Assembly: GCF_000337815.1 (NCBI RefSeq) | Contig: NZ_AOLN01000011.1 | Span: 372,001 to 436,000, forward strand | Reading direction: 5' to 3' | DNA: 64,000 nucleotides | Source: Haloferax mucosum ATCC BAA-1512 | GTDB lineage: Archaea; Halobacteriota; Halobacteria; Halobacteriales; Haloferacaceae | In this document: positions 1-64,000 of the stretch, piece after piece | How positions within the stretch are numbered: position 1 is the first letter of the stretch | Layout of the letters: each line of letters starts with the position of its first letter | Notes under the pieces: generated by a model | The model's database searches: none | Told to the model about the DNA's origin: nothing | Seen by the model: only the letters and a program-made list of their open reading frames with translations | Program-made: the position numbers and the translations under genes

Positions 1-424
1 GATCTTTTCCGCGGGCATCGTCCAGTCGAGCGAGCGTGACGTGAGGCGAAAACTCGTGGGCTTCGGCGTCGAAGCCGAGAGCCGTCGTCTCGCGTTCGAG
101 CGCCTCGTGAAGCCGCGTCATCTCGGGTGCACCGTCGGTGACACCGGCCCAGACGACCCGTATGTAGTCGAGCGAGGGGAAGACGCCGAGTCCGCTGACT
201 TCGGCCTCGAATGGCTCGACATCGGCCGCTTCGATGGCGTCTTCGACCGCGTTTTCGACCGTATCGAGTCGGTCCGTCGGCGTCTCACCGAGGAATTTCA
301 GCGTGACGTGCGCCTGTTCGGAGTCGGTCAACCGGAGGCTTTCGGCGTCTGAGAGCAGTTCCTGCACTTCGGCGACGCCCTCCGAGAGCGACGGCGGAAG
401 GTCGATTGCGAGGAACAATCGCAT
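1..424 (-). CDS. thpR: RNA 2',3'-cyclic phosphodiesterase (2H family), partial at left edge
   Basis: The visible 141 residues begin MRLFLAIDLP and run off the left edge, so the C-terminus is missing. Two HxT motifs, at residues 39-41 and 128-130, are the catalytic pair of the 2H phosphoesterase family, here of the LigT/ThpR type. Such enzymes hydrolyse 2',3'-cyclic phosphate ends of RNA and act in the cytosol; the true archaeal substrate is uncertain. The ATG at 424 is favoured because a TATA-like stretch (TTAAG on the minus strand, near 450) lies about 27 bases upstream, which fits a leaderless transcript. It is followed upstream, on the same strand, by the histidine phosphatase gene. Confidence 0.85.
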   Translation of the reverse strand, partial: MRLFLAIDLPPSLSEGVAEVQELLSDAESLRLTDSEQAHVTLKFLGETPTDRLDTVENAVEDAIEAADVEPFEAEVSGLGVFPSLDYIRVVWAGVTDGAPEMTRLHEALERETTALGFDAEAHEFSPHVTLARLDDARGKD

Positions 425-573
425 GAGAGACTAGTCGGTCGAATCGAACTTAACTGTCTCCCGGCGACAGAGACGCATCGTCTGTTGGCGTCGCCAGCGA
501 CCGTCGGTATCTATCGGGAGGACCGTCAGCAGTCGAAAGCGTCGCTCGTCGAAGTCGTTTCCCGTAAAAATCA

Positions 574-1215
574 TCATCCCTCGAAGTCGTCCGCACCGCC
601 GCGTTCGGTGGTCGGGCCGTGGTCGAGGACAGCCGCCCGTTCGTCCGGCGGGACCCACGTCCGGACGAGACTGGCGAGCGCGTCGCCGACGAAGGTCGCT
701 TCGTACACGTCGGGCATGGACAGACCGGTCCAGAACTCGTAGCCGTATCGTGGGTCGTAGGCGTTGAACACGAGCGCCATGAGCGTTCCGTGGGTGCCGA
801 CGACGACGTGGCGACCGGGGTAGGCCTCGACGAGTCGGTCTACGGCGGCCACGCCGCGGGCTTGGGCTTCGGCGTGTGATTCGCCACCGGGATGGGACGC
901 CGTGGGGTCCGCCCACAACTCCTCGACGGCCGCGTCGAAGTCCTCGACGTGTCGGCCCGCGAGTTCGCGTTCACGAAGGTCCTCATCAACGACCAGCGGT
1001 ACGTCGGCGGCGTCGGAGACGCCCGTTACGGTCGCTCGGGCGCGTTCGTACGGACTCGTGGCGACGATATCGGCGACATCGGCGAGGTGGGCAGTCACGC
1101 GTGCGGCGTCGCGGCGACCTCGACGGGAAAGCCCGCGGCTCCGTTCGGCATCGGGTATGTACGGCGAGTGGGCGTGCCGGACGAACGAAACTACGGTCAT
1201 CGAGGGCGCAGTCAT
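574..1215 (-). CDS. Histidine phosphatase family protein
   Basis: This 213-residue protein carries the histidine phosphatase signature. Arg13-His14 lie in the N-terminal strand (VRHAHS), SPYERAR at 54-60 supplies the second arginine, an RERE stretch supplies the acidic residue near 85, and THGTLM near 140 supplies the second catalytic histidine. The RHG motif reads RHA, a tolerated variation. The family removes phosphate from small metabolites or proteins via a phosphohistidine; the substrate cannot be told from sequence. The start at 1215 has a T-rich TATA-like box (minus-strand CTTTTTAG) about 28 bases upstream; an in-frame ATG at 1200 is the alternative. It is transcribed away from the TPR gene. 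Confidence 0.85.
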   Translation of the reverse strand: MTAPSMTVVSFVRHAHSPYIPDAERSRGLSRRGRRDAARVTAHLADVADIVATSPYERARATVTGVSDAADVPLVVDEDLRERELAGRHVEDFDAAVEELWADPTASHPGGESHAEAQARGVAAVDRLVEAYPGRHVVVGTHGTLMALVFNAYDPRYGYEFWTGLSMPDVYEATFVGDALASLVRTWVPPDERAAVLDHGPTTERGGADDFEG

Positions 1216-1306
1216 TCGCAGACGGTCACCTCTGCGAGGCTAAAAAGCGGTCGGTGTCGCCGCTCTGACGTAGCGTTTAACCGCCGTGACACCCAAACCC
1301 GGCTAT

Positions 1307-2047
1307 ATGACCGACGACGGCAACCGACCCCACCAATTCTCGGAAGGCCAGGGGTTCGACGAGGACTACTCTGATTTCTCGCTCGACCCGCCGGAGCTTT
1401 CGGTGGACCCGACGAAGGTCGATCCGGTCGATTCACGCGTCCTCACCGACATCCTCGACGAGCGTAACATCGACCCCGAGGACGTCGATGTGGAGCAACT
1501 GCTCGACGTCGGCCTCTCGTATATGCAGATCAATCGCTTCGAGGAAGCCACCGAAGCGTTCGAGCGCACCGCTCGATTCGCGGACGACGGCTCCCCGCTC
1601 GCACAGGAGGCGTGGGCGAACAAGGGCGCGGCACACGCGCAACTCGAAGAGTGGGACGAGGCAATCGGGTCGTACTACGAAGCGCTCGACATCGACGACG
1701 ACGGCGAACACGCCGCGACGGCTCACACGAACCTCGCGTACGCGCTGTGGGAGTCCGGCCAGACCGCCGACGCATTAGACCACGCAGAGCGCGCCGTCGA
1801 ACTCGACCCGCGCTTCCCGCAGGCGTGGTACAATCGCGGCTTTTTCCTCCACGAGCGAGGGCTGAACGAAGACGCCGTCAACGCCTTCGACAACGCGATT
1901 CGTCTCGGAATGCGCAACCCGACGGTCCACGAGGAGAAGGCGCGCGCACTCGAAGAACTCGGCCGCGAGGAAGAAGCAGAACAGGCACAAAAGCAGGCTG
2001 ACGACATCCGCGAGCAGGCCGAAGCCGAACTGGTCGAGGATTACTGA
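1307..2047 (+). CDS. Tetratricopeptide repeat protein
   Basis: This is a 246-residue acidic protein. From about residue 65 it holds three or more TPR helical hairpins, recognisable by GLSYMQINRFEEATEAFERT, AWANKGAAHAQLEEWDEA and AWYNRGFFLHERGLNEDAV. TPRs are protein-protein interaction scaffolds, and no partner is evident. A longer reading could start at GTG 1286, but the TTTAA box at about 1276-1281 lies some 30 bases before the ATG at 1307, so I chose the ATG as a leaderless start. Its stop codon overlaps the start of the following DUF424 gene, implying translational coupling and perhaps a shared role. Confidence 0.88.
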   Translation: MTDDGNRPHQFSEGQGFDEDYSDFSLDPPELSVDPTKVDPVDSRVLTDILDERNIDPEDVDVEQLLDVGLSYMQINRFEEATEAFERTARFADDGSPLAQEAWANKGAAHAQLEEWDEAIGSYYEALDIDDDGEHAATAHTNLAYALWESGQTADALDHAERAVELDPRFPQAWYNRGFFLHERGLNEDAVNAFDNAIRLGMRNPTVHEEKARALEELGREEEAEQAQKQADDIREQAEAELVEDY

Positions 2048-2349
2048 TGCTCCTCCGCGAACGAGAGACGCCCGAAGGACTCCTCGTGTCGGTCTGTGAC
2101 TCCGACTGCATCGGCGAGACGTACACCGACGGCGGTGTCTCGCTGGACGTGACCGAGGACTTCTACGGCGGCGACGAAGCCGAAACCGTCGATGAAGACA
2201 CCGTCGTCGAGAGCCTCACCCGCGCGACCGTCGCCAACATCGTCGGCGAAGAGTCCGTCTCCGTCGCCATCGACGCCGGACTCGTGGACGAAGCGGCCGT
2301 CCTCGAAGTGGGCGGCACGCTCCACGCGCAACTGCTCTGGCTTCGCTAA
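2047..2349 (+). CDS. DUF424 family protein
   Basis: This is a 100-residue acidic protein, MLLRERETPEGLLVSVCDSD. It resembles the archaeal DUF424 family: an N-terminal strand region with a GLLVSVCD-type motif, then a TRATVANIVGEESVSVAIDAG-like segment. The family has been linked to translation factors in some archaeal neighbourhoods, but I know of no firm function. The start overlaps the stop of the upstream TPR gene by one base (TGATG), so the two are almost certainly co-translated. The gene converges on the histidine kinase gene about 90 bases later. Confidence 0.82.
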   Translation: MLLRERETPEGLLVSVCDSDCIGETYTDGGVSLDVTEDFYGGDEAETVDEDTVVESLTRATVANIVGEESVSVAIDAGLVDEAAVLEVGGTLHAQLLWLR

Positions 2350-2440
2350 CGCAGGCGTTCTCCGTGCTGGTCTCTCGCCGCACTGCTGTAGCCGTCACTG
2401 CTTCGATACGCCGAGCAGTCGAGTGCGAAACGCGAACCGG

Positions 2441-3508
2441 TTATTCGCTTTCCCCGTCCGCTCGAAGTTCGAGACCCGTAATCTCGAATCTCGAACCGCC
2501 GACCGACTCGGCGAGTTCGATACACCAATCGTGTGCCATGGCCGTTTGTGTGACGATAGCCAGTCCGAACCCGGTTCCGTCTGTTCCTGTCGTGTAGCCG
2601 GCTTCGAACACCTCGTCGCGGTCTTCGGCCGGAACGCCGGGACCGTCGTCTGCGACGTAGAATCCGGGGTCACCCGTCCGGCCCGTGGTCGGGCCGACGG
2701 TCACGGTTAGCTGGCCACAATCGTCGGTGTCGCAACCGTGTTCGATGGCGTTCCGAAACAGGTTCTCGAAGATGTGTCCGAGGAGATTCGGGTCCGCGCG
2801 GAATACGACCGTGTCGGAGACGACCAGTTCGGCATCGCCCGTTTCGACGTGTTCCCACGCGCGTTCGGCTTGCGTTTCGAGGTCAACAGTGACGAGTTCA
2901 TTGACCGAGTCGTGGCGGGCGAAAATCAGCGCGTCGGAGATGATTTCGTCGATGCGGCTGAGCGCGTTGGCGACGCGTTCGAGTTGCGACGGGACGACGC
3001 CCTCTTCGAGAAGCGAATCGACGTATCCCGACGCGACCGAAAGCGGGTTTCTGAGGTCGTGTGAGAGCATGCGGGCGACGCTCTGCAGTCGCGCCGCTTT
3101 CTCATCGACCTCCAGTTCGGCGCGCTTTCGGTCGGTGATATCCAGGTGGATGACCTGAATGTACATCTCGTCGCCCACCGAGAACCGAGAGGCACGCATC
3201 GTGAACCACTGTCGTTCGTTCTCGTTGTGACACGGATACTCGAACGAGAACGTGTCGCGGTCGCCGCGAGCGACCGCCCGAATACCGTCTCTCGCCGTCA
3301 TTGCCGTCTTATCCCCACTCACGTCACAGATATCGAGATAGTTCGACCCAATCGAGCTACTATCGTCGGTGCGTCCGTGTTCGTTGCCGAACTCGCGCCA
3401 CGTCTGGTTCGTATAGATGATGACTCCCTCCGCGTCCAAAATTGCGAGTTGTGTCGGAAGCGCGTCTAAACTCGAAGACGCGAGTGAGGGGGAGAGAGTC
3501 ATACACAT
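2441..3508 (-). CDS. PAS-domain sensor histidine kinase (orphan)
   Basis: This 355-residue protein has a PAS domain at about residues 14-125, with no transmembrane segment, so it is a cytosolic sensor. A dimerisation/phosphoacceptor helix follows with SHDLRNPLS (His150). The ATPase domain has the N box FENLFRNAIEHG (247-258), the G1 box DDGPGVP (287-293) and the G2 box GTGFGLAI (311-318). It should autophosphorylate on His150 in response to a PAS-sensed signal. No response regulator gene is nearby, so it is an orphan, as most haloarchaeal kinases are. The start could also be ATG 3502. It is divergent from sufS. Confidence 0.92.
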   Translation of the reverse strand: MCMTLSPSLASSSLDALPTQLAILDAEGVIIYTNQTWREFGNEHGRTDDSSSIGSNYLDICDVSGDKTAMTARDGIRAVARGDRDTFSFEYPCHNENERQWFTMRASRFSVGDEMYIQVIHLDITDRKRAELEVDEKAARLQSVARMLSHDLRNPLSVASGYVDSLLEEGVVPSQLERVANALSRIDEIISDALIFARHDSVNELVTVDLETQAERAWEHVETGDAELVVSDTVVFRADPNLLGHIFENLFRNAIEHGCDTDDCGQLTVTVGPTTGRTGDPGFYVADDGPGVPAEDRDEVFEAGYTTGTDGTGFGLAIVTQTAMAHDWCIELAESVGGSRFEITGLELRADGESE

Positions 3509-3763
3509 ACAGTGGGACGTGAGCTACTTGATTTGTTTGGACGGTGTATATGTTCGATTCAGCACGGTCAGAAGCGAGAGAATGGCAAATCGGGGGGTCC
3601 CAAAACGGCACACAAGGGGTGGGCACGTCGATGTCTGTACCCGCCGAAACGGCTGGACTGTCACTGATTCCGACACCATCAGACAGACGACGTAACTGGA
3701 ATCGGTTTCGAAGCGATTCCGGGACCGAAGACGTGTTGTGCCTACGGGGGTAACGTATTTGTA
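3509..3763. promoter_or_regulatory. Divergent intergenic region, histidine kinase / sufS
   Basis: This 255-base gap separates two divergently transcribed genes, so it should hold both promoters. An A/T-rich minus-strand stretch near 3528-3540 is a weak TATA candidate for the kinase. For sufS, the sequence GTAACGTATTTGTA lies only about 5-18 bases before the ATG, which is too close for a usual TATA box, so the sufS promoter is not obvious. I see no convincing gene here. Confidence 0.4.
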
Positions 3764-5044
3764 ATGGAAGCGAAGGAATCGTATCCCGTCAACGTCGGCG
3801 CTATCCGGTCGGATTTCCCCATCCTCGAACGGAACGTCGGCGGCGACACTTCGACGCCGGGCGAACACGACGATGACACGACACCGCTCGTCTATCTCGA
3901 CAACGCCGCCACGAGCCACACCCCGAAGCAGGTTGTCGATTCGATAGTCGAGTACTACCACGGCTACAACTCGAACGTTCACCGTGGCATCCACCACCTG
4001 AGCCAAGAGGCTTCTATCGCCTACGAGGACGCCCACGACCGAGTCGCCGAGTTCATCGGTGCCTCTGGCGGACGCGAGGAAGTCGCGTTCACCAAGAACA
4101 CGACCGAAGCGATGAACACGGTCGCGTACGCGTGGGGACTCAACGAACTGAGTCCGGACGACTCCGTCGTCCTCACCGAGATGGAACACCACGCCTCGCT
4201 CGTCACGTGGCAACAGATAGCCAAGAAAGTCGGCGCAGAGGTGCGCTACATCCGCATCGACGAGGACGGCCGTCTCGACATGGAACACGCGAAGGAACTC
4301 ATCGACGACTCGACGAAGATGGTTTCTGTCGTCCACATCTCGAACACGCTCGGGACCATCAACCCCGTCTCCGACCTCGCGGACATGGCCCACGACGTCG
4401 GCGCGTACATCTTCGTTGACGGCGCGCAATCGGCACCGACCCGCCCGGTCGATGTCGAGACCATCGACGCCGACTTCTTCGCCTTTTCGGGCCACAAGAT
4501 GTGCGGTCCGACCGGCATCGGTGCGCTCTACGGTAAGCGCGATATCCTCGACGAGATGCAACCGTACCACTACGGCGGGTCGATGATTCGCCGCGTCACC
4601 TTCGACGACGCCACGTGGGAAGACCTCCCGTGGAAGTTCGAAGCCGGGACGCCGCCCATCGCACAGGGCATCGGCTTTGCCGCCGCCATCGACTATCTCG
4701 ACGACATCGGCATGGAGAACGTCCAAGCCCACGAGGAACTCCTCGCCGAGTACGCCTACGACCGACTCAGCGAGTTCGACGATATCGAAATCTACGGTCC
4801 GCCGGGCGACGACCGCGGCGGACTGGTGTCGTTCAACCTCGACGGCGTCCACGCTCACGACCTCTCCAGCATCCTCAACGAGCAGGGCGTTGCCATCCGC
4901 GCCGGCGACCACTGTACGCAACCGCTTCACGACAAACTCGGCGCGGCCGCCTCGACGCGCGCGTCCTTCTACATCTACAACACGAAAGACGAAGTAGACG
5001 CGTTAGTCGAAGGGCTCGACATCGCCCGCGAACTGTTCGCCTGA
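3764..5044 (+). CDS. sufS: Cysteine desulfurase, SufS type
   Basis: This 426-residue PLP enzyme takes sulfur from cysteine as a persulfide for Fe-S cluster assembly. The PLP lysine is Lys245 in FSGHKMCGPTG. The substrate-binding segment YLDNAATSHTP is at 44-54 and HRGIHHLSQEA at 73-83. The persulfide cysteine is Cys384 in AGDHCTQPLH, placed as in SufS (group II) enzymes rather than IscS. Residues 25-41 form a small acidic insertion, as expected for a halophile. The SufU/IscU-like scaffold gene lies 175 bases downstream, so the two act together. A hairpin with a T-run follows the gene. Confidence 0.95.
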   Translation: MEAKESYPVNVGAIRSDFPILERNVGGDTSTPGEHDDDTTPLVYLDNAATSHTPKQVVDSIVEYYHGYNSNVHRGIHHLSQEASIAYEDAHDRVAEFIGASGGREEVAFTKNTTEAMNTVAYAWGLNELSPDDSVVLTEMEHHASLVTWQQIAKKVGAEVRYIRIDEDGRLDMEHAKELIDDSTKMVSVVHISNTLGTINPVSDLADMAHDVGAYIFVDGAQSAPTRPVDVETIDADFFAFSGHKMCGPTGIGALYGKRDILDEMQPYHYGGSMIRRVTFDDATWEDLPWKFEAGTPPIAQGIGFAAAIDYLDDIGMENVQAHEELLAEYAYDRLSEFDDIEIYGPPGDDRGGLVSFNLDGVHAHDLSSILNEQGVAIRAGDHCTQPLHDKLGAAASTRASFYIYNTKDEVDALVEGLDIARELFA

Positions 5045-5114
5045 ACACGCTCGGCGTCCCTCAACACGCTCGCTGTCGCCCGCGAACAGTCACCGCACGC
5101 CGCTTGCGGCCCGA

Positions 5115-5134
5115 AGCGGGTTCCGCTCTTTTTT
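5115..5134 (+). terminator. Hairpin with T6 run after sufS
   Basis: AGCGG, a GTT loop and CCGCT form a 5-bp hairpin followed by C and six T residues at 5129-5134. This resembles an intrinsic terminator and lies between the sufS stop and the promoter of the scaffold gene. The stem is short, so termination may rely mainly on the T-run, which is enough for archaeal RNA polymerase. Confidence 0.5.
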
Positions 5135-5219
5135 GCTGGGCGAGCGTACCCGGCGAAATCGGCCGATTTGCGGCCCCGGAATCCTTTTACCGCGCTCGGG
5201 CGTAGCCCCGACGAACACA

Positions 5220-5645
5220 ATGGGCATTGGCTCAGACATGTATCGTCAGCAGATTTTGGACCACTACAAGAACCCCCGAAACCACGGCCGGCTCGACTCG
5301 CCGACGTTCAGTCACACGGGGGAGAATCCCTCCTGCGGCGATACCATCACGATGGACGTGCAACTCGCCGACGACGGCGAGACGATAGAGCGCGTCGCGT
5401 TCTCCGGCGATGGCTGTGCCATCAGTCAGGCGTCCGCGAGCATGCTCACCCAGCGGCTCCCGGGGACGACGCTCTCGGAACTAAACGAGATGGACACCGA
5501 CGACATCACGGAGATGCTCGGCGTCGATATTTCGCCGATGCGCGTCAAGTGCGCTGTCCTCGCTCGACAGGTCGCACAGGACGGCGCGAAGATTCACGAC
5601 GGCGAGATAGAAATCGAGCAGACGAAAACCGAAGACGACGACTGA
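5220..5645 (+). CDS. sufU: Fe-S cluster assembly scaffold, SufU/IscU type
   Basis: This 141-residue scaffold protein has the three cluster or zinc ligands of the IscU/SufU family: Cys39 with Asp41 (PSCGDT), Cys66 (GDGCAIS) and Cys111 (RVKCAVLA). YRQQILDHYKNPRNHG at 8-23 is the family's N-terminal signature. It receives persulfide sulfur from SufS. The insertion between the second and third cysteines favours the SufU type. A longer frame opens upstream at 5133, but the TTTTAC box at about 5185-5190 sits some 33 bases before ATG 5220, so a leaderless start there is preferred. It thus has its own promoter despite following sufS. Confidence 0.92.
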   Translation: MGIGSDMYRQQILDHYKNPRNHGRLDSPTFSHTGENPSCGDTITMDVQLADDGETIERVAFSGDGCAISQASASMLTQRLPGTTLSELNEMDTDDITEMLGVDISPMRVKCAVLARQVAQDGAKIHDGEIEIEQTKTEDDD

Positions 5646-5663
5646 AGTCGTTCGGGTGCGCGC

Positions 5664-6017
5664 TTATTCTTCGTTCGTCCGCGACCCGAGCGCCGCGGCC
5701 AGCGCGACGAGGTAGCCGAGTCCGGCTTTGACGTCCGGGTCTCGCGTCGCTCGAAGGAGTCCGACCGCTCCGAGCGGCTCGGCATCGGCGTCTTCCGCGT
5801 CGGCGACTTCGGCGAGCGTGCTCCCGGTTCGTGCGATCGAGTGCACCATCTCGTCGTCCATCGCGCCGACGCCGAGTTCGACCACGTCGATGCGGTCGTT
5901 GACGAGACCGAGTCGTTCGACGAGGACGGCGACTTCTTCGGGGTTGTTCTCGATAGCCCGAACGAGTTCGTCGGGCACCGCCTGTTCGGTCGATTGTGGG
6001 TTCTCTTGGTCTTGCAT
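5664..6017 (-). CDS. DUF1641 domain protein
   Basis: This is a 117-residue acidic protein with a DUF1641-like core: LVERLGLVNDRIDVVELG in the middle and LLRATRDPDVKAGLGYLVALAAALG at the C-terminus. In archaea and bacteria DUF1641 genes commonly sit beside NAD(P)/FAD-dependent oxidoreductases of the sulfide:quinone reductase type, and the protein is thought to be a helper subunit. Here the partner is only a remnant ten bases upstream (6028-6203), so this gene may have lost its enzyme or serve a paralogue elsewhere. It ends 18 bases from the convergent scaffold gene. Confidence 0.8.
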   Translation of the reverse strand: MQDQENPQSTEQAVPDELVRAIENNPEEVAVLVERLGLVNDRIDVVELGVGAMDDEMVHSIARTGSTLAEVADAEDADAEPLGAVGLLRATRDPDVKAGLGYLVALAAALGSRTNEE

Positions 6018-6027
6018 CGTCCGTCCC

Positions 6028-6203
6028 TCAGAGCATTCCTCTGGCGGTCAGCCAGTACGATTCGTTGTACGTACGACTCGGTCGTCCGGGTCGGTAGCCT
6101 CGACCACGAAGTCGGTCTCGACGCGGACGCCGCAGTCGGCGAGTCGATTCGAGACCACCGTCCCGCCAGTTCCACCGACGACGACCACGATTCGCTGTGT
6201 CAT
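6028..6203 (-). pseudogene. Collapsed NAD(P)/FAD-dependent oxidoreductase remnant
   Basis: Reading leftward from ATG 6203, the first residues MTQRIVVVVGGTGGTVVSN form a Rossmann FAD-binding start typical of sulfide:quinone reductase-like enzymes. The frame stops after about 51 residues. In another frame the last codons before the DUF1641 start read RTYNESYWLTARGML and stop, which resembles the C-terminal tail of the same enzyme class. About 350 residues that such an enzyme needs between the two ends are absent and the frames no longer match, so I read it as an internal-deletion pseudogene. The match of the tail is from memory and short, so this is an inference. Confidence 0.55.
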
Positions 6204-6437
6204 CACGTTCACTTACGTGAGTAGTCGTTTCCGAGGGCGTCAGTATTGAACCACATCCCCAATATTGTGGGAACTGACAGACGGTGAGGCGATAGGGAGA
6301 CGGTGTTCAGTTCGGAGATAGTCGTTTCAGTCTTCCCAGACGAGATTGGGAAGTAGACACGACTGCTGGTGCTCAACGTCGTGGTTTCGAAGCGAAAGGG
6401 AGGACATGGAGTCTTGGGTTTGGAGCGGAAGCCGGGT
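6204..6437. other. Intergenic region between radA and the oxidoreductase remnant
   Basis: These 234 bases hold no credible gene. A 7-bp inverted repeat, CTTCCCA at 6332-6338 and TGGGAAG at 6347-6353, forms a hairpin with an 8-base loop, and could mark the 3' end of the minus-strand radA transcript. CCACA/TGTGG arms around AATATT at about 6250-6270 form a second weak palindrome near the promoter position of the remnant gene. Confidence 0.4.
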
Positions 6438-7469
6438 CTATTCGGGCTTGAGACCGCCGTCCTGCACGCGCATGATTCCCTCGCCGTCGGCAAGGTTCGG
6501 CGCGTCAACGAGACGGACGATACGCTTGTCACCTTTCGACTTGCGGAGGTAGATACGGAACGTCGAGGTGTGGCCGAGGATGTTGCCACCGATAGGTTGT
6601 GTCGGGTCGCCGAAGTAGGAGTCGGGGTTCGACGCGACCTGGTTCGTGACGAGGATACCCGTGTTGAACAGGTCGCCGATGCGCATCAGGTCGTGGAGGT
6701 GCTTGTTGAGCTTCTGCTGGCGTTCTGCGAGTTCGCCACGACCGACGTACTCAGCGCGGAAGTGTGCCGTAAGCGAGTCAACACAGAGCAGGCGAACCGG
6801 CCACTCGGTGTCTTCGTGGTCGCCGGCGAGTTCCTTGGCCTTCTCGGCGAGGAGAATCTGGTGGTTGGAGTTGAACGCCTTTGCGACGTGAATCTTGTCG
6901 AGGACGTCATCGACGAGCGCCGTCATCGTCTCTTCGTCGTCGATAGAGCCTTCGATGCCGCGGTCATCGAGCGTCGCTTCGAGGACATCGTCTTCGAGAC
7001 CGCGGACCATGTCGTCGATACGCTCCGGGCGGAACGTGTCTTCGGAGTCGATGAAGATACAACCGCCGCCGAGGCCGCCCTGTTCGGGCGGGAGTTGGAC
7101 GTTGACGGCCAGTTGGTGCGTAATCTGAGACTTACCGGCACCGAACTCGCCGTAGACTTCGGTGATGGACTGTGTTTCGAGGCCGCCGCCGAGGAGTTCG
7201 TCCACTTCGTCGATTTGCCAGCTCAGCTTGCCGATTTGCTGGCGTCGTTCGAGGACCATCGAACCGGTCTCGAAGCCACCGACATCGGCGGCGTCACGGG
7301 CCACGTTAATGATGTCCGAGGCCGTGCTAGAGCCGATGTCGGCCTTGTTAGACAGTTCGCCGGGGCTGGCGACTGCGATAGACTGGTAGCTGTCGTAACC
7401 GCTCTCGACGAGTTTGTCGGCGGTGGCCGGGCCGACACCGGGGAGACTTTCGAGGTCGTCTTCTGCCAT
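6438..7469 (-). CDS. radA: DNA repair and recombination protein RadA
   Basis: This 343-residue protein is the archaeal Rad51/RecA recombinase. It forms filaments on single-stranded DNA and drives strand exchange in double-strand break repair. A helix-hairpin-helix domain ([13 protein letters not shown]) occupies the first 60 residues. The polymerisation motif region precedes the ATPase core, whose Walker A is GEFGAGKSQ (107-115). A Walker B stretch, [12 protein letters not shown], lies further on, and the L2 region ends in the GGN element of PIGGN. The frame extends nine codons upstream, but [11 protein letters not shown] at 7469 matches the known haloarchaeal N-terminus. It stands alone between pspAB and the oxidoreductase remnant. 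Confidence 0.98.
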
Positions 7470-7615
7470 ACCCAGTCGTTCCGCCCATACCCACATAAAC
7501 CCTCGTTAACAGCGGAGTGAAAGTGAAATCGAGGGACTGCGGCTACCCGATGACGACTGTCTGACGGAGGTTGAAGTTGGAAGTCGAGACGTTCGGTGGC
7601 GATGAAAGAAGTCGA

Positions 7616-7640
7616 GTCAGGTCAGGTCAGGTCAGGTCAG
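7616..7640. repeat. Tandem pentanucleotide repeat, five copies of GTCAG
   Basis: Five perfect head-to-tail copies of GTCAG lie about 20 bases beyond the stop codon of pspAB (minus strand) and 150 bases upstream of radA. The tract is non-coding in all plausible gene models. It is the sort of short tandem repeat that varies in copy number by slippage, so it could serve as a strain marker. Confidence 0.9.
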
Positions 7641-7659
7641 AGCAAGGCAGGCCAAGCCA

Positions 7660-8265
7660 TCAGTTCCACGGGTGCCCATCTCGCGTCGAGGGCCAAAGCG
7701 GGTACCAGTAACTCTCGTCGTCTTCGATTTCGAGTTCGCCGTTGAGGACCGATTCGAGTTTGAACTCCAGTTGTTGGTTCCGGTTCGACGTTCCCTGTGG
7801 CGAAAACGGGTAATACGCGCCGCGGCGGAACGAGTACACCCAGTAGGCTCGGTCGCCATCCTTTCGGAACCCGAAGAGTGCCGCGAGCAGGCGCGACCCG
7901 TAGCCGCGTTCGATGAACTCGTCGGCCGCGAAGTGGACACTCGTCACGAGGTCCTCTGGGTCGTCGTCAACGAGGATTACCCAGTTGTAGCCGTGACCGT
8001 CTGTGTGGCGACGGAACTCGGTCCCGGTCTCTTCCTCTCCGGCGGTGAGGATAGCCTCGACGGCGTCGACGGTGTCTGCGAAGTCGGTGCTATCGACGGA
8101 GGAAAAACAGAGTGCCGCTTCGTTAGACGGGTCGAATCCAAGGTCGGCTTCCATCGTCAGATACGCCGTGCTCATCCCGAAGAGGTCGTCGGGGTCGGCT
8201 CGGCTGGTCGCGTCTGACTCGGCGCTGATGCCAAGTGCGGCGCGGACTGAATCGAAGAGTCCCAT
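7660..8265 (-). CDS. pspAB: PspA-associated protein PspAB
   Basis: This 201-residue acidic protein begins MGLFDSVRAALGISAESD. I recognise it as the PspAB family, found with HtpX and PspA-type envelope-stress genes in actinobacteria and haloarchaea. Its role is poorly defined; a part in membrane stress response is inferred from this association. It has no transmembrane segment. A GTG two codons upstream would add two residues; the ATG at 8265 gives the family's usual N-terminus. The gene lies 84 bases downstream of htpX on the same strand, so the two likely form an operon, which supports the assignment. Confidence 0.8.
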   Translation of the reverse strand: MGLFDSVRAALGISAESDATSRADPDDLFGMSTAYLTMEADLGFDPSNEAALCFSSVDSTDFADTVDAVEAILTAGEEETGTEFRRHTDGHGYNWVILVDDDPEDLVTSVHFAADEFIERGYGSRLLAALFGFRKDGDRAYWVYSFRRGAYYPFSPQGTSNRNQQLEFKLESVLNGELEIEDDESYWYPLWPSTRDGHPWN

Positions 8266-8349
8266 GGCCACCGGTAAGGTGGCTGGTAACTTAGCGTCGT
8301 GGGACAGTCATCGGGCGGTCGCAGAAAAAACGCCGCGGGTGAAACCGAC

Positions 8350-9231
8350 CTAGAACGTCTCCATCTCGCGCTCCATGTCGCGGAGGCGCTCGATACGGTT
8401 CTCGGTCGAGGGGTGGGTGCTGAACAGCCGACCGATGAAGTCCGACTTGATGGGGATGATGAAGAACGCGTTCATCTCCGAGGTTTCGCGCATGTCGCGC
8501 TTTGGGACGTTCTCCATCCGGCCCGAAATCTTGGTCAGGGCGGATGCCAGCGCCGACGGGCGGCCCGTGATGATGGCGGCCCCGCGGTCGGCGGCGTACT
8601 CACGGTAGCGCGAGAGCGCCCGAATCAGGAGATACGAGATAATCCAGACGACGAGCGACGCGAGGATGGCCACGATGACCGGCATGTTCTGTCGGTCGCG
8701 GTCACCGCCGAAGAACCAGCCCCAGCGGACGATAAGGAAGGCGATACTGGAGAGGAACGATGCGATTGTCATGACCATCACGTCGCGGTTCTTCACGTGC
8801 GCGAGTTCGTGCGCGATGACGCCTTCTAACTCGTCGTCGTCGAGCGTCTGCATCAGTCCAGTCGTGACGCAGACGGCCGAATTCTTCTGCGAGCGACCCG
8901 TCGCAAACGCGTTCGGGACGCGGGTGTCGGCGATGGCGACTTTCGGCTTCGGCAGGTCGGCCTGTTGCGAGAGGCGACCGATCATCGCGTGGAGTTTCTT
9001 CGCTTGTGGGCCGTCGTCTTCGTCAACGACGGTCGCGCCCATGCTGTAAAGCGCGAGTTTGTCGCTGAAGAACAACTGCGCAAAGAGGAAGACGCCCATG
9101 AACCCGACCATGATAGCGAGGCTCTGGAAGTAGGCGAACAGCACCCCTGCGAAGACGATGTAGAGTGCGAACAGGAGAAACATCGTGAACGCCATGCGAC
9201 CACGCAGTCCCCAGTCCGGTTTCCATTCCAT
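8350..9231 (-). CDS. htpX: Membrane zinc metalloprotease HtpX
   Basis: This 293-residue M48-family protease has two N-terminal transmembrane helices (about residues 12-32 and 37-55) and the zinc motif HELAH at 141-145. A second hydrophobic pair follows at 150-205, and the third ligand lies in the EYAADRGA segment (Glu211). It cleaves misfolded membrane proteins at the cytosolic face. NAFATG (107-112) is a conserved HtpX signature. A TATA-like box (minus-strand GTTTATTA, 9256-9263) is about 27 bases upstream of the ATG, so the transcript is leaderless and continues into pspAB. Confidence 0.95.
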   Translation of the reverse strand: MEWKPDWGLRGRMAFTMFLLFALYIVFAGVLFAYFQSLAIMVGFMGVFLFAQLFFSDKLALYSMGATVVDEDDGPQAKKLHAMIGRLSQQADLPKPKVAIADTRVPNAFATGRSQKNSAVCVTTGLMQTLDDDELEGVIAHELAHVKNRDVMVMTIASFLSSIAFLIVRWGWFFGGDRDRQNMPVIVAILASLVVWIISYLLIRALSRYREYAADRGAAIITGRPSALASALTKISGRMENVPKRDMRETSEMNAFFIIPIKSDFIGRLFSTHPSTENRIERLRDMEREMETF

Positions 9232-9483
9232 AGGGTGTGCTTAGTAATCCGGCTAATAAACGCTGTTGGAGTGCGAATTTATCGCACGGTTGTAACTGAA
9301 TCGGGTACGGGTCGGCTCGTTCACAGGTCACCTCCGTGTCACAGACGGCAATGGTTTCGATAGTGAACCGGAAGCGTTCGACTGGGAGAGTCAGAAGTAA
9401 TGCGTCCGAAGCCGTTTTTGCGTCGCCGAAGCGGGAAATCGGGACACACCATTTTGCCGACTGGGTGCGTATCGCTAGGAGAG
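9232..9483. promoter_or_regulatory. Divergent promoter region, htpX / phosphoribosyltransferase
   Basis: The 252-base gap holds the htpX TATA-like box at 9256-9263 on the minus strand. On the plus side AGGAGAG ends directly before the ATG at 9484. It contains a GGAG Shine-Dalgarno-like core, close to the start, so the phosphoribosyltransferase mRNA may have a leader. No other gene is seen. Confidence 0.5.
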
Positions 9484-10122
9484 ATGTTCGCCGATAGAGA
9501 AGACGCGGGCCGACGCTTGGCAGACCTCCTCGACGAACGAGGCGAAGAGGCGGACGTAGTGCTGGCAATCCCGCGTGGGGGGCTACCGGTGGGGAGAGAG
9601 GTGGCCGACAGGCTCAGAGCGCCGCTCGACGTGGTCGTCGCCTCGAAAGTCGGCGCGCCGGGAAATTCGGAACTCGCACTCGGGGCCGTCGCGGGTGACG
9701 AAAGCGCGTGGTGGAACGAGGACCTCGTGTCGTATCTCAGCGTGAAAGACGACTACCTCGACCGAGAGCGCAAACACGAGGCGGAGGTGGCACGTGAGAA
9801 AATCTCGCTGTACCGCGACGGTGACCCGCTTCCGAACCTCGATGGAAAACGCGTTATCGTCGTTGACGACGGCGTTGCGACCGGGGCGACCGCCCGCGCC
9901 TGTCTCCGACAGGTGAGAGGAAGTGGCGCAGAACGCGTCGTGCTCGCGGTTCCGGTCGGGCCGCCTCACACAATCGAAGACCTCGAAGGTGAGTGTGACG
10001 CCGTCGTGACCGTCGAAGCCCCCGAGGCGTTCGGAGCCGTCGGTGCGTTCTACCGCGATTTCACGCAGGTTACGGACGAGGTGGCCGCGACGTATTTGGA
10101 CCCGAGCGAGACCATCGAGTAA
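9484..10122 (+). CDS. Phosphoribosyltransferase domain protein
   Basis: This 212-residue protein has the type I phosphoribosyltransferase fold. The PRPP-binding loop VIVVDDGVATGATARA lies at about 124-139, and ADVVLAIPRGGLPVGREVA near residue 25 is typical of the family. It probably transfers to or from PRPP, but the long version with KVGAPGNSELALGAVA is a group of unknown substrate, sometimes fused to dienelactone hydrolase in bacteria. The reading frame is open from 9400, but the internal ATG at 9484 has a purine-rich Shine-Dalgarno-like element just upstream and gives the usual family start. It is monocistronic. Confidence 0.88.
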   Translation: MFADREDAGRRLADLLDERGEEADVVLAIPRGGLPVGREVADRLRAPLDVVVASKVGAPGNSELALGAVAGDESAWWNEDLVSYLSVKDDYLDRERKHEAEVAREKISLYRDGDPLPNLDGKRVIVVDDGVATGATARACLRQVRGSGAERVVLAVPVGPPHTIEDLEGECDAVVTVEAPEAFGAVGAFYRDFTQVTDEVAATYLDPSETIE

Positions 10123-10205
10123 CCCGGGAGTTCGGGGGAATCGGAGACGGCACACGACACAGACGTGACGCGGAATTTAAGCGGTCGAGCGGACTAGAGC
10201 CGTCA

Positions 10206-11336
10206 ATGAGCGAATCCCGCGACTTTTGCCCTCGGTGTGGGGACCCTATTCCGGAGCGACCGGAACAGCTCCCGGGGATGCCCCGCGAGCGCGACGACGT
10301 GCTCTGCGACGCGTGTTACTTCGAGGATTTCGACCTCGTGGACGCGCCCGACAAGGTGCAGGTGCGCGTCTGCGCGCAGTGCGGCGCGATTCACCGCGGA
10401 AACCGATGGGTCGATGTCGGCGCGCGAGACTACACCGACATCGCCATCGAGGAGGTATCGAACTCGCTCGGCGTCCACCTCAACGCGGAGGAGGTCCGCT
10501 GGGGGGTCGAACCCGAGCAAATCGACGAGAACAACATCAAAATGCACTGCCACTTTTCGGGCGTCGTCCGCGGGACGCCGCTGGAAGAGTCGGTCGTCGT
10601 CCCGGTGAGTATCGCCCGCGAGACGTGCAAGCGGTGCGGCCGCATCGCCGGCGGCTACTTCGCCAGTCTCGTACAGGTCCGCGCCGACGACCGCACACCA
10701 ACGACCGACGAGGCCGAGACGGCCATCGAAATCGCCGAATCCTACATCGCCGAGCGCGAGGACAAAGGCGACCGCAACGCCTTCATCACGGAGGTCAACC
10801 GAACGCCCGACGGCCCGGACATCAAGATCTCGACCAACCAGATGGGAAGCGGCGTCGCAAAACAGATTCGTGAGCGATTTGGCGGCACCATCGAAGAACA
10901 CCCGACGCTCGTCACGGAGGACGGCGACGGCAACGAGGTGTACCGCGTCACGTTCGTCGCGCGACTCCCGCGATACACCGCTGGCGACGTTATCGACCCC
11001 GAAGACGGCGACGGGCCGGTCCTCGTCAAGAGTAACCGCGGACGCCTGAAAGGGGTTCGTCTCACATCTGGCGACGAGTACGAATCTGAGTTCGAAGAGG
11101 GCGAACGGCCAGACGCGGAACATCTCGGTTCTCTCGACGACGCCGAAGAGACCACCGTCGTCACGGTCGAAGACGCACACGCGGTACAGGTACTCGACCC
11201 GGAGACGTTCGAGGCAAAGACCATCCCGCGACCGGACTACTTCGACCCTGACGCCGCGATGGTTCCCGTCCTCAAGAGTCATTCGGGACTTCACATCCTG
11301 CCTGACGAGGCCGTCGAGGACGAAGAAGGGGAATAG
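10206..11336 (+). CDS. NMD3 family ribosome-associated protein
   Basis: This 376-residue protein resembles archaeal NMD3, the homologue of the eukaryotic 60S ribosomal export adaptor. Zinc-binding pairs in the first 65 residues (CPRCG at 8-12, CDAC near 35, CAQCG near 57) and CKRCG near 141 form the N-terminal zinc ribbons. A KH/OB-like body follows, and the C-terminal 30 residues are highly acidic. In archaea, with no nucleus, it probably acts in late large-subunit maturation or quality control. A TATA-like ATTTAAG (10174-10180) about 29 bases upstream gives a leaderless start. Confidence 0.9.
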   Translation: MSESRDFCPRCGDPIPERPEQLPGMPRERDDVLCDACYFEDFDLVDAPDKVQVRVCAQCGAIHRGNRWVDVGARDYTDIAIEEVSNSLGVHLNAEEVRWGVEPEQIDENNIKMHCHFSGVVRGTPLEESVVVPVSIARETCKRCGRIAGGYFASLVQVRADDRTPTTDEAETAIEIAESYIAEREDKGDRNAFITEVNRTPDGPDIKISTNQMGSGVAKQIRERFGGTIEEHPTLVTEDGDGNEVYRVTFVARLPRYTAGDVIDPEDGDGPVLVKSNRGRLKGVRLTSGDEYESEFEEGERPDAEHLGSLDDAEETTVVTVEDAHAVQVLDPETFEAKTIPRPDYFDPDAAMVPVLKSHSGLHILPDEAVEDEEGE

Positions 11337-11463
11337 GAACGAAACTATCGAGGAGTCGGAAGGATACGAGCGGGAGACAGCGCGCTCTCTTTTCGAAAAA
11401 CGTTGCCGAGCAAACACCCTCGTCGGCTACCGAGTGTCGAGCTATCGAAAGCGAGAGCTACCG

Positions 11464-11655
11464 TTAGTCCGCGCGGGCAGGGTTGTCGGGAGAAACTGCC
11501 GTCGCGGGCGTGTCCTCGCGCACCGTCACACCGTGGCGCTGGAGGATGACGACGAGTTCGTCCTCGGAGTAGCCGGAGCGGGCGGCCGCCTGCGAGAGCG
11601 TGAGCGTCCCACTACGATACAGTGTAATCGCCGTGGCGAGTGCGGTGGTGTGCAT
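11464..11655 (-). CDS. Small helix-turn-helix-like haloarchaeal protein (DUF7317-like)
   Basis: This 63-residue protein, MHTTALATAITLYRSGTLTL, continues with a helix-turn-helix-like segment, SQAAARSGYSEDELVVILQRHGV. The pattern matches a haloarchaeal family I recall as DUF7317, related to UPF0175-type small DNA-binding proteins that are often antitoxin-like. No toxin gene is adjacent. It could be a small regulator; that is inference from the fold pattern alone. It converges on the NMD3 gene and has an A/T-rich region upstream that should hold its promoter. Confidence 0.72.
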   Translation of the reverse strand: MHTTALATAITLYRSGTLTLSQAAARSGYSEDELVVILQRHGVTVREDTPATAVSPDNPARAD

Positions 11656-12030
11656 GGCCGATACACAGCGATTCAGTGGCAGTAGTGTTAACTATTTCGT
11701 GAGAAAGAATGCCAAACCAAAACTATGCAGTCGGATTGGTTTACATACACATATTGAATCAGATTTCCCAACCACATACACCCAACAACACCAACAATCA
11801 TTGTTGATTCGGCAGAGAGTTCCAGATGCGCTTTGACGGACGGAACTTACTGCACCAATCGTTCAGAGTGACAGAGACACAATTGGCACACGGAGAGAGA
11901 TACGTAGAAACGAGTCACTGCGTGCCTCGCAGTGGGCGGACACACTACGAAGCAGGCCAGCCCCGTTCCCGTTATCACACCTGCGAATGATGCCGAAGCG
12001 TTCTTTTCTACCCAGCCACGTCGTACGCCC
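11656..12030. promoter_or_regulatory. A/T-rich intergenic region with a perfect palindrome and a hairpin
   Basis: This 375-base stretch is poorer in G+C than its neighbours between 11680 and 11810 and has no believable gene. It holds the 15-base palindrome CAACAATCATTGTTG (11792-11806; 7-bp arms, one central base), a good operator candidate. A 7-bp hairpin (CACTGCG at 11916-11922, CGCAGTG at 11928-11934, loop TGCCT) lies further on. TTCTTTTCTA at 12001-12010 is about 26 bases before the small membrane ORF at 12031 and may be its TATA box. Confidence 0.55.
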
Positions 12031-12117
12031 ATGGACAGACAGCAACTGATTGCACTGACACTCGTTGCACTGATGCTGGGGTCGTCGGTGTCCATCGCGG
12101 TTAGCTTCGCGCTGTAA
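12031..12117 (+). CDS. 28-residue single-helix membrane peptide
   Basis: ATG 12031 opens a 28-residue reading frame, MDRQQLIALTLVALMLGSSV and then SIAVSFAL. A short polar start is followed by one hydrophobic helix, a shape shared by many haloarchaeal mini-proteins whose N-terminus begins MDRRQ or similar. T-rich sequence about 26 bases upstream fits a leaderless promoter. Its stop codon abuts the last base of the convergent helicase gene with no gap. The function is unknown; it could be a small regulator of a membrane complex. Confidence 0.6.
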   Translation: MDRQQLIALTLVALMLGSSVSIAVSFAL

Positions 12118-14004
12118 TCACTCGCCCCAGACGTCAGAAAGCGGATGGTTGCCGCGACCATCGTCGTTCGAATCCGATTGCGAGCGACTGCGTCCGCCAC
12201 GAGAGTGGCCGCCCCCGGACTTGCCGCCTGACGACCGCCCACCAGCGGACCGGCTACCGCCCGAACTCGTCGTGGTCGAACCGGTTCCAGGCCCCGACTG
12301 TCCGGCCGACTGGCCACCGAATCCTGACTGTCCCGTCGTCACGTTGCTGCCGCGTCCACCGGCGGCGATGGGGTCGAACTCGGGAAGGTCCGGCTTCGAC
12401 ATCCGGTCAACCTGTGCCTCGAACCAATCGGGCATGTCGGTGCGCGTCTTTTCGAACAACTGGAGCAGACTGCTGTCGGCGATGTAGGTGTCGCCGTAAT
12501 CGTTGGGGGCGCGGACGACGCGCCCGCAGGCCTGAATCACGGTTCGCAGGGCGGCCCGGCGATACCACGCCCACTGGCCGTCTTCGAGACGCCGTGCGAC
12601 CCGCGAATCGTTCGTGTTGAGATACGGCGCTTTACAGAGGACCTGCCAGCGACAGAGGTCGCCTTTCAGGTCCAGTGCCTCTTCCATCTTGACCGAGAGG
12701 AACACTTCGGGGCTGTCGGTTGCCTTCCACGTCTCCAACTCGGTATTTCGGTTGTTTCGGTCGTGTCCGTGAATGCGATTTCCGAGACCCATCTCGGCGA
12801 GACGACGACGCAGTTCCGCCTGAATCGCATAGGAGTGACAGTGGACGAGTCCCTTCTTGTCGGGGTGTTTCGCCATCAACCGGACGATGAGACGGGCGAT
12901 GTTGGGAAGCGTCTCGTCGCGGTGTTCGTAGGTCATCTTCCCCTGTGCGACGTTGTACAGCGGGCGGTTCTCGACGGGGAACGTGTGACCGACGTCCACG
13001 AGCGCGACGTTCGATGGGTCGAGACCGACGGAACGGCAGAACGCGGCCTTGTTTAGAATCGTCGCCGAGAGGAGTGCGAACTTGTTGCCGCGGTCCCACA
13101 CGGTGTGCTGGAGGTACTTCGCGGGGTCGAGCGGCTTGATGGCGATGGGCGAGCCTTCGCCGTCGTGTTGGTCTACGACCCACGTCGTCGGACTCTGCGG
13201 GTCGCGGTAGTCATCGACGAACCATTTCAGCTCGCCGATGAGTTCTTGGAGCCGGTCGCGTTTGGCGGCCTCCTCGGGTAGCAACTCGGATTTCGTCAAC
13301 AACTCGTCTTTGGCCCGTTTGCAGACGCCGACAAGCGTGTCTGCGAACCGAACGGCGCGTTCGATGGGGTCGTCGGCGTCCGCGAGGTCGGGGACGCCGA
13401 TGTCGTCCCAAATCGGGACGGTCCGAGGCTTGAGGTCGATAGTCGCGTACATCTCGGCCCACTCGGCGAGACCGTGTGCCTCGTCGATGACGACCACGTC
13501 GCGCTTTCTGAACACGTCGGAACCGGCAGTCTGCATGAAATACGCGAGCGTCATCGCCGCGATTTGACGATTCGAGGCGATAGCGCGGTCCGAAAAGTAC
13601 GGACACCGGTGGCGGACGCTACAGTCGAACCCGCGCTTGCGGGCGCAAGGAGCGCGGTCAACCGGCGTCTCGGTTTCGCCGCGAATGATGCAGTTGTAGT
13701 TCGACTTCCCGCGGATTATCTTGAGGTCCGAGAGGAGACCGTCTTCGGCCACGTCGTCGAGTTGCGACACCTGTGGCGTGGTGTAGTAGGCGTCGGTCGC
13801 TTCGGCAGGCGAGGTGTCTTCGACGGTCGCCGCCGCACCCGCGATAGAGCGCGCGAGAAGTGACTTACCGCTCCCGGTCGGCGCGCGAACCAGCACCACG
13901 TCGTTGCCGTCGGCGAAGGCGTCTCGAATGTCGCGCAGTGCTTGCTCCTGCGTGCCGCGGAAACTGGGTGCGGGAAACGAGTCGATGATGCGCGACGGGT
14001 CCAC
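12118..14004 (-). CDS. DinG/XPD-type ATP-dependent DNA helicase
   Basis: This 628-residue superfamily 2 helicase has Walker A APTGSGKSLL (41-50) and the DEAH box VIDEAHGLAEW (172-182). Four cysteines sit at about 105, 120, 128 and 134, spaced as the Fe-S cluster domain of XPD/DinG/Rad3 helicases. QACGRVVRAPNDYGDTYIAD is helicase motif VI with the following strand. It should unwind DNA 5' to 3' in repair. The last 80 residues are a low-complexity Gly/Ser-rich tail with RGG/RSQ-like elements, perhaps for nucleic-acid binding. The start is GTG 14004, with TAAATCC about 27-32 bases upstream on the minus strand. Confidence 0.9.
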   Translation of the reverse strand: MDPSRIIDSFPAPSFRGTQEQALRDIRDAFADGNDVVLVRAPTGSGKSLLARSIAGAAATVEDTSPAEATDAYYTTPQVSQLDDVAEDGLLSDLKIIRGKSNYNCIIRGETETPVDRAPCARKRGFDCSVRHRCPYFSDRAIASNRQIAAMTLAYFMQTAGSDVFRKRDVVVIDEAHGLAEWAEMYATIDLKPRTVPIWDDIGVPDLADADDPIERAVRFADTLVGVCKRAKDELLTKSELLPEEAAKRDRLQELIGELKWFVDDYRDPQSPTTWVVDQHDGEGSPIAIKPLDPAKYLQHTVWDRGNKFALLSATILNKAAFCRSVGLDPSNVALVDVGHTFPVENRPLYNVAQGKMTYEHRDETLPNIARLIVRLMAKHPDKKGLVHCHSYAIQAELRRRLAEMGLGNRIHGHDRNNRNTELETWKATDSPEVFLSVKMEEALDLKGDLCRWQVLCKAPYLNTNDSRVARRLEDGQWAWYRRAALRTVIQACGRVVRAPNDYGDTYIADSSLLQLFEKTRTDMPDWFEAQVDRMSKPDLPEFDPIAAGGRGSNVTTGQSGFGGQSAGQSGPGTGSTTTSSGGSRSAGGRSSGGKSGGGHSRGGRSRSQSDSNDDGRGNHPLSDVWGE

Positions 14005-14233
14005 GATGGTTGCTGTCGGCGGGTGGGCCTAAATCCACCGCTCCCCCTCAGAAACGGCATGGCAGGAGTTAGCAGAGGAACACAGGAAAGGGGCACACAG
14101 GCAAGTGAATCCGAGGCGGACGGAGGGCTAAGACCACTGTTCATCGTTACGACCCGGCGAATACAGCGACGGCTACCGGATAGGAAGTCACCGCCTCGTG
14201 TCGCGGTCGAAACTGGCTCGGCGCAATCGCGCG

Positions 14234-14437
14234 TTAGAGCGCCGCCACGTCTTCAGCCGTCGGTTCGTGGTCGCCCGGAAGGCGCTCCATACACTCGAAA
14301 CAGAGGAAGTGTTCGGACCCATCGACCAGTTCGAGCGTCATCCCGCCAGACGAGGAAGTCGGAAAGTTCCAGAGGTCGCCGATGCCGCCGGCGATACGGA
14401 CATCTTTCCCGCAGACATCACACGGTTCTGAGGTCAT
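14234..14437 (-). CDS. Small zinc-ribbon protein (DUF7561-like)
   Basis: This 67-residue protein has paired cysteines at both ends (CDVCGKDV at 6-13 and CFECMERLP at 46-54), a likely one-zinc treble-clef or ribbon. The middle has GGIGDLWNFP and GGMTLELVDG. I recall a haloarchaeal family of this kind as DUF7561, but the name is from memory. The frame extends far upstream, but those residues are arginine-rich and unlike a haloarchaeal protein; ATG 14437 gives the compact domain. Function unknown. Confidence 0.75.
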   Translation of the reverse strand: MTSEPCDVCGKDVRIAGGIGDLWNFPTSSSGGMTLELVDGSEHFLCFECMERLPGDHEPTAEDVAAL

Positions 14438-14562
14438 ACGAGAACTGAGGTGTCGGACCCGGAAAAACGCCCCGCCCGTGGGCCGATATGTGACGATACG
14501 ACACCGAACTGACCGGCGAACCGCCGAGACCTTCATGTCGATACGCGTGCAAATTCTACGGC

Positions 14563-15447
14563 ATGCGCGTCGATTGCGAGGAGTGTGCTGGGTGCTGTAT
14601 CGACTGGCGACCGGTCTCACCCGTCTCGCTCGACCACGAACGACGCGGGCCGCGCGCGCCGCTGGACGACACGTACAACCTCGTCCCGCTGACCCGCGAC
14701 GAGATTCGCAACTTCGTGGACGCTGGGTTCGGCGACGTTCTCACACCGCGGTTGTGGGAAGCACCGCCCGGCGAAGGCGTCGAAATCGGCGGTGTCGAAG
14801 TGGCCGCTATCGCCGGACGACCGGCGTTTTTCGTCGGCATGCGAAAGCCGCCGAAACCGGTCGGTCCGTTCGGATTAGAGCGGACGTGGCTCCGTTCGTG
14901 CGCGTTTCTCGACCCCGAGACGCTCCAGTGCCGCATCCACGACACCGACTTGTATCCCGACGAGTGCGCGGAGTATCCGGGCCACAACCTCGTCCTCGAA
15001 CAGAAGACCGAGTGCGAACGCGTCGAAAGACAGTACGGCGGCGAGCGCCTGCTCGACGGAACGCCGCCGGAAGACCAGCGCGGACTTCTCCTCGGACCCC
15101 ACGCCCTCGGCGCAAAAGTGTTCGCCCATCCCGACCCGGAGCGATTGACCGGCGTCGTCGAACGGCTCCGAGACCGGAGCCTGTCGCCCGCGGATAGAGC
15201 GGAGTTCGTCGGCGTCGCGGTCGGGTCGCATCCCGGTTCGACCGACGTTGACGCCGACCGCGCCCGCGAGGCGCGAAAGCGGGCGCTCGAAAGCGAATCG
15301 TGGGCCGGGAGCGCGGTCGATGCGTGGCGGTCGCTGGCCGGTGTGGTCGGCGACGTCGCCCGCGACGCGCCCAACCCAGACGTGGTCGAAGTCGAACGCG
15401 GCGCACCGGAGACGCCCGGCTGGGACGCGGTTCGAACGGACGACTGA
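14563..15447 (+). CDS. YkgJ family cysteine-cluster protein
   Basis: This 294-residue protein begins MRVDCEECAGCCIDWRPVS. Cysteines at 5, 8, 11 and 12, with later ones in CAFLDPETLQCRIHDTDLYPDECAEYPG, form the YkgJ/UPF0153 cluster, which probably binds zinc or an Fe-S centre. The motif C-x-I-H-x(5)-P-x-x-C is characteristic. The biochemical role is unknown; members are sometimes tied to flagellar or cell-envelope functions in bacteria. The C-terminal 120 residues are a haloarchaeal extension. The gene stands alone and is divergent from the small zinc-ribbon gene. Confidence 0.85.
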   Translation: MRVDCEECAGCCIDWRPVSPVSLDHERRGPRAPLDDTYNLVPLTRDEIRNFVDAGFGDVLTPRLWEAPPGEGVEIGGVEVAAIAGRPAFFVGMRKPPKPVGPFGLERTWLRSCAFLDPETLQCRIHDTDLYPDECAEYPGHNLVLEQKTECERVERQYGGERLLDGTPPEDQRGLLLGPHALGAKVFAHPDPERLTGVVERLRDRSLSPADRAEFVGVAVGSHPGSTDVDADRAREARKRALESESWAGSAVDAWRSLAGVVGDVARDAPNPDVVEVERGAPETPGWDAVRTDD

Positions 15448-15530
15448 CCGGAAGGCGACCCGCGTGTCGTCCGCGCCTCGCATGTCAGTGGTGAGAGCGT
15501 TTAACATCCAGTGAGCCGTCTGCATATCAC

Positions 15531-16460
15531 ATGAGAGTTCTCGTAACCGGTGCGACCGGATTCGTCGGCCGGCATCTCGTCCCAGCCCTGCTCGATGCGG
15601 GACACGACGTCGTCGTCTTCGTCCGCGAGGCGGGGCGGTACGACGGTCCGGCCGACGTCGAAGTGGTCGAAGGCGACATCTTCGAACCCGAGACGGTCGA
15701 GCCAGCGATGGTGGGTGTCGATGCGGCCTACTACCTCATCCATTCCATGCAGTCCGGCGGCGACTTCGAGGCGCGAGACCGACTCGCGGCGCGCAACTTC
15801 ATCAACGCGGCGGACGCCGCGGGAGTAGAACGCGTCGTCTACCTCGGCGGTCTCGGCGAAGAGCACGACCAACTCTCGGCGCACCTGCGTTCGCGCCGCG
15901 AAGTCGAACATATCCTCGCGTCGTCGTCGCCCGAACTCACGACGCTCAGGGCGGCGATTATCGTCGGCGCAGGGAGTGCGAGTTTCGACATGGTCCGCCA
16001 ACTCGCAAAGCGCCTGCCGGTGATGGTGACGCCGCAGTGGGTGGAAACGCGGTGCCAACCGATAGCCATCGAAGACGTCGTCGCCTATCTCGTCGGCGTG
16101 CTCGACCACCCGGAGACCGCTGGTGAGACCTACGAAATCGGCGGTCCCGACGTACTCACCTACCGCGAAATGCTCCAGCGAGTCGGGACACAACTCGGGC
16201 AATCGCCGCGCATCGTTCCGGTTCCCGTGTTGACGCCGCGGCTCTCGTCGTACTGGATTGGTCTCGTCACCGACGTGGAAACCGGCGTTGCCAGACCGCT
16301 CATCGAGGGTCTCCGGAACCCGGTCGTCGTCACCGACGACCGCATCCGCGACATCGTGGACGTAGAGGAGACGCCCTTCGACATCGCGGTAGAGCGGGCG
16401 CTTCTCGAAGAACGAGACTCGACAACGGTTCCCGCCGAGACGCCGACGACAACACCGTGA
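15531..16460 (+). CDS. NAD(P)-binding protein, NDUFA9/NmrA-like atypical SDR
   Basis: This 309-residue protein begins with the dinucleotide-binding motif VTGATGFVGRHL (residues 4-15). A Rossmann fold follows, with DAAYYLIHSM and VVYLGGLGEE segments. It matches atypical short-chain dehydrogenases of the NDUFA9/YwnB/NmrA type. The YxxxK catalytic pair is not evident, so it may sense or bind NAD(P)H, or act on a lipid or quinone-linked substrate, rather than catalyse a classic dehydrogenation. GTTTAACA at about 15499 is some 30 bases before the ATG, giving a leaderless start. Confidence 0.82.
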   Translation: MRVLVTGATGFVGRHLVPALLDAGHDVVVFVREAGRYDGPADVEVVEGDIFEPETVEPAMVGVDAAYYLIHSMQSGGDFEARDRLAARNFINAADAAGVERVVYLGGLGEEHDQLSAHLRSRREVEHILASSSPELTTLRAAIIVGAGSASFDMVRQLAKRLPVMVTPQWVETRCQPIAIEDVVAYLVGVLDHPETAGETYEIGGPDVLTYREMLQRVGTQLGQSPRIVPVPVLTPRLSSYWIGLVTDVETGVARPLIEGLRNPVVVTDDRIRDIVDVEETPFDIAVERALLEERDSTTVPAETPTTTP

Positions 16461-16590
16461 CTGCACGCGTTACACGCGGCCGGTCAGTGTCGCTCCCAAG
16501 ACGGAGCCGAGTGCCCAGACTGAGCGCGAGGGCGAGACCGAAGCCGGTCGCGTATCGCTACTCGTACCCGCGACCACGGAGGGTCGGCGC

Positions 16591-17292
16591 GTGAGCGACA
16601 CGACCGAGTACGGCGAGACGTGGGTCTACGAGAGCATCGTCGGCGCGTTACCGGGCGTGAACATCGGCGAAGCGGGCGCGATTGCGATCCAAATCGCCGT
16701 GTTCGAGGTCGCCGTTATCTTCCTCGCGTGGGTGTACGACCTGTGGATTGCGGCAATCGCCGGAACCGTCGCAATCGTCGTCGCCGCCGTCGGGAGCGTC
16801 GTGATGCTCCGGATGGGCGAACAGACCCGGGCCGTCGCTGTTCCCGCGCCGTACCGCCGCTTGCTCTTCGGGTCGAGCATCGAGGTCGTCTTGGGCGTAC
16901 TCGCGTTCGTCGCGCTCGTGACGCACCTGTTCGTCTTCGACCCCCAGCAGTCTGAGACGCCACTTATGACGAGTCTCTTCGGCCCGAAACCGCCCGTCGT
17001 GGTCGTCTACCTGACGCTCCTCGTGCTGTGGGACCTCTGTTACCGCATCGGCACGTCGTGGTGGGCCGCCGTCGTCAACCTCTGGGGAGCGATTCGATAC
17101 CGATTCGACGACCCGACCGCCCGCTCGGTCAAGCGAGTGAACTATCTCAACGTCGGCTTCGGCGTCGCACAGGTGGTGTTGATTCCGTTCGTGTTGGACC
17201 AACGGGTACTGCTCGTCGCCGTCGGCGGGCACGTCGTGGCCGTGACGCTCGTCTCCACTGCGGCCGCGGTGCTCACGAGGACATCGCGGTAG
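16591..17292 (+). CDS. Haloarchaeal membrane protein (DUF7530-like)
   Basis: This 233-residue protein starts with GTG 16591 (SDTTEYGETWVYESIVGALP). About five transmembrane helices are visible: roughly residues 28-50, 52-75, 95-115, 132-152 and 190-230. The charged loop VRYRFDDPTARSVKRVNYLNVGF-like segment lies on one side. I recall a haloarchaeal family of this design as DUF7530, but I cannot verify the number. No transporter or enzyme motif is seen. It is separated from its neighbours by more than 100 bases on the left and faces a convergent small gene on the right. Confidence 0.75.
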   Translation: MSDTTEYGETWVYESIVGALPGVNIGEAGAIAIQIAVFEVAVIFLAWVYDLWIAAIAGTVAIVVAAVGSVVMLRMGEQTRAVAVPAPYRRLLFGSSIEVVLGVLAFVALVTHLFVFDPQQSETPLMTSLFGPKPPVVVVYLTLLVLWDLCYRIGTSWWAAVVNLWGAIRYRFDDPTARSVKRVNYLNVGFGVAQVVLIPFVLDQRVLLVAVGGHVVAVTLVSTAAAVLTRTSR

Positions 17293-17311
17293 CGGGTGAG
17301 AAGGTGGCGGG

Positions 17312-17488
17312 TTAGTCGTCGGATTTCATCTGCTTGAACTGTTCGAGGAGCGCATCGGTCGAGTCACCGGAGTCGTACTCGACGGTGCCACGGTAGGTCT
17401 GCCGGTCGTCGTCGGTGCCGGGTTCGACCTGACTCGTCATGCGCTCGCGGCGTTCGTGTTCGGCTTCGTCATAGGCACCCATTGACAT
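17312..17488 (-). CDS. DUF5786 family small protein
   Basis: The minus strand encodes a 58-residue protein, MSMGAYDEAEHERRERMTSQ, ending in LLEQFKQMKSDD. The GAYDEAEHERRE start and YRGTVEYDSGDSTDALLEQF core match the haloarchaeal DUF5786 family, whose function is unknown. An ATG two codons in (17482) is an equally good start. ACTATATG on the minus strand at about 17518-17525 is the likely TATA box. The protein is very polar, with no membrane segment. Confidence 0.8.
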   Translation of the reverse strand: MSMGAYDEAEHERRERMTSQVEPGTDDDRQTYRGTVEYDSGDSTDALLEQFKQMKSDD

Positions 17489-17603
17489 GGTTCATTAAAC
17501 CATGAGTGTGAGTGCCACATATAGTTATCGGAGATGTTCACAATTATGATAAATACGTCGGTGGGCAGGAAAGGGTAAAAACAATCGCCGGACTACACCG
17601 TGT

Positions 17604-18608
17604 GTGGCACGTCCTCTCCGATTTCGTTACGCCCCCGGTCATTGGGACGAGACGCGGGTCGTCCGCGAGGTGTTCCAACCGCTCGACGGAAACCTCGGTG
17701 CCGAGATGAACGACCCGTGGCACGCGCCCCCCGCGGGCTACGACGCCCGACGCTTCGACATGGAGAACGGTGATACCGCTCTGTTCGCGTGGACCGACGA
17801 CCACGCCTACTGGGTTGGAAACACCGAAACACCGAGTTCGCTGTGGCGAACCGACAAGGAGGGGTTCGGCGAAGCGCCGTTCGAGATGTCTCGATGGGCG
17901 CAACGCGAACTCATCGCCGAACTGTTCGAGGAATCGCCGTGGCTGAAACCCTACCCGCACCTCTCGTGGTTCTTCCTTCCCGTGTTCCTCTCAAAAGACG
18001 GCCGAGAGACCACGCGGTCGTTCTTCTACGACCACGCCGCGGGGTTCCCGGACGCGACGCGCGAGGAAGCGCTGGCGTTCTACGAGTCGTTCTTTGCGAC
18101 GGGTGTCCTTGACGAGTACCGCGAAGTGATGGCCGGAAAACTCGGCACGTCGGAGTATTTCGACCCGATACGGATGGCCGCCGCGATGGGCGAGTTCGAC
18201 GTCGCCTACCTGCTCTCGGAGGCGGGCTACGACGTGACGCCCGAAATCGAGGTGGCGACCGGACACTCCATCGACTTCCGCGCCGAGAACACGCGCGCCG
18301 GCGGCGCGCTCATCGAGGTGACCCGCCCGCTCCCGCCGAATCGACGCTCTGTGAGCAATCCGGTGGCCGCGATTCGAGACACCGCACAGACGAAGACGAA
18401 CGGACAGGGCCAACTCGCCGAACACGGCGGTGGCGTGACGCTGTTCGTCGATTGTTCGTCGTTCCCCGACGACGATTGGGCCGCCATCATGGGCGAGAAA
18501 CCCGACGTTCGGCACCGCCCGGCGGTCGTCTTCCGACTCCGGCCGTCCGGCCGCGTCGAAGGCTACGCGAAAGGCTCGGTCCCCGTGGACCTGCCGTGGC
18601 TCAAGTAA
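17604..18608 (+). CDS. DUF5784 family protein
   Basis: This 334-residue protein starts with GTG 17604 (ARPLRFRYAPGHWDETRV). It matches the haloarchaeal DUF5784 family in sequence style: NLGAEMNDPWHAPPAGYDARRFDMENGDTALFAW in the N-terminal part, and TRPLPPNRRSVSNPVAAIRDTAQTKTNGQ in the C-terminal part. The NPVAAIRDTAQTKTNGQ segment resembles that of restriction-like or nucleotide-associated folds, but I cannot assign a function. GTAAAAAC about 29 bases upstream gives a leaderless start. It has its own promoter, divergent from DUF5786. Confidence 0.78.
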   Translation: MARPLRFRYAPGHWDETRVVREVFQPLDGNLGAEMNDPWHAPPAGYDARRFDMENGDTALFAWTDDHAYWVGNTETPSSLWRTDKEGFGEAPFEMSRWAQRELIAELFEESPWLKPYPHLSWFFLPVFLSKDGRETTRSFFYDHAAGFPDATREEALAFYESFFATGVLDEYREVMAGKLGTSEYFDPIRMAAAMGEFDVAYLLSEAGYDVTPEIEVATGHSIDFRAENTRAGGALIEVTRPLPPNRRSVSNPVAAIRDTAQTKTNGQGQLAEHGGGVTLFVDCSSFPDDDWAAIMGEKPDVRHRPAVVFRLRPSGRVEGYAKGSVPVDLPWLK

Positions 18609-18714
18609 CTCGAAACGATTCTCTCGGCCGCAGAACCGACGAGCCGAAGGCTCGGCGTCGAGTGCGGAGTCTTCGAAACGAAAAGCGGGGCCGCAGTGGA
18701 GACGACGTGCGTGT

Positions 18715-18999
18715 TCAGAACGAGAGCATCTGCGGTCCGTCCTCACCGAATGGGGACGGGTCGCGGTCGCTGTAGTACCGACGACCGATTGCCTCGTGGC
18801 CGACGCCAGTAAAGAGCGCGTCCCGCACGTCCTGCGGGCACGTGTACGTCTCGTTGCCGAGACGGGCCAGAATCTCTGCGACTGTCTCCTGGCCGTTTTG
18901 TAGCTCGATTACCTCGTCGCCGTAGTGCTGGGCGAAGTCTGTCGAGCTTGTCGGATAGTCGTGGCGTTCGATGGCGTCGCCGAGTCCGTTCAGGCGCAT
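18715..18999 (-). CDS. DUF5789 family protein
   Basis: This 94-residue protein, MRLNGLGDAIERHDYPTSST, is of the haloarchaeal DUF5789 type. It has an N-terminal helix, a central IELQNGQETVAEILARLGNETYT region and the C-terminal signature IGRRYYSDRDPSPFGED. Function unknown. An in-frame GTG at 19008 would add three residues. ATG 18999 is preferred because a TATA-like CATTAAG (minus strand, about 19027-19033) lies some 29 bases upstream. It is divergent from the PHP gene and shares a 130-base promoter region with it. Confidence 0.8.
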   Translation of the reverse strand: MRLNGLGDAIERHDYPTSSTDFAQHYGDEVIELQNGQETVAEILARLGNETYTCPQDVRDALFTGVGHEAIGRRYYSDRDPSPFGEDGPQMLSF

Positions 19000-19130
19000 T
19001 ACACCCACAGCTGTTCAGCCCATATTCTTAATGATTTTCCATGTATGTCTTTAGAGCCATTGTAGAATTTAATGAACCTTAATGACAAACATGGCGCAAC
19101 GTTTGTCCCCCTCTCGTGCCGACGACAGCT
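19000..19130. promoter_or_regulatory. Divergent promoter region, DUF5789 / PHP phosphoesterase
   Basis: The gap is markedly A/T-rich. It holds the DUF5789 TATA box (minus strand, about 19027-19033). It also holds TTGTAGAATTTAAT (19060-19073), a 14-mer repeated exactly upstream of amtB at 22160-22173. The TTTAAT inside it is about 60 bases before the PHP ATG, so it may be a TATA box with a short leader, or part of a regulator site. Confidence 0.5.
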
Positions 19131-19925
19131 ATGAGCGAGGACCCTCCGGCCGCGGACCTGCATCTCCACACGACCGCCTCTGACGGGGCGCTGACCATCG
19201 AGACGCTCCCGGATGCGGCTCGCGCGGGCGGCGTGAGCGTCGTTGCCGTGACGGACCACGACCGCTATCATCCGGCTCTCGACGCGCCGGTCGTCGAGCG
19301 CGACGGCGTGACCATCGTCCACGGCATCGAGTTGCGCGTCGATGCCGGCGAACGCCGGGTGGACCTGCTTGGCTACGGTCTGAGCAAGCGACCGGCGCTC
19401 ACCGCCGAAGTCGAACGCCTCCAGCGAAACCGGGTCGAACGCGCGCGAAAAATCGTCGAACGCGTCGAAGAGACGACCGGTGTCGCACTCGACGTTTCCC
19501 TCCACGACGGCATCGGCCGCCCCCACATCGCCCGCGCAATCGACGCCAGCGACGCCCCGTACGACTATCAAGGAGCCTTCGACGAACTCATCGGCGGCGA
19601 TGGTCCCTGTTACGTCCCGCGAGACCTCCCATCGTTCGAAGACGGCGTGCGTCTGCTCCGCGATGCGTGTTCGGTCGTCGGTCTCGCACACCCGTTTCGC
19701 TACCGCGACCCGGCCGCCGCGCTCGAACTCTGTGCCGACCTCGACGCCGTAGAACGGTACTATCCGTACGGATACGAAGTCGAGACGAGCCTCATCGACG
19801 ACGCCATCGAGACGCACGACCTGCTCGCAACCGGTGGGAGCGACGCTCACGACGAACGACTCGGCCGCGCTGGGCCGCCGAGGTCCGACTACGCCCGATT
19901 CGCGGCGGCGGTAAATGGTCTCTAA
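19131..19925 (+). CDS. PHP domain phosphoesterase
   Basis: This 264-residue protein has the PHP metal-binding motifs: DLHLHTTASDG (9-19), VTDHDRY (about 41-47), GIELRVDAGERRVDLLGYG, a histidine in GRPHIARAI, HPFRY, and a final GSDAHDERLG. The set is that of the trinuclear-metal PHP family, which includes 3',5'-nucleoside bisphosphate phosphatases and 5'-3' exoribonucleases (RNase AM/YciV type); this is the most likely activity. The frame opens at 19116, but ATG 19131 (MSEDPPAADLHLH) is the family-like start. Confidence 0.88.
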   Translation: MSEDPPAADLHLHTTASDGALTIETLPDAARAGGVSVVAVTDHDRYHPALDAPVVERDGVTIVHGIELRVDAGERRVDLLGYGLSKRPALTAEVERLQRNRVERARKIVERVEETTGVALDVSLHDGIGRPHIARAIDASDAPYDYQGAFDELIGGDGPCYVPRDLPSFEDGVRLLRDACSVVGLAHPFRYRDPAAALELCADLDAVERYYPYGYEVETSLIDDAIETHDLLATGGSDAHDERLGRAGPPRSDYARFAAAVNGL

Positions 19926-20000
19926 CCATGTTAATTGGTACCTAACGTCGTCGTCTGCCAGGGGCGTAGAGTTAAATCCTATCGGAACCGAAGGGGGGAT

Positions 20001-20165
20001 ATGCAGTGTCACTACTGCGACCGTGAGGCCGCATACGCCGCCGAGAAAGACCACATCAAGGTCGGCCTCTGCGAGCGACACTTCCGCAAGCGGGTCGAGG
20101 AACTCGCCGAGTCTGAGGAACTCGCCGCCCTAAAGGAAAAACTCGACATTAACCGGACGAAGTGA
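20001..20165 (+). CDS. DUF6757 family small zinc-finger protein
   Basis: This 54-residue protein, MQCHYCDREAAYAAEKDHIK, has CHYC at 3-6 and CERHF at about 27-31, a C2-CH-type single zinc finger. A charged helical tail follows. It matches a haloarchaeal mini zinc-finger family that I recall as DUF6757. It lies 75 bases downstream of the PHP gene on the same strand. GGGGGGAT just before the ATG is a purine-rich, SD-like stretch. It may bind RNA or a protein partner; no function is established to my knowledge. Confidence 0.8.
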   Translation: MQCHYCDREAAYAAEKDHIKVGLCERHFRKRVEELAESEELAALKEKLDINRTK

Positions 20166-20243
20166 CGCCCTACTCACGGACGTACTCTCCCCACGAATGC
20201 CGATTCCATACCGCCTCCAAGCGCTAATCGCGGACGGCTTATT

Positions 20244-20756
20244 TTACGCGAGGACGCGACCACCGAGAAGATAGAGCGCCGCGAGCGCGCCCTCGAACAC
20301 GAGCGTTCCCGCCGCCGACAACGCGAGAAATCGCCGGGCCGACATGTTGGCAAATCCGGCCGGTACGGTGAGCATCCCGCGCGTGAACAACATCGTGTTA
20401 CTTGCCGGAACGACGAGTTGCCCCCAGCGGTCGAACCAGCCGTCGAACCGGTCGAGTTTGCCCTCGCTGACCCGGAACCACGACCGCGAGAGGAGGTAGT
20501 CGCGCCCACCGCGTTTAGCGACACAGAACAGTGCGAACTGGCCGGCAGTGGCACCGAGAACCGCGATACCGAGAATCGGGACGAGGTTCGATTCGCCGAC
20601 GAGAATCAGTGCGCCGGGGACGAGCAGTTCGCTCGGTGCGACGTAGAGAAGCATCGCACCCTCCAGAACGAATACGAAAAACAGGGCGACGAACGCGAGG
20701 TCAGACGCGAGCAGGTCGCGGAGAAATCCCGGCAGTTCGGCGACAACGGCACTCAT
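20244..20756 (-). CDS. DedA/VTT-domain membrane protein
   Basis: This 170-residue membrane protein, MSAVVAELPGFLRDLLASDL, has several hydrophobic helices. Two re-entrant-like segments lie around YVAPSELLVPGALILVG and VVPASNTMLFTRGMLTVPAGFANM, the pattern of DedA (SNARE-associated/VTT) proteins, which are putative lipid flippases. The motif here, F-x-R, reads FTRGMLTVPAG, which matches the family's conserved arginine. A TTG nine codons upstream would extend it; ATG 20756 is the normal start. It is divergent from hemB with a gap of 93 bases. Confidence 0.82.
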   Translation of the reverse strand: MSAVVAELPGFLRDLLASDLAFVALFFVFVLEGAMLLYVAPSELLVPGALILVGESNLVPILGIAVLGATAGQFALFCVAKRGGRDYLLSRSWFRVSEGKLDRFDGWFDRWGQLVVPASNTMLFTRGMLTVPAGFANMSARRFLALSAAGTLVFEGALAALYLLGGRVLA

Positions 20757-20849
20757 CGGTGGCGCTTTTTTCAGCGCTGACAAAGCGGTTGTGATACTCG
20801 GTCACGTCGGGAGCGACGGCATTTTGCCGCCGCCGCTCGAAGCGCTCGT

Positions 20850-21848
20850 ATGGACCTCACCGACCGCCCGCGACGGCTTCGAACGGACGGACTTCGACCG
20901 CTCGTCTCGGAGACGACACTCCACGAGACGGACCTCGTCGCGCCCGTGTTCGTGGACGCGACGACAGACGAGCGCGTCCCCATCGAATCCATGCCGGGAC
21001 ACGAGCGCGTGCCCGTCGATGCGGCGGTCGAACGAGTCTCCGAAGTCCTCGAAACAGGCGTCGAAGCCGTCATCGTCTTCGGCATCCCCGAGTCGAAAGA
21101 CGAGCAGGGTTCTCGTGCGTACGCGAGCGCGGGCGTCGTACAGGAGGCGGTCAGGCGCATCACAGCCGAAACCGACGCCTACGTGATTACCGACGTCTGT
21201 CTCTGCGAGTACACCGACCACGGTCACTGCGGGGTGTTGGAGCCGCACGCCGAAGACGACCCGACGCTCACCGTCGAGAACGAACCAACGCTGGACCTGC
21301 TGGCGAAGACGGCCGTCTCGCACGCCGAAGCCGGTGCCGACATGGTCGCCCCCTCCGCCGCGATGGACGGGATGGTCGGTGCCATCCGCGAAGGACTCGA
21401 CGCCGCCGGCTACTCGGACATTCCAATTATGTCCTACGCCGCGAAGTACGAGAGCGCCTTTTATGGACCCTTCCGCGACGCCGCCGACGGCGCGCCCGCC
21501 TTCGGCGACCGCAGACACTACCAGATGAACCCCGCAAACGCCCGCGAAGCCATGCGTGAAGTCGCTCTCGACGTGGAGCAGGGCGCGGACGTGTTGATGG
21601 TCAAACCCGGACTGCCGTACCTCGACATCATTCGGGACATCCGCGAGGCGTACGACCACCCGGTCGCCGCCTACAACGTCTCCGGCGAGTACGCGATGCT
21701 CCACGCCGCCGCCGAGAAGGGCTGGCTCGACCTCGACGGCGTCGCCCACGAGTCGCTCCTGTCGCTGAAGCGCGCGGGTGCGGACCTCATTATTACGTAC
21801 TTCGCAGAGAGTGTCGCAAAGACACTCTCTGCGGGCTACCGAGCGTAG
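20850..21848 (+). CDS. hemB: Delta-aminolevulinic acid dehydratase (porphobilinogen synthase)
   Basis: This 332-residue enzyme condenses two aminolevulinates to porphobilinogen. The zinc-type cysteine triad is at 117, 119 and 127 (CLCEYTDHGHC), so the enzyme is Zn-dependent. Schiff-base lysines are Lys199 (SYAAKY) and Lys252 (MVKPG). FYGPFRDA follows at about 204-211. The C-terminal 16 residues, YFAESVAKTLSAGYRA, are the first copy of a 57-bp unit that repeats beyond the stop codon, so the extreme tail of this allele may be an acquired or drifting extension. It is monocistronic, then amtB-glnK follow. Confidence 0.95.
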   Translation: MDLTDRPRRLRTDGLRPLVSETTLHETDLVAPVFVDATTDERVPIESMPGHERVPVDAAVERVSEVLETGVEAVIVFGIPESKDEQGSRAYASAGVVQEAVRRITAETDAYVITDVCLCEYTDHGHCGVLEPHAEDDPTLTVENEPTLDLLAKTAVSHAEAGADMVAPSAAMDGMVGAIREGLDAAGYSDIPIMSYAAKYESAFYGPFRDAADGAPAFGDRRHYQMNPANAREAMREVALDVEQGADVLMVKPGLPYLDIIRDIREAYDHPVAAYNVSGEYAMLHAAAEKGWLDLDGVAHESLLSLKRAGADLIITYFAESVAKTLSAGYRA

Positions 21849-21940
21849 CTCGGCAACTTCGCCGAAAGCGTGGCGAAGCAGCTTTCGGCGGGCTATCGGA
21901 CGTAGTCCGATAACTTCGCAGAGAGTGTCGCTGAATCGCT
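21798..21940 (+). repeat. 57-bp hairpin repeat, two full copies and a partial third, spanning the end of hemB
   Basis: Unit 1 (21798-21854) encodes the last 16 hemB residues and the stop. Unit 2 (21855-21911), read in the same frame, gives NFAESVAKQLSAGYRT and a stop, and unit 3 (from 21912) begins NFAESVAESL. Each full unit forms two hairpins. Unit 1: 12-bp stem 21804-21815/21821-21832 and 6-bp stem 21839-21844/21848-21853. Unit 2: 9-bp stem 21861-21869/21881-21889 and 7-bp stem 21895-21901/21905-21911. Stem sequences differ between units but pairing is kept. The stop codon falls at the loop of the second hairpin in each. Confidence 0.85.
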
Positions 21941-22315
21941 CCCGAACAGTCGGTGACTGTGACCACGCTCGACCGCGACTGCAACCGACCGCGAACGCAA
22001 CGACCACACTGCGCGGGGCGAACGCCCGGCGCGCGCTGGCAAAACGCCACCAACCGGCAATATTTTCTGAAACATCTGTCCACAGAAATCCGGACGTGAG
22101 TCTCTTTTCTGGACAGATTACAACCTTATACGCGTAATATTCTACCATAGATTGGTCGTTTGTAGAATTTAATACGCCAAAAGTGACACAGTACAACCCC
22201 CATACTTATGTAATATGTTGTCATGAACCTCGACCGTGATGAAGCACCACAATCTACACAGATTCGGTGAAAACATACTCGATTGTTCACCTGTGCCGGT
22301 GAGAGGTGGACACCT
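21941..22315. promoter_or_regulatory. hemB-amtB intergenic region: inverted repeat, A/T-rich promoter, SD
   Basis: About 375 bases without a gene. ATTCTAC (22139-22145) and GTAGAAT (22162-22168) form a 7-bp inverted repeat with a 16-base spacer. The right arm lies inside TTGTAGAATTTAAT (22160-22173), also found at 19060. CTTATGTAATATG near 22205 and CCTTATACG near 22124 are further TATA candidates. GAGGTG at about 22303-22308 precedes the amtB ATG by 8 bases and matches the 16S rRNA tail, so the mRNA probably has a leader. Confidence 0.55.
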
Positions 22316-23797
22316 ATGAGTCCACTGCAGGTTGATCCCGGCGTCGTCGCACAGGGCGTCAACTACGTCTGGATACTCGTCGTGTCGTTCCTCATTTTCT
22401 TCATGCAACCGGGCTTTGCGCTCTTGGAGGCGGGGCAGGTCCGTGCGAAGAACGTGGGGAACGTGCTGATGAAGAACATGACCGACTGGGCGCTCGGCAT
22501 CCTCGTCTACTTCGTCGTCGGCGCGGGCGTGGCGACAATCGTCGGCGGTCTCACCTCGCCCGGCGGCATCGACGTCGCCGCCGCGTTCTCGTACATCGGC
22601 GACTCCGGCGCGTGGATCGACTGGCTCTTCGGTGCCGTCTTCGCCATGACCGCCGCGACCATCGTCTCCGGCGCGGTCGCAGAGCGCATGGACTTCCGTG
22701 CCTACGTCGTCTTCGCGGCGACCATCACGGGATTCATCTACCCCGTCGTACAGGGCCTCACGTGGTCCGGCGGCCTCCTCTCGGGAAGCGGCTACCTCGG
22801 TGTCGCCCTCGGCGTCGGCTACCTCGACTTCGCCGGTGCGACCGTCGTCCACATGTGCGGTGGCGTCGCCGGTCTCGTCGGCGCGAAGATGGTCGGCCCG
22901 CGCAAGGACCGCTTCGACGCGAGCGGCGAGAGCCAGCCCATTCCGGGCCACTCGATGTTGTTGGCCGTCCTCGGGACGCTCATCCTCGCGTTCGGCTGGT
23001 ACGGTTTCAACGTCGGCACGCAGGCGACCGTCCTCGCAACCACCGAAAGCGGCGGTCTGGAGTTCATGGGAGCCGCACTCGGCCGCGTCGCGCTCGTGAC
23101 CACCCTCGGGATGGGTGCTGGCGCGGTTGCCGCGATGCTCGTCTCGACGACCTACCAGGGCAAGCCCGACCCGCTCTGGATGGCGAACGGTCTGCTCGCC
23201 GGTCTCGTGGCGGTCACGGGCGCTGTTCCGCACGTCACGTGGTGGGGTGGTCTCGTCCTTGGCGCACTCGGCGGCGCAATCGTCCTCCCTGCGTACCGCT
23301 GGACCGTCGATTCGCTGAAAATCGACGACGTGTGCGGTGTCTTCGCTGTCCACGGTGTCGCCGGTGCGGTCGGCACGGCCCTCATTCCGGTGTTCGCCGT
23401 CGGCGGCTTTTCGGCCACGCAACTGGTCATGCAGGTCGCCGGTGTCGGCGTCATCGCCCTGTGGACCATCGCCGCCTCCGCGGCCGTCTTCGCCCTGGCA
23501 GATGCCGTCTTCGGCCTCCGCGTCTCCGAGGAAGAAGAACTCGAAGGGCTGGACATCGGTGAGCACGGCGTCTCCGTCTACCCCGAGTTCGTCGGCGACT
23601 CCGGACCAGACCCCGGACTGGGGACGCCGACTGCAACTGACGGCGGTTTCACCATCGACGAGAACACGTCCGGTACGCTTGCTGGCGATGAGAACACGTC
23701 AGGTACCTCGGCCGACGACGAGAGCGACGTTCGCACCGACGGCGGGACCGCCGAGTGTGACACCATGGCCGCGACCGACGGAGGTGACGAGCGATGA
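22316..23797 (+). CDS. amtB: Ammonium transporter, Amt family
   Basis: This 493-residue membrane protein has the eleven-helix Amt fold. The channel twin histidines are His179 (VVHMCGG) and His346 (FAVHGVAG), and the signature FGWYGFNVG is at about 226-234. It imports ammonium and is gated by the PII protein encoded next. The last 90 residues after [15 protein letters not shown] form a long acidic, Ser/Thr/Asp-rich cytosolic tail with a doubled ENTSGT element, longer than in typical Amt proteins. The start is MSPLQVDPG at 22316, backed by GAGGTG upstream. Its stop overlaps the glnK start (ATGA). Confidence 0.95.
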
Positions 23798-24153
23798 GCG
23801 ACGCAGAAACGGGTATCAAACTCGTCATGGCCGTCGTCCGCCCCGACAAACTCGCGGACGTGAAGACCGCGCTCGCCGAGGTCGGCGCACCGTCGCTCAC
23901 GGTTACGAACGTCTCCGGCCGCGGGTCACAGCCGGCGAAGAAAGGACAGTGGCGCGGCGAGGAGTACACGGTTGACCTCCACCAGAAGGTCAAAATCGAG
24001 TGTGTCGTCGCCGACACGCCCGCCGAAGACGTGGCCGAAGCCATCGCCGACGCCGCCCACACCGGCGAGAAAGGTGACGGGAAAGTGTTCATCCTCCCCG
24101 TCGAGAACGCGATGCAGGTCCGAACCGGCAAGACCGGGCGCGACGCGGTCTGA
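23794..24153 (+). CDS. glnK: Nitrogen regulatory protein PII, GlnK type
   Basis: This is a 119-residue PII trimer subunit. The T-loop carries Tyr58 ([12 protein letters not shown]), in the position of the uridylylated tyrosine of bacterial [30 protein letters not shown] near residue 87 is the nucleotide-binding and C-loop region. It senses ATP/ADP and 2-oxoglutarate and closes AmtB. The 4-base overlap with amtB makes this the classic amtB-glnK operon. The N-terminus has a few extra residues (MSDAETG). Confidence 0.95.
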
Positions 24154-24248
24154 CGAAGGGATTTGTTCGACTCGGTGACGCGTCGAACCCACGCGAAACC
24201 ATTTTTCCGCTCCGCACTAAGCGACGTGACGATGAGCGGTGCCCTCCC

Positions 24249-24935
24249 GTGGTAAGTGTCGAAGTGCTCGGTGGTCTCGCTATCGCGCTCGGTGGCATGT
24301 CCGCCGTCGGTCTCGTCACTGACCGATACCTCTCCGAACCCGACGACTTCCGGGCGGACCTCCTCGTGAGCGACGCGAACAAATGGATCGTCTTCGCGCT
24401 TTTGTGTAGCTACGTCGTCTTCGTCGAAGGCCGTTCGCTCTCGTCGATGACCGGGCGCACGCTCGACCCACTTTCGTTCGTCGCGGCTGTCGGCGGCGGT
24501 GTCGTCGTCCTCTTCGCGGCAAACGCGGTGACCGCGCCGCTTTTCGACCGCTTCGGGGTAGGGAGCCTCGACGACGACATTGCCGATTTTACGTCGCTTT
24601 CGGTTCGACACCGGCTCTTCGTCGCCACGACCGCCGGAATCACGGAGGAAGTGCTGTTTCACGGCTACGCTATCGAGCGACTCCTCGAACTCACCGGCAG
24701 TCCGCTTCTCGCCGGAGGCGTCTCCTTTCTCGCGTTCGCCGCGAGCCACGCGGTCGGATGGGACCGCGAGGCAGTCGCCAGAATCGCTGTCCCCGCACTG
24801 TTGACAACGGCGATGTATCTGCTCGTCCGCGACGTAGTCGTCCTCGTGGCGATTCACGCCCTCAACGACGCGGTTGGACTGCTTCTCGCCGGGTCGGTTC
24901 GAGACGCCGACGCCGCCGAGCGGGCGACCCAGTAA
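24249..24935 (+). CDS. CPBP family intramembrane metalloprotease
   Basis: This 228-residue membrane protein starts with GTG 24249 and has about six helices. The CPBP (Abi/CAAX-like) motifs are EExxxR-like [10 protein letters not shown] (Glu133, Glu134), His167 in ASHAVG and IHALND (His203, Asn206). Usual members have R in EExxxR; here the residue is H in EEVLFH, a small departure. These enzymes cleave membrane substrates or process peptides; the target is unknown. It follows glnK by 95 bases and precedes hemL by 32 bases, so it may share either transcript. Confidence 0.85.
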
Positions 24936-24967
24936 GGTCTTTGACGCGAGGGTTCGAACCGCCGCGC

Positions 24968-26305
24968 ATGAGACACGACGAGTCCCGGGCGTTGTACGAC
25001 CGAGCGCTTTCGGTCCTCGCTGGCGGCGTAAACTCCTCTGTCAGGGCGACACAGCCCTCTCCGTTTTTCGTCGAGCGCGGCGACGGCGCACACGTCATCG
25101 ACGCCGACGGCAACCGCTACATCGACTACGTACTCGGGTACGGCCCGCTTCTCTACGGTCACGACGTTCCTGAACCCGTACAGGCGGCCGTCCAGAAGCA
25201 CGCCGCGGCCGGGCCGATGTACGGCGCGCCGACCGAAATCGAGGTCGAACACGCCGAATTCGTCGCGCGACACGTCCCCTCGGTCGAGATGATTCGCTTC
25301 GTCAACTCCGGGACCGAAGCGACCGTCTCGGCGGTTCGCCTCGCTCGCGCCGTCACTGGCCGCGACAAAATCGTCATCATGCAAGGCGGCTACCACGGCG
25401 CACAGGAGTCCACGCTCGTCGAGGGCGAACCGGGCAACGTGCAACCGAGTACCCGCGGCGTCCCCTCGGCGTTCGCCCAACACACGCTTCCCGTCCCATT
25501 CAACGACGCGGACGCGATACGTGAGGTGTTCGAGGAACACGGCGACGACATCGCCGCGGTCATGACAGAGCCGATTCTCGCAAACACGGCCATCGTTCAC
25601 CCGGTCGATGGCTACCTCCAAACTCTCCGCGACATCACCGAAGAACACGACTCGCTTCTCATCTTCGACGAGGTCATCACCGGGTTCCGCGTCGGCGGAC
25701 TCCAGTGTGCACAGGGGAAATTCGGCGTCACGCCGGACATCACGACGTTCGGAAAGATTATCGGCGGCGGCTTCCCCGTCGGCGCAATCGGCGGGAAGGC
25801 CGAACTCATCGAGCAGTTCACCCCGGGCGGCGACGTGTTCCAGTCGGGCACCTTCTCGGGCCATCCGGTCACGGTGGCCGCGGGCCACGAGTACCTGAAG
25901 TACGCCGCCGAAAACGACGTATACGACCACGTCAACCGCCTCGGCGAGAAACTCCGCCGCGGTATCACCGACATCCTCGAAGACCAAGCGCCCGAGTACA
26001 CCGTCGTCGGCACCGACTCGATGTTCAAAACCGTCTTCACACGCCACGGGACGGCCGACCGTGCCGACGCGTGCGCGGACGGGTGTACACAACACGAATC
26101 CTGCCCCAACTACGACGCGTGTCCGAAGACCGGCGCGGACGTGTCGAAGGCCGAGACCGACCGCTGGGAGCGCGTCTTCTGGCAGGAGATGAAAGACCAA
26201 GGCGTCTTCCTCACGGCGAACCAGTTCGAATCGCAGTTCGTCTCCTACGCTCACACCGACGAAGACATCGAAGAGACGCTGGAAGCGTACAAGACGGCGC
26301 TGTAA
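24968..26305 (+). CDS. hemL: Glutamate-1-semialdehyde 2,1-aminomutase
   Basis: This 445-residue PLP enzyme makes 5-aminolevulinate from glutamate-1-semialdehyde, feeding HemB. The catalytic lysine is Lys263 ([15 protein letters not shown]). [14 protein letters not shown] (19-32) and [14 protein letters not shown] are family motifs. Residues 360-390 contain a cysteine-rich insert ([21 protein letters not shown]), a feature I associate with haloarchaeal HemL and which might bind a metal. ATG 24968 gives the usual start; the frame runs further upstream through CPBP codons. HemA, which supplies the substrate, is not in this window. Confidence 0.95.
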
Positions 26306-26355
26306 CTCCACAACCGCCGAGCCGACCCGAGCCGACCCGGCTCGTATTTTCGCTA

Positions 26356-26532
26356 TTACGACGACACTCGTCGCAACCCGAACAGAGCCGGGAGACCCAA
26401 GACGGCGGTTATTCCAAGGCCGTAGAGGAACGGAGTGAACCCGGTCGGGTCGGGGGCCAAAAAGAGTCCGAGCGGGAGCGCGACGACGGCGGCGGCACCG
26501 AACGCGAGGGCGATGCGGAAAATCCTGTGCAC
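26356..26532 (-). CDS. Small two-helix membrane protein with DPTG motif (copy A)
   Basis: The minus strand from GTG 26532 encodes 58 residues, starting HRIFRIALAFGAAAVVAL after the initiator. Two hydrophobic helices (about 5-26 and 33-52) flank the turn APDPTGFTPF. The next gene on this strand encodes a protein of the same design with LPDPTGMLPM at the turn, so the two look like paralogues. The function is unknown. It uses haloarchaeal codons, with mostly G/C third positions, which supports coding. TGTAGAATTAC on the minus strand about 38-48 bases upstream may belong to its promoter. Confidence 0.7.
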   Translation of the reverse strand: MHRIFRIALAFGAAAVVALPLGLFLAPDPTGFTPFLYGLGITAVLGLPALFGLRRVSS

Positions 26533-26623
26533 GCTTCATCGTCGCTGTCGAACAGCATGATAGTACAGTAATTCTACACGAACACACTGATTTACAAACG
26601 CGATGATGACTTCGGAGTCGGTG

Positions 26624-26791
26624 CTACGAGGACGCGCGCCGGTACCAGAGATATATTACGGGAGTCAAAACGATGGTCGAGACGAGACCAACGAGCATCG
26701 GTAACATGCCGGTGGGGTCCGGCAGAAGGATGAACGCAACAGGATACGCGAAGACGAACGCGGTCAAAAGCGACTGGAGGGTGAGACGCAT
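26624..26791 (-). CDS. Small two-helix membrane protein with DPTG motif (copy B)
   Basis: ATG 26791 opens a 55-residue frame, MRLTLQSLLTAFVFAYPVAF, with LLPDPTGMLPM between two hydrophobic helices and a short basic end, WYRRASS. It mirrors copy A in length, topology and the DPTG turn, and both end in RxxSS. A TATA-like TTAAAAAG (minus strand, about 26816-26823) lies about 29 bases upstream and gives a leaderless start. The two copies plus the 129-residue membrane gene upstream form a minus-strand row of three membrane-protein genes of unknown role. Confidence 0.72.
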   Translation of the reverse strand: MRLTLQSLLTAFVFAYPVAFILLPDPTGMLPMLVGLVSTIVLTPVIYLWYRRASS

Positions 26792-26919
26792 ACTCGAAAC
26801 TGTTTGTGGAAGAACAACTTTTTAACGCTTCTGGAGGGTCGGCTCGCATCGACGGTCACTGTCTTTCGTCGTCACTCGGGACGGGCCAGTGCCGTCCACC
26901 ACCTTTCGTTGCCGAGTGC

Positions 26920-27309
26920 TCACTCCACGCGGAGCCGCGATTCGGCCCGTCGCCAGAGGGGCGGATACGCGCTGACGACGCCGAGACCGACGCCCAACAA
27001 CCAGACGATGGCGATTCCGAGCGCGTTCTCCCGCAGAGACAAGAGCGCAAAGAGCGTGACGTAGGTGAGCGTCGTTACGAGTCCGACGAGCCACACCCGA
27101 ACGACGAGACGGAGTCGAAGCGGGCGGTTCCACAGCAGGACGAACCCCACCGCGCCCGCGAGGACGAAGCCGAGCCACGCTGGAGAGTCGAAGCCGAAAA
27201 GCGGTACGAGAGCGTCCAGCGGCCCGAACACGGGGAGCAGGCCGAAAAAGAGGAACGCGACGACGACGAAGTCGCCGACCTGCCGAAGGGCGGAATCGAA
27301 AGCGGGCAT
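26920..27309 (-). CDS. Hypothetical four-helix membrane protein
   Basis: This 129-residue protein, MPAFDSALRQVGDFVVVAFL, has four hydrophobic helices (about 12-32, 44-60, 66-88 and 96-116) linked by short basic loops (NRPLRLRLVVR). No family motif is recognised. It lies between hemC, on the other strand, and the two DPTG small membrane genes. Codon usage is haloarchaeal and no competing frame is plausible. It may function with the small membrane proteins downstream, but only position suggests that. Confidence 0.72.
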   Translation of the reverse strand: MPAFDSALRQVGDFVVVAFLFFGLLPVFGPLDALVPLFGFDSPAWLGFVLAGAVGFVLLWNRPLRLRLVVRVWLVGLVTTLTYVTLFALLSLRENALGIAIVWLLGVGLGVVSAYPPLWRRAESRLRVE

Positions 27310-27440
27310 TGCGAGAGTCGTCGCGCGAGCGACGTATCGAACTTTCGCTTGCGGATTCGCCGTGATGACAGTGCGTCACGGCCGAACGTGGACGGGCGCG
27401 AACTGGTGGGCTTTTCAACGCGGAGGGCGGACAACAGCGT

Positions 27441-28538
27441 ATGACTACACGGACACTTCGCTTGGCGACGCGAGGGTCGGCGCTCGCCCGCGCACAGGCC
27501 GCGAGCATACAGGAGGCGCTCGTGAGCCGGAGCCTCGACGTCGAACTCGTCGAAGTCGAGACGACGGGAGACCGCATTCAGGACGAACTCATCCACCGAC
27601 TGGGTAAGACCGGCGCGTTCGTCCGCGCGCTCGACGAACGCGTTCTCGACGGCGAACTCGACATCGCAGTCCACTCGATGAAGGACATGCCGACCGAGAA
27701 GCCGAACGACCTCGTCGTCGCAGGCGTCCCAGAGCGCGCCCCCGCCGGCGACGTGCTCGTCACGGCCGAAGGCTACGATATCGACGAACTCCCCGAGGGA
27801 GCCGTCGTCGGCACCTCGTCGCTCCGCCGGCAGGCCCAACTGCTCACCTACCGCGAGGACATCGAAGTCGCGCCGCTCCGCGGGAACGTCGATACGCGCA
27901 TCCAGAAGTTGCTCGCCACGCACCTCCAACGCGAGCACGAAGCTCGCGTCGAAAACGACAAAGAACGGCAGGAGAAACGCGGCAAGACCGACCACGACGA
28001 GGAGTTCGACGAGAGCGCAGACGAGTGGTTCGACGGACTCTCCGAACTCGAACGACAGGCGATGAGCCGGAAGGTCGAAACCGAGTACGACGCCATCGTC
28101 CTCGCGGAGGCCGGACTGAAGCGAAGCGGTCTCGACGAGAAAGTCAACTACGAGCGACTGCCGCGGACGAGTTTCGTCCCCGCGCCCGGACAGGGCGCGA
28201 TTGCGGTGACCGCGTCCGACCCCGAGGTCATCGACCTCGTCAACGACAAACTCGACCACCCGCGAACCCGCGTCGAGACCACCGTCGAACGAACCATCCT
28301 CGCCGAACTCGGCGGCGGGTGTATCGCCCCGATTGGCGTTCACGCGCTCCTGCAGGGCGAACACGTCCACGTGGACGTGCAGGTGCTCGCAACCGACGGC
28401 ACGGAGTCCATCAAAACGTCCCGCAACCTGCCGGTTGGCACGCACGCCACTGCCGCCCGCGACTTTGCGGCCACCCTCAGCGACCGTGGTGCCGGGCAGT
28501 TGATAGAAGCCGCCCGCGAGGAGGCCGCGGAGGAGTAA
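27441..28538 (+). CDS. hemC: Porphobilinogen deaminase (hydroxymethylbilane synthase)
   Basis: This 365-residue enzyme joins four porphobilinogens into hydroxymethylbilane on a dipyrromethane cofactor attached at Cys294 (GGGCIAPIG). RLATRGSALARAQA (7-20), VHSMKDMPT (78-85) and GTSSLRRQAQL (124-134) are the substrate-binding motifs. A highly charged insert of about 50 residues (roughly 163-212) separates the LLATHL and KVETEYDAIVLAEAGL segments; it is much longer than in bacterial enzymes and resembles haloarchaeal versions. TTTTCAAC about 28-30 bases upstream suggests a leaderless start. It heads the hemC-cobA-hemD-MFS operon. Confidence 0.95.
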   Translation: MTTRTLRLATRGSALARAQAASIQEALVSRSLDVELVEVETTGDRIQDELIHRLGKTGAFVRALDERVLDGELDIAVHSMKDMPTEKPNDLVVAGVPERAPAGDVLVTAEGYDIDELPEGAVVGTSSLRRQAQLLTYREDIEVAPLRGNVDTRIQKLLATHLQREHEARVENDKERQEKRGKTDHDEEFDESADEWFDGLSELERQAMSRKVETEYDAIVLAEAGLKRSGLDEKVNYERLPRTSFVPAPGQGAIAVTASDPEVIDLVNDKLDHPRTRVETTVERTILAELGGGCIAPIGVHALLQGEHVHVDVQVLATDGTESIKTSRNLPVGTHATAARDFAATLSDRGAGQLIEAAREEAAEE

Positions 28539-28539
28539 G

Positions 28540-29409
28540 ATGACGATGGCGGACGAACAGACGGCGACCGATGACGCGGCGGCGGACGAATCGACCCGAA
28601 ACGAGACCGTCGGCACGGTCTACCTCGTCGGAAGCGGCCCGGGCGACCCGGAACTGCTGACGATGAAGGCTGCCCGCCTCATCGACGAGGCAGACGTGGT
28701 CCTCCACGACAAGCTCCCCGGCCCGGAGATTCTGGAGCTGATTCCGGCCGAAAAGCGCGAGGACGTCGGCAAACGCGCTGGCGGCGAGTGGACGCCACAG
28801 GAGTACACCAACAACCGAATGGTCGAACTCGCCCGCGAAGGCAACGACATCGTCCGCCTGAAAGGCGGCGACCCGTTCGTCTTCGGTCGCGGCGGCGAAG
28901 AGATGGAACACCTCGCGGAAAACGAGATTCCGTTCGACATCGTGCCCGGTATCACCTCGGCTGTCGCCGGGGCGGGCGCGGCGGGCATTCCCGTCACCCA
29001 CCGCGACCACGTCTCGTCCGTGTCGTTCGTCACGGGGCACGAAGACCCGACGAAAGACGAGTCCGCGGTCGATTGGGACGCCCTCGCCGCGACCGGCGGG
29101 ACGCTCGTCGTCCTCATGGGCGTCGGAAAACTCCCGCTCTACACCGCCGAACTCCGCGAGGCAGGGCTGAACGGCGACACGCCGGTCGCGCTCATCGAGC
29201 GGGCGACGTGGCCCGACATGCGCGTCGCAACCGGCACGCTCGATACCATCGTCGATGTGCGCGACGAAGCGGACATCGAACCACCCGCAATCACCGTCGT
29301 CGGCGACGTTGCGGCCACCCGCGACCGCGTGAAAGCGTTCCTCCTCGGTGGCGGCGCTGACGCGATTGCCGAGCGGGCGACAGCCGACGACACGGAGGAC
29401 GCCGAATGA
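28540..29409 (+). CDS. cobA: Uroporphyrinogen-III C-methyltransferase
   Basis: This 289-residue SAM-dependent enzyme methylates uroporphyrinogen III to precorrin-2, the entry to siroheme, heme d1/archaeal heme and cobalamin. Motifs are VYLVGSGPGDPELLT (27-41), LKGGDPFVFGRGGEE near 108, VPGITSAVAGAGAAGIPVTHR near 134 and the GTLVVLMGVG segment. The first 20 residues are an acidic, low-complexity extension. ATG 28540 follows hemC by one base; MADEQ at 28546 is an alternative start. It is single-domain, not fused to a CysG-type dehydrogenase. It overlaps hemD by 4 bases. Confidence 0.93.
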   Translation: MTMADEQTATDDAAADESTRNETVGTVYLVGSGPGDPELLTMKAARLIDEADVVLHDKLPGPEILELIPAEKREDVGKRAGGEWTPQEYTNNRMVELAREGNDIVRLKGGDPFVFGRGGEEMEHLAENEIPFDIVPGITSAVAGAGAAGIPVTHRDHVSSVSFVTGHEDPTKDESAVDWDALAATGGTLVVLMGVGKLPLYTAELREAGLNGDTPVALIERATWPDMRVATGTLDTIVDVRDEADIEPPAITVVGDVAATRDRVKAFLLGGGADAIAERATADDTEDAE

Positions 29410-30149
29410 GCCAGCAAGTTCGCGCCGCTGTCTTCCGACCCGACGACGACCGCATCGACCGCGCCGTCGAACTGCTGGAGTCGCTCGGCGCGACGCCGGT
29501 CCCCGACCCGATGTTGGCTATCGAGCCGACCGGTTCGAGGCCCGAAGACGGGGAATTCGTCATCCTCACGAGCAAGACGGGCGTCGAACTCCTCGACGAG
29601 GCTGGGTGGGAACCCGGCGACGCGGTCCTCTGTTGTATCGGCCCCGCGACCGCCGACGCCGCCCGCGACGCGGGCTGGACGGTTGCTCGCGTCCCCGACG
29701 AATACACCTCAGTCGGGTTGGTCGAACACCTCGCACCCGAGGTTGACGGCGCGACAGTCGAAGTCGCTCGAAGCGACCATGGGAGTCAAGCCCTTCTCGA
29801 CGGTCTGCGCGAGGCGGGCGCGGCGGTCCACGAGACCGTGCTCTACCGACTCGTCCGCCCCGAGGGCGCTGGCAAAGCCGCCGAGATGGCCGCCGCGGGC
29901 GACCTCGAAGCCGTCCTCTTTACGTCCTCGCTTACGGTCGAACACCTGCTCGACGCCGCCGAAGCGCGGGGTCTCCGCGACGAGACGATTGCCGGACTGA
30001 ACAGCGCCGTCGTCGGCGCAATCGGTCCGCCGACCCGCAAGACGGCCGAATCACACGGCATCGACGTGACCGTTGTCCCCGGCGAGGCGACGTTCGAAGC
30101 GCTCGCCTGCGACGTGGTCGAGACGGCCGCGCCCACGTACAACGAGTGA
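29406..30149 (+). CDS. hemD: Uroporphyrinogen-III synthase
   Basis: This 247-residue enzyme closes hydroxymethylbilane to uroporphyrinogen III with ring D inversion. HemD is weakly conserved, but the layout is right: an N-terminal RAAVFRPDDDRIDRAVELL start, FVILTSKTGVELL (about 58-70), and LEAVLFTSSLTVEHLLDAAEARG near 175 followed by VVGAIGPPTRKTAESHGIDV. Its place directly after cobA with a 4-base overlap supports the call. The next gene, an MFS transporter, overlaps its stop by 4 bases. Confidence 0.92.
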   Translation: MSQQVRAAVFRPDDDRIDRAVELLESLGATPVPDPMLAIEPTGSRPEDGEFVILTSKTGVELLDEAGWEPGDAVLCCIGPATADAARDAGWTVARVPDEYTSVGLVEHLAPEVDGATVEVARSDHGSQALLDGLREAGAAVHETVLYRLVRPEGAGKAAEMAAAGDLEAVLFTSSLTVEHLLDAAEARGLRDETIAGLNSAVVGAIGPPTRKTAESHGIDVTVVPGEATFEALACDVVETAAPTYNE

Positions 30150-31378
30150 CGCGAGACGGCGGATCCGCGGCGGCCAGCGGTGCGACGGCCACGGGCGCGA
30201 CAGCCGACCACACCACTAGCGGGTCGTGGCGGGCCGTCGGGAGTGTCGCCGGCTGGCAGACGGCCGCGAGTCTCTGTTACTACACCATCTTCGCGGCAAC
30301 CGGATTCATCCGCGACGAGTTCGTCATCTCAGAATCCCTCGTCGGCGTCTTCGTGACCGCCGGGCTGTTGGGCTACACGCTCGTCTTGTTCCCGAGCGGC
30401 GCGGCCGTCGATGGCTACGGCGAAAAGCCGGTGATGGTCGTTGGTCTCCTCGCGCTCGCCATCGCCCTCGTTGGCGTCTCGCTGTCGCCGCCCTCGTACG
30501 CGCTGTTGTTGGTGACGGCGGCGCTCCTCGGTGGAGCCTACTCGACCGCGATGCCTGCCTCGAACCGCGGCATCGTCGCGGCCGCACCCACCGGCCGAAC
30601 GAACCTCGCAATGGGTCTGAAACAGGTCGGCGTGACGGTCGGCAGTGGCGCGTCGTCGCTCATCATTACCGGTATCGCCGTCGTCGCCGCGTGGCAGGTG
30701 GGCTTCTGGCTCATCGCGGCCGTCGCGGTCGGGTACGCGCTCGTCTTCGCCACTCGCTACGACGGAAACGCCGGGACCGGCCGCCTCGAACGCCCGCGAC
30801 TCGGCGGTCTGCGCGACAACCGCGCCTACGTCGCTCTCGTCGCCGCCGCGCTCTTTATCGGCGCGTCTATCTTCTCGATGCTCGGTTACACCGTCCTCTA
30901 CGTGCAGGACGTGGTCGGCCGCGGCCCCGCTATCGCAGGCGGCGTCCTCGCGGCGACGCAGGTGACTGGGAGTATCGGCCGTATCGGAGCCGGAAGCCTC
31001 GCCGACCGACTCGGCGGGGCGCGCGGGGCGGCAACGGTCGCACTCGTCCAACTCGCCGGTTCGGTCGGACTGTTCGCTCTGCTCGTCGGTACCGGTAGGT
31101 CGCTCGTGATGACGGTCGGCATCTTCGTCGCGCTCGGTCTGACTATCCACGGCTCGACCGGCGTCTTTTACTCCTGTTTGAGCGCCGTCGTCGACGACGG
31201 CGACATCGGCGCGGCGACAGCCGGGGGCCAAACAGCGCTCAACGTCGGCGGCCTACTCGCACCGCCGCTTTTCGGGGGTGCGGTCGAATTCGTCGGCTAC
31301 GGGGCCGGATGGGGATTCGTCGCCGGTTCGACGGCACTCGCAACCGCGCTCTTGTTCGTCGTCAGACGGCGACTCTAA
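30146..31378 (+). CDS. Major facilitator superfamily transporter
   Basis: This 410-residue protein starts with GTG 30146, overlapping hemD by 4 bases (GTGA). It has twelve predicted helices and an MFS motif-A-like loop (GAAVDGYGEKPVMVVG near 90, and GSLADRLGGARGAATV in the second half). An Ala/Thr-rich, 25-residue acidic start precedes the first helix. The substrate is unknown. Translational coupling to hemD hints at a tetrapyrrole, precursor or iron-related cargo, but the operon could equally be a convenience arrangement. Confidence 0.85.
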   Translation: MTRDGGSAAASGATATGATADHTTSGSWRAVGSVAGWQTAASLCYYTIFAATGFIRDEFVISESLVGVFVTAGLLGYTLVLFPSGAAVDGYGEKPVMVVGLLALAIALVGVSLSPPSYALLLVTAALLGGAYSTAMPASNRGIVAAAPTGRTNLAMGLKQVGVTVGSGASSLIITGIAVVAAWQVGFWLIAAVAVGYALVFATRYDGNAGTGRLERPRLGGLRDNRAYVALVAAALFIGASIFSMLGYTVLYVQDVVGRGPAIAGGVLAATQVTGSIGRIGAGSLADRLGGARGAATVALVQLAGSVGLFALLVGTGRSLVMTVGIFVALGLTIHGSTGVFYSCLSAVVDDGDIGAATAGGQTALNVGGLLAPPLFGGAVEFVGYGAGWGFVAGSTALATALLFVVRRRL

Positions 31379-31525
31379 TCTAGTTCCGGCGGCCTCGCGT
31401 CGGTCGAGCGAACACTTTTGTACGGAGACAGGGCAACTGCGACGCAGTATGCACGACGCCCGACCGCGGTGTTTCACCGCCGAACTACCAGCGTTTATGC
31501 CGGTGACGGCGTGAGTATTCAACTG

Positions 31526-32944
31526 ATGGACGGACCCGTCCCCGAACTTACAGCGCACGCGACGGCTTGTGCGGACCGCCTCCGCGACGCCGACCGGGTG
31601 CTTCTCGCCTCGCACATCGACGCCGACGGGTTGACGAGTGCCGGCATCGCCTCGACCGCACTCGAACGCGCCGACATCCCGTTCGAGACGGTGTTCTGTC
31701 GCCAACTCGACGAAGCGGCCGTCGCCGACATCGCCGCCACCGACTACGACACCGTCCTGTTCACGGACTTCGGGAGCGGCCAACTCGACATCGTCGCCGA
31801 CCACGAGGCCGCGGGCGACTTCCACCCGGTCATCGCGGACCACCACCAGCCCGCCGACGGCGTAGAGACCGAACACCACCTGAACCCGCTTCGGTTCGGT
31901 CTCGACGGCGCGACCGAACTCTCCGGAGCGGGTGCGAGTTACGTTCTCGCTCGCGCACTCGAACCCGAGGGCGGCGACAACCGCGACCTCGCGGCGCTCG
32001 CAGTCGTCGGCGCGGTCGGCGACATGCAGGACTCGAACGGCGAACTCCACGGTGCTAATGCGGGCATCGTCGCCGAAGGCGTCGAAGCCGGCGTCGTCGA
32101 AGAAGGGACCGACCTTCGTATCTACGGTCGCCAGACCCGCGCGCTCCCGAAACTGCTCCAGTACGCGACCGACGTTCGCATTCCGGGGATTTCGAACAAC
32201 GAAGCGGGCGCAATCGAATTTCTGACCGAGCTCGACGTGCCGTGCCGTGACGACGACGGCGAATGGAAGCGCTGGGTGGACCTGACGGGCGACGAGCGAC
32301 AAACGCTCGCCAGCGCGCTGATGCGCCGCGCAATCGCCAGCGGTGTCCCGGCGAATCGAATCGACGACCTCGTGGGGACGACGTACGTCCTCACCGAGGA
32401 GACCGAAGGAACCGAACTCCGCGACGTCAGCGAGTTTTCGACGCTTCTGAACGCGACGGCGCGGTACGACCGGGCCGACGTCGGTCTCGCAGTCTGTCTC
32501 GGCGAGCGCGACCGCGCACTCGACAGAGCACGCAGGCTCCTTCGAAACCATCGCAAAAACCTCTCGAACGGGCTTCGATGGGTGAAAGACAACGGCGTCA
32601 CGGTCGAAGAAAACCTGCAGTGGTTCGACGCGGGCGACGAGATACGCGAGACTATCGTCGGCATCGTCGCCGGGATGGCCGTCGGGACCGACGCGACGCG
32701 ACACGGAATTCCCGTCCTCGCGTTCGCCAAGAAAGAAGACGGCGAAGTAAAAGTCTCCTCGCGTGGGTCATACGTGATGGTGAAAAACGGACTCGACCTC
32801 TCGGCGGTCATGCGCGAGGCATCCCGTGCAGTCGGCGGTGACGGCGGCGGCCACGACGTTGCCGCGGGCGCGACGATTCCGAACGGCGAAGTTGAGACGT
32901 TCATCGCCGAGGCCGACCGCATCGTCGGCGAGCAGTTAGCGTAA
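31526..32944 (+). CDS. DHH-family nuclease, RecJ-like
   Basis: This 472-residue protein has the DHH phosphoesterase layout. It has LLASHIDADGLTSAGI (motif I) near residue 28, FTDFGSGQ (II), and ADHHQPAD (III, the DHH motif) near 110. A DHHA1 domain with GGDGGGHDVAAGATI lies near the C-terminus. It is related to RecJ single-strand exonucleases and the archaeal GAN nuclease that binds GINS; haloarchaea have several paralogues, and I cannot say which this is. A GTG at 31511 is possible, but GTTTATG at about 31492-31498 is some 30 bases before ATG 31526. Confidence 0.88.
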   Translation: MDGPVPELTAHATACADRLRDADRVLLASHIDADGLTSAGIASTALERADIPFETVFCRQLDEAAVADIAATDYDTVLFTDFGSGQLDIVADHEAAGDFHPVIADHHQPADGVETEHHLNPLRFGLDGATELSGAGASYVLARALEPEGGDNRDLAALAVVGAVGDMQDSNGELHGANAGIVAEGVEAGVVEEGTDLRIYGRQTRALPKLLQYATDVRIPGISNNEAGAIEFLTELDVPCRDDDGEWKRWVDLTGDERQTLASALMRRAIASGVPANRIDDLVGTTYVLTEETEGTELRDVSEFSTLLNATARYDRADVGLAVCLGERDRALDRARRLLRNHRKNLSNGLRWVKDNGVTVEENLQWFDAGDEIRETIVGIVAGMAVGTDATRHGIPVLAFAKKEDGEVKVSSRGSYVMVKNGLDLSAVMREASRAVGGDGGGHDVAAGATIPNGEVETFIAEADRIVGEQLA

Positions 32945-32958
32945 AAGAAACTGACCCA

Positions 32959-33789
32959 TCACTCGTCAACCGGGTTCTCTCCGAACCTCGCTGGAACCCA
33001 GTTTTGACTGTCGATTGGCGGGCGTTCGTATCCGGTGTCGTCCTGTCTCGGTGGGAGTTCGATGGGGACAGGCGTGAGGTCCTCGTAGTCGATTTGGTCC
33101 AGCAAGTGCGAGATACAGTTCAGTCGCGCGTGGCGTTTCACGTCGGCATTGACGACGTTCCACGGTGCCTCCTCGATGTCGGTGTGTTCGAACATCTCGT
33201 CTTTCGCCTTCGAGTACTCGACCCACTGCGAGCGCGCTTCGAGGTCCATCGGGCTCAGTTTCCACCGTCGCTTCGGGTCATCGGTGCGCTTCTGGAAGCG
33301 TCGTTCCTGTTCGTCGTCGCTGATGGAGAACCAGTACTTGACAAGAATCGTTCCGGACTGGACGAGCATCCGCTCGAACTCCGGGCAGGTACGGAGGAAC
33401 ACCTCGTACTCCTCGTCGGTACAGAAGTCCATCACGCGCTCGACGCCCGCTCGATTGTACCAACTCCGGTCGAAAAGTACCATCTCCCCTTCGGTCGGTA
33501 ACTGCTCGACGTAGCGCTGGAAGTACCACTGCCCCTGTTCGCGGTCTGTGGGCTTTCCGAGTGCAACGACACGCGCGACCCGCGGGCTGAGCCGTCGAAC
33601 GATTCGCTTGATGACGCCGCCTTTTCCCGCGGCGTCGCGGCCTTCGAAGACGACACAGACCCGGAGGTCGTTTTCCTTTATCCAGTACTGGAGTTTGACC
33701 AACTCTTCTTGCAACCGGTGTAGCTCGCGCTTGTAGTGTTTCTTCTTCAGAACGCCGTCGTCAGTATACAGGTCCGAGTCGGTCGCCAT
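32959..33789 (-). CDS. ppk2: Polyphosphate kinase 2 family protein
   Basis: This 276-residue kinase has Walker A FEGRDAAGKGG (48-58), the Walker B/catalytic segment VLFDRSWYNRAGVERVMDFC (104-122) and the lid TREQGQWYFQRYVEQLP-like region at 82-98. PPK2 enzymes move phosphate between polyphosphate and nucleotides; this short one-domain type usually phosphorylates ADP or GDP (or NMPs) with polyP. The direction and nucleotide cannot be told. GTTATTTG (minus strand, about 33816-33823) supplies a TATA-like box about 27 bases upstream. It converges on the RecJ-like gene. Confidence 0.9.
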   Translation of the reverse strand: MATDSDLYTDDGVLKKKHYKRELHRLQEELVKLQYWIKENDLRVCVVFEGRDAAGKGGVIKRIVRRLSPRVARVVALGKPTDREQGQWYFQRYVEQLPTEGEMVLFDRSWYNRAGVERVMDFCTDEEYEVFLRTCPEFERMLVQSGTILVKYWFSISDDEQERRFQKRTDDPKRRWKLSPMDLEARSQWVEYSKAKDEMFEHTDIEEAPWNVVNADVKRHARLNCISHLLDQIDYEDLTPVPIELPPRQDDTGYERPPIDSQNWVPARFGENPVDE

Positions 33790-34050
33790 ACACAGAGTGT
33801 GTACTCAGTTAACAAATAACAAGCGACTCACTCGATTCCCTCACGACTCGCTGTCTGTCCGGAGCGAGTTCGCACGCCAATACTAATTAGATATCGCAAT
33901 ATATGATTTATCGATGCGGGTTTGCTAACTATCTCAGAAGTCAGAATAGCCGCAGATTCTCGTTCGTACACACCAAAATCCACGAAATCCTCATATCGGA
34001 TGCTTGTGTATGACATGATACCGGCCCGCATGGCCGGGCAGGGTAAGACG
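33790..34050. other. A/T-rich intergenic region with a repeated element
   Basis: A 261-base gap between the ppk2 start and a small gene. It contains AATTAGATATCGCAATATAT (33885-33910 region), which is similar to AATTAGATACTGCGATATAG near 38285, with 19 of 24 bases shared. Nothing here codes convincingly. A minus-strand frame 33828-34031 exists, but its codons are not haloarchaeal in bias. The upstream bases contain the ppk2 promoter. Confidence 0.45.
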
Positions 34051-34272
34051 ATGGCGTCCGCGAGAACACACAGATTCGAATACGAATACCCGGTTGGCTA
34101 CGAACCGGAGGAACAAACAGAGATGGTTGAGCTGAACCGTCGAACCGTCGAACGACTCGACGCGCTTTGCGAGGACGAAGAGTCGTACGACGAGCTAATC
34201 AACGAACTCGTGTCCATCTTCGCGGCGAGCGAACTGCTCTCCGCTCGGGTGGACACCCCACTCATCGAGTGA
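34051..34272 (+). CDS. Small antitoxin-like protein (DUF7557-like)
   Basis: The last 45 residues read ELNRRTVERLDALCEDEESY and on to DELINELVSIFAASELL, a ribbon-helix-helix-like or VapB-type design. It is common in haloarchaea, where I recall such families as DUF7557. Total length is 73 residues from ATG 34051, but ATGs at 34030 and 34015 are possible because a GTATGAC box lies at about 34005. No toxin gene (PIN or similar) follows within 160 bases, so it would be an orphan antitoxin or a regulator. The N-terminal part (RTHRFEYEYPVGYEPEEQTE) has no recognised motif. Confidence 0.6.
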   Translation: MASARTHRFEYEYPVGYEPEEQTEMVELNRRTVERLDALCEDEESYDELINELVSIFAASELLSARVDTPLIE

Positions 34273-34439
34273 CGACGGCACGTCACTCCATTTTCGGCGT
34301 CTAAAGCGCTCTCCGTTCCACATAGTGCTCCGTACCGAGAGTAGTGATGAACCATCATCCGCTATATGGAATCACAGCCGTGAGCGGAACGCACCGGCTA
34401 ATCGTCCGATTTTTTGCTGGCAACGGGAAAGAACCGAGT

Positions 34440-34757
34440 ATGGCCGACTTCGACCCGGAGAAGTTCGAGGACAAGTACGCCAACTACTTTCCCGAACTCC
34501 AACGCGCGTACAAAAACGCCTTCGAGACGATGAACGACGCATTCGACTCGTCGCTCATTCACGGCATCGACCAGCAGATTCTGAACGAGTCCGAACCGTT
34601 CTACGAAGACGGTGACTTCACGGTCGAGCTTCCCGAGAATCCGGCGGACCGGCTCACCGCCGTCGAGATCGACGACGACCGGCTCGAATCCGTCCTCGAA
34701 CGGTATGTCAAAGAGATAGAAGACGAGCTACGACGGGTCTTCGGCGTCGAATCGTAA
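34440..34757 (+). CDS. DUF5783 family protein
   Basis: This 105-residue acidic protein, MADFDPEKFEDKYANYFPEL, is helix-rich and matches the haloarchaeal DUF5783 family. QRAYKNAFETMNDAFDSSLIHGIDQQILNESEP is the core. Function unknown. The frame opens at 34344, but ATG 34440 is preferred because a GATTTTTTGC box (about 34407-34416) sits roughly 30 bases upstream. It is 44 bases before the NifU-like gene on the same strand and may be cotranscribed. Confidence 0.8.
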   Translation: MADFDPEKFEDKYANYFPELQRAYKNAFETMNDAFDSSLIHGIDQQILNESEPFYEDGDFTVELPENPADRLTAVEIDDDRLESVLERYVKEIEDELRRVFGVES

Positions 34758-34801
34758 CCCCGAACCAAAGGCCTAAGCACGTACACTTCGAAGCCGTTTG
34801 C

Positions 34802-35167
34802 ATGAGCACGGAGACGCAGGACGGCGAGGATGACCTCAAAGAGCGTGTTGTAAACTTCCTCCGTCGGAATTTCCCGCAGATCCAGATGCACGGTGGCAGT
34901 GCGGCTATCCGCGACCTGGACCGCGAAACCGGCGAAGTGACGGTTCTCCTCGGTGGTGCTTGCTCCGGGTGCGGTATCTCGCCGATGACTATTCAGGCGA
35001 TTAAGACCCGGATGGTAAAAGAGATTCCCGAAATCAACGAAGTCCACGCCGACACCGGCATGGACGGGGACATGAGCGGCGAGAGCCGCGGCGGAGCCAG
35101 TCCGTCGTTCCCCGGTGACACCAGCGAAGACCGCGAAGACGACCAAGGCCCACAAGCCCCGTTCTAA
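34802..35167 (+). CDS. NifU C-terminal domain Fe-S protein
   Basis: This 121-residue protein, with the NifU-C/NfuA fold, has LKERVVNFLRRNFPQIQMHGGSAAIRDLD (12-40) and the cluster motif ACSGCGIS with Cys54 and Cys57. Such proteins carry a bridging [4Fe-4S] cluster between two subunits and deliver it to target apoproteins. The last 35 residues are Gly/Ser/Asp-rich and disordered, as halophilic tails often are. It complements the SufS and SufU-type genes at 3.8-5.6 kb of this window. Confidence 0.88.
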   Translation: MSTETQDGEDDLKERVVNFLRRNFPQIQMHGGSAAIRDLDRETGEVTVLLGGACSGCGISPMTIQAIKTRMVKEIPEINEVHADTGMDGDMSGESRGGASPSFPGDTSEDREDDQGPQAPF

Positions 35168-35245
35168 GGCGTCTTCTCGGGATTTTCTTCGCGGCACGCA
35201 TCCGAGAACAGGACTTTTATCGGCGCTTACCGCACACCCACGGGT

Positions 35246-36784
35246 ATGACCGAGTCGCCCGAGAACGTCCTCTTCGTCGTCATGGACACGGTCCGAAAGG
35301 ACCATCTCACCCCGTACGGTTACGACCGCCCGACGACGCCGGGCCTCGAACGGTTCGCCGAGGAGGCGACCGTGTTCGAACAGGCCGTCGCGCCCGCGCC
35401 GTGGACCCTCCCGGTGCACGCCTCACTTTTCACCGGCATGTATCCGAGTCAGCACGGTGCAGATCAGGAAAACCCCTATCTCGAAGGGGCGACCACGCTC
35501 GCAGAGACGCTCTCTGCCGCTGGCTACGACACCGCGTGTTACTCTTCGAACGCGTGGATTACGCCGTATACCCACCTGACCGACGGCTTCGACCAACAGG
35601 ACAACTTCTTCGAAGTCATGCCGGGAGACTTCCTCTCCGGCCCGCTGGCGAAGGCGTGGAAGACGATGAACGACAGCGACACGCTCCGGGCGCTCGCCGA
35701 CAAGCTCGTCAGCCTCGGCAATACTGCCCACGAGTACCTCGCCAGCGGCGACGGAGCGGATTCGAAGACGCCGACCGTCATCGACGAAACGATAGCGTTC
35801 ATCGACGACTCCGACGAGTTCTTCGCGTTCATCAACCTCATGGACGCTCACCTCCCGTATCACCCACCGGAAGAGTACAAATCGGAGTTCGCGCCGGGCG
35901 TCGATTCGACCGACGTCTGCCAGAATTCGAAGGAGTACAACGCCGGCGCATACGAGATTGACGACGACGAGTGGGAGGACATCCGCGGCCTCTACGACGC
36001 GGAAATCGCTCATATCGACGACCAACTCACACGTCTGTTCGACCACCTGAAAGAGACCGGCCAGTGGGACGACACCATGGTCGTCGTCTGTGCCGACCAC
36101 GGCGAACTCCACGGCGAACACGGCCTGTACGGCCACGAATTCTGCCTGTACGACCCGCTTATCAACGTGCCCTTGCTGGTGAAACACCCCGAACTCGGCG
36201 CGGGACGCCACGAAGAGCAGGTCGAACTGGTTGACCTCTACCACACGGTCCTCGACTCGCTCGGCGTCGAGGGCGGTACACCTACCAGCCCCGGTGACGA
36301 CGTCGTCGGACTCGACCGCACGCGGTCGCTTCTGTCCGTGGACTACCGGGACTTCGCCGAGGCGACCAACGACGACCCCGGACAGCGACGTGACGGTGAA
36401 TACGCCTTCGTCGAGTACTCTCGTCCCGTCGTCGAACTCAAGCAATTAGAAGAGAAGGCGTCGAACGCGGGTATCGTCCTCCCCGAGGATTCGCGTTTTT
36501 ACTCCCGGATGCGCTCGGCCCGGCGCGTCGATGCTAAATACACCCGAATCGACCGTGTTCCGGACGAAGCGTATCGAATCGACACCGACCCGGACGAGAC
36601 CGATAACCTCGCCGGTTCGGACGACGAAGCCATCGCCGAGACGGAACGTGCGCTCGCCGAGTTCGAAGACGCCATCGGCAGTGCGTGGACCGACGCGCTC
36701 GATACCGACGTCTCGGACGACTCGGTCGAACAGATGGACGACGAGGCCCAGGAACGACTCCGCGACCTCGGCTACCTCGAATAA
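35246..36784 (+). CDS. Sulfatase-fold protein without FGly motif (alkaline phosphatase superfamily)
   Basis: This 512-residue protein has the sulfatase/alkaline phosphatase fold: NVLFVVMDTVRKDH (7-20) with the first metal aspartate, and VVVCADHGELHGEHGLYGH near 285 with the second metal site. The place where a classical sulfatase has C/S-x-P-x-R reads TLPVHAS (54-60), with Thr in the nucleophile position and His in place of Arg, so it should not carry formylglycine. A threonine nucleophile fits phosphoethanolamine- or phosphoglycerol-transferase-type or phosphodiesterase members. No transmembrane segment or signal peptide is seen. Substrate unknown; it has its own promoter. Confidence 0.82.
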   Translation: MTESPENVLFVVMDTVRKDHLTPYGYDRPTTPGLERFAEEATVFEQAVAPAPWTLPVHASLFTGMYPSQHGADQENPYLEGATTLAETLSAAGYDTACYSSNAWITPYTHLTDGFDQQDNFFEVMPGDFLSGPLAKAWKTMNDSDTLRALADKLVSLGNTAHEYLASGDGADSKTPTVIDETIAFIDDSDEFFAFINLMDAHLPYHPPEEYKSEFAPGVDSTDVCQNSKEYNAGAYEIDDDEWEDIRGLYDAEIAHIDDQLTRLFDHLKETGQWDDTMVVVCADHGELHGEHGLYGHEFCLYDPLINVPLLVKHPELGAGRHEEQVELVDLYHTVLDSLGVEGGTPTSPGDDVVGLDRTRSLLSVDYRDFAEATNDDPGQRRDGEYAFVEYSRPVVELKQLEEKASNAGIVLPEDSRFYSRMRSARRVDAKYTRIDRVPDEAYRIDTDPDETDNLAGSDDEAIAETERALAEFEDAIGSAWTDALDTDVSDDSVEQMDDEAQERLRDLGYLE

Positions 36785-36919
36785 CGGCGTTTCGGCGACG
36801 AAGCTCTGTAGTATGCCGTCACGCAAAGTCCGACGAACACGAGCCACGCGGCTGTTGGTTCGCTCGGTAGTCGAAGCGAGCGGGCTTTGGTGACCGCGAT
36901 ATCCGGTTCGGATTATCGA

Positions 36920-37816
36920 TTATCGAATATCTTGCCCGCGCTCCCACGCCCGAAGGAGCGCCGCGAGCGTCCGGTTCGTCGGCACGTCAAAGTCGTGCTC
37001 GGCGGCAACATCGACTACCGCGCCGTTGATTGCGTCCACCTCCGTCCGGGAGCCAGCCGACACGTCCTGCAACATCGACGAGCGATTCTTCGCCGTTCGG
37101 TCGATAACTCGGTCGATGGCGTCGCGGGCGACACGGTTCGGCAGTCGGACGTTCTCTAATCGGGCGACTCGGGCGGTTTCGCGGGCGGCTCGGTGAGCGA
37201 CGTCGCTCGCCTCGCCCGCGGCGAGGTGCCCGTTTTCGACCCGTGAGAGTGCGGTGACGGCGTTGATTCCGGCGTTCACCGCGAGCTTTTCCCAGCGCCG
37301 ACGAGGCATGTCCGCGGCAACGAGGGTGTCGATGTCGGCGTCCCGGAACGCCTTTCCGATACGTTCTGCGAGGGTGGAAGTCCCACCACCGAGCGCACCC
37401 ACGACGACACGGCCGACGCCGGTGCACTCGACCCGGCCGGGGGCGACGAGCCGAGCACCATAGGTTGCGGTTCCGGCGAGTACGGTCGCGTCGAGGCGCG
37501 AATCGAGGATTTCCTCCGTGAGACCGTTCTGGAGCGAGAGAACGGCACCGACGTCGCAGTCGGCAAGCGCTTCGGCGGCCGCGGCCGTGTCGAACGATTT
37601 GACCGTGACGACCGCGAGGTCGGCGTCGTGTCCCGTCTCGGCAGTCGTCGCGGCGGGCGAGACCTGTGTATCCACCGCGCCGCAGACGTCGAGACCGTCC
37701 GCCGAGACACGCGCGGCGTGTGGGTCGCGGGCGACGAGGGTTACGTCGTGGACCGAGGCTAGTAGCCCGCCGACGAGGGTGCCGAGACTACCCGCGCCGA
37801 AGACGAGGATTCGCAT
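36920..37816 (-). CDS. panE: 2-dehydropantoate 2-reductase (PanE/ApbA family)
   Basis: This 298-residue enzyme has the N-terminal NADPH motif VFGAGSLGTLVGG (5-17), the KSFDT segment near 74, the catalytic lysine in WEKLAVNAGINAVTAL near 177, and SMLQDVSAGSRTEVDAINGAV near 240. It reduces 2-dehydropantoate to pantoate for coenzyme A synthesis. In archaea this feeds pantoate kinase and phosphopantothenate synthase, which are not in this window. It is a minus-strand gene 78 bases downstream of the rubredoxin-like gene, so they may be cotranscribed. Confidence 0.9.
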   Translation of the reverse strand: MRILVFGAGSLGTLVGGLLASVHDVTLVARDPHAARVSADGLDVCGAVDTQVSPAATTAETGHDADLAVVTVKSFDTAAAAEALADCDVGAVLSLQNGLTEEILDSRLDATVLAGTATYGARLVAPGRVECTGVGRVVVGALGGGTSTLAERIGKAFRDADIDTLVAADMPRRRWEKLAVNAGINAVTALSRVENGHLAAGEASDVAHRAARETARVARLENVRLPNRVARDAIDRVIDRTAKNRSSMLQDVSAGSRTEVDAINGAVVDVAAEHDFDVPTNRTLAALLRAWERGQDIR

Positions 37817-37894
37817 AGCTACCTGTACTCAGCGGACGATAAAAATCGGGGAGTCTCACGGGTTCGACGGCGGTCGTCGGGCGACGCCGTCTCG

Positions 37895-38182
37895 TCAGTC
37901 TTCGGTCCAGTAGTAGAGCGCCTCACGCTGTGCGCCACAATTCGGACACGAATCCGGCAAGTCGTCGAGTTCGCCCACCTCACCACAGTCGCTACATCGC
38001 CAGACGAGTTCGGCCTCGCCGAACTCGTGGCCGGCGCGTTCGTGTTCGACTGATAGTCCCGCGAGACCCTCACGCGTCGTGACGAAAAAACCGTCCTCGT
38101 CGAAGCCGCGAACGGTTCCGAGTTCCCGGCCGTCTTCAGCGTACACCGTCATTCCCACCGTCGGCTGTGTTCGTTCGGCCAT
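37895..38182 (-). CDS. Rubredoxin-like zinc-ribbon protein (DUF7130-like)
   Basis: This is a 95-residue protein, MAERTQPTVGMTVYAEDGRE. Its first half is a PRC-barrel-like strand region (VGMTVYAEDGRELGTVRGFDEDGFFVTT). Its last 35 residues hold two CxxC pairs (CSDCG and CPNCG), a rubredoxin-type metal site. I recall a haloarchaeal family of this design as DUF7130. It may bind iron or zinc. ATG 38182 is chosen; the long upstream frame is not protein-like. Downstream on the same strand is panE. Confidence 0.78.
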   Translation of the reverse strand: MAERTQPTVGMTVYAEDGRELGTVRGFDEDGFFVTTREGLAGLSVEHERAGHEFGEAELVWRCSDCGEVGELDDLPDSCPNCGAQREALYYWTED

Positions 38183-38622
38183 GCGTGTTTGTTGGTGACA
38201 TAGACCAATAAAATCGGATGGATGTGTCGTCCGGTTCGGCCAGCGGAAGCACAGAGCTGGCACTCAACCTCGGTATAAATGATAAATTAGATACTGCGAT
38301 ATAGAATTATGAGTGGGCGACCCGCGGGTCTGTGAGCCAGCGTTGGCGCACCAACTCTCAACAAGTCGTTCCGGCGACTGTGCTATCGTGAGAGGCCGAC
38401 ACTGTAACGGCGACCTCTCGGTGAACGTGACTCTCGGGAAGATAGCGGCTTTTCGTTCTCGCGCGCGTGAGAAGCTATATTGTTTCGTATGTGTTTCCGC
38501 TTCGTATCCCTGAATGTGCGGAAAAAATGACCGAACTGTAACACCGTCATCGCCGACGGGTTCGTGTTGAATTTCGAGACTGACGCGTCGAGATTCGAAC
38601 CGAGGCGTGCGCTTCCAGCCGA
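38183..38622. other. Long gene-free region before polD2
   Basis: A 440-base gap. It contains an A/T-rich stretch at 38275-38310 with AATTAGATACTGCGATATAG, the relative of the element at about 33885, and TCGGTATAAATGAT, which resembles a strong TATA box on the plus strand though no gene follows. I looked for a tRNA at CGAGATTCGAACCG near 38590 and found no cloverleaf. Short frames on both strands (for example 38313-38513) have no haloarchaeal codon bias. The polD2 stop is at 38623, so some of this is its 3' trailer. Confidence 0.5.
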
Positions 38623-41600
38623 TTACATGAAGTCCGCGATACCGGACTGCTTGTTCTTGTCGTTCTCGAAAATCGATTCGAGTTTCGTTTCGAGTACTTC
38701 GAGGCGCTGTTTGGTGTAATCCCGGCAGTCGAACTCCTCTGCCACCTGAATCGCCGTATCCATGTACTTGTTCACGGAGCCTTGGTGGACCGTGAGATTC
38801 ACCCGCCCGCCGCACTCGCGGCACTCACCGGTGAGTGGCATCCGGCGATACTTTTCACCGCAGTCGAGACACCGCGTCTCCTGTCTGGAGAACGCTCGGA
38901 GGTTCCCGATGAGGTCCGGCAAGAAATGGTATTCGATGACGCGTTCGGCCACGTCAGTCTCGTCAACGGCACGGAGTTTCCGCGCGAGGAAGAGCTGTGC
39001 GTCCATCTTGTCCATCATCGACCCGAGGGTCTTGTACGCAGAAAGGTCCGGGCCGGCGGCGATGTCCGTCGTGTCGTGGGTGTGGTCGAAGCCGGTGTAC
39101 TCGCGGTCGGTTCCGAGGTACTCCTCGGCGATGGTCACTTCGTCTTCCCAGTCGTCCGGGTCTTCCATCCGAAGCGTGGCTTCGTAGAACTCCTTGGGGT
39201 ACTGCCGAACGATGTCCATGTTGTGCGCCTCGTCGTCGATTTCGGACGGGTCGATACGCGAAGACATCACGAGCGGCGCGTCCATCTGCCCGCCGCGCTT
39301 GTCGGGGAGATACTCTTTCGAGAAGTTGAGAAGACCGTCCATGAGAAGCATCACACAGTCTTCGTCACCGTCACAATTCCGACGTTTCGCGGCGTGGAAG
39401 TACGGGTGAGCATATCCGACCGCCGCTGTCGTGAATCCGACAACTCTGCCGACGACGGCCGCGGACGTGTGCGGAGCCATCCCGAAGACGAGTTCGCCGA
39501 TGAGGTCGTCCCGGTCCTCGATTTCGTAGAACCGTTCGACGCCGTAGAACTGGTCGAGTAGGTCGTCAACGAAGTGGGCAGTCTGCATCATGTGTTCTGC
39601 CGCGCCCGTCGAGAGGACGATATCCTGAACTTTGAGTTCGACCAGTTGGTCGTCGAATCGCAAGAGTTCGCCATCGATATCGGTCTCGTAGCCCAGTTCG
39701 CGGAAGTGGTCGGCCGTCACGTCGAGTTCTTCGGGGCGGACCGCGGTGACCGGAAGGTCGGTCATGTCGTAGCGGACGGTGCCGTCTTTGAACGAGGACA
39801 CGTCGTGTTTCGCCCTGAGGATGCCCTTTTCGATCGGTTCGGGCGTCTTGTTCGCGGAGGTAAGACCCTTGACGCCCTTCAGAATATCGAACGAGGCTTC
39901 GCGCTCGCCGACGCGTTCGAGAGCGTCTCTGAATTCGGCGTTCAGGTCGATTTCTTGCCACGTGGCGCTTTCGACTTCCCACTCACAGCGGTCGCAGTAG
40001 ACGCGGCCCGACTCGTCGGGTTCGACGACGGACCCGCAGTCGTCACATTCGTAGTGCGGTTCGGTGTGACCGCCGCAGTTCGAGCACTTCGCTTTGAACC
40101 CGAACGCGCCGCAGTCGGGACATTTTCGCTGTCCGATGCGGACCGAAATCTCGCCGCGCCGACCCGACTCGCCGCGGTGTCGGGCGGCGTCGCCCACGTT
40201 GCGCTGGCTCCCGCCTGCCTCACCGATTGGGAAGAGTGTGTGAACGGCGGGCGAGAGGTCGCGTCGCTCGGACTTCTCAGGGCGGCCCATCCGGTTTCCG
40301 ATGCGGGTCGGTGCGCGCTCGCGGACCGTAAAGGGGGCGACTTCGTTCACCGCCTCGATGGCATTGTCGCCGTCGTCCCACTCGCGGGCGCGGATCGAGA
40401 GGTCCTCCATGGACCACGTTCGCTCTCGGTCGTCTGAGAGTCCGAGGGTGCGGGCGAGCGGCCGCCAGATGGGGACTCTGAGCGTTTCGTCCGTCTGCCG
40501 ATGCTCGACGAGAAGGTGTTCGAGCGTCTCGCGGATAGCGGGCGTGCGTTCGAGGACGAGCGTTCCTTCTTCGCCGTGTTCTGGTTCGTTGTCCGCTTCG
40601 AGCGGCGCGCTGGTGCCGCCGTCAACCTCGGCGGCGACGAGTTCGCCGTCGGCAACGGCGTCTGTGAGGGCGTCGAACTCCGCGACTGAGATGTCGTGCC
40701 AGAGGTAGGTGAACTTCGGATGCAACGGCGCGTCAAACGCTGTCGCCCACGACAAGGCCGTCTCGACGGTCGGGTCTTCGAGGTCGATAGTCGGGTCGTC
40801 TCTGAGCGCCTGTACGTTGGCGTCAGTCTCCTCGAAGTCCTGAATCCACCACTCGAAGACGTACGAGGCGGGTGCGAGCGGATGGTTGTTCTCGACAAAC
40901 TCGCCGAAGTTGACGAGGTACTCGCCGAGGTCGATGATTTTCTCGACGCCGTTTTGCAACTCCTTTGCTTCCTCGGGGTCGTCGATGCGGCGGACGTCGC
41001 CGTTGGCGAGTCTGACCAGCGGGCCGTCGATAGAATCGACGGGAACGACGCCACCGGCTTTCCCGGGGCGTTCGGTCTTAATCTGCGTTCCCGTGGCGAT
41101 GAAGTCGTCTACGATGTGCATCGTTGCGGGGTGGACGCCGGCGGTTGCGAACCCGTGGTTTCGGGCGCGGCCGTAGCGGAGTCGGAAACCGCCTGGGGCC
41201 GACGGGTGGCCGAAGACCGGGCGGCCCGCGATGAGGTCGCGGAGGAACTTCGTCGCAGGGTCGACGCGAACCGAGCCGTCGGGACCGTCAGCATCCGCGT
41301 CTCCGCCCGACTCGGCTTCGGTATCGTCTTCGACACCGGCTTCGGACTCGGTTGCGCTCTCGTCGTCCGCCCCTTCGTCACTACCCTCGTCTGTGTCGTC
41401 GTCTTTTCCGATGGTCCCGTCGATGAGGTCTTGGAGCCACGGCCACTCGACTTCGTCGAGTTGGCGAGTGTAGCGCTGAATCTTCGGGGCCTTGAGCGCG
41501 ATACCCTCGGCCATGACGAGACACATCCCACCGCGAGCGGAGTTGGTATCGACGCGTTCGAGGTCGCGGAAGCCCGAGACTTCCTCGTCGCCGGTCGCCT

Positions 41601-42246
41601 CGCCGTCGAGCATGATGGGCATGTTCTCGGCGATAAAGCGGGTCTCCTTGTCTTTCGGCGAGTACTGAAGCCCGGTCTCTTTGTCGTAGAGATTGATCTC
41701 TTCGACGTAGCGTTCGACCTCGTCGGTACGCGCTTTGTACTCGTCGATGCCGAGAAGCGACCGGGCGTAGTCGGCGACGAGTACGGACAGTGCTTGTGCG
41801 GTCCCGCCGGCCGACCGAATCGGACCGGCGTAGTAGACGTTGACGAACTCGGTTCCGTCGTCGTTTTCGAGGATTTCTACGCGGTCGATGCCCTCGATAG
41901 GTGCCGCGACGACACCCTCTGTGAGGAGGGCAACGGCGGTTCGAACCGCGCCTTCGACCTTGCCCTCGCGGGAATCGTAGTCACCGACGTTGCCGTCAAC
42001 GAAGTCGGTCACGAGTTCGAGGGCGGCCTCCTCGCGGGACATCTCACCTTCGAGTTCACGGACGCGCTCTGCGACCCCGTCGATTCCGAGGATGTTCTCG
42101 ACGCGGTCGGCCATGTCCTTTGCGACCGGAATCTCGACGTCGGTTTTCGGGTCGTAGCCCGTCGATTTCGCGGCGCGGGCGAGGTCGAACGCCTCGTCGA
42201 GTCGGTCTTCGATGCGCGCGAAGTACTGCGTATCCTCCTCTCGCAC
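38623..42246 (-). CDS. polC: DNA polymerase D large subunit (DP2), intein-free
   Basis: This is the 1207-residue catalytic subunit of the archaeal replicative D-family polymerase. The active-site aspartates are in RRNCDGDEDC near residue 957, and this common intein site is uninterrupted. A zinc module (CPDCGAFGFKAKC to CDRCEW) lies near 705-755 and another (CLDCGEKYRRMPLTGECREC) near 1120-1145. The last residues, QSGIADFM, look like a PCNA-binding motif. An acidic, low-complexity insert of about 45 residues sits near 285-330, as expected for haloarchaea. The start is GTG 42246, two bases after the PPC gene's stop. The small subunit DP1 is not here. Confidence 0.97.
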   Translation of the reverse strand: MREEDTQYFARIEDRLDEAFDLARAAKSTGYDPKTDVEIPVAKDMADRVENILGIDGVAERVRELEGEMSREEAALELVTDFVDGNVGDYDSREGKVEGAVRTAVALLTEGVVAAPIEGIDRVEILENDDGTEFVNVYYAGPIRSAGGTAQALSVLVADYARSLLGIDEYKARTDEVERYVEEINLYDKETGLQYSPKDKETRFIAENMPIMLDGEATGDEEVSGFRDLERVDTNSARGGMCLVMAEGIALKAPKIQRYTRQLDEVEWPWLQDLIDGTIGKDDDTDEGSDEGADDESATESEAGVEDDTEAESGGDADADGPDGSVRVDPATKFLRDLIAGRPVFGHPSAPGGFRLRYGRARNHGFATAGVHPATMHIVDDFIATGTQIKTERPGKAGGVVPVDSIDGPLVRLANGDVRRIDDPEEAKELQNGVEKIIDLGEYLVNFGEFVENNHPLAPASYVFEWWIQDFEETDANVQALRDDPTIDLEDPTVETALSWATAFDAPLHPKFTYLWHDISVAEFDALTDAVADGELVAAEVDGGTSAPLEADNEPEHGEEGTLVLERTPAIRETLEHLLVEHRQTDETLRVPIWRPLARTLGLSDDRERTWSMEDLSIRAREWDDGDNAIEAVNEVAPFTVRERAPTRIGNRMGRPEKSERRDLSPAVHTLFPIGEAGGSQRNVGDAARHRGESGRRGEISVRIGQRKCPDCGAFGFKAKCSNCGGHTEPHYECDDCGSVVEPDESGRVYCDRCEWEVESATWQEIDLNAEFRDALERVGEREASFDILKGVKGLTSANKTPEPIEKGILRAKHDVSSFKDGTVRYDMTDLPVTAVRPEELDVTADHFRELGYETDIDGELLRFDDQLVELKVQDIVLSTGAAEHMMQTAHFVDDLLDQFYGVERFYEIEDRDDLIGELVFGMAPHTSAAVVGRVVGFTTAAVGYAHPYFHAAKRRNCDGDEDCVMLLMDGLLNFSKEYLPDKRGGQMDAPLVMSSRIDPSEIDDEAHNMDIVRQYPKEFYEATLRMEDPDDWEDEVTIAEEYLGTDREYTGFDHTHDTTDIAAGPDLSAYKTLGSMMDKMDAQLFLARKLRAVDETDVAERVIEYHFLPDLIGNLRAFSRQETRCLDCGEKYRRMPLTGECRECGGRVNLTVHQGSVNKYMDTAIQVAEEFDCRDYTKQRLEVLETKLESIFENDKNKQSGIADFM

Positions 42247-42248
42247 GT

Positions 42249-42668
42249 CTACAACCAGAGGTCGAGGTCGGTTACGTCGTCGCGGTCGCGGTCGAGCGGT
42301 TCTTCGAACGCGCGGAGGTACAGTTCACCGGCGAAGACGGTCGCCGAGTCGAGGTGGCCCGCGAGCGACTGCCCGCTTCGGCGCGAGAGCACCGCGTGCG
42401 TGTGCGCGAAGGGTTCTCCGTCGAGGAGCGCGACGTTGCCGACGCAGGTAGCGACTTCGAGCGGTTCGTCGAAGGTGACAGACTGGTACGCTTGGTCCGC
42501 CTGGTCGTAATACCAGAGTTCGGCGTCCTGAACGGCACCCATGGCGCTGAACCACGCGGACTCGATATCCTTCCGCGCGCAGAACTCCTCAATCTCCTCA
42601 CGCCAGTCCGCGCCGTGTTCGAGGCGAGCGACGTACTCGTCGCTCACTGTCACCGTTCGAGCGTTCAT
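42249..42668 (-). CDS. PPC/DUF296 domain protein, upstream partner of polC
   Basis: This 139-residue protein has the PPC (plant/prokaryote conserved, DUF296) fold: FCARKDIESAWFSAMGAVQDAELWYYD in the middle, HTHAVLSRRSGQSLAGHLDSATVFAGELYLR in the C-terminal half. The histidines of HTH and GHL probably bind zinc. The family includes AT-hook-type DNA-binding proteins in plants; the prokaryotic role is unknown. ATG 42668 is preferred over 42680. The stop lies two bases from the polC GTG start, so the two genes are almost certainly one transcript. Confidence 0.85.
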   Translation of the reverse strand: MNARTVTVSDEYVARLEHGADWREEIEEFCARKDIESAWFSAMGAVQDAELWYYDQADQAYQSVTFDEPLEVATCVGNVALLDGEPFAHTHAVLSRRSGQSLAGHLDSATVFAGELYLRAFEEPLDRDRDDVTDLDLWL

Positions 42669-42767
42669 GCACTGTCTCACGAGCGAGTCGGACTAAAATG
42701 TGAATGGTCTCGCTCGCCGGAGTGTCACTCCGGTGAAGTCGTCGAAAACGAGACTGGAACCGGCGGA

Positions 42768-42935
42768 TTATCGCCAGTCGTCGAGTGCGAGTGCGTCGGC
42801 TACGTCTGCGGCGAGCCACGCGTCGTCGCGGGAGATATCCGCGATGATAAGACGCTGGCCCGTCTGGGTGCTATCCACCGAGGCCATAACCTCGGCGCCC
42901 GAGTCGTCGACGGAAGCCGTCGCATCCGGCGTCAT
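42768..42935 (-). CDS. Small acidic haloarchaeal protein (DUF7556-like)
   Basis: The minus strand from ATG 42935 encodes 55 residues, MTPDATASVDDSGAEVMASV, ending DVADALALDDWR. The core QTGQRLIIADISRDDAWLAA with the LDDWR end is a design I recall from a haloarchaeal mini-protein family, DUF7556. CTTATATA on the minus strand at about 42957-42964 is a near-perfect TATA box about 27 bases upstream, which makes this leaderless start very likely. It precedes the PPC-polC operon by about 100 bases. Function unknown. Confidence 0.75.
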   Translation of the reverse strand: MTPDATASVDDSGAEVMASVDSTQTGQRLIIADISRDDAWLAADVADALALDDWR

Positions 42936-43171
42936 GCATGATACATAGTGTCACCCCTATATAAGTTGCCCGAAACAACGGTCGAAGAGGTCGGTTCTGT
43001 CTCCTTATTCTGTCGTCTCCAAAACTGGTTTAAAAAGTAAAACGTCCGTCCTAAGAAGTCTCTTGGCAGAATTCGCCGATTGAGTTGGAACTACTACCCA
43101 CCCTCGCTACACTATATCAAACAAATCGAATACGGTAAGTTTATCCACAAGGACTGGGAAGATTGGTCCGA
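42936..43171. promoter_or_regulatory. Divergent promoter region upstream of dppA
   Basis: This gap carries the TATA box of the small acidic gene (minus strand, about 42957-42964) and, for dppA, GTAAGTTTATCC at about 43135-43146, roughly 30 bases before the ATG at 43172. A second A/T-rich box, GGTTTAAAAAGTAAAA at 43028-43043, could be an alternative dppA promoter with a longer leader. No gene is seen. Confidence 0.6.
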
Positions 43172-45001
43172 ATGCCAGACACTAACAAACTCTCGCGCCG
43201 CCGTTTCCTTAAAGCAACGGGCGGAGCCGCCACGGCTGCCGCTCTCGCCGGTTGTACCGGTGGTGACGGCAACGAAACTACGACAACTGAGGAAACGAGT
43301 GGTGGAGACACCACGACGACCGAAGAGCAGACCGGAACCGAACTCTCCGGTTCCGTCTTCAACCGTATCCTCACCGGGACCATCACGACGATGGACCCTG
43401 TCGCCGCGACCGACACGTCGTCCGGGATTGTCATCCAGCAGGTCTTCGACTGCCTGATGTCCTATCCGGACGCGCTCCCGACGGTCGAAAACGAGCTGGC
43501 CACGGACTACACGGCTTCCGAGGACTTCACCACGTACACGTTCCAGCTCGCCGACGCAACGTACCACGACGGACGGAAGGTCAAAGCGTCCGACTTCGTG
43601 TACGCGTGGGAGCGCCTCGTGGCATCCGACAACAGCCGTCGCGCCTACTTCGTCCTCGACTCTATCGGCATCGAACACGAGACGGACGACGAAGGCGACT
43701 ACGTCCCCGGAACGCTCGGCCTCGAAGCCGCAAGCGAGACCGAACTCGTCGTCAACCTCTCCGAACCGTTCCACGACACCCTCGAAATGCTCGCCTACAC
43801 GTCCTTCGCGGCACTGCCGGAAGGTGTCGTCGGCGACATCGACGACTACGAGGGCGAGATGGAGTACACCGAGTTCGCCAGCAAGAACCCGATCGGTGCC
43901 GGTCCGTTCGAGTTCACCTTCTGGGAGAAGGGTACTGCCGCGGCCGTCTCCAAGTACGATGACTACTACGGCGACGTGGCGCAGGTCGATAACGTCCGCT
44001 GGCAGGTCATCGAGGACGACTCGGCCCGCTACAACTACGCGATGAACGAGAACGCAGACTACTTCAGTCTGCCAACCGCGCAGTACGACCCCGGAAAGAC
44101 CCAAGTGGAGACGACCGACGACTTCGGTCGTGAAATCGGGAAGTACGGTCCGGTTCGTAACGGCAAGACCGTCAACTACGTTGGTGTGCCGACGCTCTCG
44201 ATCTTCTACGTCGGCTTCAACATGGACAAGGTCCCGAAGGCCGTTCGTCAGGCCTTCGCGTACGTGCTGAACCAAGACCAGATGGTCTCCGAGGTGTTCA
44301 AGGGCCGCGGAACCCCGGCATACCTCTTCACGCCGCCGACTATCTTCCCCGGTGGAGCGCAAGCGGCGGACGACCTCGTCGAGTCCGAATACCCCTACAG
44401 CGTCGCCGAAACGGACATCCAACAGGCCAAACAGGTCATGGAAGACGCTGGCTACGGTCCGGACAACAAGTTCGAGGTCCAGTGGACCCAGTACAATTCC
44501 AACACGTGGGAGGAGATGGCGAAGATTCTGCGCGACCAGCTCGCGTCGGCTCACATCAACATGAAGATTCAGAAGGCCGACTTCTCGACGCTCCTCGAAC
44601 GCGGTCGCAACGGTCAGCTCGAAGCGTACACGCTCGGCTGGATTGCCGACTGGCCGGCCGCTGACAACTTCCTGCAGCTGCTGAACCCGCCACAAACCGA
44701 CACGTCGAAGCAGGGTCCCATCTCGTACGTCAACTGGACGTCCGAAAACGGCGACTCCACCCAGAAGGCGACCGACGCCTACCAGAAGGTCGTCAACAAC
44801 CCTGCGCCGACCGACGAGGCACAGCAGGTCCGTGACGAGGGCTACCTCAACATCGAGAAGTCCAACTGGGACGACGTGGCGATGCTCCCCATCTACAACC
44901 GCAAGGACGAGCGGTTCTGGTACGACGCCGTCGATATCGAACCGTTCGGTGGCATGGGTCCGAGCCGCCAGAAGCTGAACAAGGTTCAGCTCAACCGGTA
45001 A
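43172..45001 (+). CDS. dppA: Peptide ABC transporter substrate-binding lipoprotein
   Basis: This is a 609-residue SBP family 5 protein. The N-terminus, MPDTNKLSRRRFLKATGGAA, continues to ALAGC, so it has a twin-arginine (RRRFLK) export signal and a lipobox cysteine. It is exported folded by Tat and anchored as a lipoprotein. A Thr/Glu-rich linker of about 35 residues follows. The mature body has the SBP5 layout, with YHDGRKVKASDFVYAWERL early and an aromatic-rich C-terminal lobe. It binds peptides or oligopeptides for the permease encoded downstream. The longer ORF from 43163 begins with GTG; ATG 43172 is better placed. Confidence 0.92.
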   Translation: MPDTNKLSRRRFLKATGGAATAAALAGCTGGDGNETTTTEETSGGDTTTTEEQTGTELSGSVFNRILTGTITTMDPVAATDTSSGIVIQQVFDCLMSYPDALPTVENELATDYTASEDFTTYTFQLADATYHDGRKVKASDFVYAWERLVASDNSRRAYFVLDSIGIEHETDDEGDYVPGTLGLEAASETELVVNLSEPFHDTLEMLAYTSFAALPEGVVGDIDDYEGEMEYTEFASKNPIGAGPFEFTFWEKGTAAAVSKYDDYYGDVAQVDNVRWQVIEDDSARYNYAMNENADYFSLPTAQYDPGKTQVETTDDFGREIGKYGPVRNGKTVNYVGVPTLSIFYVGFNMDKVPKAVRQAFAYVLNQDQMVSEVFKGRGTPAYLFTPPTIFPGGAQAADDLVESEYPYSVAETDIQQAKQVMEDAGYGPDNKFEVQWTQYNSNTWEEMAKILRDQLASAHINMKIQKADFSTLLERGRNGQLEAYTLGWIADWPAADNFLQLLNPPQTDTSKQGPISYVNWTSENGDSTQKATDAYQKVVNNPAPTDEAQQVRDEGYLNIEKSNWDDVAMLPIYNRKDERFWYDAVDIEPFGGMGPSRQKLNKVQLNR

Positions 45002-45212
45002 TACGACCACGCCAGACGGACTCACACAGTCCGTCTATATCGAAACGCTCAAATATTTTTGACAAGCGTTCAGTTAGTCACTACTATCTGTAAGAATCAG
45101 ATAGAACTGTCGCTCAAACTGCGACATTAGGACTCGGAAACGCAAGACATATCCATACCACTCATTAAACCCTTACAATAATGTCCGCTCGAACGGTCTG
45201 CGAGGTGGTGCC
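45002..45212 (+). promoter_or_regulatory. dppA-dppB intergenic region with four successive hairpins
   Basis: Four inverted repeats lie in 113 bases: AGACGGA/TCCGTCT (45014-45020/45030-45036), AACGCT/AGCGTT (45044-45049/45065-45070, with a T5 run inside its loop), CTATCTG/CAGATAG (45084-45090/45098-45104) and TGTCGC/GCGACA (45108-45113/45121-45126). The gap is unusual inside an otherwise tightly packed operon. The hairpins may end or stabilise the dppA mRNA so the binding protein is made in excess over the permeases. CATTAAACCCTTACAATA near 45165-45182 may be a TATA box for dppB. Confidence 0.65.
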
Positions 45213-46262
45213 ATGAGTCGATGGCAGTACTTCCTCCGCAGGGTACTGATGTCGATTCCTGTCGTCATCTTCGGGACGACGATTACGTTTGCACTCATCC
45301 GTCTGGGCCCTCTCGACCCCGTGTCAGCGATTCTGGGGACGCAGTATAACCCTCAGGCGGCAGAACAGATACGGTCGAACCTCGGCTTGAACCAGCCACT
45401 CTGGAGTCAATACTTTGACTTCATGTACGACCTGTTTACCTTCCAGCTCGGTCAGTCGTGGGTCATCGCACCCGGGACGACCGCGTACGAGCTTATCGAG
45501 GTGTACGCACCTCGGACGATTTGGCTCGGCTTCTGGTCGGTAGTCATCGCGCTGTTCGTCGGGATTCCGCTCGGCTTCTACGCCGGTTTGAACCCGAACA
45601 CGCCGTCCGACTACGTCGCTTCCTTCGGCGGAATCGTCTGGCGTGCGATGCCGAACTTCTGGCTGGCAATCATGCTCGTCACTGCCCTGTCGCAGTTGGG
45701 GGCGTGGACGAACGGTCTCTTCACGTGGCAAACGTGGATCATAAAGACGAACGTCGTCACACCGCCAGCGCTCGGCTTCTTCCAGTCACCAATCGAACGG
45801 TTCATGGCTGATCCGGGCGGGTGGTTCAATTCGCTTATTAGAGCCACAAAGCAAATAGCGCCAGCGGCGCTAGTTCTTGGTTCGGCTTCGATGGGTAACG
45901 AGATGCGTATCGGCCGAACGGCAGTGCTCGAAACTATCAACTCGAACTACGTCGAGACCGCGCGCGCGAAAGGTGTATCTGGACGGTCGCTCGTCTGGAA
46001 GCACATCTTCCGGAACGCGCTTATCCCGCTCGTTCCCATCATCACGGGCGAAGCATTCCTGCTTCTCGGCGGCTCTGTCTTCGTCGAGACGGTGTTCGCT
46101 ATCAACGGTCTCGGATGGCTGTTCTTCAACGCCGCCATCAACGGTGACCTGCCGCTCATCGGGACGCTGATGTACATCTTCATCCTCATCCTGGTCGGCA
46201 CGAACATCCTGCAAGACTTCCTGTACACGGTTATCGACCCGCGCGTCGGGTACGACGGGTGA
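45213..46262 (+). CDS. dppB: Peptide ABC transporter permease, DppB
   Basis: This is a 349-residue inner membrane permease. MSRWQYFLRRVLMSIPVVIF begins a first helix typical of DppB/OppB. An EAA-like loop, NYVETARAKGVSGRSLVWKHIFRNALIPL, lies near 247-275 and docks with the ATPase. The segment after the first helix has FLPQ-like RLGPLDPVSAILGTQ. It pairs with DppC to form the channel. The ATG at 45213 follows GGTGGT, a weak SD-like stretch. DppC follows six bases downstream. Confidence 0.92.
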   Translation: MSRWQYFLRRVLMSIPVVIFGTTITFALIRLGPLDPVSAILGTQYNPQAAEQIRSNLGLNQPLWSQYFDFMYDLFTFQLGQSWVIAPGTTAYELIEVYAPRTIWLGFWSVVIALFVGIPLGFYAGLNPNTPSDYVASFGGIVWRAMPNFWLAIMLVTALSQLGAWTNGLFTWQTWIIKTNVVTPPALGFFQSPIERFMADPGGWFNSLIRATKQIAPAALVLGSASMGNEMRIGRTAVLETINSNYVETARAKGVSGRSLVWKHIFRNALIPLVPIITGEAFLLLGGSVFVETVFAINGLGWLFFNAAINGDLPLIGTLMYIFILILVGTNILQDFLYTVIDPRVGYDG

Positions 46263-46268
46263 TTCACA

Positions 46269-47714
46269 GTGAGCACGACAACTGAAACCGAAATTCCGCT
46301 TCGACAACGAGTCGCTGAGAATCCCCAGCCTGCGTTGATTTGGGCCGCGATTGGTGCTGTCCTCATCGGCGTCGAACTGGGTGCTATCCTCCAAGTCGTC
46401 GGCGTGCTCGCCGGCGTCGTCGTGAACCTCCTTCCCGGAGACCCCGGTGCGGCGGCAGTGCAGTCGCTGCAGGCGGCAGTAGACGGAATTCCAACGCTCG
46501 TCTCGCGCGAGACGATTGCGAACCAAGGATACTGGGACGGGTCGAAGTACGTCGGGACCTTCCTCGGTGTCTCACCGGCGATGGCGTGGGCCGTCCGCGT
46601 CGTCGTTGTCTACGCGTACGCCTTCGCCGTCCTCGGATGGCTCTGGAACGGGTACAAGACCTTCCGCCGTCACTACCGTCGCGTCGATTGGACGCCGCGT
46701 GACGACGTCGTCAACCGCTTCCGCGGTCACACGTGGGGCAAGTTCGGGCTTATCATCACCATCACGTTTGTGATTATGGCGGTATTCGCGCCTGCGCTCG
46801 GCCCGACCACCATGGAGAAGAACATTCTCCAGCCGTACGACTACGAAACCAGTTACTGGAACGAAGATACACAGAACGTCGAAACTGTCCTCGTCGGCGA
46901 AGCGAACCTCGGCTCCGGCTCGCAGGGTGCCGGTGACGAAAACGTCGCGCCGATGACCTACGACGACTACGGGAGGTTCCATCCGTTCGGGACAGCCACA
47001 AATGGGAAGGACCTATTTACACAGTTGGTGTTCGGGGCCAGGGTATCCCTCACCATCGCGGTCGTCTCGATGGGTATCGCAGGAATCATCGGTCTCTCCC
47101 TCGCCATGATAACGGCGTACTACAAGGGGCTGGCTGATTTCGCGGCGGTGCTCGTATCCGACTCGATTCAGGCGTTACCAGTCATCATGGTCCTCATCTT
47201 GATGCTGGTCGTCTTCCGTGGAACGTGGGTGAAGGAACTGTACGACGGGGCGGTGCTTATCATCCTCATCTTCAGCATCGTCTACTGGCCGTTCATCTGG
47301 CGGTCGATACGTGGTCCGGCGTTCCAGGTTTCCGAGCAGGACTGGATCGACGCCGCGAAGTCGTTCGGTCAGACACCCAGTCAGGTCATGCGGAAGCACA
47401 TGGCTCCGTACGTGTTCAGCTACATGCTCATCTACGCCTCGCTCAGTCTCGGTGGTATCATCATCAGCGTCGCCGGTCTCTCGTACCTCGGTCTCGGCAT
47501 CACGGCGCCGACGCCCGAGTGGGGACGGCTCATCGCTGACGGACAGCAGTACGTCGCCAGCCCCTCCTGGCACATCTCGCTCCTGCCCGGGCTCCTCATC
47601 ACGCTCGTCGTGACCGGGCTGAACGCCTTCGGTGACGGCATCCGCGACGCCATCGACCCGCAGGCAGACACTGGCAGTGAAACCGAGGCCGCCGCAGGAG
47701 GTGGTGGTGCATGA
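46269..47714 (+). CDS. dppC: Peptide ABC transporter permease, DppC, with enlarged N-terminal part
   Basis: This 481-residue permease starts with GTG 46269. The C-terminal half has the DppC signature, including the EAA loop QDWIDAAKSFGQTPSQVMRKHMAPYVFSYM near 350-380. The N-terminal 160 residues hold extra helices and a linker not usually found in DppC proteins of about 300 residues: ALIWAAIGAVLIGVELGAIL, and a periplasmic stretch before a second helix pair. Its stop overlaps dppD by 4 bases. The extra domain resembles haloarchaeal versions. Confidence 0.9.
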   Translation: MSTTTETEIPLRQRVAENPQPALIWAAIGAVLIGVELGAILQVVGVLAGVVVNLLPGDPGAAAVQSLQAAVDGIPTLVSRETIANQGYWDGSKYVGTFLGVSPAMAWAVRVVVVYAYAFAVLGWLWNGYKTFRRHYRRVDWTPRDDVVNRFRGHTWGKFGLIITITFVIMAVFAPALGPTTMEKNILQPYDYETSYWNEDTQNVETVLVGEANLGSGSQGAGDENVAPMTYDDYGRFHPFGTATNGKDLFTQLVFGARVSLTIAVVSMGIAGIIGLSLAMITAYYKGLADFAAVLVSDSIQALPVIMVLILMLVVFRGTWVKELYDGAVLIILIFSIVYWPFIWRSIRGPAFQVSEQDWIDAAKSFGQTPSQVMRKHMAPYVFSYMLIYASLSLGGIIISVAGLSYLGLGITAPTPEWGRLIADGQQYVASPSWHISLLPGLLITLVVTGLNAFGDGIRDAIDPQADTGSETEAAAGGGGA

Positions 47715-48790
47715 GCACCGAGCAAGCGACCGAATCACGAACCAAAGGAGAGCCGCTCCTGTCGGTCGAGAACCTGCGAACCGCGTTCTACACCGACAAG
47801 GAAGTCATCCGCGCCGTCGATGGCATCTCGTTCGACATCTACCGCGGTGAGACCGTCGGTATCGTCGGCGAGTCCGGCTCCGGAAAGTCGGTTACCGCCC
47901 GCTCTATCATGCGGCTCGTCGATACGCCGGGACGCATCGAAAACGGGCGCATCATGTACGACGGCGAGGACCTCCTCGACAAGTCGCCCAAGCAGATGCG
48001 CGCCATCCGTGGCGGAAGCATCGCAATGGTCTTCCAGGACCCGCTTACCAGTCTGAACCCCGTCTACACCGTCGGGAACCAAATTAAGGAAGCACTGCGA
48101 CTGCACCGCGGTATGAGCGGATCAGAAGCGACGAGGGAAGCCATCGACCTGCTCGAAGCGGTCGGGATTCCGGACGCACACCGTCGCGTCCGGGAGTATC
48201 CCCACCAGTTCTCCGGCGGGATGCGACAGCGTGCCGTCATTGCGATGGCGCTCGCGTGCGACCCCGAACTGCTCATCTGCGACGAACCGACGACGGCACT
48301 CGACGTGACCATCCAGGCGCAGATTCTGGAACTCCTCGAAGAACTGCAAGAGGAACGCGACCTCGGTATCATGTTCATCACGCACGACATGGGTGTCATC
48401 GCCGAGATTGCCGACCGCGTCAACGTGATGTACGCGGGCGAAATCATCGAAAGCGCACCCGTCGTCGAGCTGTTCAAGTCCCCGAAACACCCCTACACGC
48501 AGGGGCTTCTCAACTCTATTCCCGGACAGGGACTCGAAGACGGGGAACGTCTTGCAACCATCGAGGGCGACGTGCCGACGCCAAACGAAGACCCGAACTA
48601 CTGTCGGTTCGCCCCTCGCTGTCCCAAGGCGTTCGAAGAGTGTGACACGGTCCACCCCGAACCAGTGGACGTAAGCGACGGGTCCGGACCCCACCGCGCG
48701 GCGTGTCTGCTCTATCCCGACGACGTTTCGACAGAAGAGGCGGTCGCCGTTCACCGAAACGGCGAGGTACGAGGAGGTGACACGCGATGA
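47711..48790 (+). CDS. dppD: Peptide ABC transporter ATP-binding protein, DppD
   Basis: This 359-residue ABC ATPase has Walker [12 protein letters not shown] near 52-62, the ABC signature FSGGMRQR near 168, Walker [17 protein letters not shown] and the H-loop MFITHDM. The C-terminal Opp/Dpp domain with a cysteine cluster ([14 protein letters not shown]) near 295-315 is typical of this family. It energises uptake with DppF. It overlaps dppC and dppF by 4 bases on each side (ATGA). Confidence 0.94.
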
Positions 48791-50121
48791 GCACAACGTC
48801 TACGAAGGAAGAACAGAAGACGCGGACGTCCCAGGATACGATTCTGGAAGTCAACGGTCTCAAGACGTACTACGAAGACGGCGGACTCCTCAGCAGTAAC
48901 CCTGTGAAGGCAGTTGACGGCGTCTCGTTCGACATCGAACGCGGCGAGACGCTCGGTCTCGTCGGCGAGTCCGGGTGTGGAAAGTCCACGCTCGGCCGGA
49001 CGCTGATGCGCCTCGAAGAGGCCACCGCGGGCGAGGTCAAACTCAACGGCACGGACATCACGACGCTGTCCGGGTCCGACCTCAAGCAGTTCCGTAAAGA
49101 CGTACAGATGGTCTTCCAGGACCCCGATTCGAGTCTCAACGAGCGGATGACCATCGGGGAAATCGTCCGCGAGCCGCTCGACGTACACGACTGGAAGACG
49201 CCGCAGGAACGGCGCGAACGCGTCCGTGAACTCCTCGAAACCGTCGGACTGCAGGAACAGCACTACTACCGCTATCCGCACCAGTTCTCCGGTGGTCAGC
49301 GCCAGCGCATCGGTATCGCCCGCGCGTTGGCACTCGAACCCGATTTCATCATCCTCGACGAACCTGTCTCGGCGCTCGACGTGTCCGTGCAGGCGAAGAT
49401 TCTCAACCTCCTCGAAGACCTGCAAAACGAGTTCGGGTTGACGTACCTCTTTATCGCACACGACCTCGCAGTCGTTCGGCACATCTGCGACCGTGTCGCG
49501 GTGATGTACCTCGGAAACATCATGGAAATCGGCCCGGCCGACGAGATGTTCGACGAGCCGGCGAACCCGTACACGCACGCGCTTCTTTCGTCGATTCCGG
49601 AGCCTGACCCGACCATCGGACGCGACCGAATTACGCTTCGCGGGACGCCGCCAAGCCCGCGCGACCCGCCGGCTGGGTGTCCGTTCTCCACGCGCTGTCC
49701 GGTGAAGATTCGGCCGGAGTCGTACACGGACCTCGACACCGAAGTGTGGGAGCGCATCGAGGTGTTCCGTGAGGTGCTCCGCGAGCGCGAGCGCGCCAGT
49801 CCATCCGTGACCGAACGCGTCCGCGAACTGCTCGGCCGCGAAACCCACCGGTCCGGAATGGACGAAATCGTCACCGAACTGTTCGGCGAAATCGACGTGC
49901 CCGGCGGCGTGATGAAACACATCAACGAGGCCGCAGATTACGCCGAGAACGACGACGAAGACGCGGCACGGACGTATCTCCGCGAGGAGTTCGGAAGCGT
50001 CTGTGACCACGAACGTCCCGGACAACTCGGTGTCGGTGACAAGGGTCGTCTAAGCCTCTGTCACCGCCACGAGACCGAGTACGAAGAGCCGTCGACCGTC
50101 TTCGAAACCCTCGTCCAGTAA
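48787..50121 (+). CDS. dppF: Peptide ABC transporter ATP-binding protein, DppF
   Basis: This 444-residue ABC ATPase has Walker [10 protein letters not shown] at 60-68, signature [10 protein letters not shown] near 168, Walker [17 protein letters not shown] and the H-loop [11 protein letters not shown]-terminal extension of over 100 residues continues past the usual oligopeptide domain: [20 protein letters not shown], then a helical, charged region and [14 protein letters not shown]. The extension contains several extra cysteines and may regulate or stabilise the pair. It ends the dppABCDF operon. Confidence 0.94.
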
Positions 50122-50124
50122 CCG

Positions 50125-50544
50125 ATGGAATTCAGCCCACGCCGAATCGGTCTCAAGACCATCGACGCGGTGGTCTACGCCGTCGTCCTTACCGGCGTGG
50201 TGTTCGCCGGAACCGCTCTCGTGAGCCTCGCCGCCGGAGGCGGCTTGCAGGGCGCAAAGTGGCTCATGTTCTTTCTCGGCTTTGCCATGCTCGGCTACTC
50301 CTCGCTCAAGATTCGCCCGAAAGCGGCGTGGAAGGGAGGAGACGGCGGCGGTCTCTTTTCGGGCAGTGACGAACCGGTCGGCATCGAAAAACTCGTCGTC
50401 GGCGCGCTCGATGCGATACTACCGTCGTCACTCCGTCCAGAGTCGAGCGACCTGCCATCGAGCGGCACGAAGTTGTTCCTCGCGTCGGTGTGCATCCTCG
50501 CCACCTCGTTCGTGATGGAAGTCGTCTTCGGCATCAACTACTGA
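50125..50544 (+). CDS. Hypothetical membrane protein (DUF7555-like)
   Basis: This 139-residue protein, MEFSPRRIGLKTIDAVVYAV, has helices at about 13-36 and 44-61 plus a C-terminal one at 115-136. A Gly/Ser-rich loop (KGGDGGGLFSGSDEPVG) and an amphipathic stretch separate them. I recall a haloarchaeal family of this shape as DUF7555. It starts three bases after the dppF stop, so it is probably cotranscribed with the transporter, but it may have its own purpose. Function unknown. Confidence 0.75.
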   Translation: MEFSPRRIGLKTIDAVVYAVVLTGVVFAGTALVSLAAGGGLQGAKWLMFFLGFAMLGYSSLKIRPKAAWKGGDGGGLFSGSDEPVGIEKLVVGALDAILPSSLRPESSDLPSSGTKLFLASVCILATSFVMEVVFGINY

Positions 50545-50674
50545 CCGACCGTCCGGCGAACGAGCCGAACGTTCCGTGTCTCGCATTTTATCGCGGACTG
50601 AGACAGCACGTGGGCGTGACGTGCGTCCCCCTGTGCTTCGATGCCTTTTACCATGTCCATCGTCCACGAGAGAT

Positions 50675-51292
50675 ATGGTCGAACTCGGAGACGAAGAAGT
50701 ACCCGACGTTGAACGTATCGCCGGCGAGGCGGACCGTCGCCGCGAGGCGTGGGGTGCGACGCTCGACGACATGACTGCGATGGCCGACGAGTTCGAAGCG
50801 GACGGGTGGACGACAGTCCGCATCGCCGCGGGAGACACCGGGCCGTTCGGCCCATCGAGCCTGAAGGGAGACGACGACGCGTTCGGTCTCGCGTACGTCA
50901 TCCCCGGCGACAAGGCCGAAGTGGTCTCGGATCTCTTCGAGCAGTCGTCGTTCCCCGAGTACGAAATCTACCGAGCGGAAAACGACGGCCGCGTCTACAT
51001 GGTGACGGCGCTTTTCGCGCCAGATATCGAGACAGCCGTCTTCATCGCCGGTGCGTGGGACCTCCGCCACGCGCTCGAATGTGCGACCGTCGCCGACGAA
51101 GTCGGGCTGATGTACACGTATCTCCAGAAGCTCGACGGAACCATCGTCGGCGTCGTCGAACACGACGACCCCGAGAAGTTCTTCCCCAACATGGACGCGA
51201 TTCGTCGGTACGCGCCGAACGGCGACGACGAGACAGCGCCGGCCGACGGCGACGAAACGGAAGCCGAAGACGCGGAAGCCGACGACGAATAG
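50675..51292 (+). CDS. Haloarchaeal hypothetical protein (DUF7529-like)
   Basis: This is a 205-residue acidic protein, MVELGDEEVPDVERIAGEAD. A helical N-terminal part contains RREAWGATLDDMTAMADEFEADGW. A mixed alpha/beta part, GPFGPSSLKGDDDAFGLAYVIPGDKAEVV to YVMVTALFAPDIETAVFIAGAWDLRHA-like, follows, and then a Glu/Asp-rich tail. I recall this as the DUF7529 family. A CTTTTA box at about 50644-50649 is 27-30 bases before ATG 50675. No enzyme motif is seen and the gene is monocistronic. Confidence 0.75.
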   Translation: MVELGDEEVPDVERIAGEADRRREAWGATLDDMTAMADEFEADGWTTVRIAAGDTGPFGPSSLKGDDDAFGLAYVIPGDKAEVVSDLFEQSSFPEYEIYRAENDGRVYMVTALFAPDIETAVFIAGAWDLRHALECATVADEVGLMYTYLQKLDGTIVGVVEHDDPEKFFPNMDAIRRYAPNGDDETAPADGDETEAEDAEADDE

Positions 51293-51485
51293 CGAGACGA
51301 AGAGGATTTAGAAGCGCGTGCTGAGAGGCCGCGAAGCGCGATACCCTCATAGAACTGGTCGGCGGTGATGGGGAGACGGAGTGAACGAATTTTTCAGAGA
51401 TTGGCTGACGATATTTTGCCCGAAGCGTGTCAAACAGCCGAAAGCGTTCGCAGAGTACATTAGGCGGGGGGATGAAAGCGGGGGT

Positions 51486-52340
51486 ATGAAAGTAGCCGAC
51501 GCGATGACTCCCGGTGAGGAGGTCGTGACGGTGTCCCTTCCGGGCACCCGCGACGACGTTCTGGAATACCTCCAAGAGCGTGGGTTCTCCTCCGTTCCTG
51601 TAGTGAAAGAGACCGACGACGGTACGAAATACCGCGGTCTCATCTCTCGAGAGGATCTCATCAAACACCCGGACGAAGACCAACTCGCGGTCCTCGTCCG
51701 CGAAGTACCGACCACCAGTGCCGACGACGACCTCGAAGCGGCCGCCGAGATGATGGTCACGGAAAACGCACGCCGTGTCCCCGTCGTAGATGGTGATTCC
51801 ATCGAGGGAATCATCACCGTCACCGACGTGATTCGCGCCATCGCTCGCGGCGACATCGACGGCGAGACGCCGGTCGGCGAACTCGCCGCCCGCGACGTGA
51901 ACACGACGTACGTCGAGGTTCCCCTGCCGGTCGTCGAACGCGAAATCTACTACGCGAACGTCCCCTACGCGGTCGTCCTCGACAAAGAGGCGTCGCTGGC
52001 GGGTATCGTGACCGAAGTCGATATTATCGAAGTCGCACGCGTCGTCGAAGGTGAGGCGGGAACCGGCGATTCCGTCGCCAATCAGGACGACAAGTGGATG
52101 TGGGAAGGCATCAAAGCGGTCGGCAACCGCTACATTCCGACCCGAAACGTCGAGATACCCGCAGAACCGGTCTCGAACTTCATGACCGACGGTCTCGTGA
52201 CCGTCTCGACGCGCGTCACGGCGAAAGACGCCGCACAGACGATGATCCGCGAGGATATCGAACAGATTCCGTTGGTCACGGGCGACGAACTCATCGGCAT
52301 CGTCCGCGACATCAACCTGCTGGAGGCCCTGCATGAGTGA
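51486..52340 (+). CDS. Four-CBS-domain protein
   Basis: This 284-residue protein has two Bateman modules. CBS1 starts MKVADAMTPGEEVVTVSLPG (residue 1) and CBS2 contains EMMVTENARRVPVVDGDSIEGIITVTDVIRA near 95-125. CBS3 spans the region around 165-180, and CBS4 has FMTDGLVTVSTRVTAKDAAQTMIREDIEQIPLV near 225-260. CBS domains bind adenine nucleotides or SAM and regulate other proteins. The frame runs upstream to 51381; ATG 51486 with an A/T-rich stretch about 30 bases before is preferred. It overlaps glyS by 8 bases, coupling the two. Confidence 0.88.
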   Translation: MKVADAMTPGEEVVTVSLPGTRDDVLEYLQERGFSSVPVVKETDDGTKYRGLISREDLIKHPDEDQLAVLVREVPTTSADDDLEAAAEMMVTENARRVPVVDGDSIEGIITVTDVIRAIARGDIDGETPVGELAARDVNTTYVEVPLPVVEREIYYANVPYAVVLDKEASLAGIVTEVDIIEVARVVEGEAGTGDSVANQDDKWMWEGIKAVGNRYIPTRNVEIPAEPVSNFMTDGLVTVSTRVTAKDAAQTMIREDIEQIPLVTGDELIGIVRDINLLEALHE

Positions 52341-54117
52341 GGGCAGTGAGTCCGCCGCGCTCGCCGAACTGGCGAAGCGTCGCGGTTTCTTCTTCGGTTC
52401 CTCGGAGGCGTACGGCGGCGTCGGTGGCTTTTACACCTACGGCCCGCAGGGTGCGGCTCTGAAGTCGAACGTCGAAGAGGCGTGGCGCGAGCGCTTTGCC
52501 GTCCAAGAGGGCAACCTCGAAATCGAAGCGCCGACCATCATGCCCGAACCCGTCTTCGAGGCGTCCGGCCACCTCGACGGCTTCGACGACATGCTCGTCG
52601 AGTGCGCGGAATGCGGTGAATCGCACCGTGCGGACCACCTCATCGAGGACAACTCCGACCTCGAAGACGCGGAGACACTCTCGCTCGAAGCGGCCGCCGA
52701 GGAAATCTCCGCCCTCGAACTCGCCTGTCCGAACTGCGGTGCCGACCTCGCCGGGCAGTCAGTCGAGAGCTTCAACCTGATGTTCGAGACGAACATCGGT
52801 CCCGGTTCGACGACGCCCGGCTACCTCCGCCCCGAGACGGCACAGGGCATCTTCGTCGAGTTCCCGCGAATCAAGGAGTACGCGCGGAATCAACTCCCGT
52901 TCGGCGTGACCCAAATCGGCCGCGCCTACCGCAACGAAATCAGCCCGCGGAAAAACATCGTCCGCACCCGTGAGTTCACACAGGCCGAACTCGAACACTT
53001 CATCGACCCCGAGCGCGACGAAGCCGACCTCTCGGCGGTCGAAGACGTGGAAGTACTGCTCTACCCCGCGACTGAACAGGAGAAAGACGACGGCGAGTAC
53101 ATCGAGACGACCATCGGTGAGGCCGTCGAAGAAGGCATCATCGCCAACGCGTGGATTGGCTACTTCCTCGGCGTCGCCCAGGAGTGGTACGAGACCGTCG
53201 GTGTCGATATGGACCGCTTCCGGTTCCGTCAGCACCTCGCTGGCGAGCGCGCACACTACTCCGCGGACTGTTGGGACGCCGAGAGCGAAGTCGATGGCGA
53301 CTGGATCGAAATCGCCGGCTTCTCGTACCGAAGCGACTACGACCTCTCGAAACACGGCGAGTACGGTGACGACGACTTCACCGTCTTCCAGCAGTACGAC
53401 GAACCCAAGACGGTCGAACGCGCGGTCGTTGACCCGGATATGGCGACGCTCGGTCCGGAATTCGGCGCGCAGGCCGCAGACGTAGCCGAGGCGCTCGAAA
53501 CCCTCGCCGAGCGTGACCCCGACGCCTTCGACGCCGACGAAGTCACACTCGACATCGACGGCGAGGAAGTCACCGTCGAAACCGACGTTGCGAACTTCGC
53601 AGTCGAGACGCAGACCGAAGCGGGCGAACATATCACGCCGCACGTCGTCGAACCGTCGTTCGGTGTTGACCGTACGGTTTACACGCTTCTCGCGCACGCG
53701 TACGAGACCGACGAAGTTGACGGCGAAGAACGCTCGTTCCTCTCGCTTTCGCCCGCGGTTGCGCCGACGAACGTCGGCGTCTTCCCCCTCGTCAGCAACG
53801 TCGAGGAACTCGTCACCCTCGCGGACGACGTGGCCGAAGAGCTTCGAGCCGCCGGATTCGCGGTCGTCTACGACGACTCCGGCAGTATCGGTCGGCGCTA
53901 CCGCCGACAGGACGAAGTCGGCACGCCGTTTTGCGTCACCATCGACCGCGACGGTCTCGAAGGCGACCGAAAAGACACCGTGACCATCCGCGAACGCGAC
54001 AGCGGCCGACAGGTTCGAGTGCCGGTAGACGGCCTCGTGCAGACGCTCGTCGGCCTGCGCGCGGGAACAACCTCGTTCGACGACGTGCTCGACGAAAACG
54101 AGGTCGTCGAGGCGTAA
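52333..54117 (+). CDS. glyS: Glycyl-tRNA synthetase
   Basis: This 594-residue class II synthetase is of the alpha2 (eukaryote/archaea) type. LAKRRGFFFGSSEAYGGVGGFYTYGPQG is at 12-40 and motif 2 is TREFTQAELEHFIDPE near 215-230. GYLRPETAQGIFVEF (about 162-176) and GVTQIGRAYRNEISPRKN (about 192-209) are characteristic. A CAECG...CPNCG pair at about 95-140 suggests a zinc site. The C-terminal anticodon-binding domain has LSLSPAVAPTNVGVFPL near 470. It overlaps the CBS gene by 8 bases. Confidence 0.97.
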   Translation: MSEGSESAALAELAKRRGFFFGSSEAYGGVGGFYTYGPQGAALKSNVEEAWRERFAVQEGNLEIEAPTIMPEPVFEASGHLDGFDDMLVECAECGESHRADHLIEDNSDLEDAETLSLEAAAEEISALELACPNCGADLAGQSVESFNLMFETNIGPGSTTPGYLRPETAQGIFVEFPRIKEYARNQLPFGVTQIGRAYRNEISPRKNIVRTREFTQAELEHFIDPERDEADLSAVEDVEVLLYPATEQEKDDGEYIETTIGEAVEEGIIANAWIGYFLGVAQEWYETVGVDMDRFRFRQHLAGERAHYSADCWDAESEVDGDWIEIAGFSYRSDYDLSKHGEYGDDDFTVFQQYDEPKTVERAVVDPDMATLGPEFGAQAADVAEALETLAERDPDAFDADEVTLDIDGEEVTVETDVANFAVETQTEAGEHITPHVVEPSFGVDRTVYTLLAHAYETDEVDGEERSFLSLSPAVAPTNVGVFPLVSNVEELVTLADDVAEELRAAGFAVVYDDSGSIGRRYRRQDEVGTPFCVTIDRDGLEGDRKDTVTIRERDSGRQVRVPVDGLVQTLVGLRAGTTSFDDVLDENEVVEA

Positions 54118-54124
54118 TCTAGCC

Positions 54125-54727
54125 GTGGGCCGCCCGAGCACCGCCGAAGTGAAGCGGCGACTGGTTCACGCGAGCGGGTCCGGGGTGCCACTTTTGTACG
54201 TCCTCGGTCTCGTCACGTGGCAGACGCTCGGGTATCTCTTCGTCTTTCTTTCGGTCGTCGTGACCGTCCTCGAAACACTCCGGCTGTTCGGCGGACTCGA
54301 CTGGCGAATCTACGACGAACTCACCCGCGAGTACGAACAACAGAACCTCGCGGGCTACGCGCTGTACGTCTACAGCCAAACCGCGGTCGCGCTGGTGTTC
54401 GACCCCCACGTCGCGGTGCCGGGAATGCTCATGCTCACCATCGGCGACCCGATTAGCGGGCTTCTCGGCTCTGCGCCGGTCGGCGAGTTGAAGTCGGTGC
54501 GGACGCTCGCGGCGATGTTCACCGTCTGTTTCGCCCTCGCCGCGCCGTTCGTGATTCCGACGTCCGGACTCGTCGTCGGAAGCGCGGCCGCCGCCGCGGG
54601 TGCCGCCGGTGCGACCCTCGCCGACGGCGCGAAACCCGTCATCGCGGGCTACGTCATCGACGACAACGTCTCGATTCCGCCGGCCGCCTGCGTCGCCATC
54701 GCGGGGACGCTCTGGCTCGTCGCCTGA
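54125..54727 (+). CDS. Dolichol kinase-like protein
   Basis: This 200-residue membrane protein starts with GTG 54125, seven bases after the glyS stop. It has about six helices with the CTP-binding segment LTIGDPISGLLGS (about 108-120), and AGATLADGAKPVIAGYVIDDNVSIP. These match the dolichol kinase/SEC59 and phosphatidate cytidylyltransferase-like family. It would make dolichyl phosphate, the lipid carrier for haloarchaeal N-glycosylation; that role is inferred from family membership. EVKRRLVHASGSGVPLLY at the start is the conserved first region. Confidence 0.85.
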   Translation: MGRPSTAEVKRRLVHASGSGVPLLYVLGLVTWQTLGYLFVFLSVVVTVLETLRLFGGLDWRIYDELTREYEQQNLAGYALYVYSQTAVALVFDPHVAVPGMLMLTIGDPISGLLGSAPVGELKSVRTLAAMFTVCFALAAPFVIPTSGLVVGSAAAAAGAAGATLADGAKPVIAGYVIDDNVSIPPAACVAIAGTLWLVA

Positions 54728-54800
54728 AGCCGGCGACTCGGGTACCGTATTGTGACACCGTGACGCGATTTTATTTCACTCGCCGACGAAGGGGACTGTC

Positions 54801-55286
54801 GTGACCATTTACGAGAGCGACCTTCCGGGCGTCGGAAAGAAACACGAAGTTGAACTCGATGACGGCAGTCGGCTCGTCATCGTGACGCACAACTCGGGGA
54901 GACGAGAGGTGTTTCGACGCGAAAGCGCCGACAGCGACTCTGAGCGACTGTTCGAACTGGACGACAAACTCGCAAGGCAGGTCGGAACACTCCTCGAAGG
55001 GGCGTACTTTCAGCCGGTGCAATCGACCACTATCGAGACCTTGCTCGGCGACAGCACGCTCATCGAGTGGGTCGAAGTCGGTGCCGATACCGAAGTCGCC
55101 GGGCAGACGCTCGCCGAGTCGAACCTCCGACAGGTGACCGGCGCGTCGGTCATCGCCATCCAGCGCGGTGACGAAGTCATCCCCTCTCCCGGCGGTGATG
55201 CGACGCTCGAAGCCGGGGATACGCTCGTCGTCATCGGCCCGCGCGAAGCCTGCCGCAACTTCGCGGAACTCGTGACAGAGGGCTGA
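54801..55286 (+). CDS. KhtT-like RCK-C domain regulator of antiporter
   Basis: This 161-residue protein, MTIYESDLPGVGKKHEVELD, has an N-terminal KhtT-type domain. A C-terminal RCK-C (TrkA-C) domain, EWVEVGADTEVAGQTLAESNLRQVTGASVIAIQRGDE to DTLVVIGPREACRN, spans about residues 93-158. Such proteins gate the adjacent CPA2 cation/proton antiporter in response to a nucleotide. The stop overlaps the antiporter start by one base, so the two are coupled. A GATTTTATTTC box near 54769-54779 is about 27 bases before the start. Confidence 0.9.
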   Translation: MTIYESDLPGVGKKHEVELDDGSRLVIVTHNSGRREVFRRESADSDSERLFELDDKLARQVGTLLEGAYFQPVQSTTIETLLGDSTLIEWVEVGADTEVAGQTLAESNLRQVTGASVIAIQRGDEVIPSPGGDATLEAGDTLVVIGPREACRNFAELVTEG

Positions 55287-56497
55287 TGGCGGCGGCGCTC
55301 CTCGAATTCGGCTACCTGTTCGTCGTCGTCGCGCTCACCGGAGCGGCCGCACTGCGCCTCGGCCTGTCGGTCATCCCCCTGTACGTCGTCGGCGGCGTCG
55401 CCGCCGGGCCGTACGTCGCCGGTCGCCTCGGCGTCCCGTATATCGCCGACGGCGAGGTCATTGCACTCCTCGCAGAACTCGGCATCGTCCTCCTGTTGTT
55501 CTTTCTCGGCTTGGAGTTCAGCCTCGACCGACTCCGCGCGTCCGGGTCGAAAATCGGGCGCGCCGGCGTCATCGACCTCGGTGTGAACCTCCCGCTCGGT
55601 ATCTCAATCGGACTCGGACTCGGGTGGTCGCTCGTCGAAGCGCTCCTCCTCGGCGGCATCGTCTACATCTCGTCGTCCGCCATCGTGACGAAGACGCTCA
55701 TCGACCTCGGGTGGATTGCCGACCCCGAATCCGAGCCGATTTTGGGGACGCTCGTCTTCGAAGACCTCGCCATCGCGGTCTATCTGGCCGTCGTCACCTC
55801 GCTCGTCCTCGGTGGCGAAGGCGGTTTCATGGCGGTCGGTCGGTCGTTAGCAATCGCGTTCGGCTTTCTCGGGCTTCTTTTCGTTGCCGTCCGGTACGGC
55901 ACGAGACTGTTCGCACGCGTCCTCGACATCGGAAATCAGGAGGCGTTCGTCCTCCGAGTGCTCGCCGTGGTCGTTCCCGTCTCCGGTGCGGCGCTGGCAC
56001 TGGGCGTGAGCGAGGCTGTCGCGGCGTTTTTCGTCGGGATGGGGTTTTCCACGAGCGGACACCGAGAGCGAATCGAAGACCTACTGATTCCGGTTCGAGA
56101 CGTGTTTGCGGCGGTATTCTTCGTCTGGATCGGTCTCGGGACCGACCCGGCGTTGCTGGTCGCGGCCGTGGTTCCGTTGACGCTCGCGGTAGTGCTGACG
56201 ACGCCAGCGAAGGTCATATCCGGCTACTTCGGCGGTCGCACGTACGGTCTCTCGGCGCACCGGTCGCTCCGCGTCGGTGTCGGGTTGGTGCCGCGCGGCG
56301 AGTTCTCGCTGGTTATTGCGGCGCTGGCCGCGTCGGGGACGACGCCCGTGATGCGAGAAGTGATTCCGGCGTTCGCCGTCGGTTACGTCTTCGTCATGAG
56401 CGCGCTCGGGACGGTGTTGATGCAACGGTCGGACCTCGTCGAACGACTCGTACTCCGCGACGAGTCGGCCGGGGTCGAAGAAAATGGGACGGAGTAA
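55286..56497 (+). CDS. CPA2 family cation/proton antiporter (KhtU/KefB-like)
   Basis: This 403-residue membrane protein has about twelve helices of the Na+/H+ exchanger CPA2 type. PYIADGEVIALLAELGIVLLLFFLGLEFSLDRL (about 50-85) and SSSAIVTKTLIDLGWI (near 129) are the ion-binding regions. KVISGYFGGRTYGLSAHRSLRVGVGLVPRGEFSLVIAALA, near the C-terminus, holds the conserved proline-glycine turn. It exports K+ or Na+ against H+ and is regulated by the KhtT-like protein encoded just before it. It has no C-terminal RCK domain of its own, consistent with a two-gene system. Confidence 0.9.
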   Translation: MAAALLEFGYLFVVVALTGAAALRLGLSVIPLYVVGGVAAGPYVAGRLGVPYIADGEVIALLAELGIVLLLFFLGLEFSLDRLRASGSKIGRAGVIDLGVNLPLGISIGLGLGWSLVEALLLGGIVYISSSAIVTKTLIDLGWIADPESEPILGTLVFEDLAIAVYLAVVTSLVLGGEGGFMAVGRSLAIAFGFLGLLFVAVRYGTRLFARVLDIGNQEAFVLRVLAVVVPVSGAALALGVSEAVAAFFVGMGFSTSGHRERIEDLLIPVRDVFAAVFFVWIGLGTDPALLVAAVVPLTLAVVLTTPAKVISGYFGGRTYGLSAHRSLRVGVGLVPRGEFSLVIAALAASGTTPVMREVIPAFAVGYVFVMSALGTVLMQRSDLVERLVLRDESAGVEENGTE

Positions 56498-56523
56498 CGT
56501 CGCCGAGTGTGTCGGACAGGCGG

Positions 56524-57549
56524 TCACGTCGCGTAGAAGAGGAACCGAACGCTCACGAACAAGAAGTACGAACCGACGAGCCACGCGCCCTCTCGCCGGG
56601 TTGCGACGCCGGCGTTCCGACGGAGGACGAACAGGAAGCCGACGGCTACGAGCAGTTTGAACGGGAGGTCCCAGCGGATTACAGACGGTGGAACAGCGTA
56701 GGTCGAAATCAGCCCGCCGAGTCCGAATCCGACGAGCGGGTTCACCACGTTCGACCCGATGAGCGTCCCGAGAGCGATATCTGCTGAGCGCCGCCGGATG
56801 GCTTCGACGACGGTTGTCAACTCCGGGAGGGCAGAAGCGAGACCGATCGTAACGACACCGACCATCGACCCGTTGAGACCGAGTGTTTCCACGACATCTT
56901 GAACGACGAGGAGAACGACGTACGCGCCCCCGAAGACGAGCACGAGCGCGCCAACCGCGACGAGAGCGTCGCGGGTGCGGTTCGTGCTCCGTCCATCGTA
57001 CGACTGACCGTCTTCGCGCGCGGTTCGGATTCCCGCGACGACGTATATCCCGAATCCAACCAACAGGAGAGCACCGTCGAGACGCGAGATGGTTCCGTCG
57101 AACGAGAGCGCGAGCGTCGCGGCAAATGCGAGTATCATCGGATAGTACGTCGAGCGGAAAAACGAGGGCGAAAACGCAGTTCGGCCGATACCGAGGACGA
57201 AAACCCCGACGAGAAGCGTCTGTTGGACCGTCGAAGAGCCCATATTGCCGCCCATGACAGTCGCCGACGCGATGCGGTAGTCGAGCGTTCCAGAGAGAAT
57301 ACCCGCGGAGGCGACGAGATGCGACCCGATTTCGGGGAGACTCGTCCCGACGGCGACAATCGTAGATGCGAGGACGGCGTCCGAAATCTCGAACGCGCGC
57401 GCGACAGCGGTGAGACGGTCAACCGCAACCTGCGCGGCTTTGACCATCACACCGAGTGCGGCGGCGGCGATGAGAAGCGACCCCACAAACAGGGGTGAAA
57501 CCACCAGTTGGAGCGGGAATACCGAAGTGGTGACTGCGGGCCAGTGCAT
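56524..57549 (-). CDS. Sodium/calcium exchanger family protein
   Basis: This 341-residue membrane protein has two internal repeats, each with a catalytic alpha motif: IVAVGTSLPEIGSHLVAS near 62-80 and IGLASALPELTTVVEAIRR near 227-245, followed by GTLIGSNVVNPLVGFGLGG. It exchanges Ca2+ for Na+ across the membrane. Ten or eleven helices are visible. The ORF extends upstream, but ATG 57549 (MHWPAVTTSVFPLQLV) is the natural start. It converges on the antiporter gene and is divergent from the argG leader ORF. Confidence 0.9.
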   Translation of the reverse strand: MHWPAVTTSVFPLQLVVSPLFVGSLLIAAAALGVMVKAAQVAVDRLTAVARAFEISDAVLASTIVAVGTSLPEIGSHLVASAGILSGTLDYRIASATVMGGNMGSSTVQQTLLVGVFVLGIGRTAFSPSFFRSTYYPMILAFAATLALSFDGTISRLDGALLLVGFGIYVVAGIRTAREDGQSYDGRSTNRTRDALVAVGALVLVFGGAYVVLLVVQDVVETLGLNGSMVGVVTIGLASALPELTTVVEAIRRRSADIALGTLIGSNVVNPLVGFGLGGLISTYAVPPSVIRWDLPFKLLVAVGFLFVLRRNAGVATRREGAWLVGSYFLFVSVRFLFYAT

Positions 57550-57701
57550 GAGAAGTGAATCGTCCGAGAGAGACAAAAATGTGGTTCTGGTGACTGTTTG
57601 GCGCGACAGAACGCACGAGAGTGAACCACGGGGGTGAACGCCGGCGAAGGTTGCGTCCCCGAAAGCGTTTAATACGGACGACGGTGTATTCACACGCAAC
57701 C
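57550..57701. promoter_or_regulatory. Divergent region between Na/Ca exchanger and argG leader ORF
   Basis: A 152-base gap. The plus-side BRE/TATA box for the leader ORF is CGAAAGCGTTTAATACGG at about 57660-57677. For the exchanger on the minus strand, the TTTTTGTC complement near 57574-57582 provides an A/T-rich stretch about 27-33 bases upstream of its ATG, a fair TATA candidate. No gene is seen. Confidence 0.5.
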
Positions 57702-57782
57702 ATGGCGACTCGCAGCACCCTCGCCACTTTTACCCCGCTGCGAGCCGCCGCTGTCCGAACCCGACGACGACCGGCCCTTTAG
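57702..57782 (+). CDS. Arg-rich leader peptide upstream of argG
   Basis: ATG 57702 opens a 26-residue frame, MATRSTLATFTPLRAAAVRT followed by RRRPAL. Six residues are Arg, five with the codon CGA, and four are clustered at 19, 21, 22 and 23. CGAAAGCGTTTAATACGG (about 57660-57677) is a good BRE/TATA box about 30 bases before the ATG, so the peptide would be leaderless and translated. Its TAG stop sits in the hairpin GGCCCTTTAGGGCC (57773-57786). The arrangement looks like an arginine-sensing leader. No homologue can be confirmed here; coding is judged from promoter spacing and composition. Confidence 0.6.
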   Translation: MATRSTLATFTPLRAAAVRTRRRPAL

Positions 57783-57810
57783 GGCCACTAGTATCATATC
57801 CTTCGGGGAC
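57773..57810 (+). promoter_or_regulatory. Hairpin and alternative pairing downstream of the leader ORF
   Basis: GGCCCT (57773-57778), TT and AGGGCC (57781-57786) form a 6-bp stem that overlaps the leader stop codon. The upstream GTCCGAA (57753-57759), within the Arg codon run, can pair with TTCGGGGAC (57802-57810) if two G are bulged, giving a competing structure. A ribosome stalled at the Arg codons could therefore decide which forms. There is no strong T-run after it, so the outcome might be RNA stability or translation rather than termination. Confidence 0.4.
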
Positions 57811-57920
57811 ACGTCGAAATTGCTAATCTTCGCTTTTCGTGCCTATTGGCATCTCTACTACTTAATTTCACAATTTGAATGCAAAGAATTTATCTACAAG
57901 TCCATGCCACAAACAGGTAC
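57783..57920 (+). promoter_or_regulatory. argG promoter region
   Basis: The 138-base interval between the leader and argG is A/T-rich from about 57850. GAATTTATC at 57885-57893 lies about 30 bases before ATG 57921 and looks like a second, argG-specific TATA box giving a leaderless mRNA. Just before it, TTCACAATTTGAA (57869-57881) is an imperfect palindrome with TTCA/TGAA arms, a candidate operator for a regulator. Confidence 0.55.
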
Positions 57921-59138
57921 ATGAAGAAAGTCGCACTCGCGTTCTCGGGCGGACTGGACACAACAGTCTGCGTCCCGATTCTCGAAGAAGAGTACGGATA
58001 CGACGAAGTTATCGGCGTCACCGTAGACGTCGGCCAGCCCGAAGCAGAGTTCGAGGAGGCTTACGAAACCGCAGAGGCGCTCGGTCTCGACCACTACGTC
58101 ATCGACGCGAAAGACGAGTTCGCACAGCTCTGTCTCGACTCCGTCTGTGCGAACGCGGACTATCAGGGCTACCCGCTCGGCACCGCGCTCGCACGCCCGG
58201 TCATCGCCGAGGCGATTCTCGAACTCGCCGAGAAAAAAGGGTGTGACGGTATCGCACACGGCTGTACGGGTAAGGGCAACGACCAACTCCGCTTCGAAGC
58301 GGTCTGGCGCGCCTCAGACCTCGAAGTCATCGCCCCCGTCCGCGAGATGGGCATGACCCGCGAGTGGGAGATGGAGTACGCCGCCGAGAAGGACCTTCCC
58401 GTACAGGGCGGCAACGAAGGCGTCTGGTCCATCGACACGAACCTCTGGAGCCGTTCTATCGAAGGCGGCAACCTCGAAGACCCGAGCTACGTCCCACCAG
58501 AGAACATCTACGAGTGGACCGAACAGCCGTCGGGTGAAACCGAACTCGTCGAAATCGAGTTCGAAAACGGCTCCCCCGTCGCTATCGACGGTGAGGAGAT
58601 GGACGCACTCGAACTCATCGAGTTCCTCAACGAGAAAGCGGGCGAACACGGTGTCGGCCGCACGGACATGATGGAAGACCGCATGCTCGGTCTCAAGGTG
58701 CGCGAAAATTACGAGCACCCGGCGGCGACGACGCTCCTCAGCGCGCATGAGGCGCTCGAAGGACTCGTCCTCACGAAAGAAGAACGCGACTTCAAGGCCA
58801 CCGTGGACGACGAGTGGTCCCAGAAGGCCTACGAAGGCCTCATCGACGCTCCGCTCATGGACGCGCTGAACTCGTTCATCGAGACGACCCAAGCGCGCGT
58901 CACGGGCACCGTGACCATCAAATTCGAGGGCGGACAGGCTCGCGCGGTCGGCCGCGACTCCAACTACGCCGCGTACTCCGAATCGGCCGCGTCGTTCAAC
59001 ACGGAGACGGTCGATGGTATCGAGCAAGCCGACGCGACGGGCGTCGCCAAGTACCACGGCTTCCAGGCGCGTCTCGCCAACCAGAGCGCGACGAAACAAA
59101 AGCCCGAACTCGCCGCCGACGGCGGCAGTACCGAATAA
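57921..59138 (+). CDS. argG: Argininosuccinate synthase
   Basis: This 405-residue enzyme joins citrulline and aspartate with ATP to form argininosuccinate. The ATP P-loop SGGLDTTV is at 9-16; GHCTGKGNDQLRFE-type HGCTGKGNDQLRFE lies near 115-128. WSIDTNLWSRSIEGG follows near 170. The start at 57921 (MKKVALAFSGG) is leaderless, with GAATTTATC upstream. The frame opens at 57879, but those residues fall in the promoter. argH follows one base after its stop (TAA, then ATG at 59140). Confidence 0.97.
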   Translation: MKKVALAFSGGLDTTVCVPILEEEYGYDEVIGVTVDVGQPEAEFEEAYETAEALGLDHYVIDAKDEFAQLCLDSVCANADYQGYPLGTALARPVIAEAILELAEKKGCDGIAHGCTGKGNDQLRFEAVWRASDLEVIAPVREMGMTREWEMEYAAEKDLPVQGGNEGVWSIDTNLWSRSIEGGNLEDPSYVPPENIYEWTEQPSGETELVEIEFENGSPVAIDGEEMDALELIEFLNEKAGEHGVGRTDMMEDRMLGLKVRENYEHPAATTLLSAHEALEGLVLTKEERDFKATVDDEWSQKAYEGLIDAPLMDALNSFIETTQARVTGTVTIKFEGGQARAVGRDSNYAAYSESAASFNTETVDGIEQADATGVAKYHGFQARLANQSATKQKPELAADGGSTE

Positions 59139-59139
59139 C

Positions 59140-60606
59140 ATGACGGGCGAGGACGGCGACTCCGAGGGCGTCATCCGCCGGGACCGTTTCAGCGGTGGTC
59201 CCGCCCGCGGGTTCATGTCGAGCCTCGCGGCCGACGAGCGCATCTTCGAGGCCGACCTCGCCGTCGACCGGGCACACGTCGTGATGCTCGTGGCACAGGG
59301 CATCATCGACTCGGACGTCGCCGCCGACATCCTCGACGCACTCGACGACGTGGAAGCGATGGGTCACGACGCACTCTCCGGCGGCGAGGACGTACACGAG
59401 GCCATCGAAGCCGCCGTCATCGACATCGTCGGTCCCGACGGCGGGAAGATGCACACCGCGCGCTCGCGCAACGACGAAGTAGCGACCTGCATTCGCTACC
59501 GTCTGCGCGACGACGTGCTGGAGGCGCTCGACGCGGCACTCGCTCTCCGCGAGTCGCTCGTCGAGACGGCCGCCGAGCACACCGAGACGGTGATGCCCGG
59601 CTACACGCACCTGCAACCCGCCCAACCGACGACGGTGGCACACTTCTTGCTCTCGTACGAGCGAGCGGTCGCCCGCGACTGCGCCCGTCTCGTGTGCGCG
59701 TACGAGCGTATCAACCAGTCACCGCTCGGGTCGGCGGCCTTCGCGGGCACGCCGTTCGACGTGAACCGTGAACTCGTCGCCGACTTACTCGGCTTCGACC
59801 GTGTCATGGAGAACTCGATGGACGCCTCGGCGACCCGCGACTTCCTCGCGGAGACGCTGTCGGCGCTGACGACCCACGCCGTCACGCTCTCCGGACTCGC
59901 AGAAGACCTCGTCGTCTTCTCGAACAAGGGACTCGTCGAACTCTCTGACGACTACTCGTCAACCTCCTCCATCATGCCGCAGAAGAAGAATCCAGATACG
60001 ATGGAACTCGTCCGTGCCGTCGCTGGCGACGCGGTCGGCGAACTCACCGGTCTCTTGACGACGCTCAAAGGACTGCCGCGCGCGTACAACCGCGACCTGC
60101 AACGCGCCCACAACCACGCCTTCCGCGCCGTTGACGACGTGACCGAAGCGGCCGCCGTCGCCGCCGGGGCAGTCACCTCCGCGACGTGGCCCGAAGACGC
60201 ATTGGCAGAGGCCGCGGGCGACGGCTTTTCGACGGCGACCGGTGTCGCCGACCTGCTGGCGATGGCCGGACTGCCGTTCCGCACGGCCCACGAAGTCGTC
60301 GCCGAGGCGGCGTCGCGCTCCGACGGAACCCCCGATGTGGCAACACTTGACGCCGTCGCTACGGACGTATTAGGTGAGTCACTCTATACGCACGTGACAG
60401 CCGAGGCCGTCGAAGCCGCACTCGACCCCGCAAAGAGCGTCGCCAGCCGCGATTCGGTCGGTGGACCTGCACCCGCCGCCGTGAAAGCGACGCTTTCGAC
60501 GGCCCGTACCGAACTCGAAGCCGATTCGGTCGCCGTCGCCGACGCGCGCAATTCGCTTGCGGCCGCCGCCGAAGCACTCGACACGGAGGTTTCGAAGTAT
60601 GCCTGA
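59140..60606 (+). CDS. argH: Argininosuccinate lyase
   Basis: This 488-residue enzyme splits argininosuccinate into arginine and fumarate. RFSGGPARGFMSSLAADER is near the N-terminus, MPGYTHLQPAQPTTVAHFLLSYERA is near 155, and the superfamily signature SSIMPQKKNPDTMELVR is near 276-292, with the catalytic serine. ATG 59140 is the start; the upstream frame belongs to argG codons read out of frame. Arginine synthesis ends here. A GC-rich spacer and a terminator-like region follow. Confidence 0.97.
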   Translation: MTGEDGDSEGVIRRDRFSGGPARGFMSSLAADERIFEADLAVDRAHVVMLVAQGIIDSDVAADILDALDDVEAMGHDALSGGEDVHEAIEAAVIDIVGPDGGKMHTARSRNDEVATCIRYRLRDDVLEALDAALALRESLVETAAEHTETVMPGYTHLQPAQPTTVAHFLLSYERAVARDCARLVCAYERINQSPLGSAAFAGTPFDVNRELVADLLGFDRVMENSMDASATRDFLAETLSALTTHAVTLSGLAEDLVVFSNKGLVELSDDYSSTSSIMPQKKNPDTMELVRAVAGDAVGELTGLLTTLKGLPRAYNRDLQRAHNHAFRAVDDVTEAAAVAAGAVTSATWPEDALAEAAGDGFSTATGVADLLAMAGLPFRTAHEVVAEAASRSDGTPDVATLDAVATDVLGESLYTHVTAEAVEAALDPAKSVASRDSVGGPAPAAVKATLSTARTELEADSVAVADARNSLAAAAEALDTEVSKYA

Positions 60607-60932
60607 ACGCGAATACGTCGATCCGGTCGTCCGTCTGCCGCGACCGCCGCGAGCGACCGCTCCGCGACGAGTGCGACGAGCGGTTTCGGGTCCGCGACGG
60701 CCGCGACCGGAACCGCGACCGCGACCGACGCAGGGGACGATTCGACCGGTTCCGCGACCGGTCCCGTCCCCGGCGTCGAGTGAGCGTGGCACCCAAGCTC
60801 GACGTGTTGTTCGACCGGTCTCCGAAACCGGCCGATTCGCCCGATAATCTCCGCTAGAGCCTTCTTTACAGTATTTTTTGCTGTGTAATTTTCGGTGGAT
60901 TTAATACCATCCATCGTCCAGCCAAGGATGTA
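60607..60932 (+). other. argH-lysW spacer with low-complexity GC repeats, terminator and promoter
   Basis: Bases 60607-60770 are GC-rich and rich in repeated CGCGACCG-like tracts. A frame from 60599 (MPEREYVDPVVRLPRPPRAT) exists, but it is Pro/Arg-rich with many CGA codons, so I do not call it a gene. CCGGT/ACCGG (60815-60819/60827-60831) is a hairpin, and TTACAG/CTGTGTAA around TTTTTT (60866-60888) looks like a terminator. TTTAATA at 60900-60906 is about 30 bases before lysW, so lysW has its own promoter. Confidence 0.6.
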
Positions 60933-61112
60933 ATGAGCGACACCATCACTGCGGAAGACCCGCTGAGCGGCGAAGAAATCGACCTGCCGTCCGACGTCGA
61001 AGTCGGCGAAATCATCGACAGTCCCGCCACGGGCGCGGAACTCGAAGTCGTCTCACTCGACCCCGTGACACTCGAAGAAGCACCCGAACTCGAAGAGGAC
61101 TGGGGAGAGTAA
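60933..61112 (+). CDS. lysW: Amino-carrier protein LysW, zinc-cysteine-free form
   Basis: This is a 59-residue carrier protein. The C-terminal EEDWGE is the LysW signature: the terminal glutamate is joined to the alpha-amino group of glutamate (arginine route) or aminoadipate. Standard LysW has two CxxC zinc pairs. Here the matching positions read DPLSG (9-13) and DSPATG (29-34), so Cys is replaced by Asp9, Ser12, Ser30 and Thr33, while the GAELEVVSLDP region is kept. It must fold without zinc. It lies directly before argX, argC and argB, so its role in arginine synthesis is clear. Confidence 0.9.
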   Translation: MSDTITAEDPLSGEEIDLPSDVEVGEIIDSPATGAELEVVSLDPVTLEEAPELEEDWGE

Positions 61113-61113
61113 A

Positions 61114-61989
61114 TTGCATATTGGACTGCTCTACTCCCGGATTCGCCGCGACGAGAAGCTCCTACTCAACGAGCTTCGTGAGCGCGGCCACGAGGTGACG
61201 AAGATAGACGTTCGGAACGAGCAGTTCGACCTCACCGAGCCGCCGGAATCGTTCGACGGACTCGACGTGGTGGTCGATCGCTGTCTGGCGACGAGCAGGA
61301 GCCTCTACATCACGCGCTTCCTGCAGTCGTACGACATCCCCGTCGTCAACTCCCACGAGACCGCCGACATCTGCGCCGACAAGGCAAAAAACAGCCTCGC
61401 ACTCGCAGACGCGGGCGTCCCCACGCCGAACACGAAAGTGGCCTTCACGGTCGATTCAGCGATGGACATCGTCGAGGAGTTCGGCTACCCCTGCGTCCTC
61501 AAGCCCGTCGTCGGGTCGTGGGGTCGCCTGATGGCGAAAATCGACTCCGAGGCGGCCGCAGAAGCCATCCTCGAACACAAAGCGACGCTCGGAAACTACG
61601 AGCACAAGGTGTTCTACATTCAGGAGTTCGTCGAAAAACCCGGCCGCGACATCCGCGTCCTCGCCGCCGATGGCGAGCCTCTCGCCGCGATGACCCGCAC
61701 GTCGGACCACTGGCTCACCAACGCCGCGAAAGGCGCAGATGCCGAAGCGTTCGAACTCGACGCCCGCGCGAAAGAACTCGTGAAGCAGGCGTCCGACGCC
61801 GTCGGCGGCGGCCTGCTCGGTATCGACCTCATGGAGGCGGGAGAAGACTATACGGTCCACGAGGTCAACCACACCGTCGAGTTCAAGGCGCTCAACGACG
61901 CCGTCGATGTGGACGTTCCCGCCGCGGTCGTCGGTTGGCTGGAATCGAAGGTCGAAGGCGAAAAGACGCTCGCGGAGGCCTCCGTATGA
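61114..61989 (+). CDS. argX: Glutamate-LysW ligase ArgX
   Basis: This is a 291-residue RimK-type ATP-grasp ligase, attaching glutamate to the C-terminus of LysW and starting the protected arginine route. The start is TTG 61114, one base after the lysW stop. LLNELRERGHEVTKIDVRNEQFDL lies near 17-40. VLKPVVGSWGRLMAKIDSEAAAE near 129-151 is the ATP-grasp core, and GGGLLGIDLMEAGEDYTVHEVNHTVEFKALN near 232-262 has the metal-binding residues. Whether it uses glutamate, aminoadipate or both is inferred from the arg neighbours. It overlaps argC by 4 bases. Confidence 0.93.
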   Translation: MHIGLLYSRIRRDEKLLLNELRERGHEVTKIDVRNEQFDLTEPPESFDGLDVVVDRCLATSRSLYITRFLQSYDIPVVNSHETADICADKAKNSLALADAGVPTPNTKVAFTVDSAMDIVEEFGYPCVLKPVVGSWGRLMAKIDSEAAAEAILEHKATLGNYEHKVFYIQEFVEKPGRDIRVLAADGEPLAAMTRTSDHWLTNAAKGADAEAFELDARAKELVKQASDAVGGGLLGIDLMEAGEDYTVHEVNHTVEFKALNDAVDVDVPAAVVGWLESKVEGEKTLAEASV

Positions 61990-63029
61990 GCGAGACGCTC
62001 ACCGCGGGCGTCGTCGGCGGGTCCGGCTTCACCGGCGGCGAACTCCTGCGCCTCCTGGATGGCCATCCGAACTTCGAGGTGGCACAGACCACGAGTCGCT
62101 CCTATGAGCGCAAGACCGTCGGCCACGTCCACCCGAATCTTCGTCACCTCGACCTTCGGTTTACCTCGCCTGCGGACCTCGAATCCGTGGACGTGCTCTT
62201 TACCGCGACGCCCCACGGCGTTTCGATGGAGCACATCGACGCGTTCCAAGAGGCCGCAGATACCGTCGTTGACCTCTCTGCGGACTTCCGTCTCTCCGAG
62301 GAAGCGCAGTACGACGAGTGGTACGACGGCCACGTGTGTCCCGAATACCTCGACAAATCGGAGTACGCGCTCCCCGAACTGAACCGCGAGAACCTCCCCG
62401 GCGCGGAACTCATCGCGGCGGGTGGCTGTAACGCGACGGCGACGATTCTCGGTCTCAAGCCCCTGTTCGACGCCGAAATTCTCTCCGGTGACGAGCAGGT
62501 CGTCGTGGACGTGAAAGTCGGCTCCTCGGAAGGCGGCGCGGGCGCGAGCAAGGCGTCGTCGCACGCCGAGCGCTCCGGTATCGTCCGGCCCTATGCACCA
62601 ACCGGACACCGTCACGAAGCCGAGATTCAGGAGTATCTGGGTCTCTCGGTCTCGTTTACCGTCCACGCGGTCGATATGGTCCGTGGGGCGGCGGCGACCT
62701 GTCACGTCTTCCCCGACGACCCGGTTTCGAAAGGCGACATGTGGAAGGCGTTCCGCGGCGTGTACGGCGACGAACCGTTCATGCGCACCGTCGCCGGCGG
62801 CGGCGGCGTCTATCGCTACCCCGAGCCGAAGTCCGTCGCGGGCACCAACTACGGCGAGGTCGGCTTCGAAATCGACCCGACGAACCGCCGACTCGTCGTC
62901 TTTTCGGCCATCGACAACATGATGAAAGGCTCCGCCGGACAGGCGGTCCACGCCGCCAACATCGCATTCGGCTTAGAGGAGACCGCCGGTCTCGAATTCA
63001 CCGGCTACCACCCGATTGGCTCACCCTGA
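61986..63029 (+). CDS. argC: N-acetyl/LysW-gamma-glutamyl-phosphate reductase
   Basis: This 347-residue NADPH-dependent dehydrogenase reduces the LysW-bound glutamyl phosphate to the semialdehyde. The N-terminal motif GVVGGSGFTGGELLRLLDGHP lies at 8-28, and the catalytic cysteine is in AAGGCNATATIL near 143-154 (Cys148). HRHEAEIQEYL near 208 holds the catalytic histidine. It overlaps argX by 4 bases (ATGA), so the genes are coupled. A much longer frame upstream is only the other-frame reading of argX. argB follows 57 bases later. Confidence 0.95.
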   Translation: MSETLTAGVVGGSGFTGGELLRLLDGHPNFEVAQTTSRSYERKTVGHVHPNLRHLDLRFTSPADLESVDVLFTATPHGVSMEHIDAFQEAADTVVDLSADFRLSEEAQYDEWYDGHVCPEYLDKSEYALPELNRENLPGAELIAAGGCNATATILGLKPLFDAEILSGDEQVVVDVKVGSSEGGAGASKASSHAERSGIVRPYAPTGHRHEAEIQEYLGLSVSFTVHAVDMVRGAAATCHVFPDDPVSKGDMWKAFRGVYGDEPFMRTVAGGGGVYRYPEPKSVAGTNYGEVGFEIDPTNRRLVVFSAIDNMMKGSAGQAVHAANIAFGLEETAGLEFTGYHPIGSP

Positions 63030-63086
63030 GCGCACCGACTCCGAACATTCGTCCCCCGACTGACCACCTCTCACACCATTTCGACC

Positions 63087-64000
63087 ATGACAGGATACAC
63101 ACGCGAGGAACTGCTCGCGGCACACGAACAGCTCGTCGATAACGACGCGAATCTGATGACCGACGGTGGAACGGAACCGCCCGTCGTCGTCAAAATCGGC
63201 GGCGCGAAAGCCGTCGAACCCGAAGGGGCCGTCAACGACGTGGCGCATCTCGTCGCAAACGGCACCGACGTCGTCGTCGTCCACGGCGGTTCGACCGCCG
63301 TCGATGAGACGCTCGAAGCACTCGGCGAAGAACCGACCTACGTCGAATCGCCCGCCGGCGTCAGCGGCCGCTTCACCGACGAGCGAACCATGGAGGTCTT
63401 CTCGATGGTGATGCCCGGAAAGCTCAACACCGACCTCACGGCGCTGTTCCGCGAGGCCGGCGTCGATGCGCTCGGTCTCTCCGGCGTCGATGGCGGCCTT
63501 CTCACCGGGGCGCGCAAGTCGGCCGTCCGCGTCGTCGAAGACGGCAAAAAGAAAATCAAGCGCGGTGACCACTCCGGAAAGATTACCGCGGTGAACACCT
63601 CGCTCCTCGAAACGCTCCTCGGCGACGGTTACACGCCTATCGTGACCGTTCCGATGCTCGCCGACGACGGCGTCCCAGTGAACGCCGACGCAGACCGCGC
63701 CGCCGCCGCAGTCGCGGGCGCACTCGGCGCGAGACTCGTCGTCCTCACCGACGTAAAAGGCGTCTACGAGGACCCCGACGACGAATCGACGCTCATCGAA
63801 ACGGCCGACACGCCAAGCGAGCTTGCGGCGCTGGAAGACGCCGCTGAAGGCTTCATGACGAAGAAAGTCATGGCGACGAAGGAAGCGCTGGACGGCGGGG
63901 CCGCCGAAGTCGTCGTCGCCGACGCGAACCTGAACGACCCCATCGTAACGGCGCTCAACGGCGGCGGCACACACGTGTCGCCCGGTGCGCTGGTAGCGGA
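63087..64000 (+). CDS. argB: LysW-gamma-glutamate kinase (acetylglutamate kinase family), cut by right edge
   Basis: ATG 63087 opens a frame running off the right edge after about 304 residues, so the last residues are missing. VVVKIGGAKAVEPEGAVNDVAHLVANGTDVVVVHGGSTAVD (27-67) has the amino acid kinase family K-I-G-G and HGGS motifs. LSGVDGGLLTGARK and VPVNADADRAAAAVAGALGARLVVLTDVKGVYEDP follow, with GFMTKKVMATKEALDGG near the end. It phosphorylates the LysW-bound glutamate for ArgC. An A-rich purine stretch precedes the ATG but no clear promoter, so it belongs to the lysW-argX-argC transcript. Confidence 0.94.
   Translation, partial: MTGYTREELLAAHEQLVDNDANLMTDGGTEPPVVVKIGGAKAVEPEGAVNDVAHLVANGTDVVVVHGGSTAVDETLEALGEEPTYVESPAGVSGRFTDERTMEVFSMVMPGKLNTDLTALFREAGVDALGLSGVDGGLLTGARKSAVRVVEDGKKKIKRGDHSGKITAVNTSLLETLLGDGYTPIVTVPMLADDGVPVNADADRAAAAVAGALGARLVVLTDVKGVYEDPDDESTLIETADTPSELAALEDAAEGFMTKKVMATKEALDGGAAEVVVADANLNDPIVTALNGGGTHVSPGALVA

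Follow-up and report, generated by a model that had tools for sequence, protein, structure and literature searches.

Positions 6028-6203 (minus strand) of the window, the 64,000-nt stretch of Haloferax mucosum DNA analysed here, very probably hold a young pseudogene, made by deletion, of a flavoprotein resembling sulfide:quinone reductase (SQR). An intact orthologue is in place in all 10 syntenic relatives, and the reading frame is broken here by a 400-bp deletion. The relic covers the exact start-to-stop footprint of a 381-codon gene that has been shortened from 1146 to 176 bp. The net loss is thus 970 bp, equal to 323 codons plus 1 nt, and not the roughly 350 codons estimated in an earlier reading of the sequence alone (the sequence-only reading). 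As a pseudogene, the relic is clean but of an ordinary kind, and the useful part of the finding is the knockout of an otherwise invariant SQR-DUF1641 pair. This natural knockout is well resolved: in 60 genomes of the family the two genes lie next to each other in 30 of 30 cases, and the enzyme half has been lost recently in one species, which makes the role of DUF1641 testable. The locus also provides a case of a haloarchaeal gene dying by deletion, whether in steps or in a cluster.

Remaining pieces of the SQR gene

The ATG at position 6203 (minus strand) starts a frame, MTQRIVVVVGGTGGTVVSNRLAD..., that runs for 51 codons to a stop at 6048, and a second frame, different from the start frame, closes with the C-terminal sequence at 6028 (minus strand). 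Three pieces of the gene are left in this interval (Table 1). In the N-terminal remnant, the first Gly of the GxGxxG (Rossmann) motif is replaced by Val, a change private to the window. The mid-gene island aligns over 71 bp at 83-87% identity in eight of the 10 syntenic relatives; in the remaining two the alignment covers 69 bp at 83-84%. Its protein match to residues 211-238 of the SQR query is 71%. This island and the N-terminal remnant share an 8-bp repeat, in which they overlap. A Pfam search with a 41-residue piece of the relic gave no match.

Table 1. Features of the SQR-DUF1641 region in window coordinates.
Feature	Position	Strand	Remarks
DUF1641 gene, 117 codons	5664..6017	-	PF07849, E 4e-12, 46.2 bits (cut-off 21)
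60-bp deletion junction in DUF1641	5798..5807	-	imperfect repeat with 9 of 10 bases alike, exact over 4-5 bp at most
C-terminal SQR remnant	6028..6071	-	...ESYWLTARGML, then stop; 0-2 mismatches in 41 bp against 10 relatives
400-bp deletion junction	6069..6075, ~6072	-	exact homology of 1-3 bp, with 1-3 bases at the join left unaligned
Mid-gene SQR island between the two deletions	6073..6143	-	~71 bp, ~codons 211-238
570-bp deletion junction	6136..6143	-	TCGGCGAG on the plus strand
N-terminal SQR remnant	6136..6203	-	~codons 1-22; aligns with the 5' end of the relatives' intact SQR genes
Conserved upstream element of SQR	6240..6274	-	GTTCYCAYAATRTTGGAAA-like, then CAATACTA-like; in 10 of 10 syntenic relatives

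Comparison with Haloferax relatives

Fifteen genomes of the genus, including the window's own (G000), were searched with the SQR of H. gibbonsii as the query. In each of the 14 other genomes, DUF1641 lies next to a homologue of SQR with 57-100% identity to the query, and 10 of the 14 share the gene order iscU, DUF1641, SQR, radA with the window (iscU and radA, like sufS below, being names that we presume for the genes at this locus). In each of these 10 syntenic relatives, SQR is a single 1146-nt frame with the start MT(Q/N/H)RI(A/V)VVGGGTGG and the end YWLTARGML. The sequence-only reading had assigned both ends to one gene and had proposed an internal-deletion scar, to be checked by comparison with related genomes. 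The single frame with the same ends confirms the assignment, and the intact copies ending in YWLTARGML at the same place bear out the scar. In the parts of the literature available on DUF1641 and on Haloferax with sulfide quinone, nothing on this locus was found.

The protein of an intact relative contains PF07992 (Pyr_redox_2, the flavin-binding fold; E 3.7e-23) and matches human SQR (PDB 8dhk) over residues 4-352 with an E value of 5e-40. Cys162 and Cys333 of the intact query align with cysteines of human SQR, a pair that we take to be the redox cysteines, and both codons lie within the DNA deleted from the window. The sole NCBIfam SQR model matched by the intact copy was that of the type III selenoprotein SQR, with a score of 345.8 bits where the cut-off is 525; the model represents a selenoprotein subtype, and a score below its cut-off is no argument against SQR in general. 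As judged by these matches, the lost enzyme is SQR-like and belongs to the flavoprotein disulfide reductase superfamily, with the subtype not settled. With the two deletions, the gene lost both aligned cysteines, the greater part of the flavin-binding fold and its reading frame, and three scraps are left. The deletions were presumably tolerated because the cell no longer needed this enzyme for sulfide oxidation.

Eleven changes in the relic are private to the window, and these fall 1, 2 and 8 times on codon positions 1, 2 and 3, respectively (binomial P 0.009). The divergence of the relic from the relatives is about that of the same stretches between two genomes with the intact gene, G004 and G006. 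Given the third-position bias and this level of divergence, selection probably acted on SQR during most of the period after the split, and its loss is recent.

The element conserved ahead of the SQR gene is largely kept in the window, with a few changes. The GTTCYCAYAATRTTGGAAA-CAATACTA element is probably the promoter region and may possibly combine an operator with the promoter.

Deletions and their junctions

Junction alignments with six relatives give two deletions in SQR, one of 570 bp (in frame) and one of 400 bp (frameshifting), and the length arithmetic is exact (1146 - 176 = 970 = 570 + 400). A single deletion, with ends flanking nothing as first supposed, is therefore ruled out, since the alignments place the middle island of ~71 bp (6073-6143) between the two. 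A third, in-frame deletion of 60 bp, by which 20 codons are gone, lies within the adjacent DUF1641 gene.

Junction repeats were measured in seven of the 10 syntenic relatives. At the 570-bp junction, a perfect 10-bp direct repeat, TTCGGCGAGG, is present in G006, a genome of the sister clade, and 3-6 bp are exact in the six other relatives. With the G006 region as a proxy, about 1 in 8,000 random deletions would have a repeat of at least 10 bp, and 8% would have one of at least 3 bp. The direct repeats that the sequence-only reading had suggested seeking at the deletion ends are thus present at the 570-bp junction (10 bp in G006) but not at the 400-bp junction (1-3 bp). Because the 400-bp junction has almost no homology and the repeat at the 60-bp junction is imperfect, a common repeat-driven mechanism is not established. 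The deletions may have arisen via microhomology-mediated end joining or via slippage between short repeats. Microhomology-mediated end joining is plausible at one junction, possible at another and unsupported at the third; overall, this route, which is known in Haloferax, may well be the cause.

The missing parts of SQR were sought throughout the genome with the DUF1641-SQR region of G006, and none was found elsewhere. Of the 56 matches, the four with E values below 1e-13 (E 1e-89 to 7e-14, far beyond chance) all fall at this locus, and none of the other 52 has an E value below 4e-4. Translocation of the missing parts is therefore ruled out.

A scan of the window against five relatives, which cannot resolve intergenic stretches that have been replaced or evolve fast, found no further clean deletion of at least 50 bp that is specific to the window. 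The 570-bp deletion itself scored as clean in four of the five, the N-terminal scrap lying outside the chain of G010, in which the gene is still 1146 nt long. Clean gaps of at least 50 bp near positions 24919 (114-130 bp) and 39385 (1484 bp) were each seen in four of the five relatives and are not window-specific, because G006 lacks both gaps.

The three deletions are specific to the window and lie within ~350 bp of present sequence, those in SQR being recent. Because they cluster and the scan against the five relatives showed no other window-specific clean deletion of at least 50 bp, origin of the 60-, 400- and 570-bp deletions, perhaps together with the loss of an mscS-like gene beyond iscU, in one multi-junction repair event or by import of a block is kept in view, unlikely as it is.

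Two further differences from the relatives were seen in the window. A channel gene that G004 and G006 have between sufS and iscU, and that we take from its sequence to be of MscS type, is missing, with ~100 bp kept at 5045-5144. At 23647-23814, ~2.05 kb found in relatives is missing; in G004 this stretch presumably holds an ammonium transporter.

The adjacent DUF1641 gene and its partners

The DUF1641 gene is not intact, contrary to what had been supposed from the sequence alone. The in-frame 60-bp deletion at 5798-5807 leaves 117 codons, against 137-138 in the relatives. The 39-residue Pfam domain is retained, and the 20 residues lost, which are otherwise conserved, lie upstream of it. The dN/dS ratio of DUF1641 between the window and the relatives is 0.17-0.26, and that between the intact G004 and G006 is 0.25. 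The substitution pattern looks constrained, and apart from the deletion there is no visible decay; the low dN/dS is no proof of a working DUF1641, because a recent loss would give such a value in any case. The predicted structures of the intact and shortened proteins are of low confidence (mean pLDDT 52.8 and 48.0, respectively), and a helix at residues 78-96 of the intact model, which overlaps the deleted stretch, is itself of low confidence and was not relied on.

Partners of DUF1641 were surveyed in 60 genomes of the family, G000 included, with SQR homologues taken at E 1e-30. For 30 of the 30 SQR homologues, DUF1641 follows 272-893 bp downstream in the same orientation. The 60 genomes hold 42 DUF1641 matches, and the 12 without such an SQR are that of G000 and 11 others. 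At 10 of these 11 loci (L137-L143 and L145-L147), DUF1641 is located between large frames with shared start motifs, and four flanking proteins from three SQR-free loci, run against Pfam, were all molybdopterin oxidoreductases. The eleventh locus, in G042, has a pyridine-nucleotide disulfide oxidoreductase nearby.

When the DUF1641-flanking molybdoenzyme was sought in the 15 genomes of the genus, G000 alone gave no match; some match was found in the 14 others, weak in G003 and G005. No other SQR was found in G000 at E 1e-30, the best remaining match being 27% identical (E 1.9e-5), and no second DUF1641 was found, the gene being single. An SQR paralogue as the partner of DUF1641 is thus ruled out at the sensitivity used (best match 27%, E 1.9e-5). 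As the genome is a draft (3.37 Mb, 3,368,982 bp; 20 contigs; 97.8% complete), a paralogue could still lie in the missing part. Two outcomes had been predicted for DUF1641 by the sequence-only reading. Cooperation with a paralogue does not agree with this search, and orphaning does, since G000 has neither a close SQR paralogue nor a match to the DUF1641-flanking molybdoenzyme, nor a second DUF1641. On the gene content of G000, the DUF1641 of the window is without a recognisable partner, and the remaining protein may be an orphaned subunit that is itself being lost.

Alternative explanations

Were the short form ancestral, with a gain in the relatives, or a functional mini-gene, the 51-codon frame from the original ATG and the retention of the upstream conserved element would be accounted for. 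However, in a tree of four neighbouring genes the window has G006 and G012 as its sisters and is nested within a set of genomes in each of which SQR is intact. The start and the end are also in different frames, split by the frameshifting deletion, and the Rossmann motif no longer has its first Gly. Such an origin is extremely unlikely. An artefact of assembly or sequencing is also very improbable, even though the genome is a draft of 20 contigs and three deletions fall within ~350 bp. The exact junction repeats, none longer than 10 bp among the measured relatives, are far under the usual assembler word lengths, and the scan against five relatives gave no other window-specific clean deletion of at least 50 bp. 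Deletion within a formerly intact SQR gene is thus the preferred explanation of the short form.

DUF1641 might still function without SQR, paired with another quinone-linked enzyme, as its frame is open, the Pfam domain is kept and dN/dS is low, and its Bacillus subtilis counterparts partner a menaquinone-linked formate dehydrogenase (PMC8808070, in excerpt). The genome, however, has no match to the DUF1641-flanking molybdoenzyme and no SQR, 20 otherwise conserved residues are gone, and a low dN/dS is expected in any case if the loss is recent. Continued function is, on balance, rather improbable, and an orphaned DUF1641 beside a young SQR pseudogene remains the preferred reading.

Comparison with known systems

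The intact relatives are similar to SQR, as they match the human enzyme and keep both cysteines of the alignment, whereas the window copy is without both cysteines and most of the fold.

In Bacillus subtilis, a menaquinone-linked formate dehydrogenase has DUF1641 proteins as its partner subunits (PMC8808070, in excerpt), and the molybdoenzyme-flanked DUF1641 loci of the family resemble ForCE of that species. The DUF1641 protein of the window shares a short C-terminal Pfam domain with the rest of its family, including ForE of ForCE, and as for ForE, DUF1641 is encoded beside a redox enzyme in the relatives. It differs from ForE in that the partner was SQR instead of formate dehydrogenase, and from the family in being 20 residues shorter upstream of the domain.

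End joining in H. volcanii produces deletions of 6-977 bp with 3-5 bp of microhomology (PMC2700283, in excerpt), and self-targeting mutants form deletions by the same route (PMC7521656, in excerpt). The deletions in the window, of 60-570 bp, are within the reported size range, and a short repeat is present at the 570-bp junction, as in microhomology-mediated end joining. In contrast to the H. volcanii events, one of the three junctions has a repeat above the reported length (10 bp, in G006) and one is essentially without a repeat.

Follow-up and report, generated by a model that had tools for sequence, protein, structure and literature searches.

Ribosome-mediated attenuation is a textbook bacterial mechanism. 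In the trp and his operons of Escherichia coli, as in the haloarchaeal leaders described here, a leader ORF carries a run of codons for the product of its own pathway, and a hairpin within the translated trp leader synchronises the RNA polymerase and the ribosome (PMC1183508). The nearest described relatives in build are the actinobacterial ilvB leader peptides of Corynebacterium, Mycobacterium and Streptomyces (Seliverstov et al. 2005, PMC1262725; ilvB-II motif, PMC10272879; ilvB1 of M. tuberculosis, PMC13236596), which share with the haloarchaeal leaders a short ORF 5' of ilvB whose Ile, Val and Leu codons lie just before a GC hairpin and overlap it. Mycobacteria also possess short polycysteine ORFs (Canestrari et al. 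2020, as cited in PMC13236596), which resemble the haloarchaeal leaders in being leaderless and in having a run of pathway codons near the end. They differ in that they are bacterial and concern cysteine. To our knowledge, no stop-codon hairpin is known for them. For the archaeal side, a study on Haloferax volcanii terminators gives a T-stretch plus C as the main signal and reports one tested hairpin that terminated 59% of transcripts (Berkemer et al. 2020, PMC7237163), and the archaeal factor FttA cuts exposed nascent RNA with a preference for U-rich sequence (PMC11616081). Our search of the open-access literature turned up no description of attenuation by ribosomes in archaea, and we claim no priority.

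The locus examined here lies in a 64,000-nucleotide stretch of the Haloferax mucosum ATCC BAA-1512 genome (the window, whose numbering is used in Table 1). Upstream of argG, the original prediction had placed a leaderless-looking 26-codon ORF with four CGA Arg codons within five positions, followed 138 bases later by argG with argH. The positions of the ATG and the TAG stop and the spacing of the P1 TATA box agree with this description: codons 19, 21, 22 and 23 are Arg codons, all CGA, 138 nt separate the leader stop from the argG ATG, and the ORF that follows argG is one we take to be argH, from the earlier finding and established pathway knowledge. P1 starts 34 nt 5' of the leader ATG, so that the leader mRNA would start at the ATG or a few bases before it, as fits a leaderless message. 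The stop had further been described as lying inside a perfect 6-bp hairpin; it is indeed enclosed, but the stem has 5 bp with a 4-nt loop, and 6 bp would need a loop of 2 nt. No known leader, riboswitch or T-box of Rfam 15 matched at E ≤ 5 within 57400–58200. A divergent 391-aa ORF of membrane type, exchanger-like by eye, adjoins P1 on the minus strand (56524–57699); its start is next to P1, and both promoters may therefore overlap.

Table 1. Features of the argG leader region of H. mucosum, in window coordinates.
Feature	Position	Strand	Evidence
P1 TATA box TTTAATA of the leader transcript, preceded by BRE-like CGAAAGCG	57668..57674	+	Sequence; in-frame start spacing across loci
Leader ORF, 26 codons, peptide MATRSTLATFTPLRAAAVRTRRRPAL followed by stop	57702..57782	+	In 15/15 genus genomes and nearly all class genera sampled
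Predicted hairpin A within the ORF, 57704–57716 pairing with 57737–57749	57704..57749	+	Fold; ORF bodies more structured than shuffles
Regulatory codons CGA ACC CGA CGA CGA (Arg Thr Arg Arg Arg)	57756..57770	+	Arg peak at −4 to −7; CGA bias
Hairpin B, GGCCC-TTTA-GGGCC, with stop TAG (57780–57782) in loop and 3' arm	57773..57786	+	Conservation, compensatory pairs, blind test
G-poor, pyrimidine-rich tract 3' of hairpin B	57787..57804	+	G scarcity across loci
TTTTC, possible weak archaeal termination signal, unconserved in other families	57834..57838	+	Sequence; H. volcanii motif (PMC7237163)
P2 TATA (AATTTATCT), separate leaderless promoter of argG	57887..57895	+	P2-like box in 72/119 loci
argG, argininosuccinate synthase	57921..59138	+	Homologues located in 390/391 genomes of class Halobacteria; TIGR00032 above cut-off
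argH (presumed), next gene of the arginine operon	59140..60606	+	Position after argG; reading frame

To follow the leader beyond this genome, we compared it with related Haloferax genomes, a check that the original prediction had itself proposed, and found it in all 15 genomes of the genus with the Arg end and the hairpin kept. In the 14 other genomes (the named records include Haloferax larsenii, elongans, sulfurifontis, gibbonsii and denitrificans) it is located 213–219 nt upstream of argG, with a single length difference of 3 nt. The peptides end in RRRRPAL or RPRRRAL, and in two genomes in RRRRPAPQGQ with the stop just past the hairpin. Across the genus, the ORF shows 8 synonymous changes on 20.7 sites and 7 non-synonymous ones on 45.3 sites. 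The wider survey covered the class Halobacteria, with argG upstream DNA from about 75 genera plus 80 named records; other classes of the phylum also have argG homologues. In nearly every haloarchaeal family sampled, argG is preceded by a leader ORF, mostly of 21–50 codons (21 to 59 across all loci), in which an Arg cluster is followed by RPG(L/R) or similar and the stop. The N-terminal two thirds of the peptide are unrelated between genera and the Arg end is kept, and the stop hairpin lies about 60–190 nt upstream of argG. The stem itself differs by lineage (GGCCC/GGGCC, GGGCC/GGCCC, GGGGTC/GACCCC, GGGGC/GCCCC), with an in-frame stop every time, and its changes are compensatory: at ungapped stem positions, the second pair is CG in 79, GC in 23 and TA in 17 loci, and the third is GC in 88, CG in 29 and TA in 2. 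The hairpin encloses the stop in 111 of 119 loci, which were selected for a hairpin. Six argG leaders, among them those of Halonotius and Halohasta, end before or beyond the usual hairpin position, possibly a loss or rewiring of the device, with the Halonotius- and Halohasta-like ORFs stopping before the hairpin. Four others (Natronorubrum, Salinadaptatus) have a long Arg run in a frame that crosses the hairpin and stays open for tens of codons more; they are natural variants that bear on the idea of a stop within the hairpin. In two lineages, the loci have neither an argG nor an ilvB leader.

Because choosing leaders by their hairpin would make the argument circular, we picked ORFs 5' of argG in the class Halobacteria by a TATA box and an ATG alone, ignoring the hairpin and the Arg codons. 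Among the 120 distinct ORFs chosen in this blind way, 95 had a hairpin-enclosed stop, 107 had three or more Arg codons within −3 to −12, and 91 combined the two features, counts that come from related records spanning many families and so do not represent independent events. The same rule applied to both strands of 2.0 Mb of the H. mucosum genome gave 8, 19 and 3 of 111 ORFs, respectively; here as in the other genome scans, 2.0 of 3.37 Mb (59%) were covered. Over the 119 hairpin-selected loci, the Arg frequency is highest (0.59–0.75) at −4 to −7 relative to the stop, and at −4 to −12 the mean Arg frequency per codon is 0.43 in the stop frame vs 0.19 and 0.13 in the shifted frames. In 94 of the 119 loci a TATA box is followed by a start codon in frame with the stop, vs 5 and 7 for the wrong frames; this start lies 22–45 nt downstream of the box (mode 31, mostly 30–34). 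CGA makes up 76% of the leader Arg codons vs 18.6% of the Arg codons in the genes of the genome. Downstream of the hairpin there is a G-free tract of about 17 nt with a consensus like ACTACTACTTCACTCCCC: at none of the first 17 nt does G exceed 7% in the 119 loci, which were chosen for a G-poor tail, and a G-poor tail follows 94 of the 95 blind-chosen hairpins. The 2.0-Mb scan yielded 14 TATA-led ORFs with a hairpin-enclosed stop, and only those of argG and ilvB are followed by the G-poor tract. The ORF body is structured as well, with 41 of 95 loci at z < −1.5 vs about 6 expected from shuffles, pointing to a hairpin in the first part of the ORF. Taken with the conservation, these results leave us almost certain that the leaders are selected, in-frame ORFs with a stop hairpin.

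In haloarchaeal relatives, ilvB (acetolactate synthase) is likewise preceded by an ORF of this architecture. It ends, for example, in RSLIIVGA, SLIIVGAA or RIVGAL before the stop, which is enclosed by a hairpin formed by GTAGGGGC and CCCC arms. Strict criteria select 44 distinct ilvB loci, and nearly all the others have IVGA, VVGA or IVGV followed by the stop at the same place. The branched-chain codons occupy −3 to −6, a spacing from the stop that matches that of the Arg codons before argG, and here too the codon choice is biased, with 61 ATT vs 13 ATC, and GTA for 48 of 68 Val codons vs 4.6% genome-wide. Two hallmarks of a ribosome-mediated attenuator are accordingly present, a short upstream ORF with a run of pathway-product codons (argG and ilvB) and a leader of the same build with matching amino acids before another biosynthetic operon (ilvB). 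The use of a single synonymous codon fits the selective tRNA charging theory (PMC1183508), but in the ilvB leader GTA might also be preferred for its pairing in the hairpin. A near-palindrome, GCAATCGTTGC (GCAAnnGTTGC), is conserved just 5' of the ilvB-leader TATA in most genera seen (in H. mucosum at about 1100–1140 of the ilvB-upstream locus), and is a candidate transcription factor site. In the same genome the ilvB leader (234268) lies directly 3' of a leuA-like gene on the same strand (C1:232987–234108), and may also separate leuA expression from that of ilvB. We found no similar leader 5' of trpC, hisG, carA, leuA or in the trpE region. About 70 nt upstream of the carA match in the genus there is a conserved palindrome, TTACGAATTTCGTAA, resembling a regulator binding site.

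We consider it probable that the H. mucosum ORF is an arginine-responsive leader of the argGH operon, and belongs to a set of two or more amino-acid leaders common to the class Halobacteria, with Arg codons at argG and Leu/Ile/Val codons at ilvB. This combined explanation is graded as probable because the sensing step carries most of it. The sequence data establish the ORF and its leaderless promoter, the placement of the codons, the in-frame stop in a covarying hairpin, the G-free tract, the conservation throughout the class and the ilvB twin; translation, stalling, early termination and the dependence of the latter on the hairpin are what we infer. The amino acids would very probably be sensed through ribosome stalling, and we see an even chance that the stalled ribosome would also hold the stop hairpin open and thereby avert early termination. 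In the proposed scheme, translation of the leaderless mRNA from P1 would begin at its first AUG. When arginine is plentiful, the ribosome would clear the CGA run, terminate at the stop and depart, and the hairpin would then fold behind the RNA polymerase over the G-free tract, bringing transcription to an early end, either by intrinsic termination of the hairpin type or through the factor FttA. With arginine short, the ribosome would wait at the Arg codons at −4 to −7 and mask the 5' arm of the hairpin, which could not fold, and transcription would continue into argGH. A ribosome with a codon in its A site extends roughly a dozen nucleotides further. The 5' arm begins 7–10 nt before the stop in most loci and the regulatory codons lie 9–21 nt before it (−3 to −7 over both leaders), and a stalled ribosome would by this reach cover the 5' arm, at the farthest codon only just. 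Hairpin A may correspond to the first hairpin of the E. coli trp leader and might pause the RNA polymerase until the ribosome arrives (PMC1183508). The bacterial-type ribosome-stall leader of the original prediction is thus upheld in its Arg leader and hairpin, which are class-wide and have a Leu/Ile/Val twin, but not in its two-state switch. Several findings weigh against the proposed scheme: P2 of argG in this genus, the want of a conserved U-tract terminator or terminator/antiterminator switch, the rarity of hairpin plus tract at gene ends, the lineages whose leader stops before the hairpin or runs past it, and the failure to find a similar leader at trpC, hisG, leuA and carA.

Set against the bacterial systems, the haloarchaeal leaders show neither the mutually exclusive II:III and III:IV helices nor the U-tract terminator of the E. 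coli trp and his leaders, and the stop hairpin itself would be the switch. The actinobacterial leaders have a hairpin followed by a U-tract, with antiterminators proposed, whereas the haloarchaeal ones have the stop in the hairpin loop, a G-free C/U/A tract and no conserved antiterminator; their hosts are archaeal, and an Arg version exists before argG. The H. volcanii terminators are 3'-end or intragenic signals, and the available part of that report mentions no leader or attenuation; a TTTTC also occurs downstream of the argG leader hairpin (PMC7237163). The leaders may represent an archaeal class of ribosome-mediated attenuators, present in most families of Halobacteria and acting on at least two pathways with the stop hairpin as the sole switch, without an antiterminator or U-tract; for this class, we judge the arguments on either side to be about balanced. 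If it exists, archaeal transcription and translation would be linked so closely that a ribosome could determine whether a transcript is continued, a question that arises around FttA and Spt5 (PMC11616081). Such a class would also account for very short leaderless ORFs that precede biosynthetic operons without being annotated, and provide a natural sensor for arginine and the branched-chain amino acids.

The region downstream of the hairpin bears on two other ways in which the leader could act. In a classical attenuator, the two-state structure originally proposed, an anti-Arg segment further downstream would base-pair with the Arg run, in competition with the stop hairpin or a terminator. The genus does have a local match between CGACG and a conserved CGTCG that is included in the fold; a few other loci have longer ones by eye. 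Over the 119 loci, however, complementarity between the Arg run and the downstream sequence is at chance level (median p 0.59; 19 loci at p < 0.1, 11.9 expected), the stretch from the hairpin to argG has no more structure than usual (median z −0.17), and the pairing comes down to an unconserved short match in this one RNA. Because the hairpin, the stop and the G-free tract are conserved and the downstream pairing is not, a two-state switch is not the conserved device, and we regard this explanation as very unlikely. We found no conserved U-tract terminator in the 119 loci, where the longest downstream T runs vary from 2 to 5, and no conserved terminator/antiterminator switch. Assignment to the trp-type terminator/antiterminator class was considered and rejected, as neither mutually exclusive downstream helices nor a U-tract terminator is conserved in these loci. 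The hairpin with a G-poor tract was considered as a general terminator of this genome and set aside, with only one candidate found between the end of a gene and a neighbour on the opposite strand. The absence of any conserved U-tract terminator or antiterminator and the rarity of the hairpin and tract at gene ends would suit translational control, in which sensing is real and stalling alters how argG or ilvB is translated from the same mRNA through reinitiation or ribosome access; so would the shorter distance from the leader stop to argG in loci without P2 (median 98 nt vs 146 nt with P2). But reinitiation would have to bridge a rather long gap of 70–230 nt, the sequence from the hairpin to the argG start has no conserved structure, and what is conserved, the hairpin and the tract, sits at the leader end, distant from the start codon to be controlled. 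Translational control is in our view unlikely.

Two further explanations concern the peptide and the palindrome. An Arg-rich small peptide with its own function, its location 5' of argG being secondary, had been offered as the competing explanation, and the substitutions counted above indicate that the peptide is somewhat constrained within the genus. Nevertheless, its N-terminal two thirds are wholly different between genera, its length varies over the wide range given above, and the ilvB twin, with the same architecture and a different, pathway-matched peptide (Leu/Ile/Val), makes this far less likely, so that we hold it to be highly improbable. We give just as little credence to the palindrome being a transcription factor operator in the DNA with the ORF incidental. 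GGCCCTTTAGGGCC is a near-perfect palindrome, and P2 suggests additional promoter-level control of argG; against this, the palindrome is located well downstream of P1, varies by compensatory pairs, differs between argG and ilvB, and keeps an in-frame stop with matching codons before it.

The stalling leader has to be reconciled with P2, the TATA box that argG itself has 32 nt 5' of its ATG and that had been raised as a doubt from the outset. The doubt holds for Haloferax, where P2 is conserved and the leader cannot therefore be the sole control of argG, but loses force elsewhere, as about 40% of the leaders examined are without P2. In numbers, a P2-like box is absent in 47 of the 119 loci and present in the others, this genus included, while a control window gave 3. 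Since P2 is missing in these 47 loci, and since no TATA box is found directly 5' of ilvB in this genome, the mRNA at these loci probably arises by readthrough from P1, and argG without P2 would be expressed via the leader unless an unrecognised promoter exists. The P2 TATA forms part of a long AT-rich element, AATTTCACAATTTGAATGCAAAGAATTTAT (57866–57896), which in the genus is conserved well past what a core promoter would need. Other families have a recognisable form of this element, which is possibly a repressor operator.
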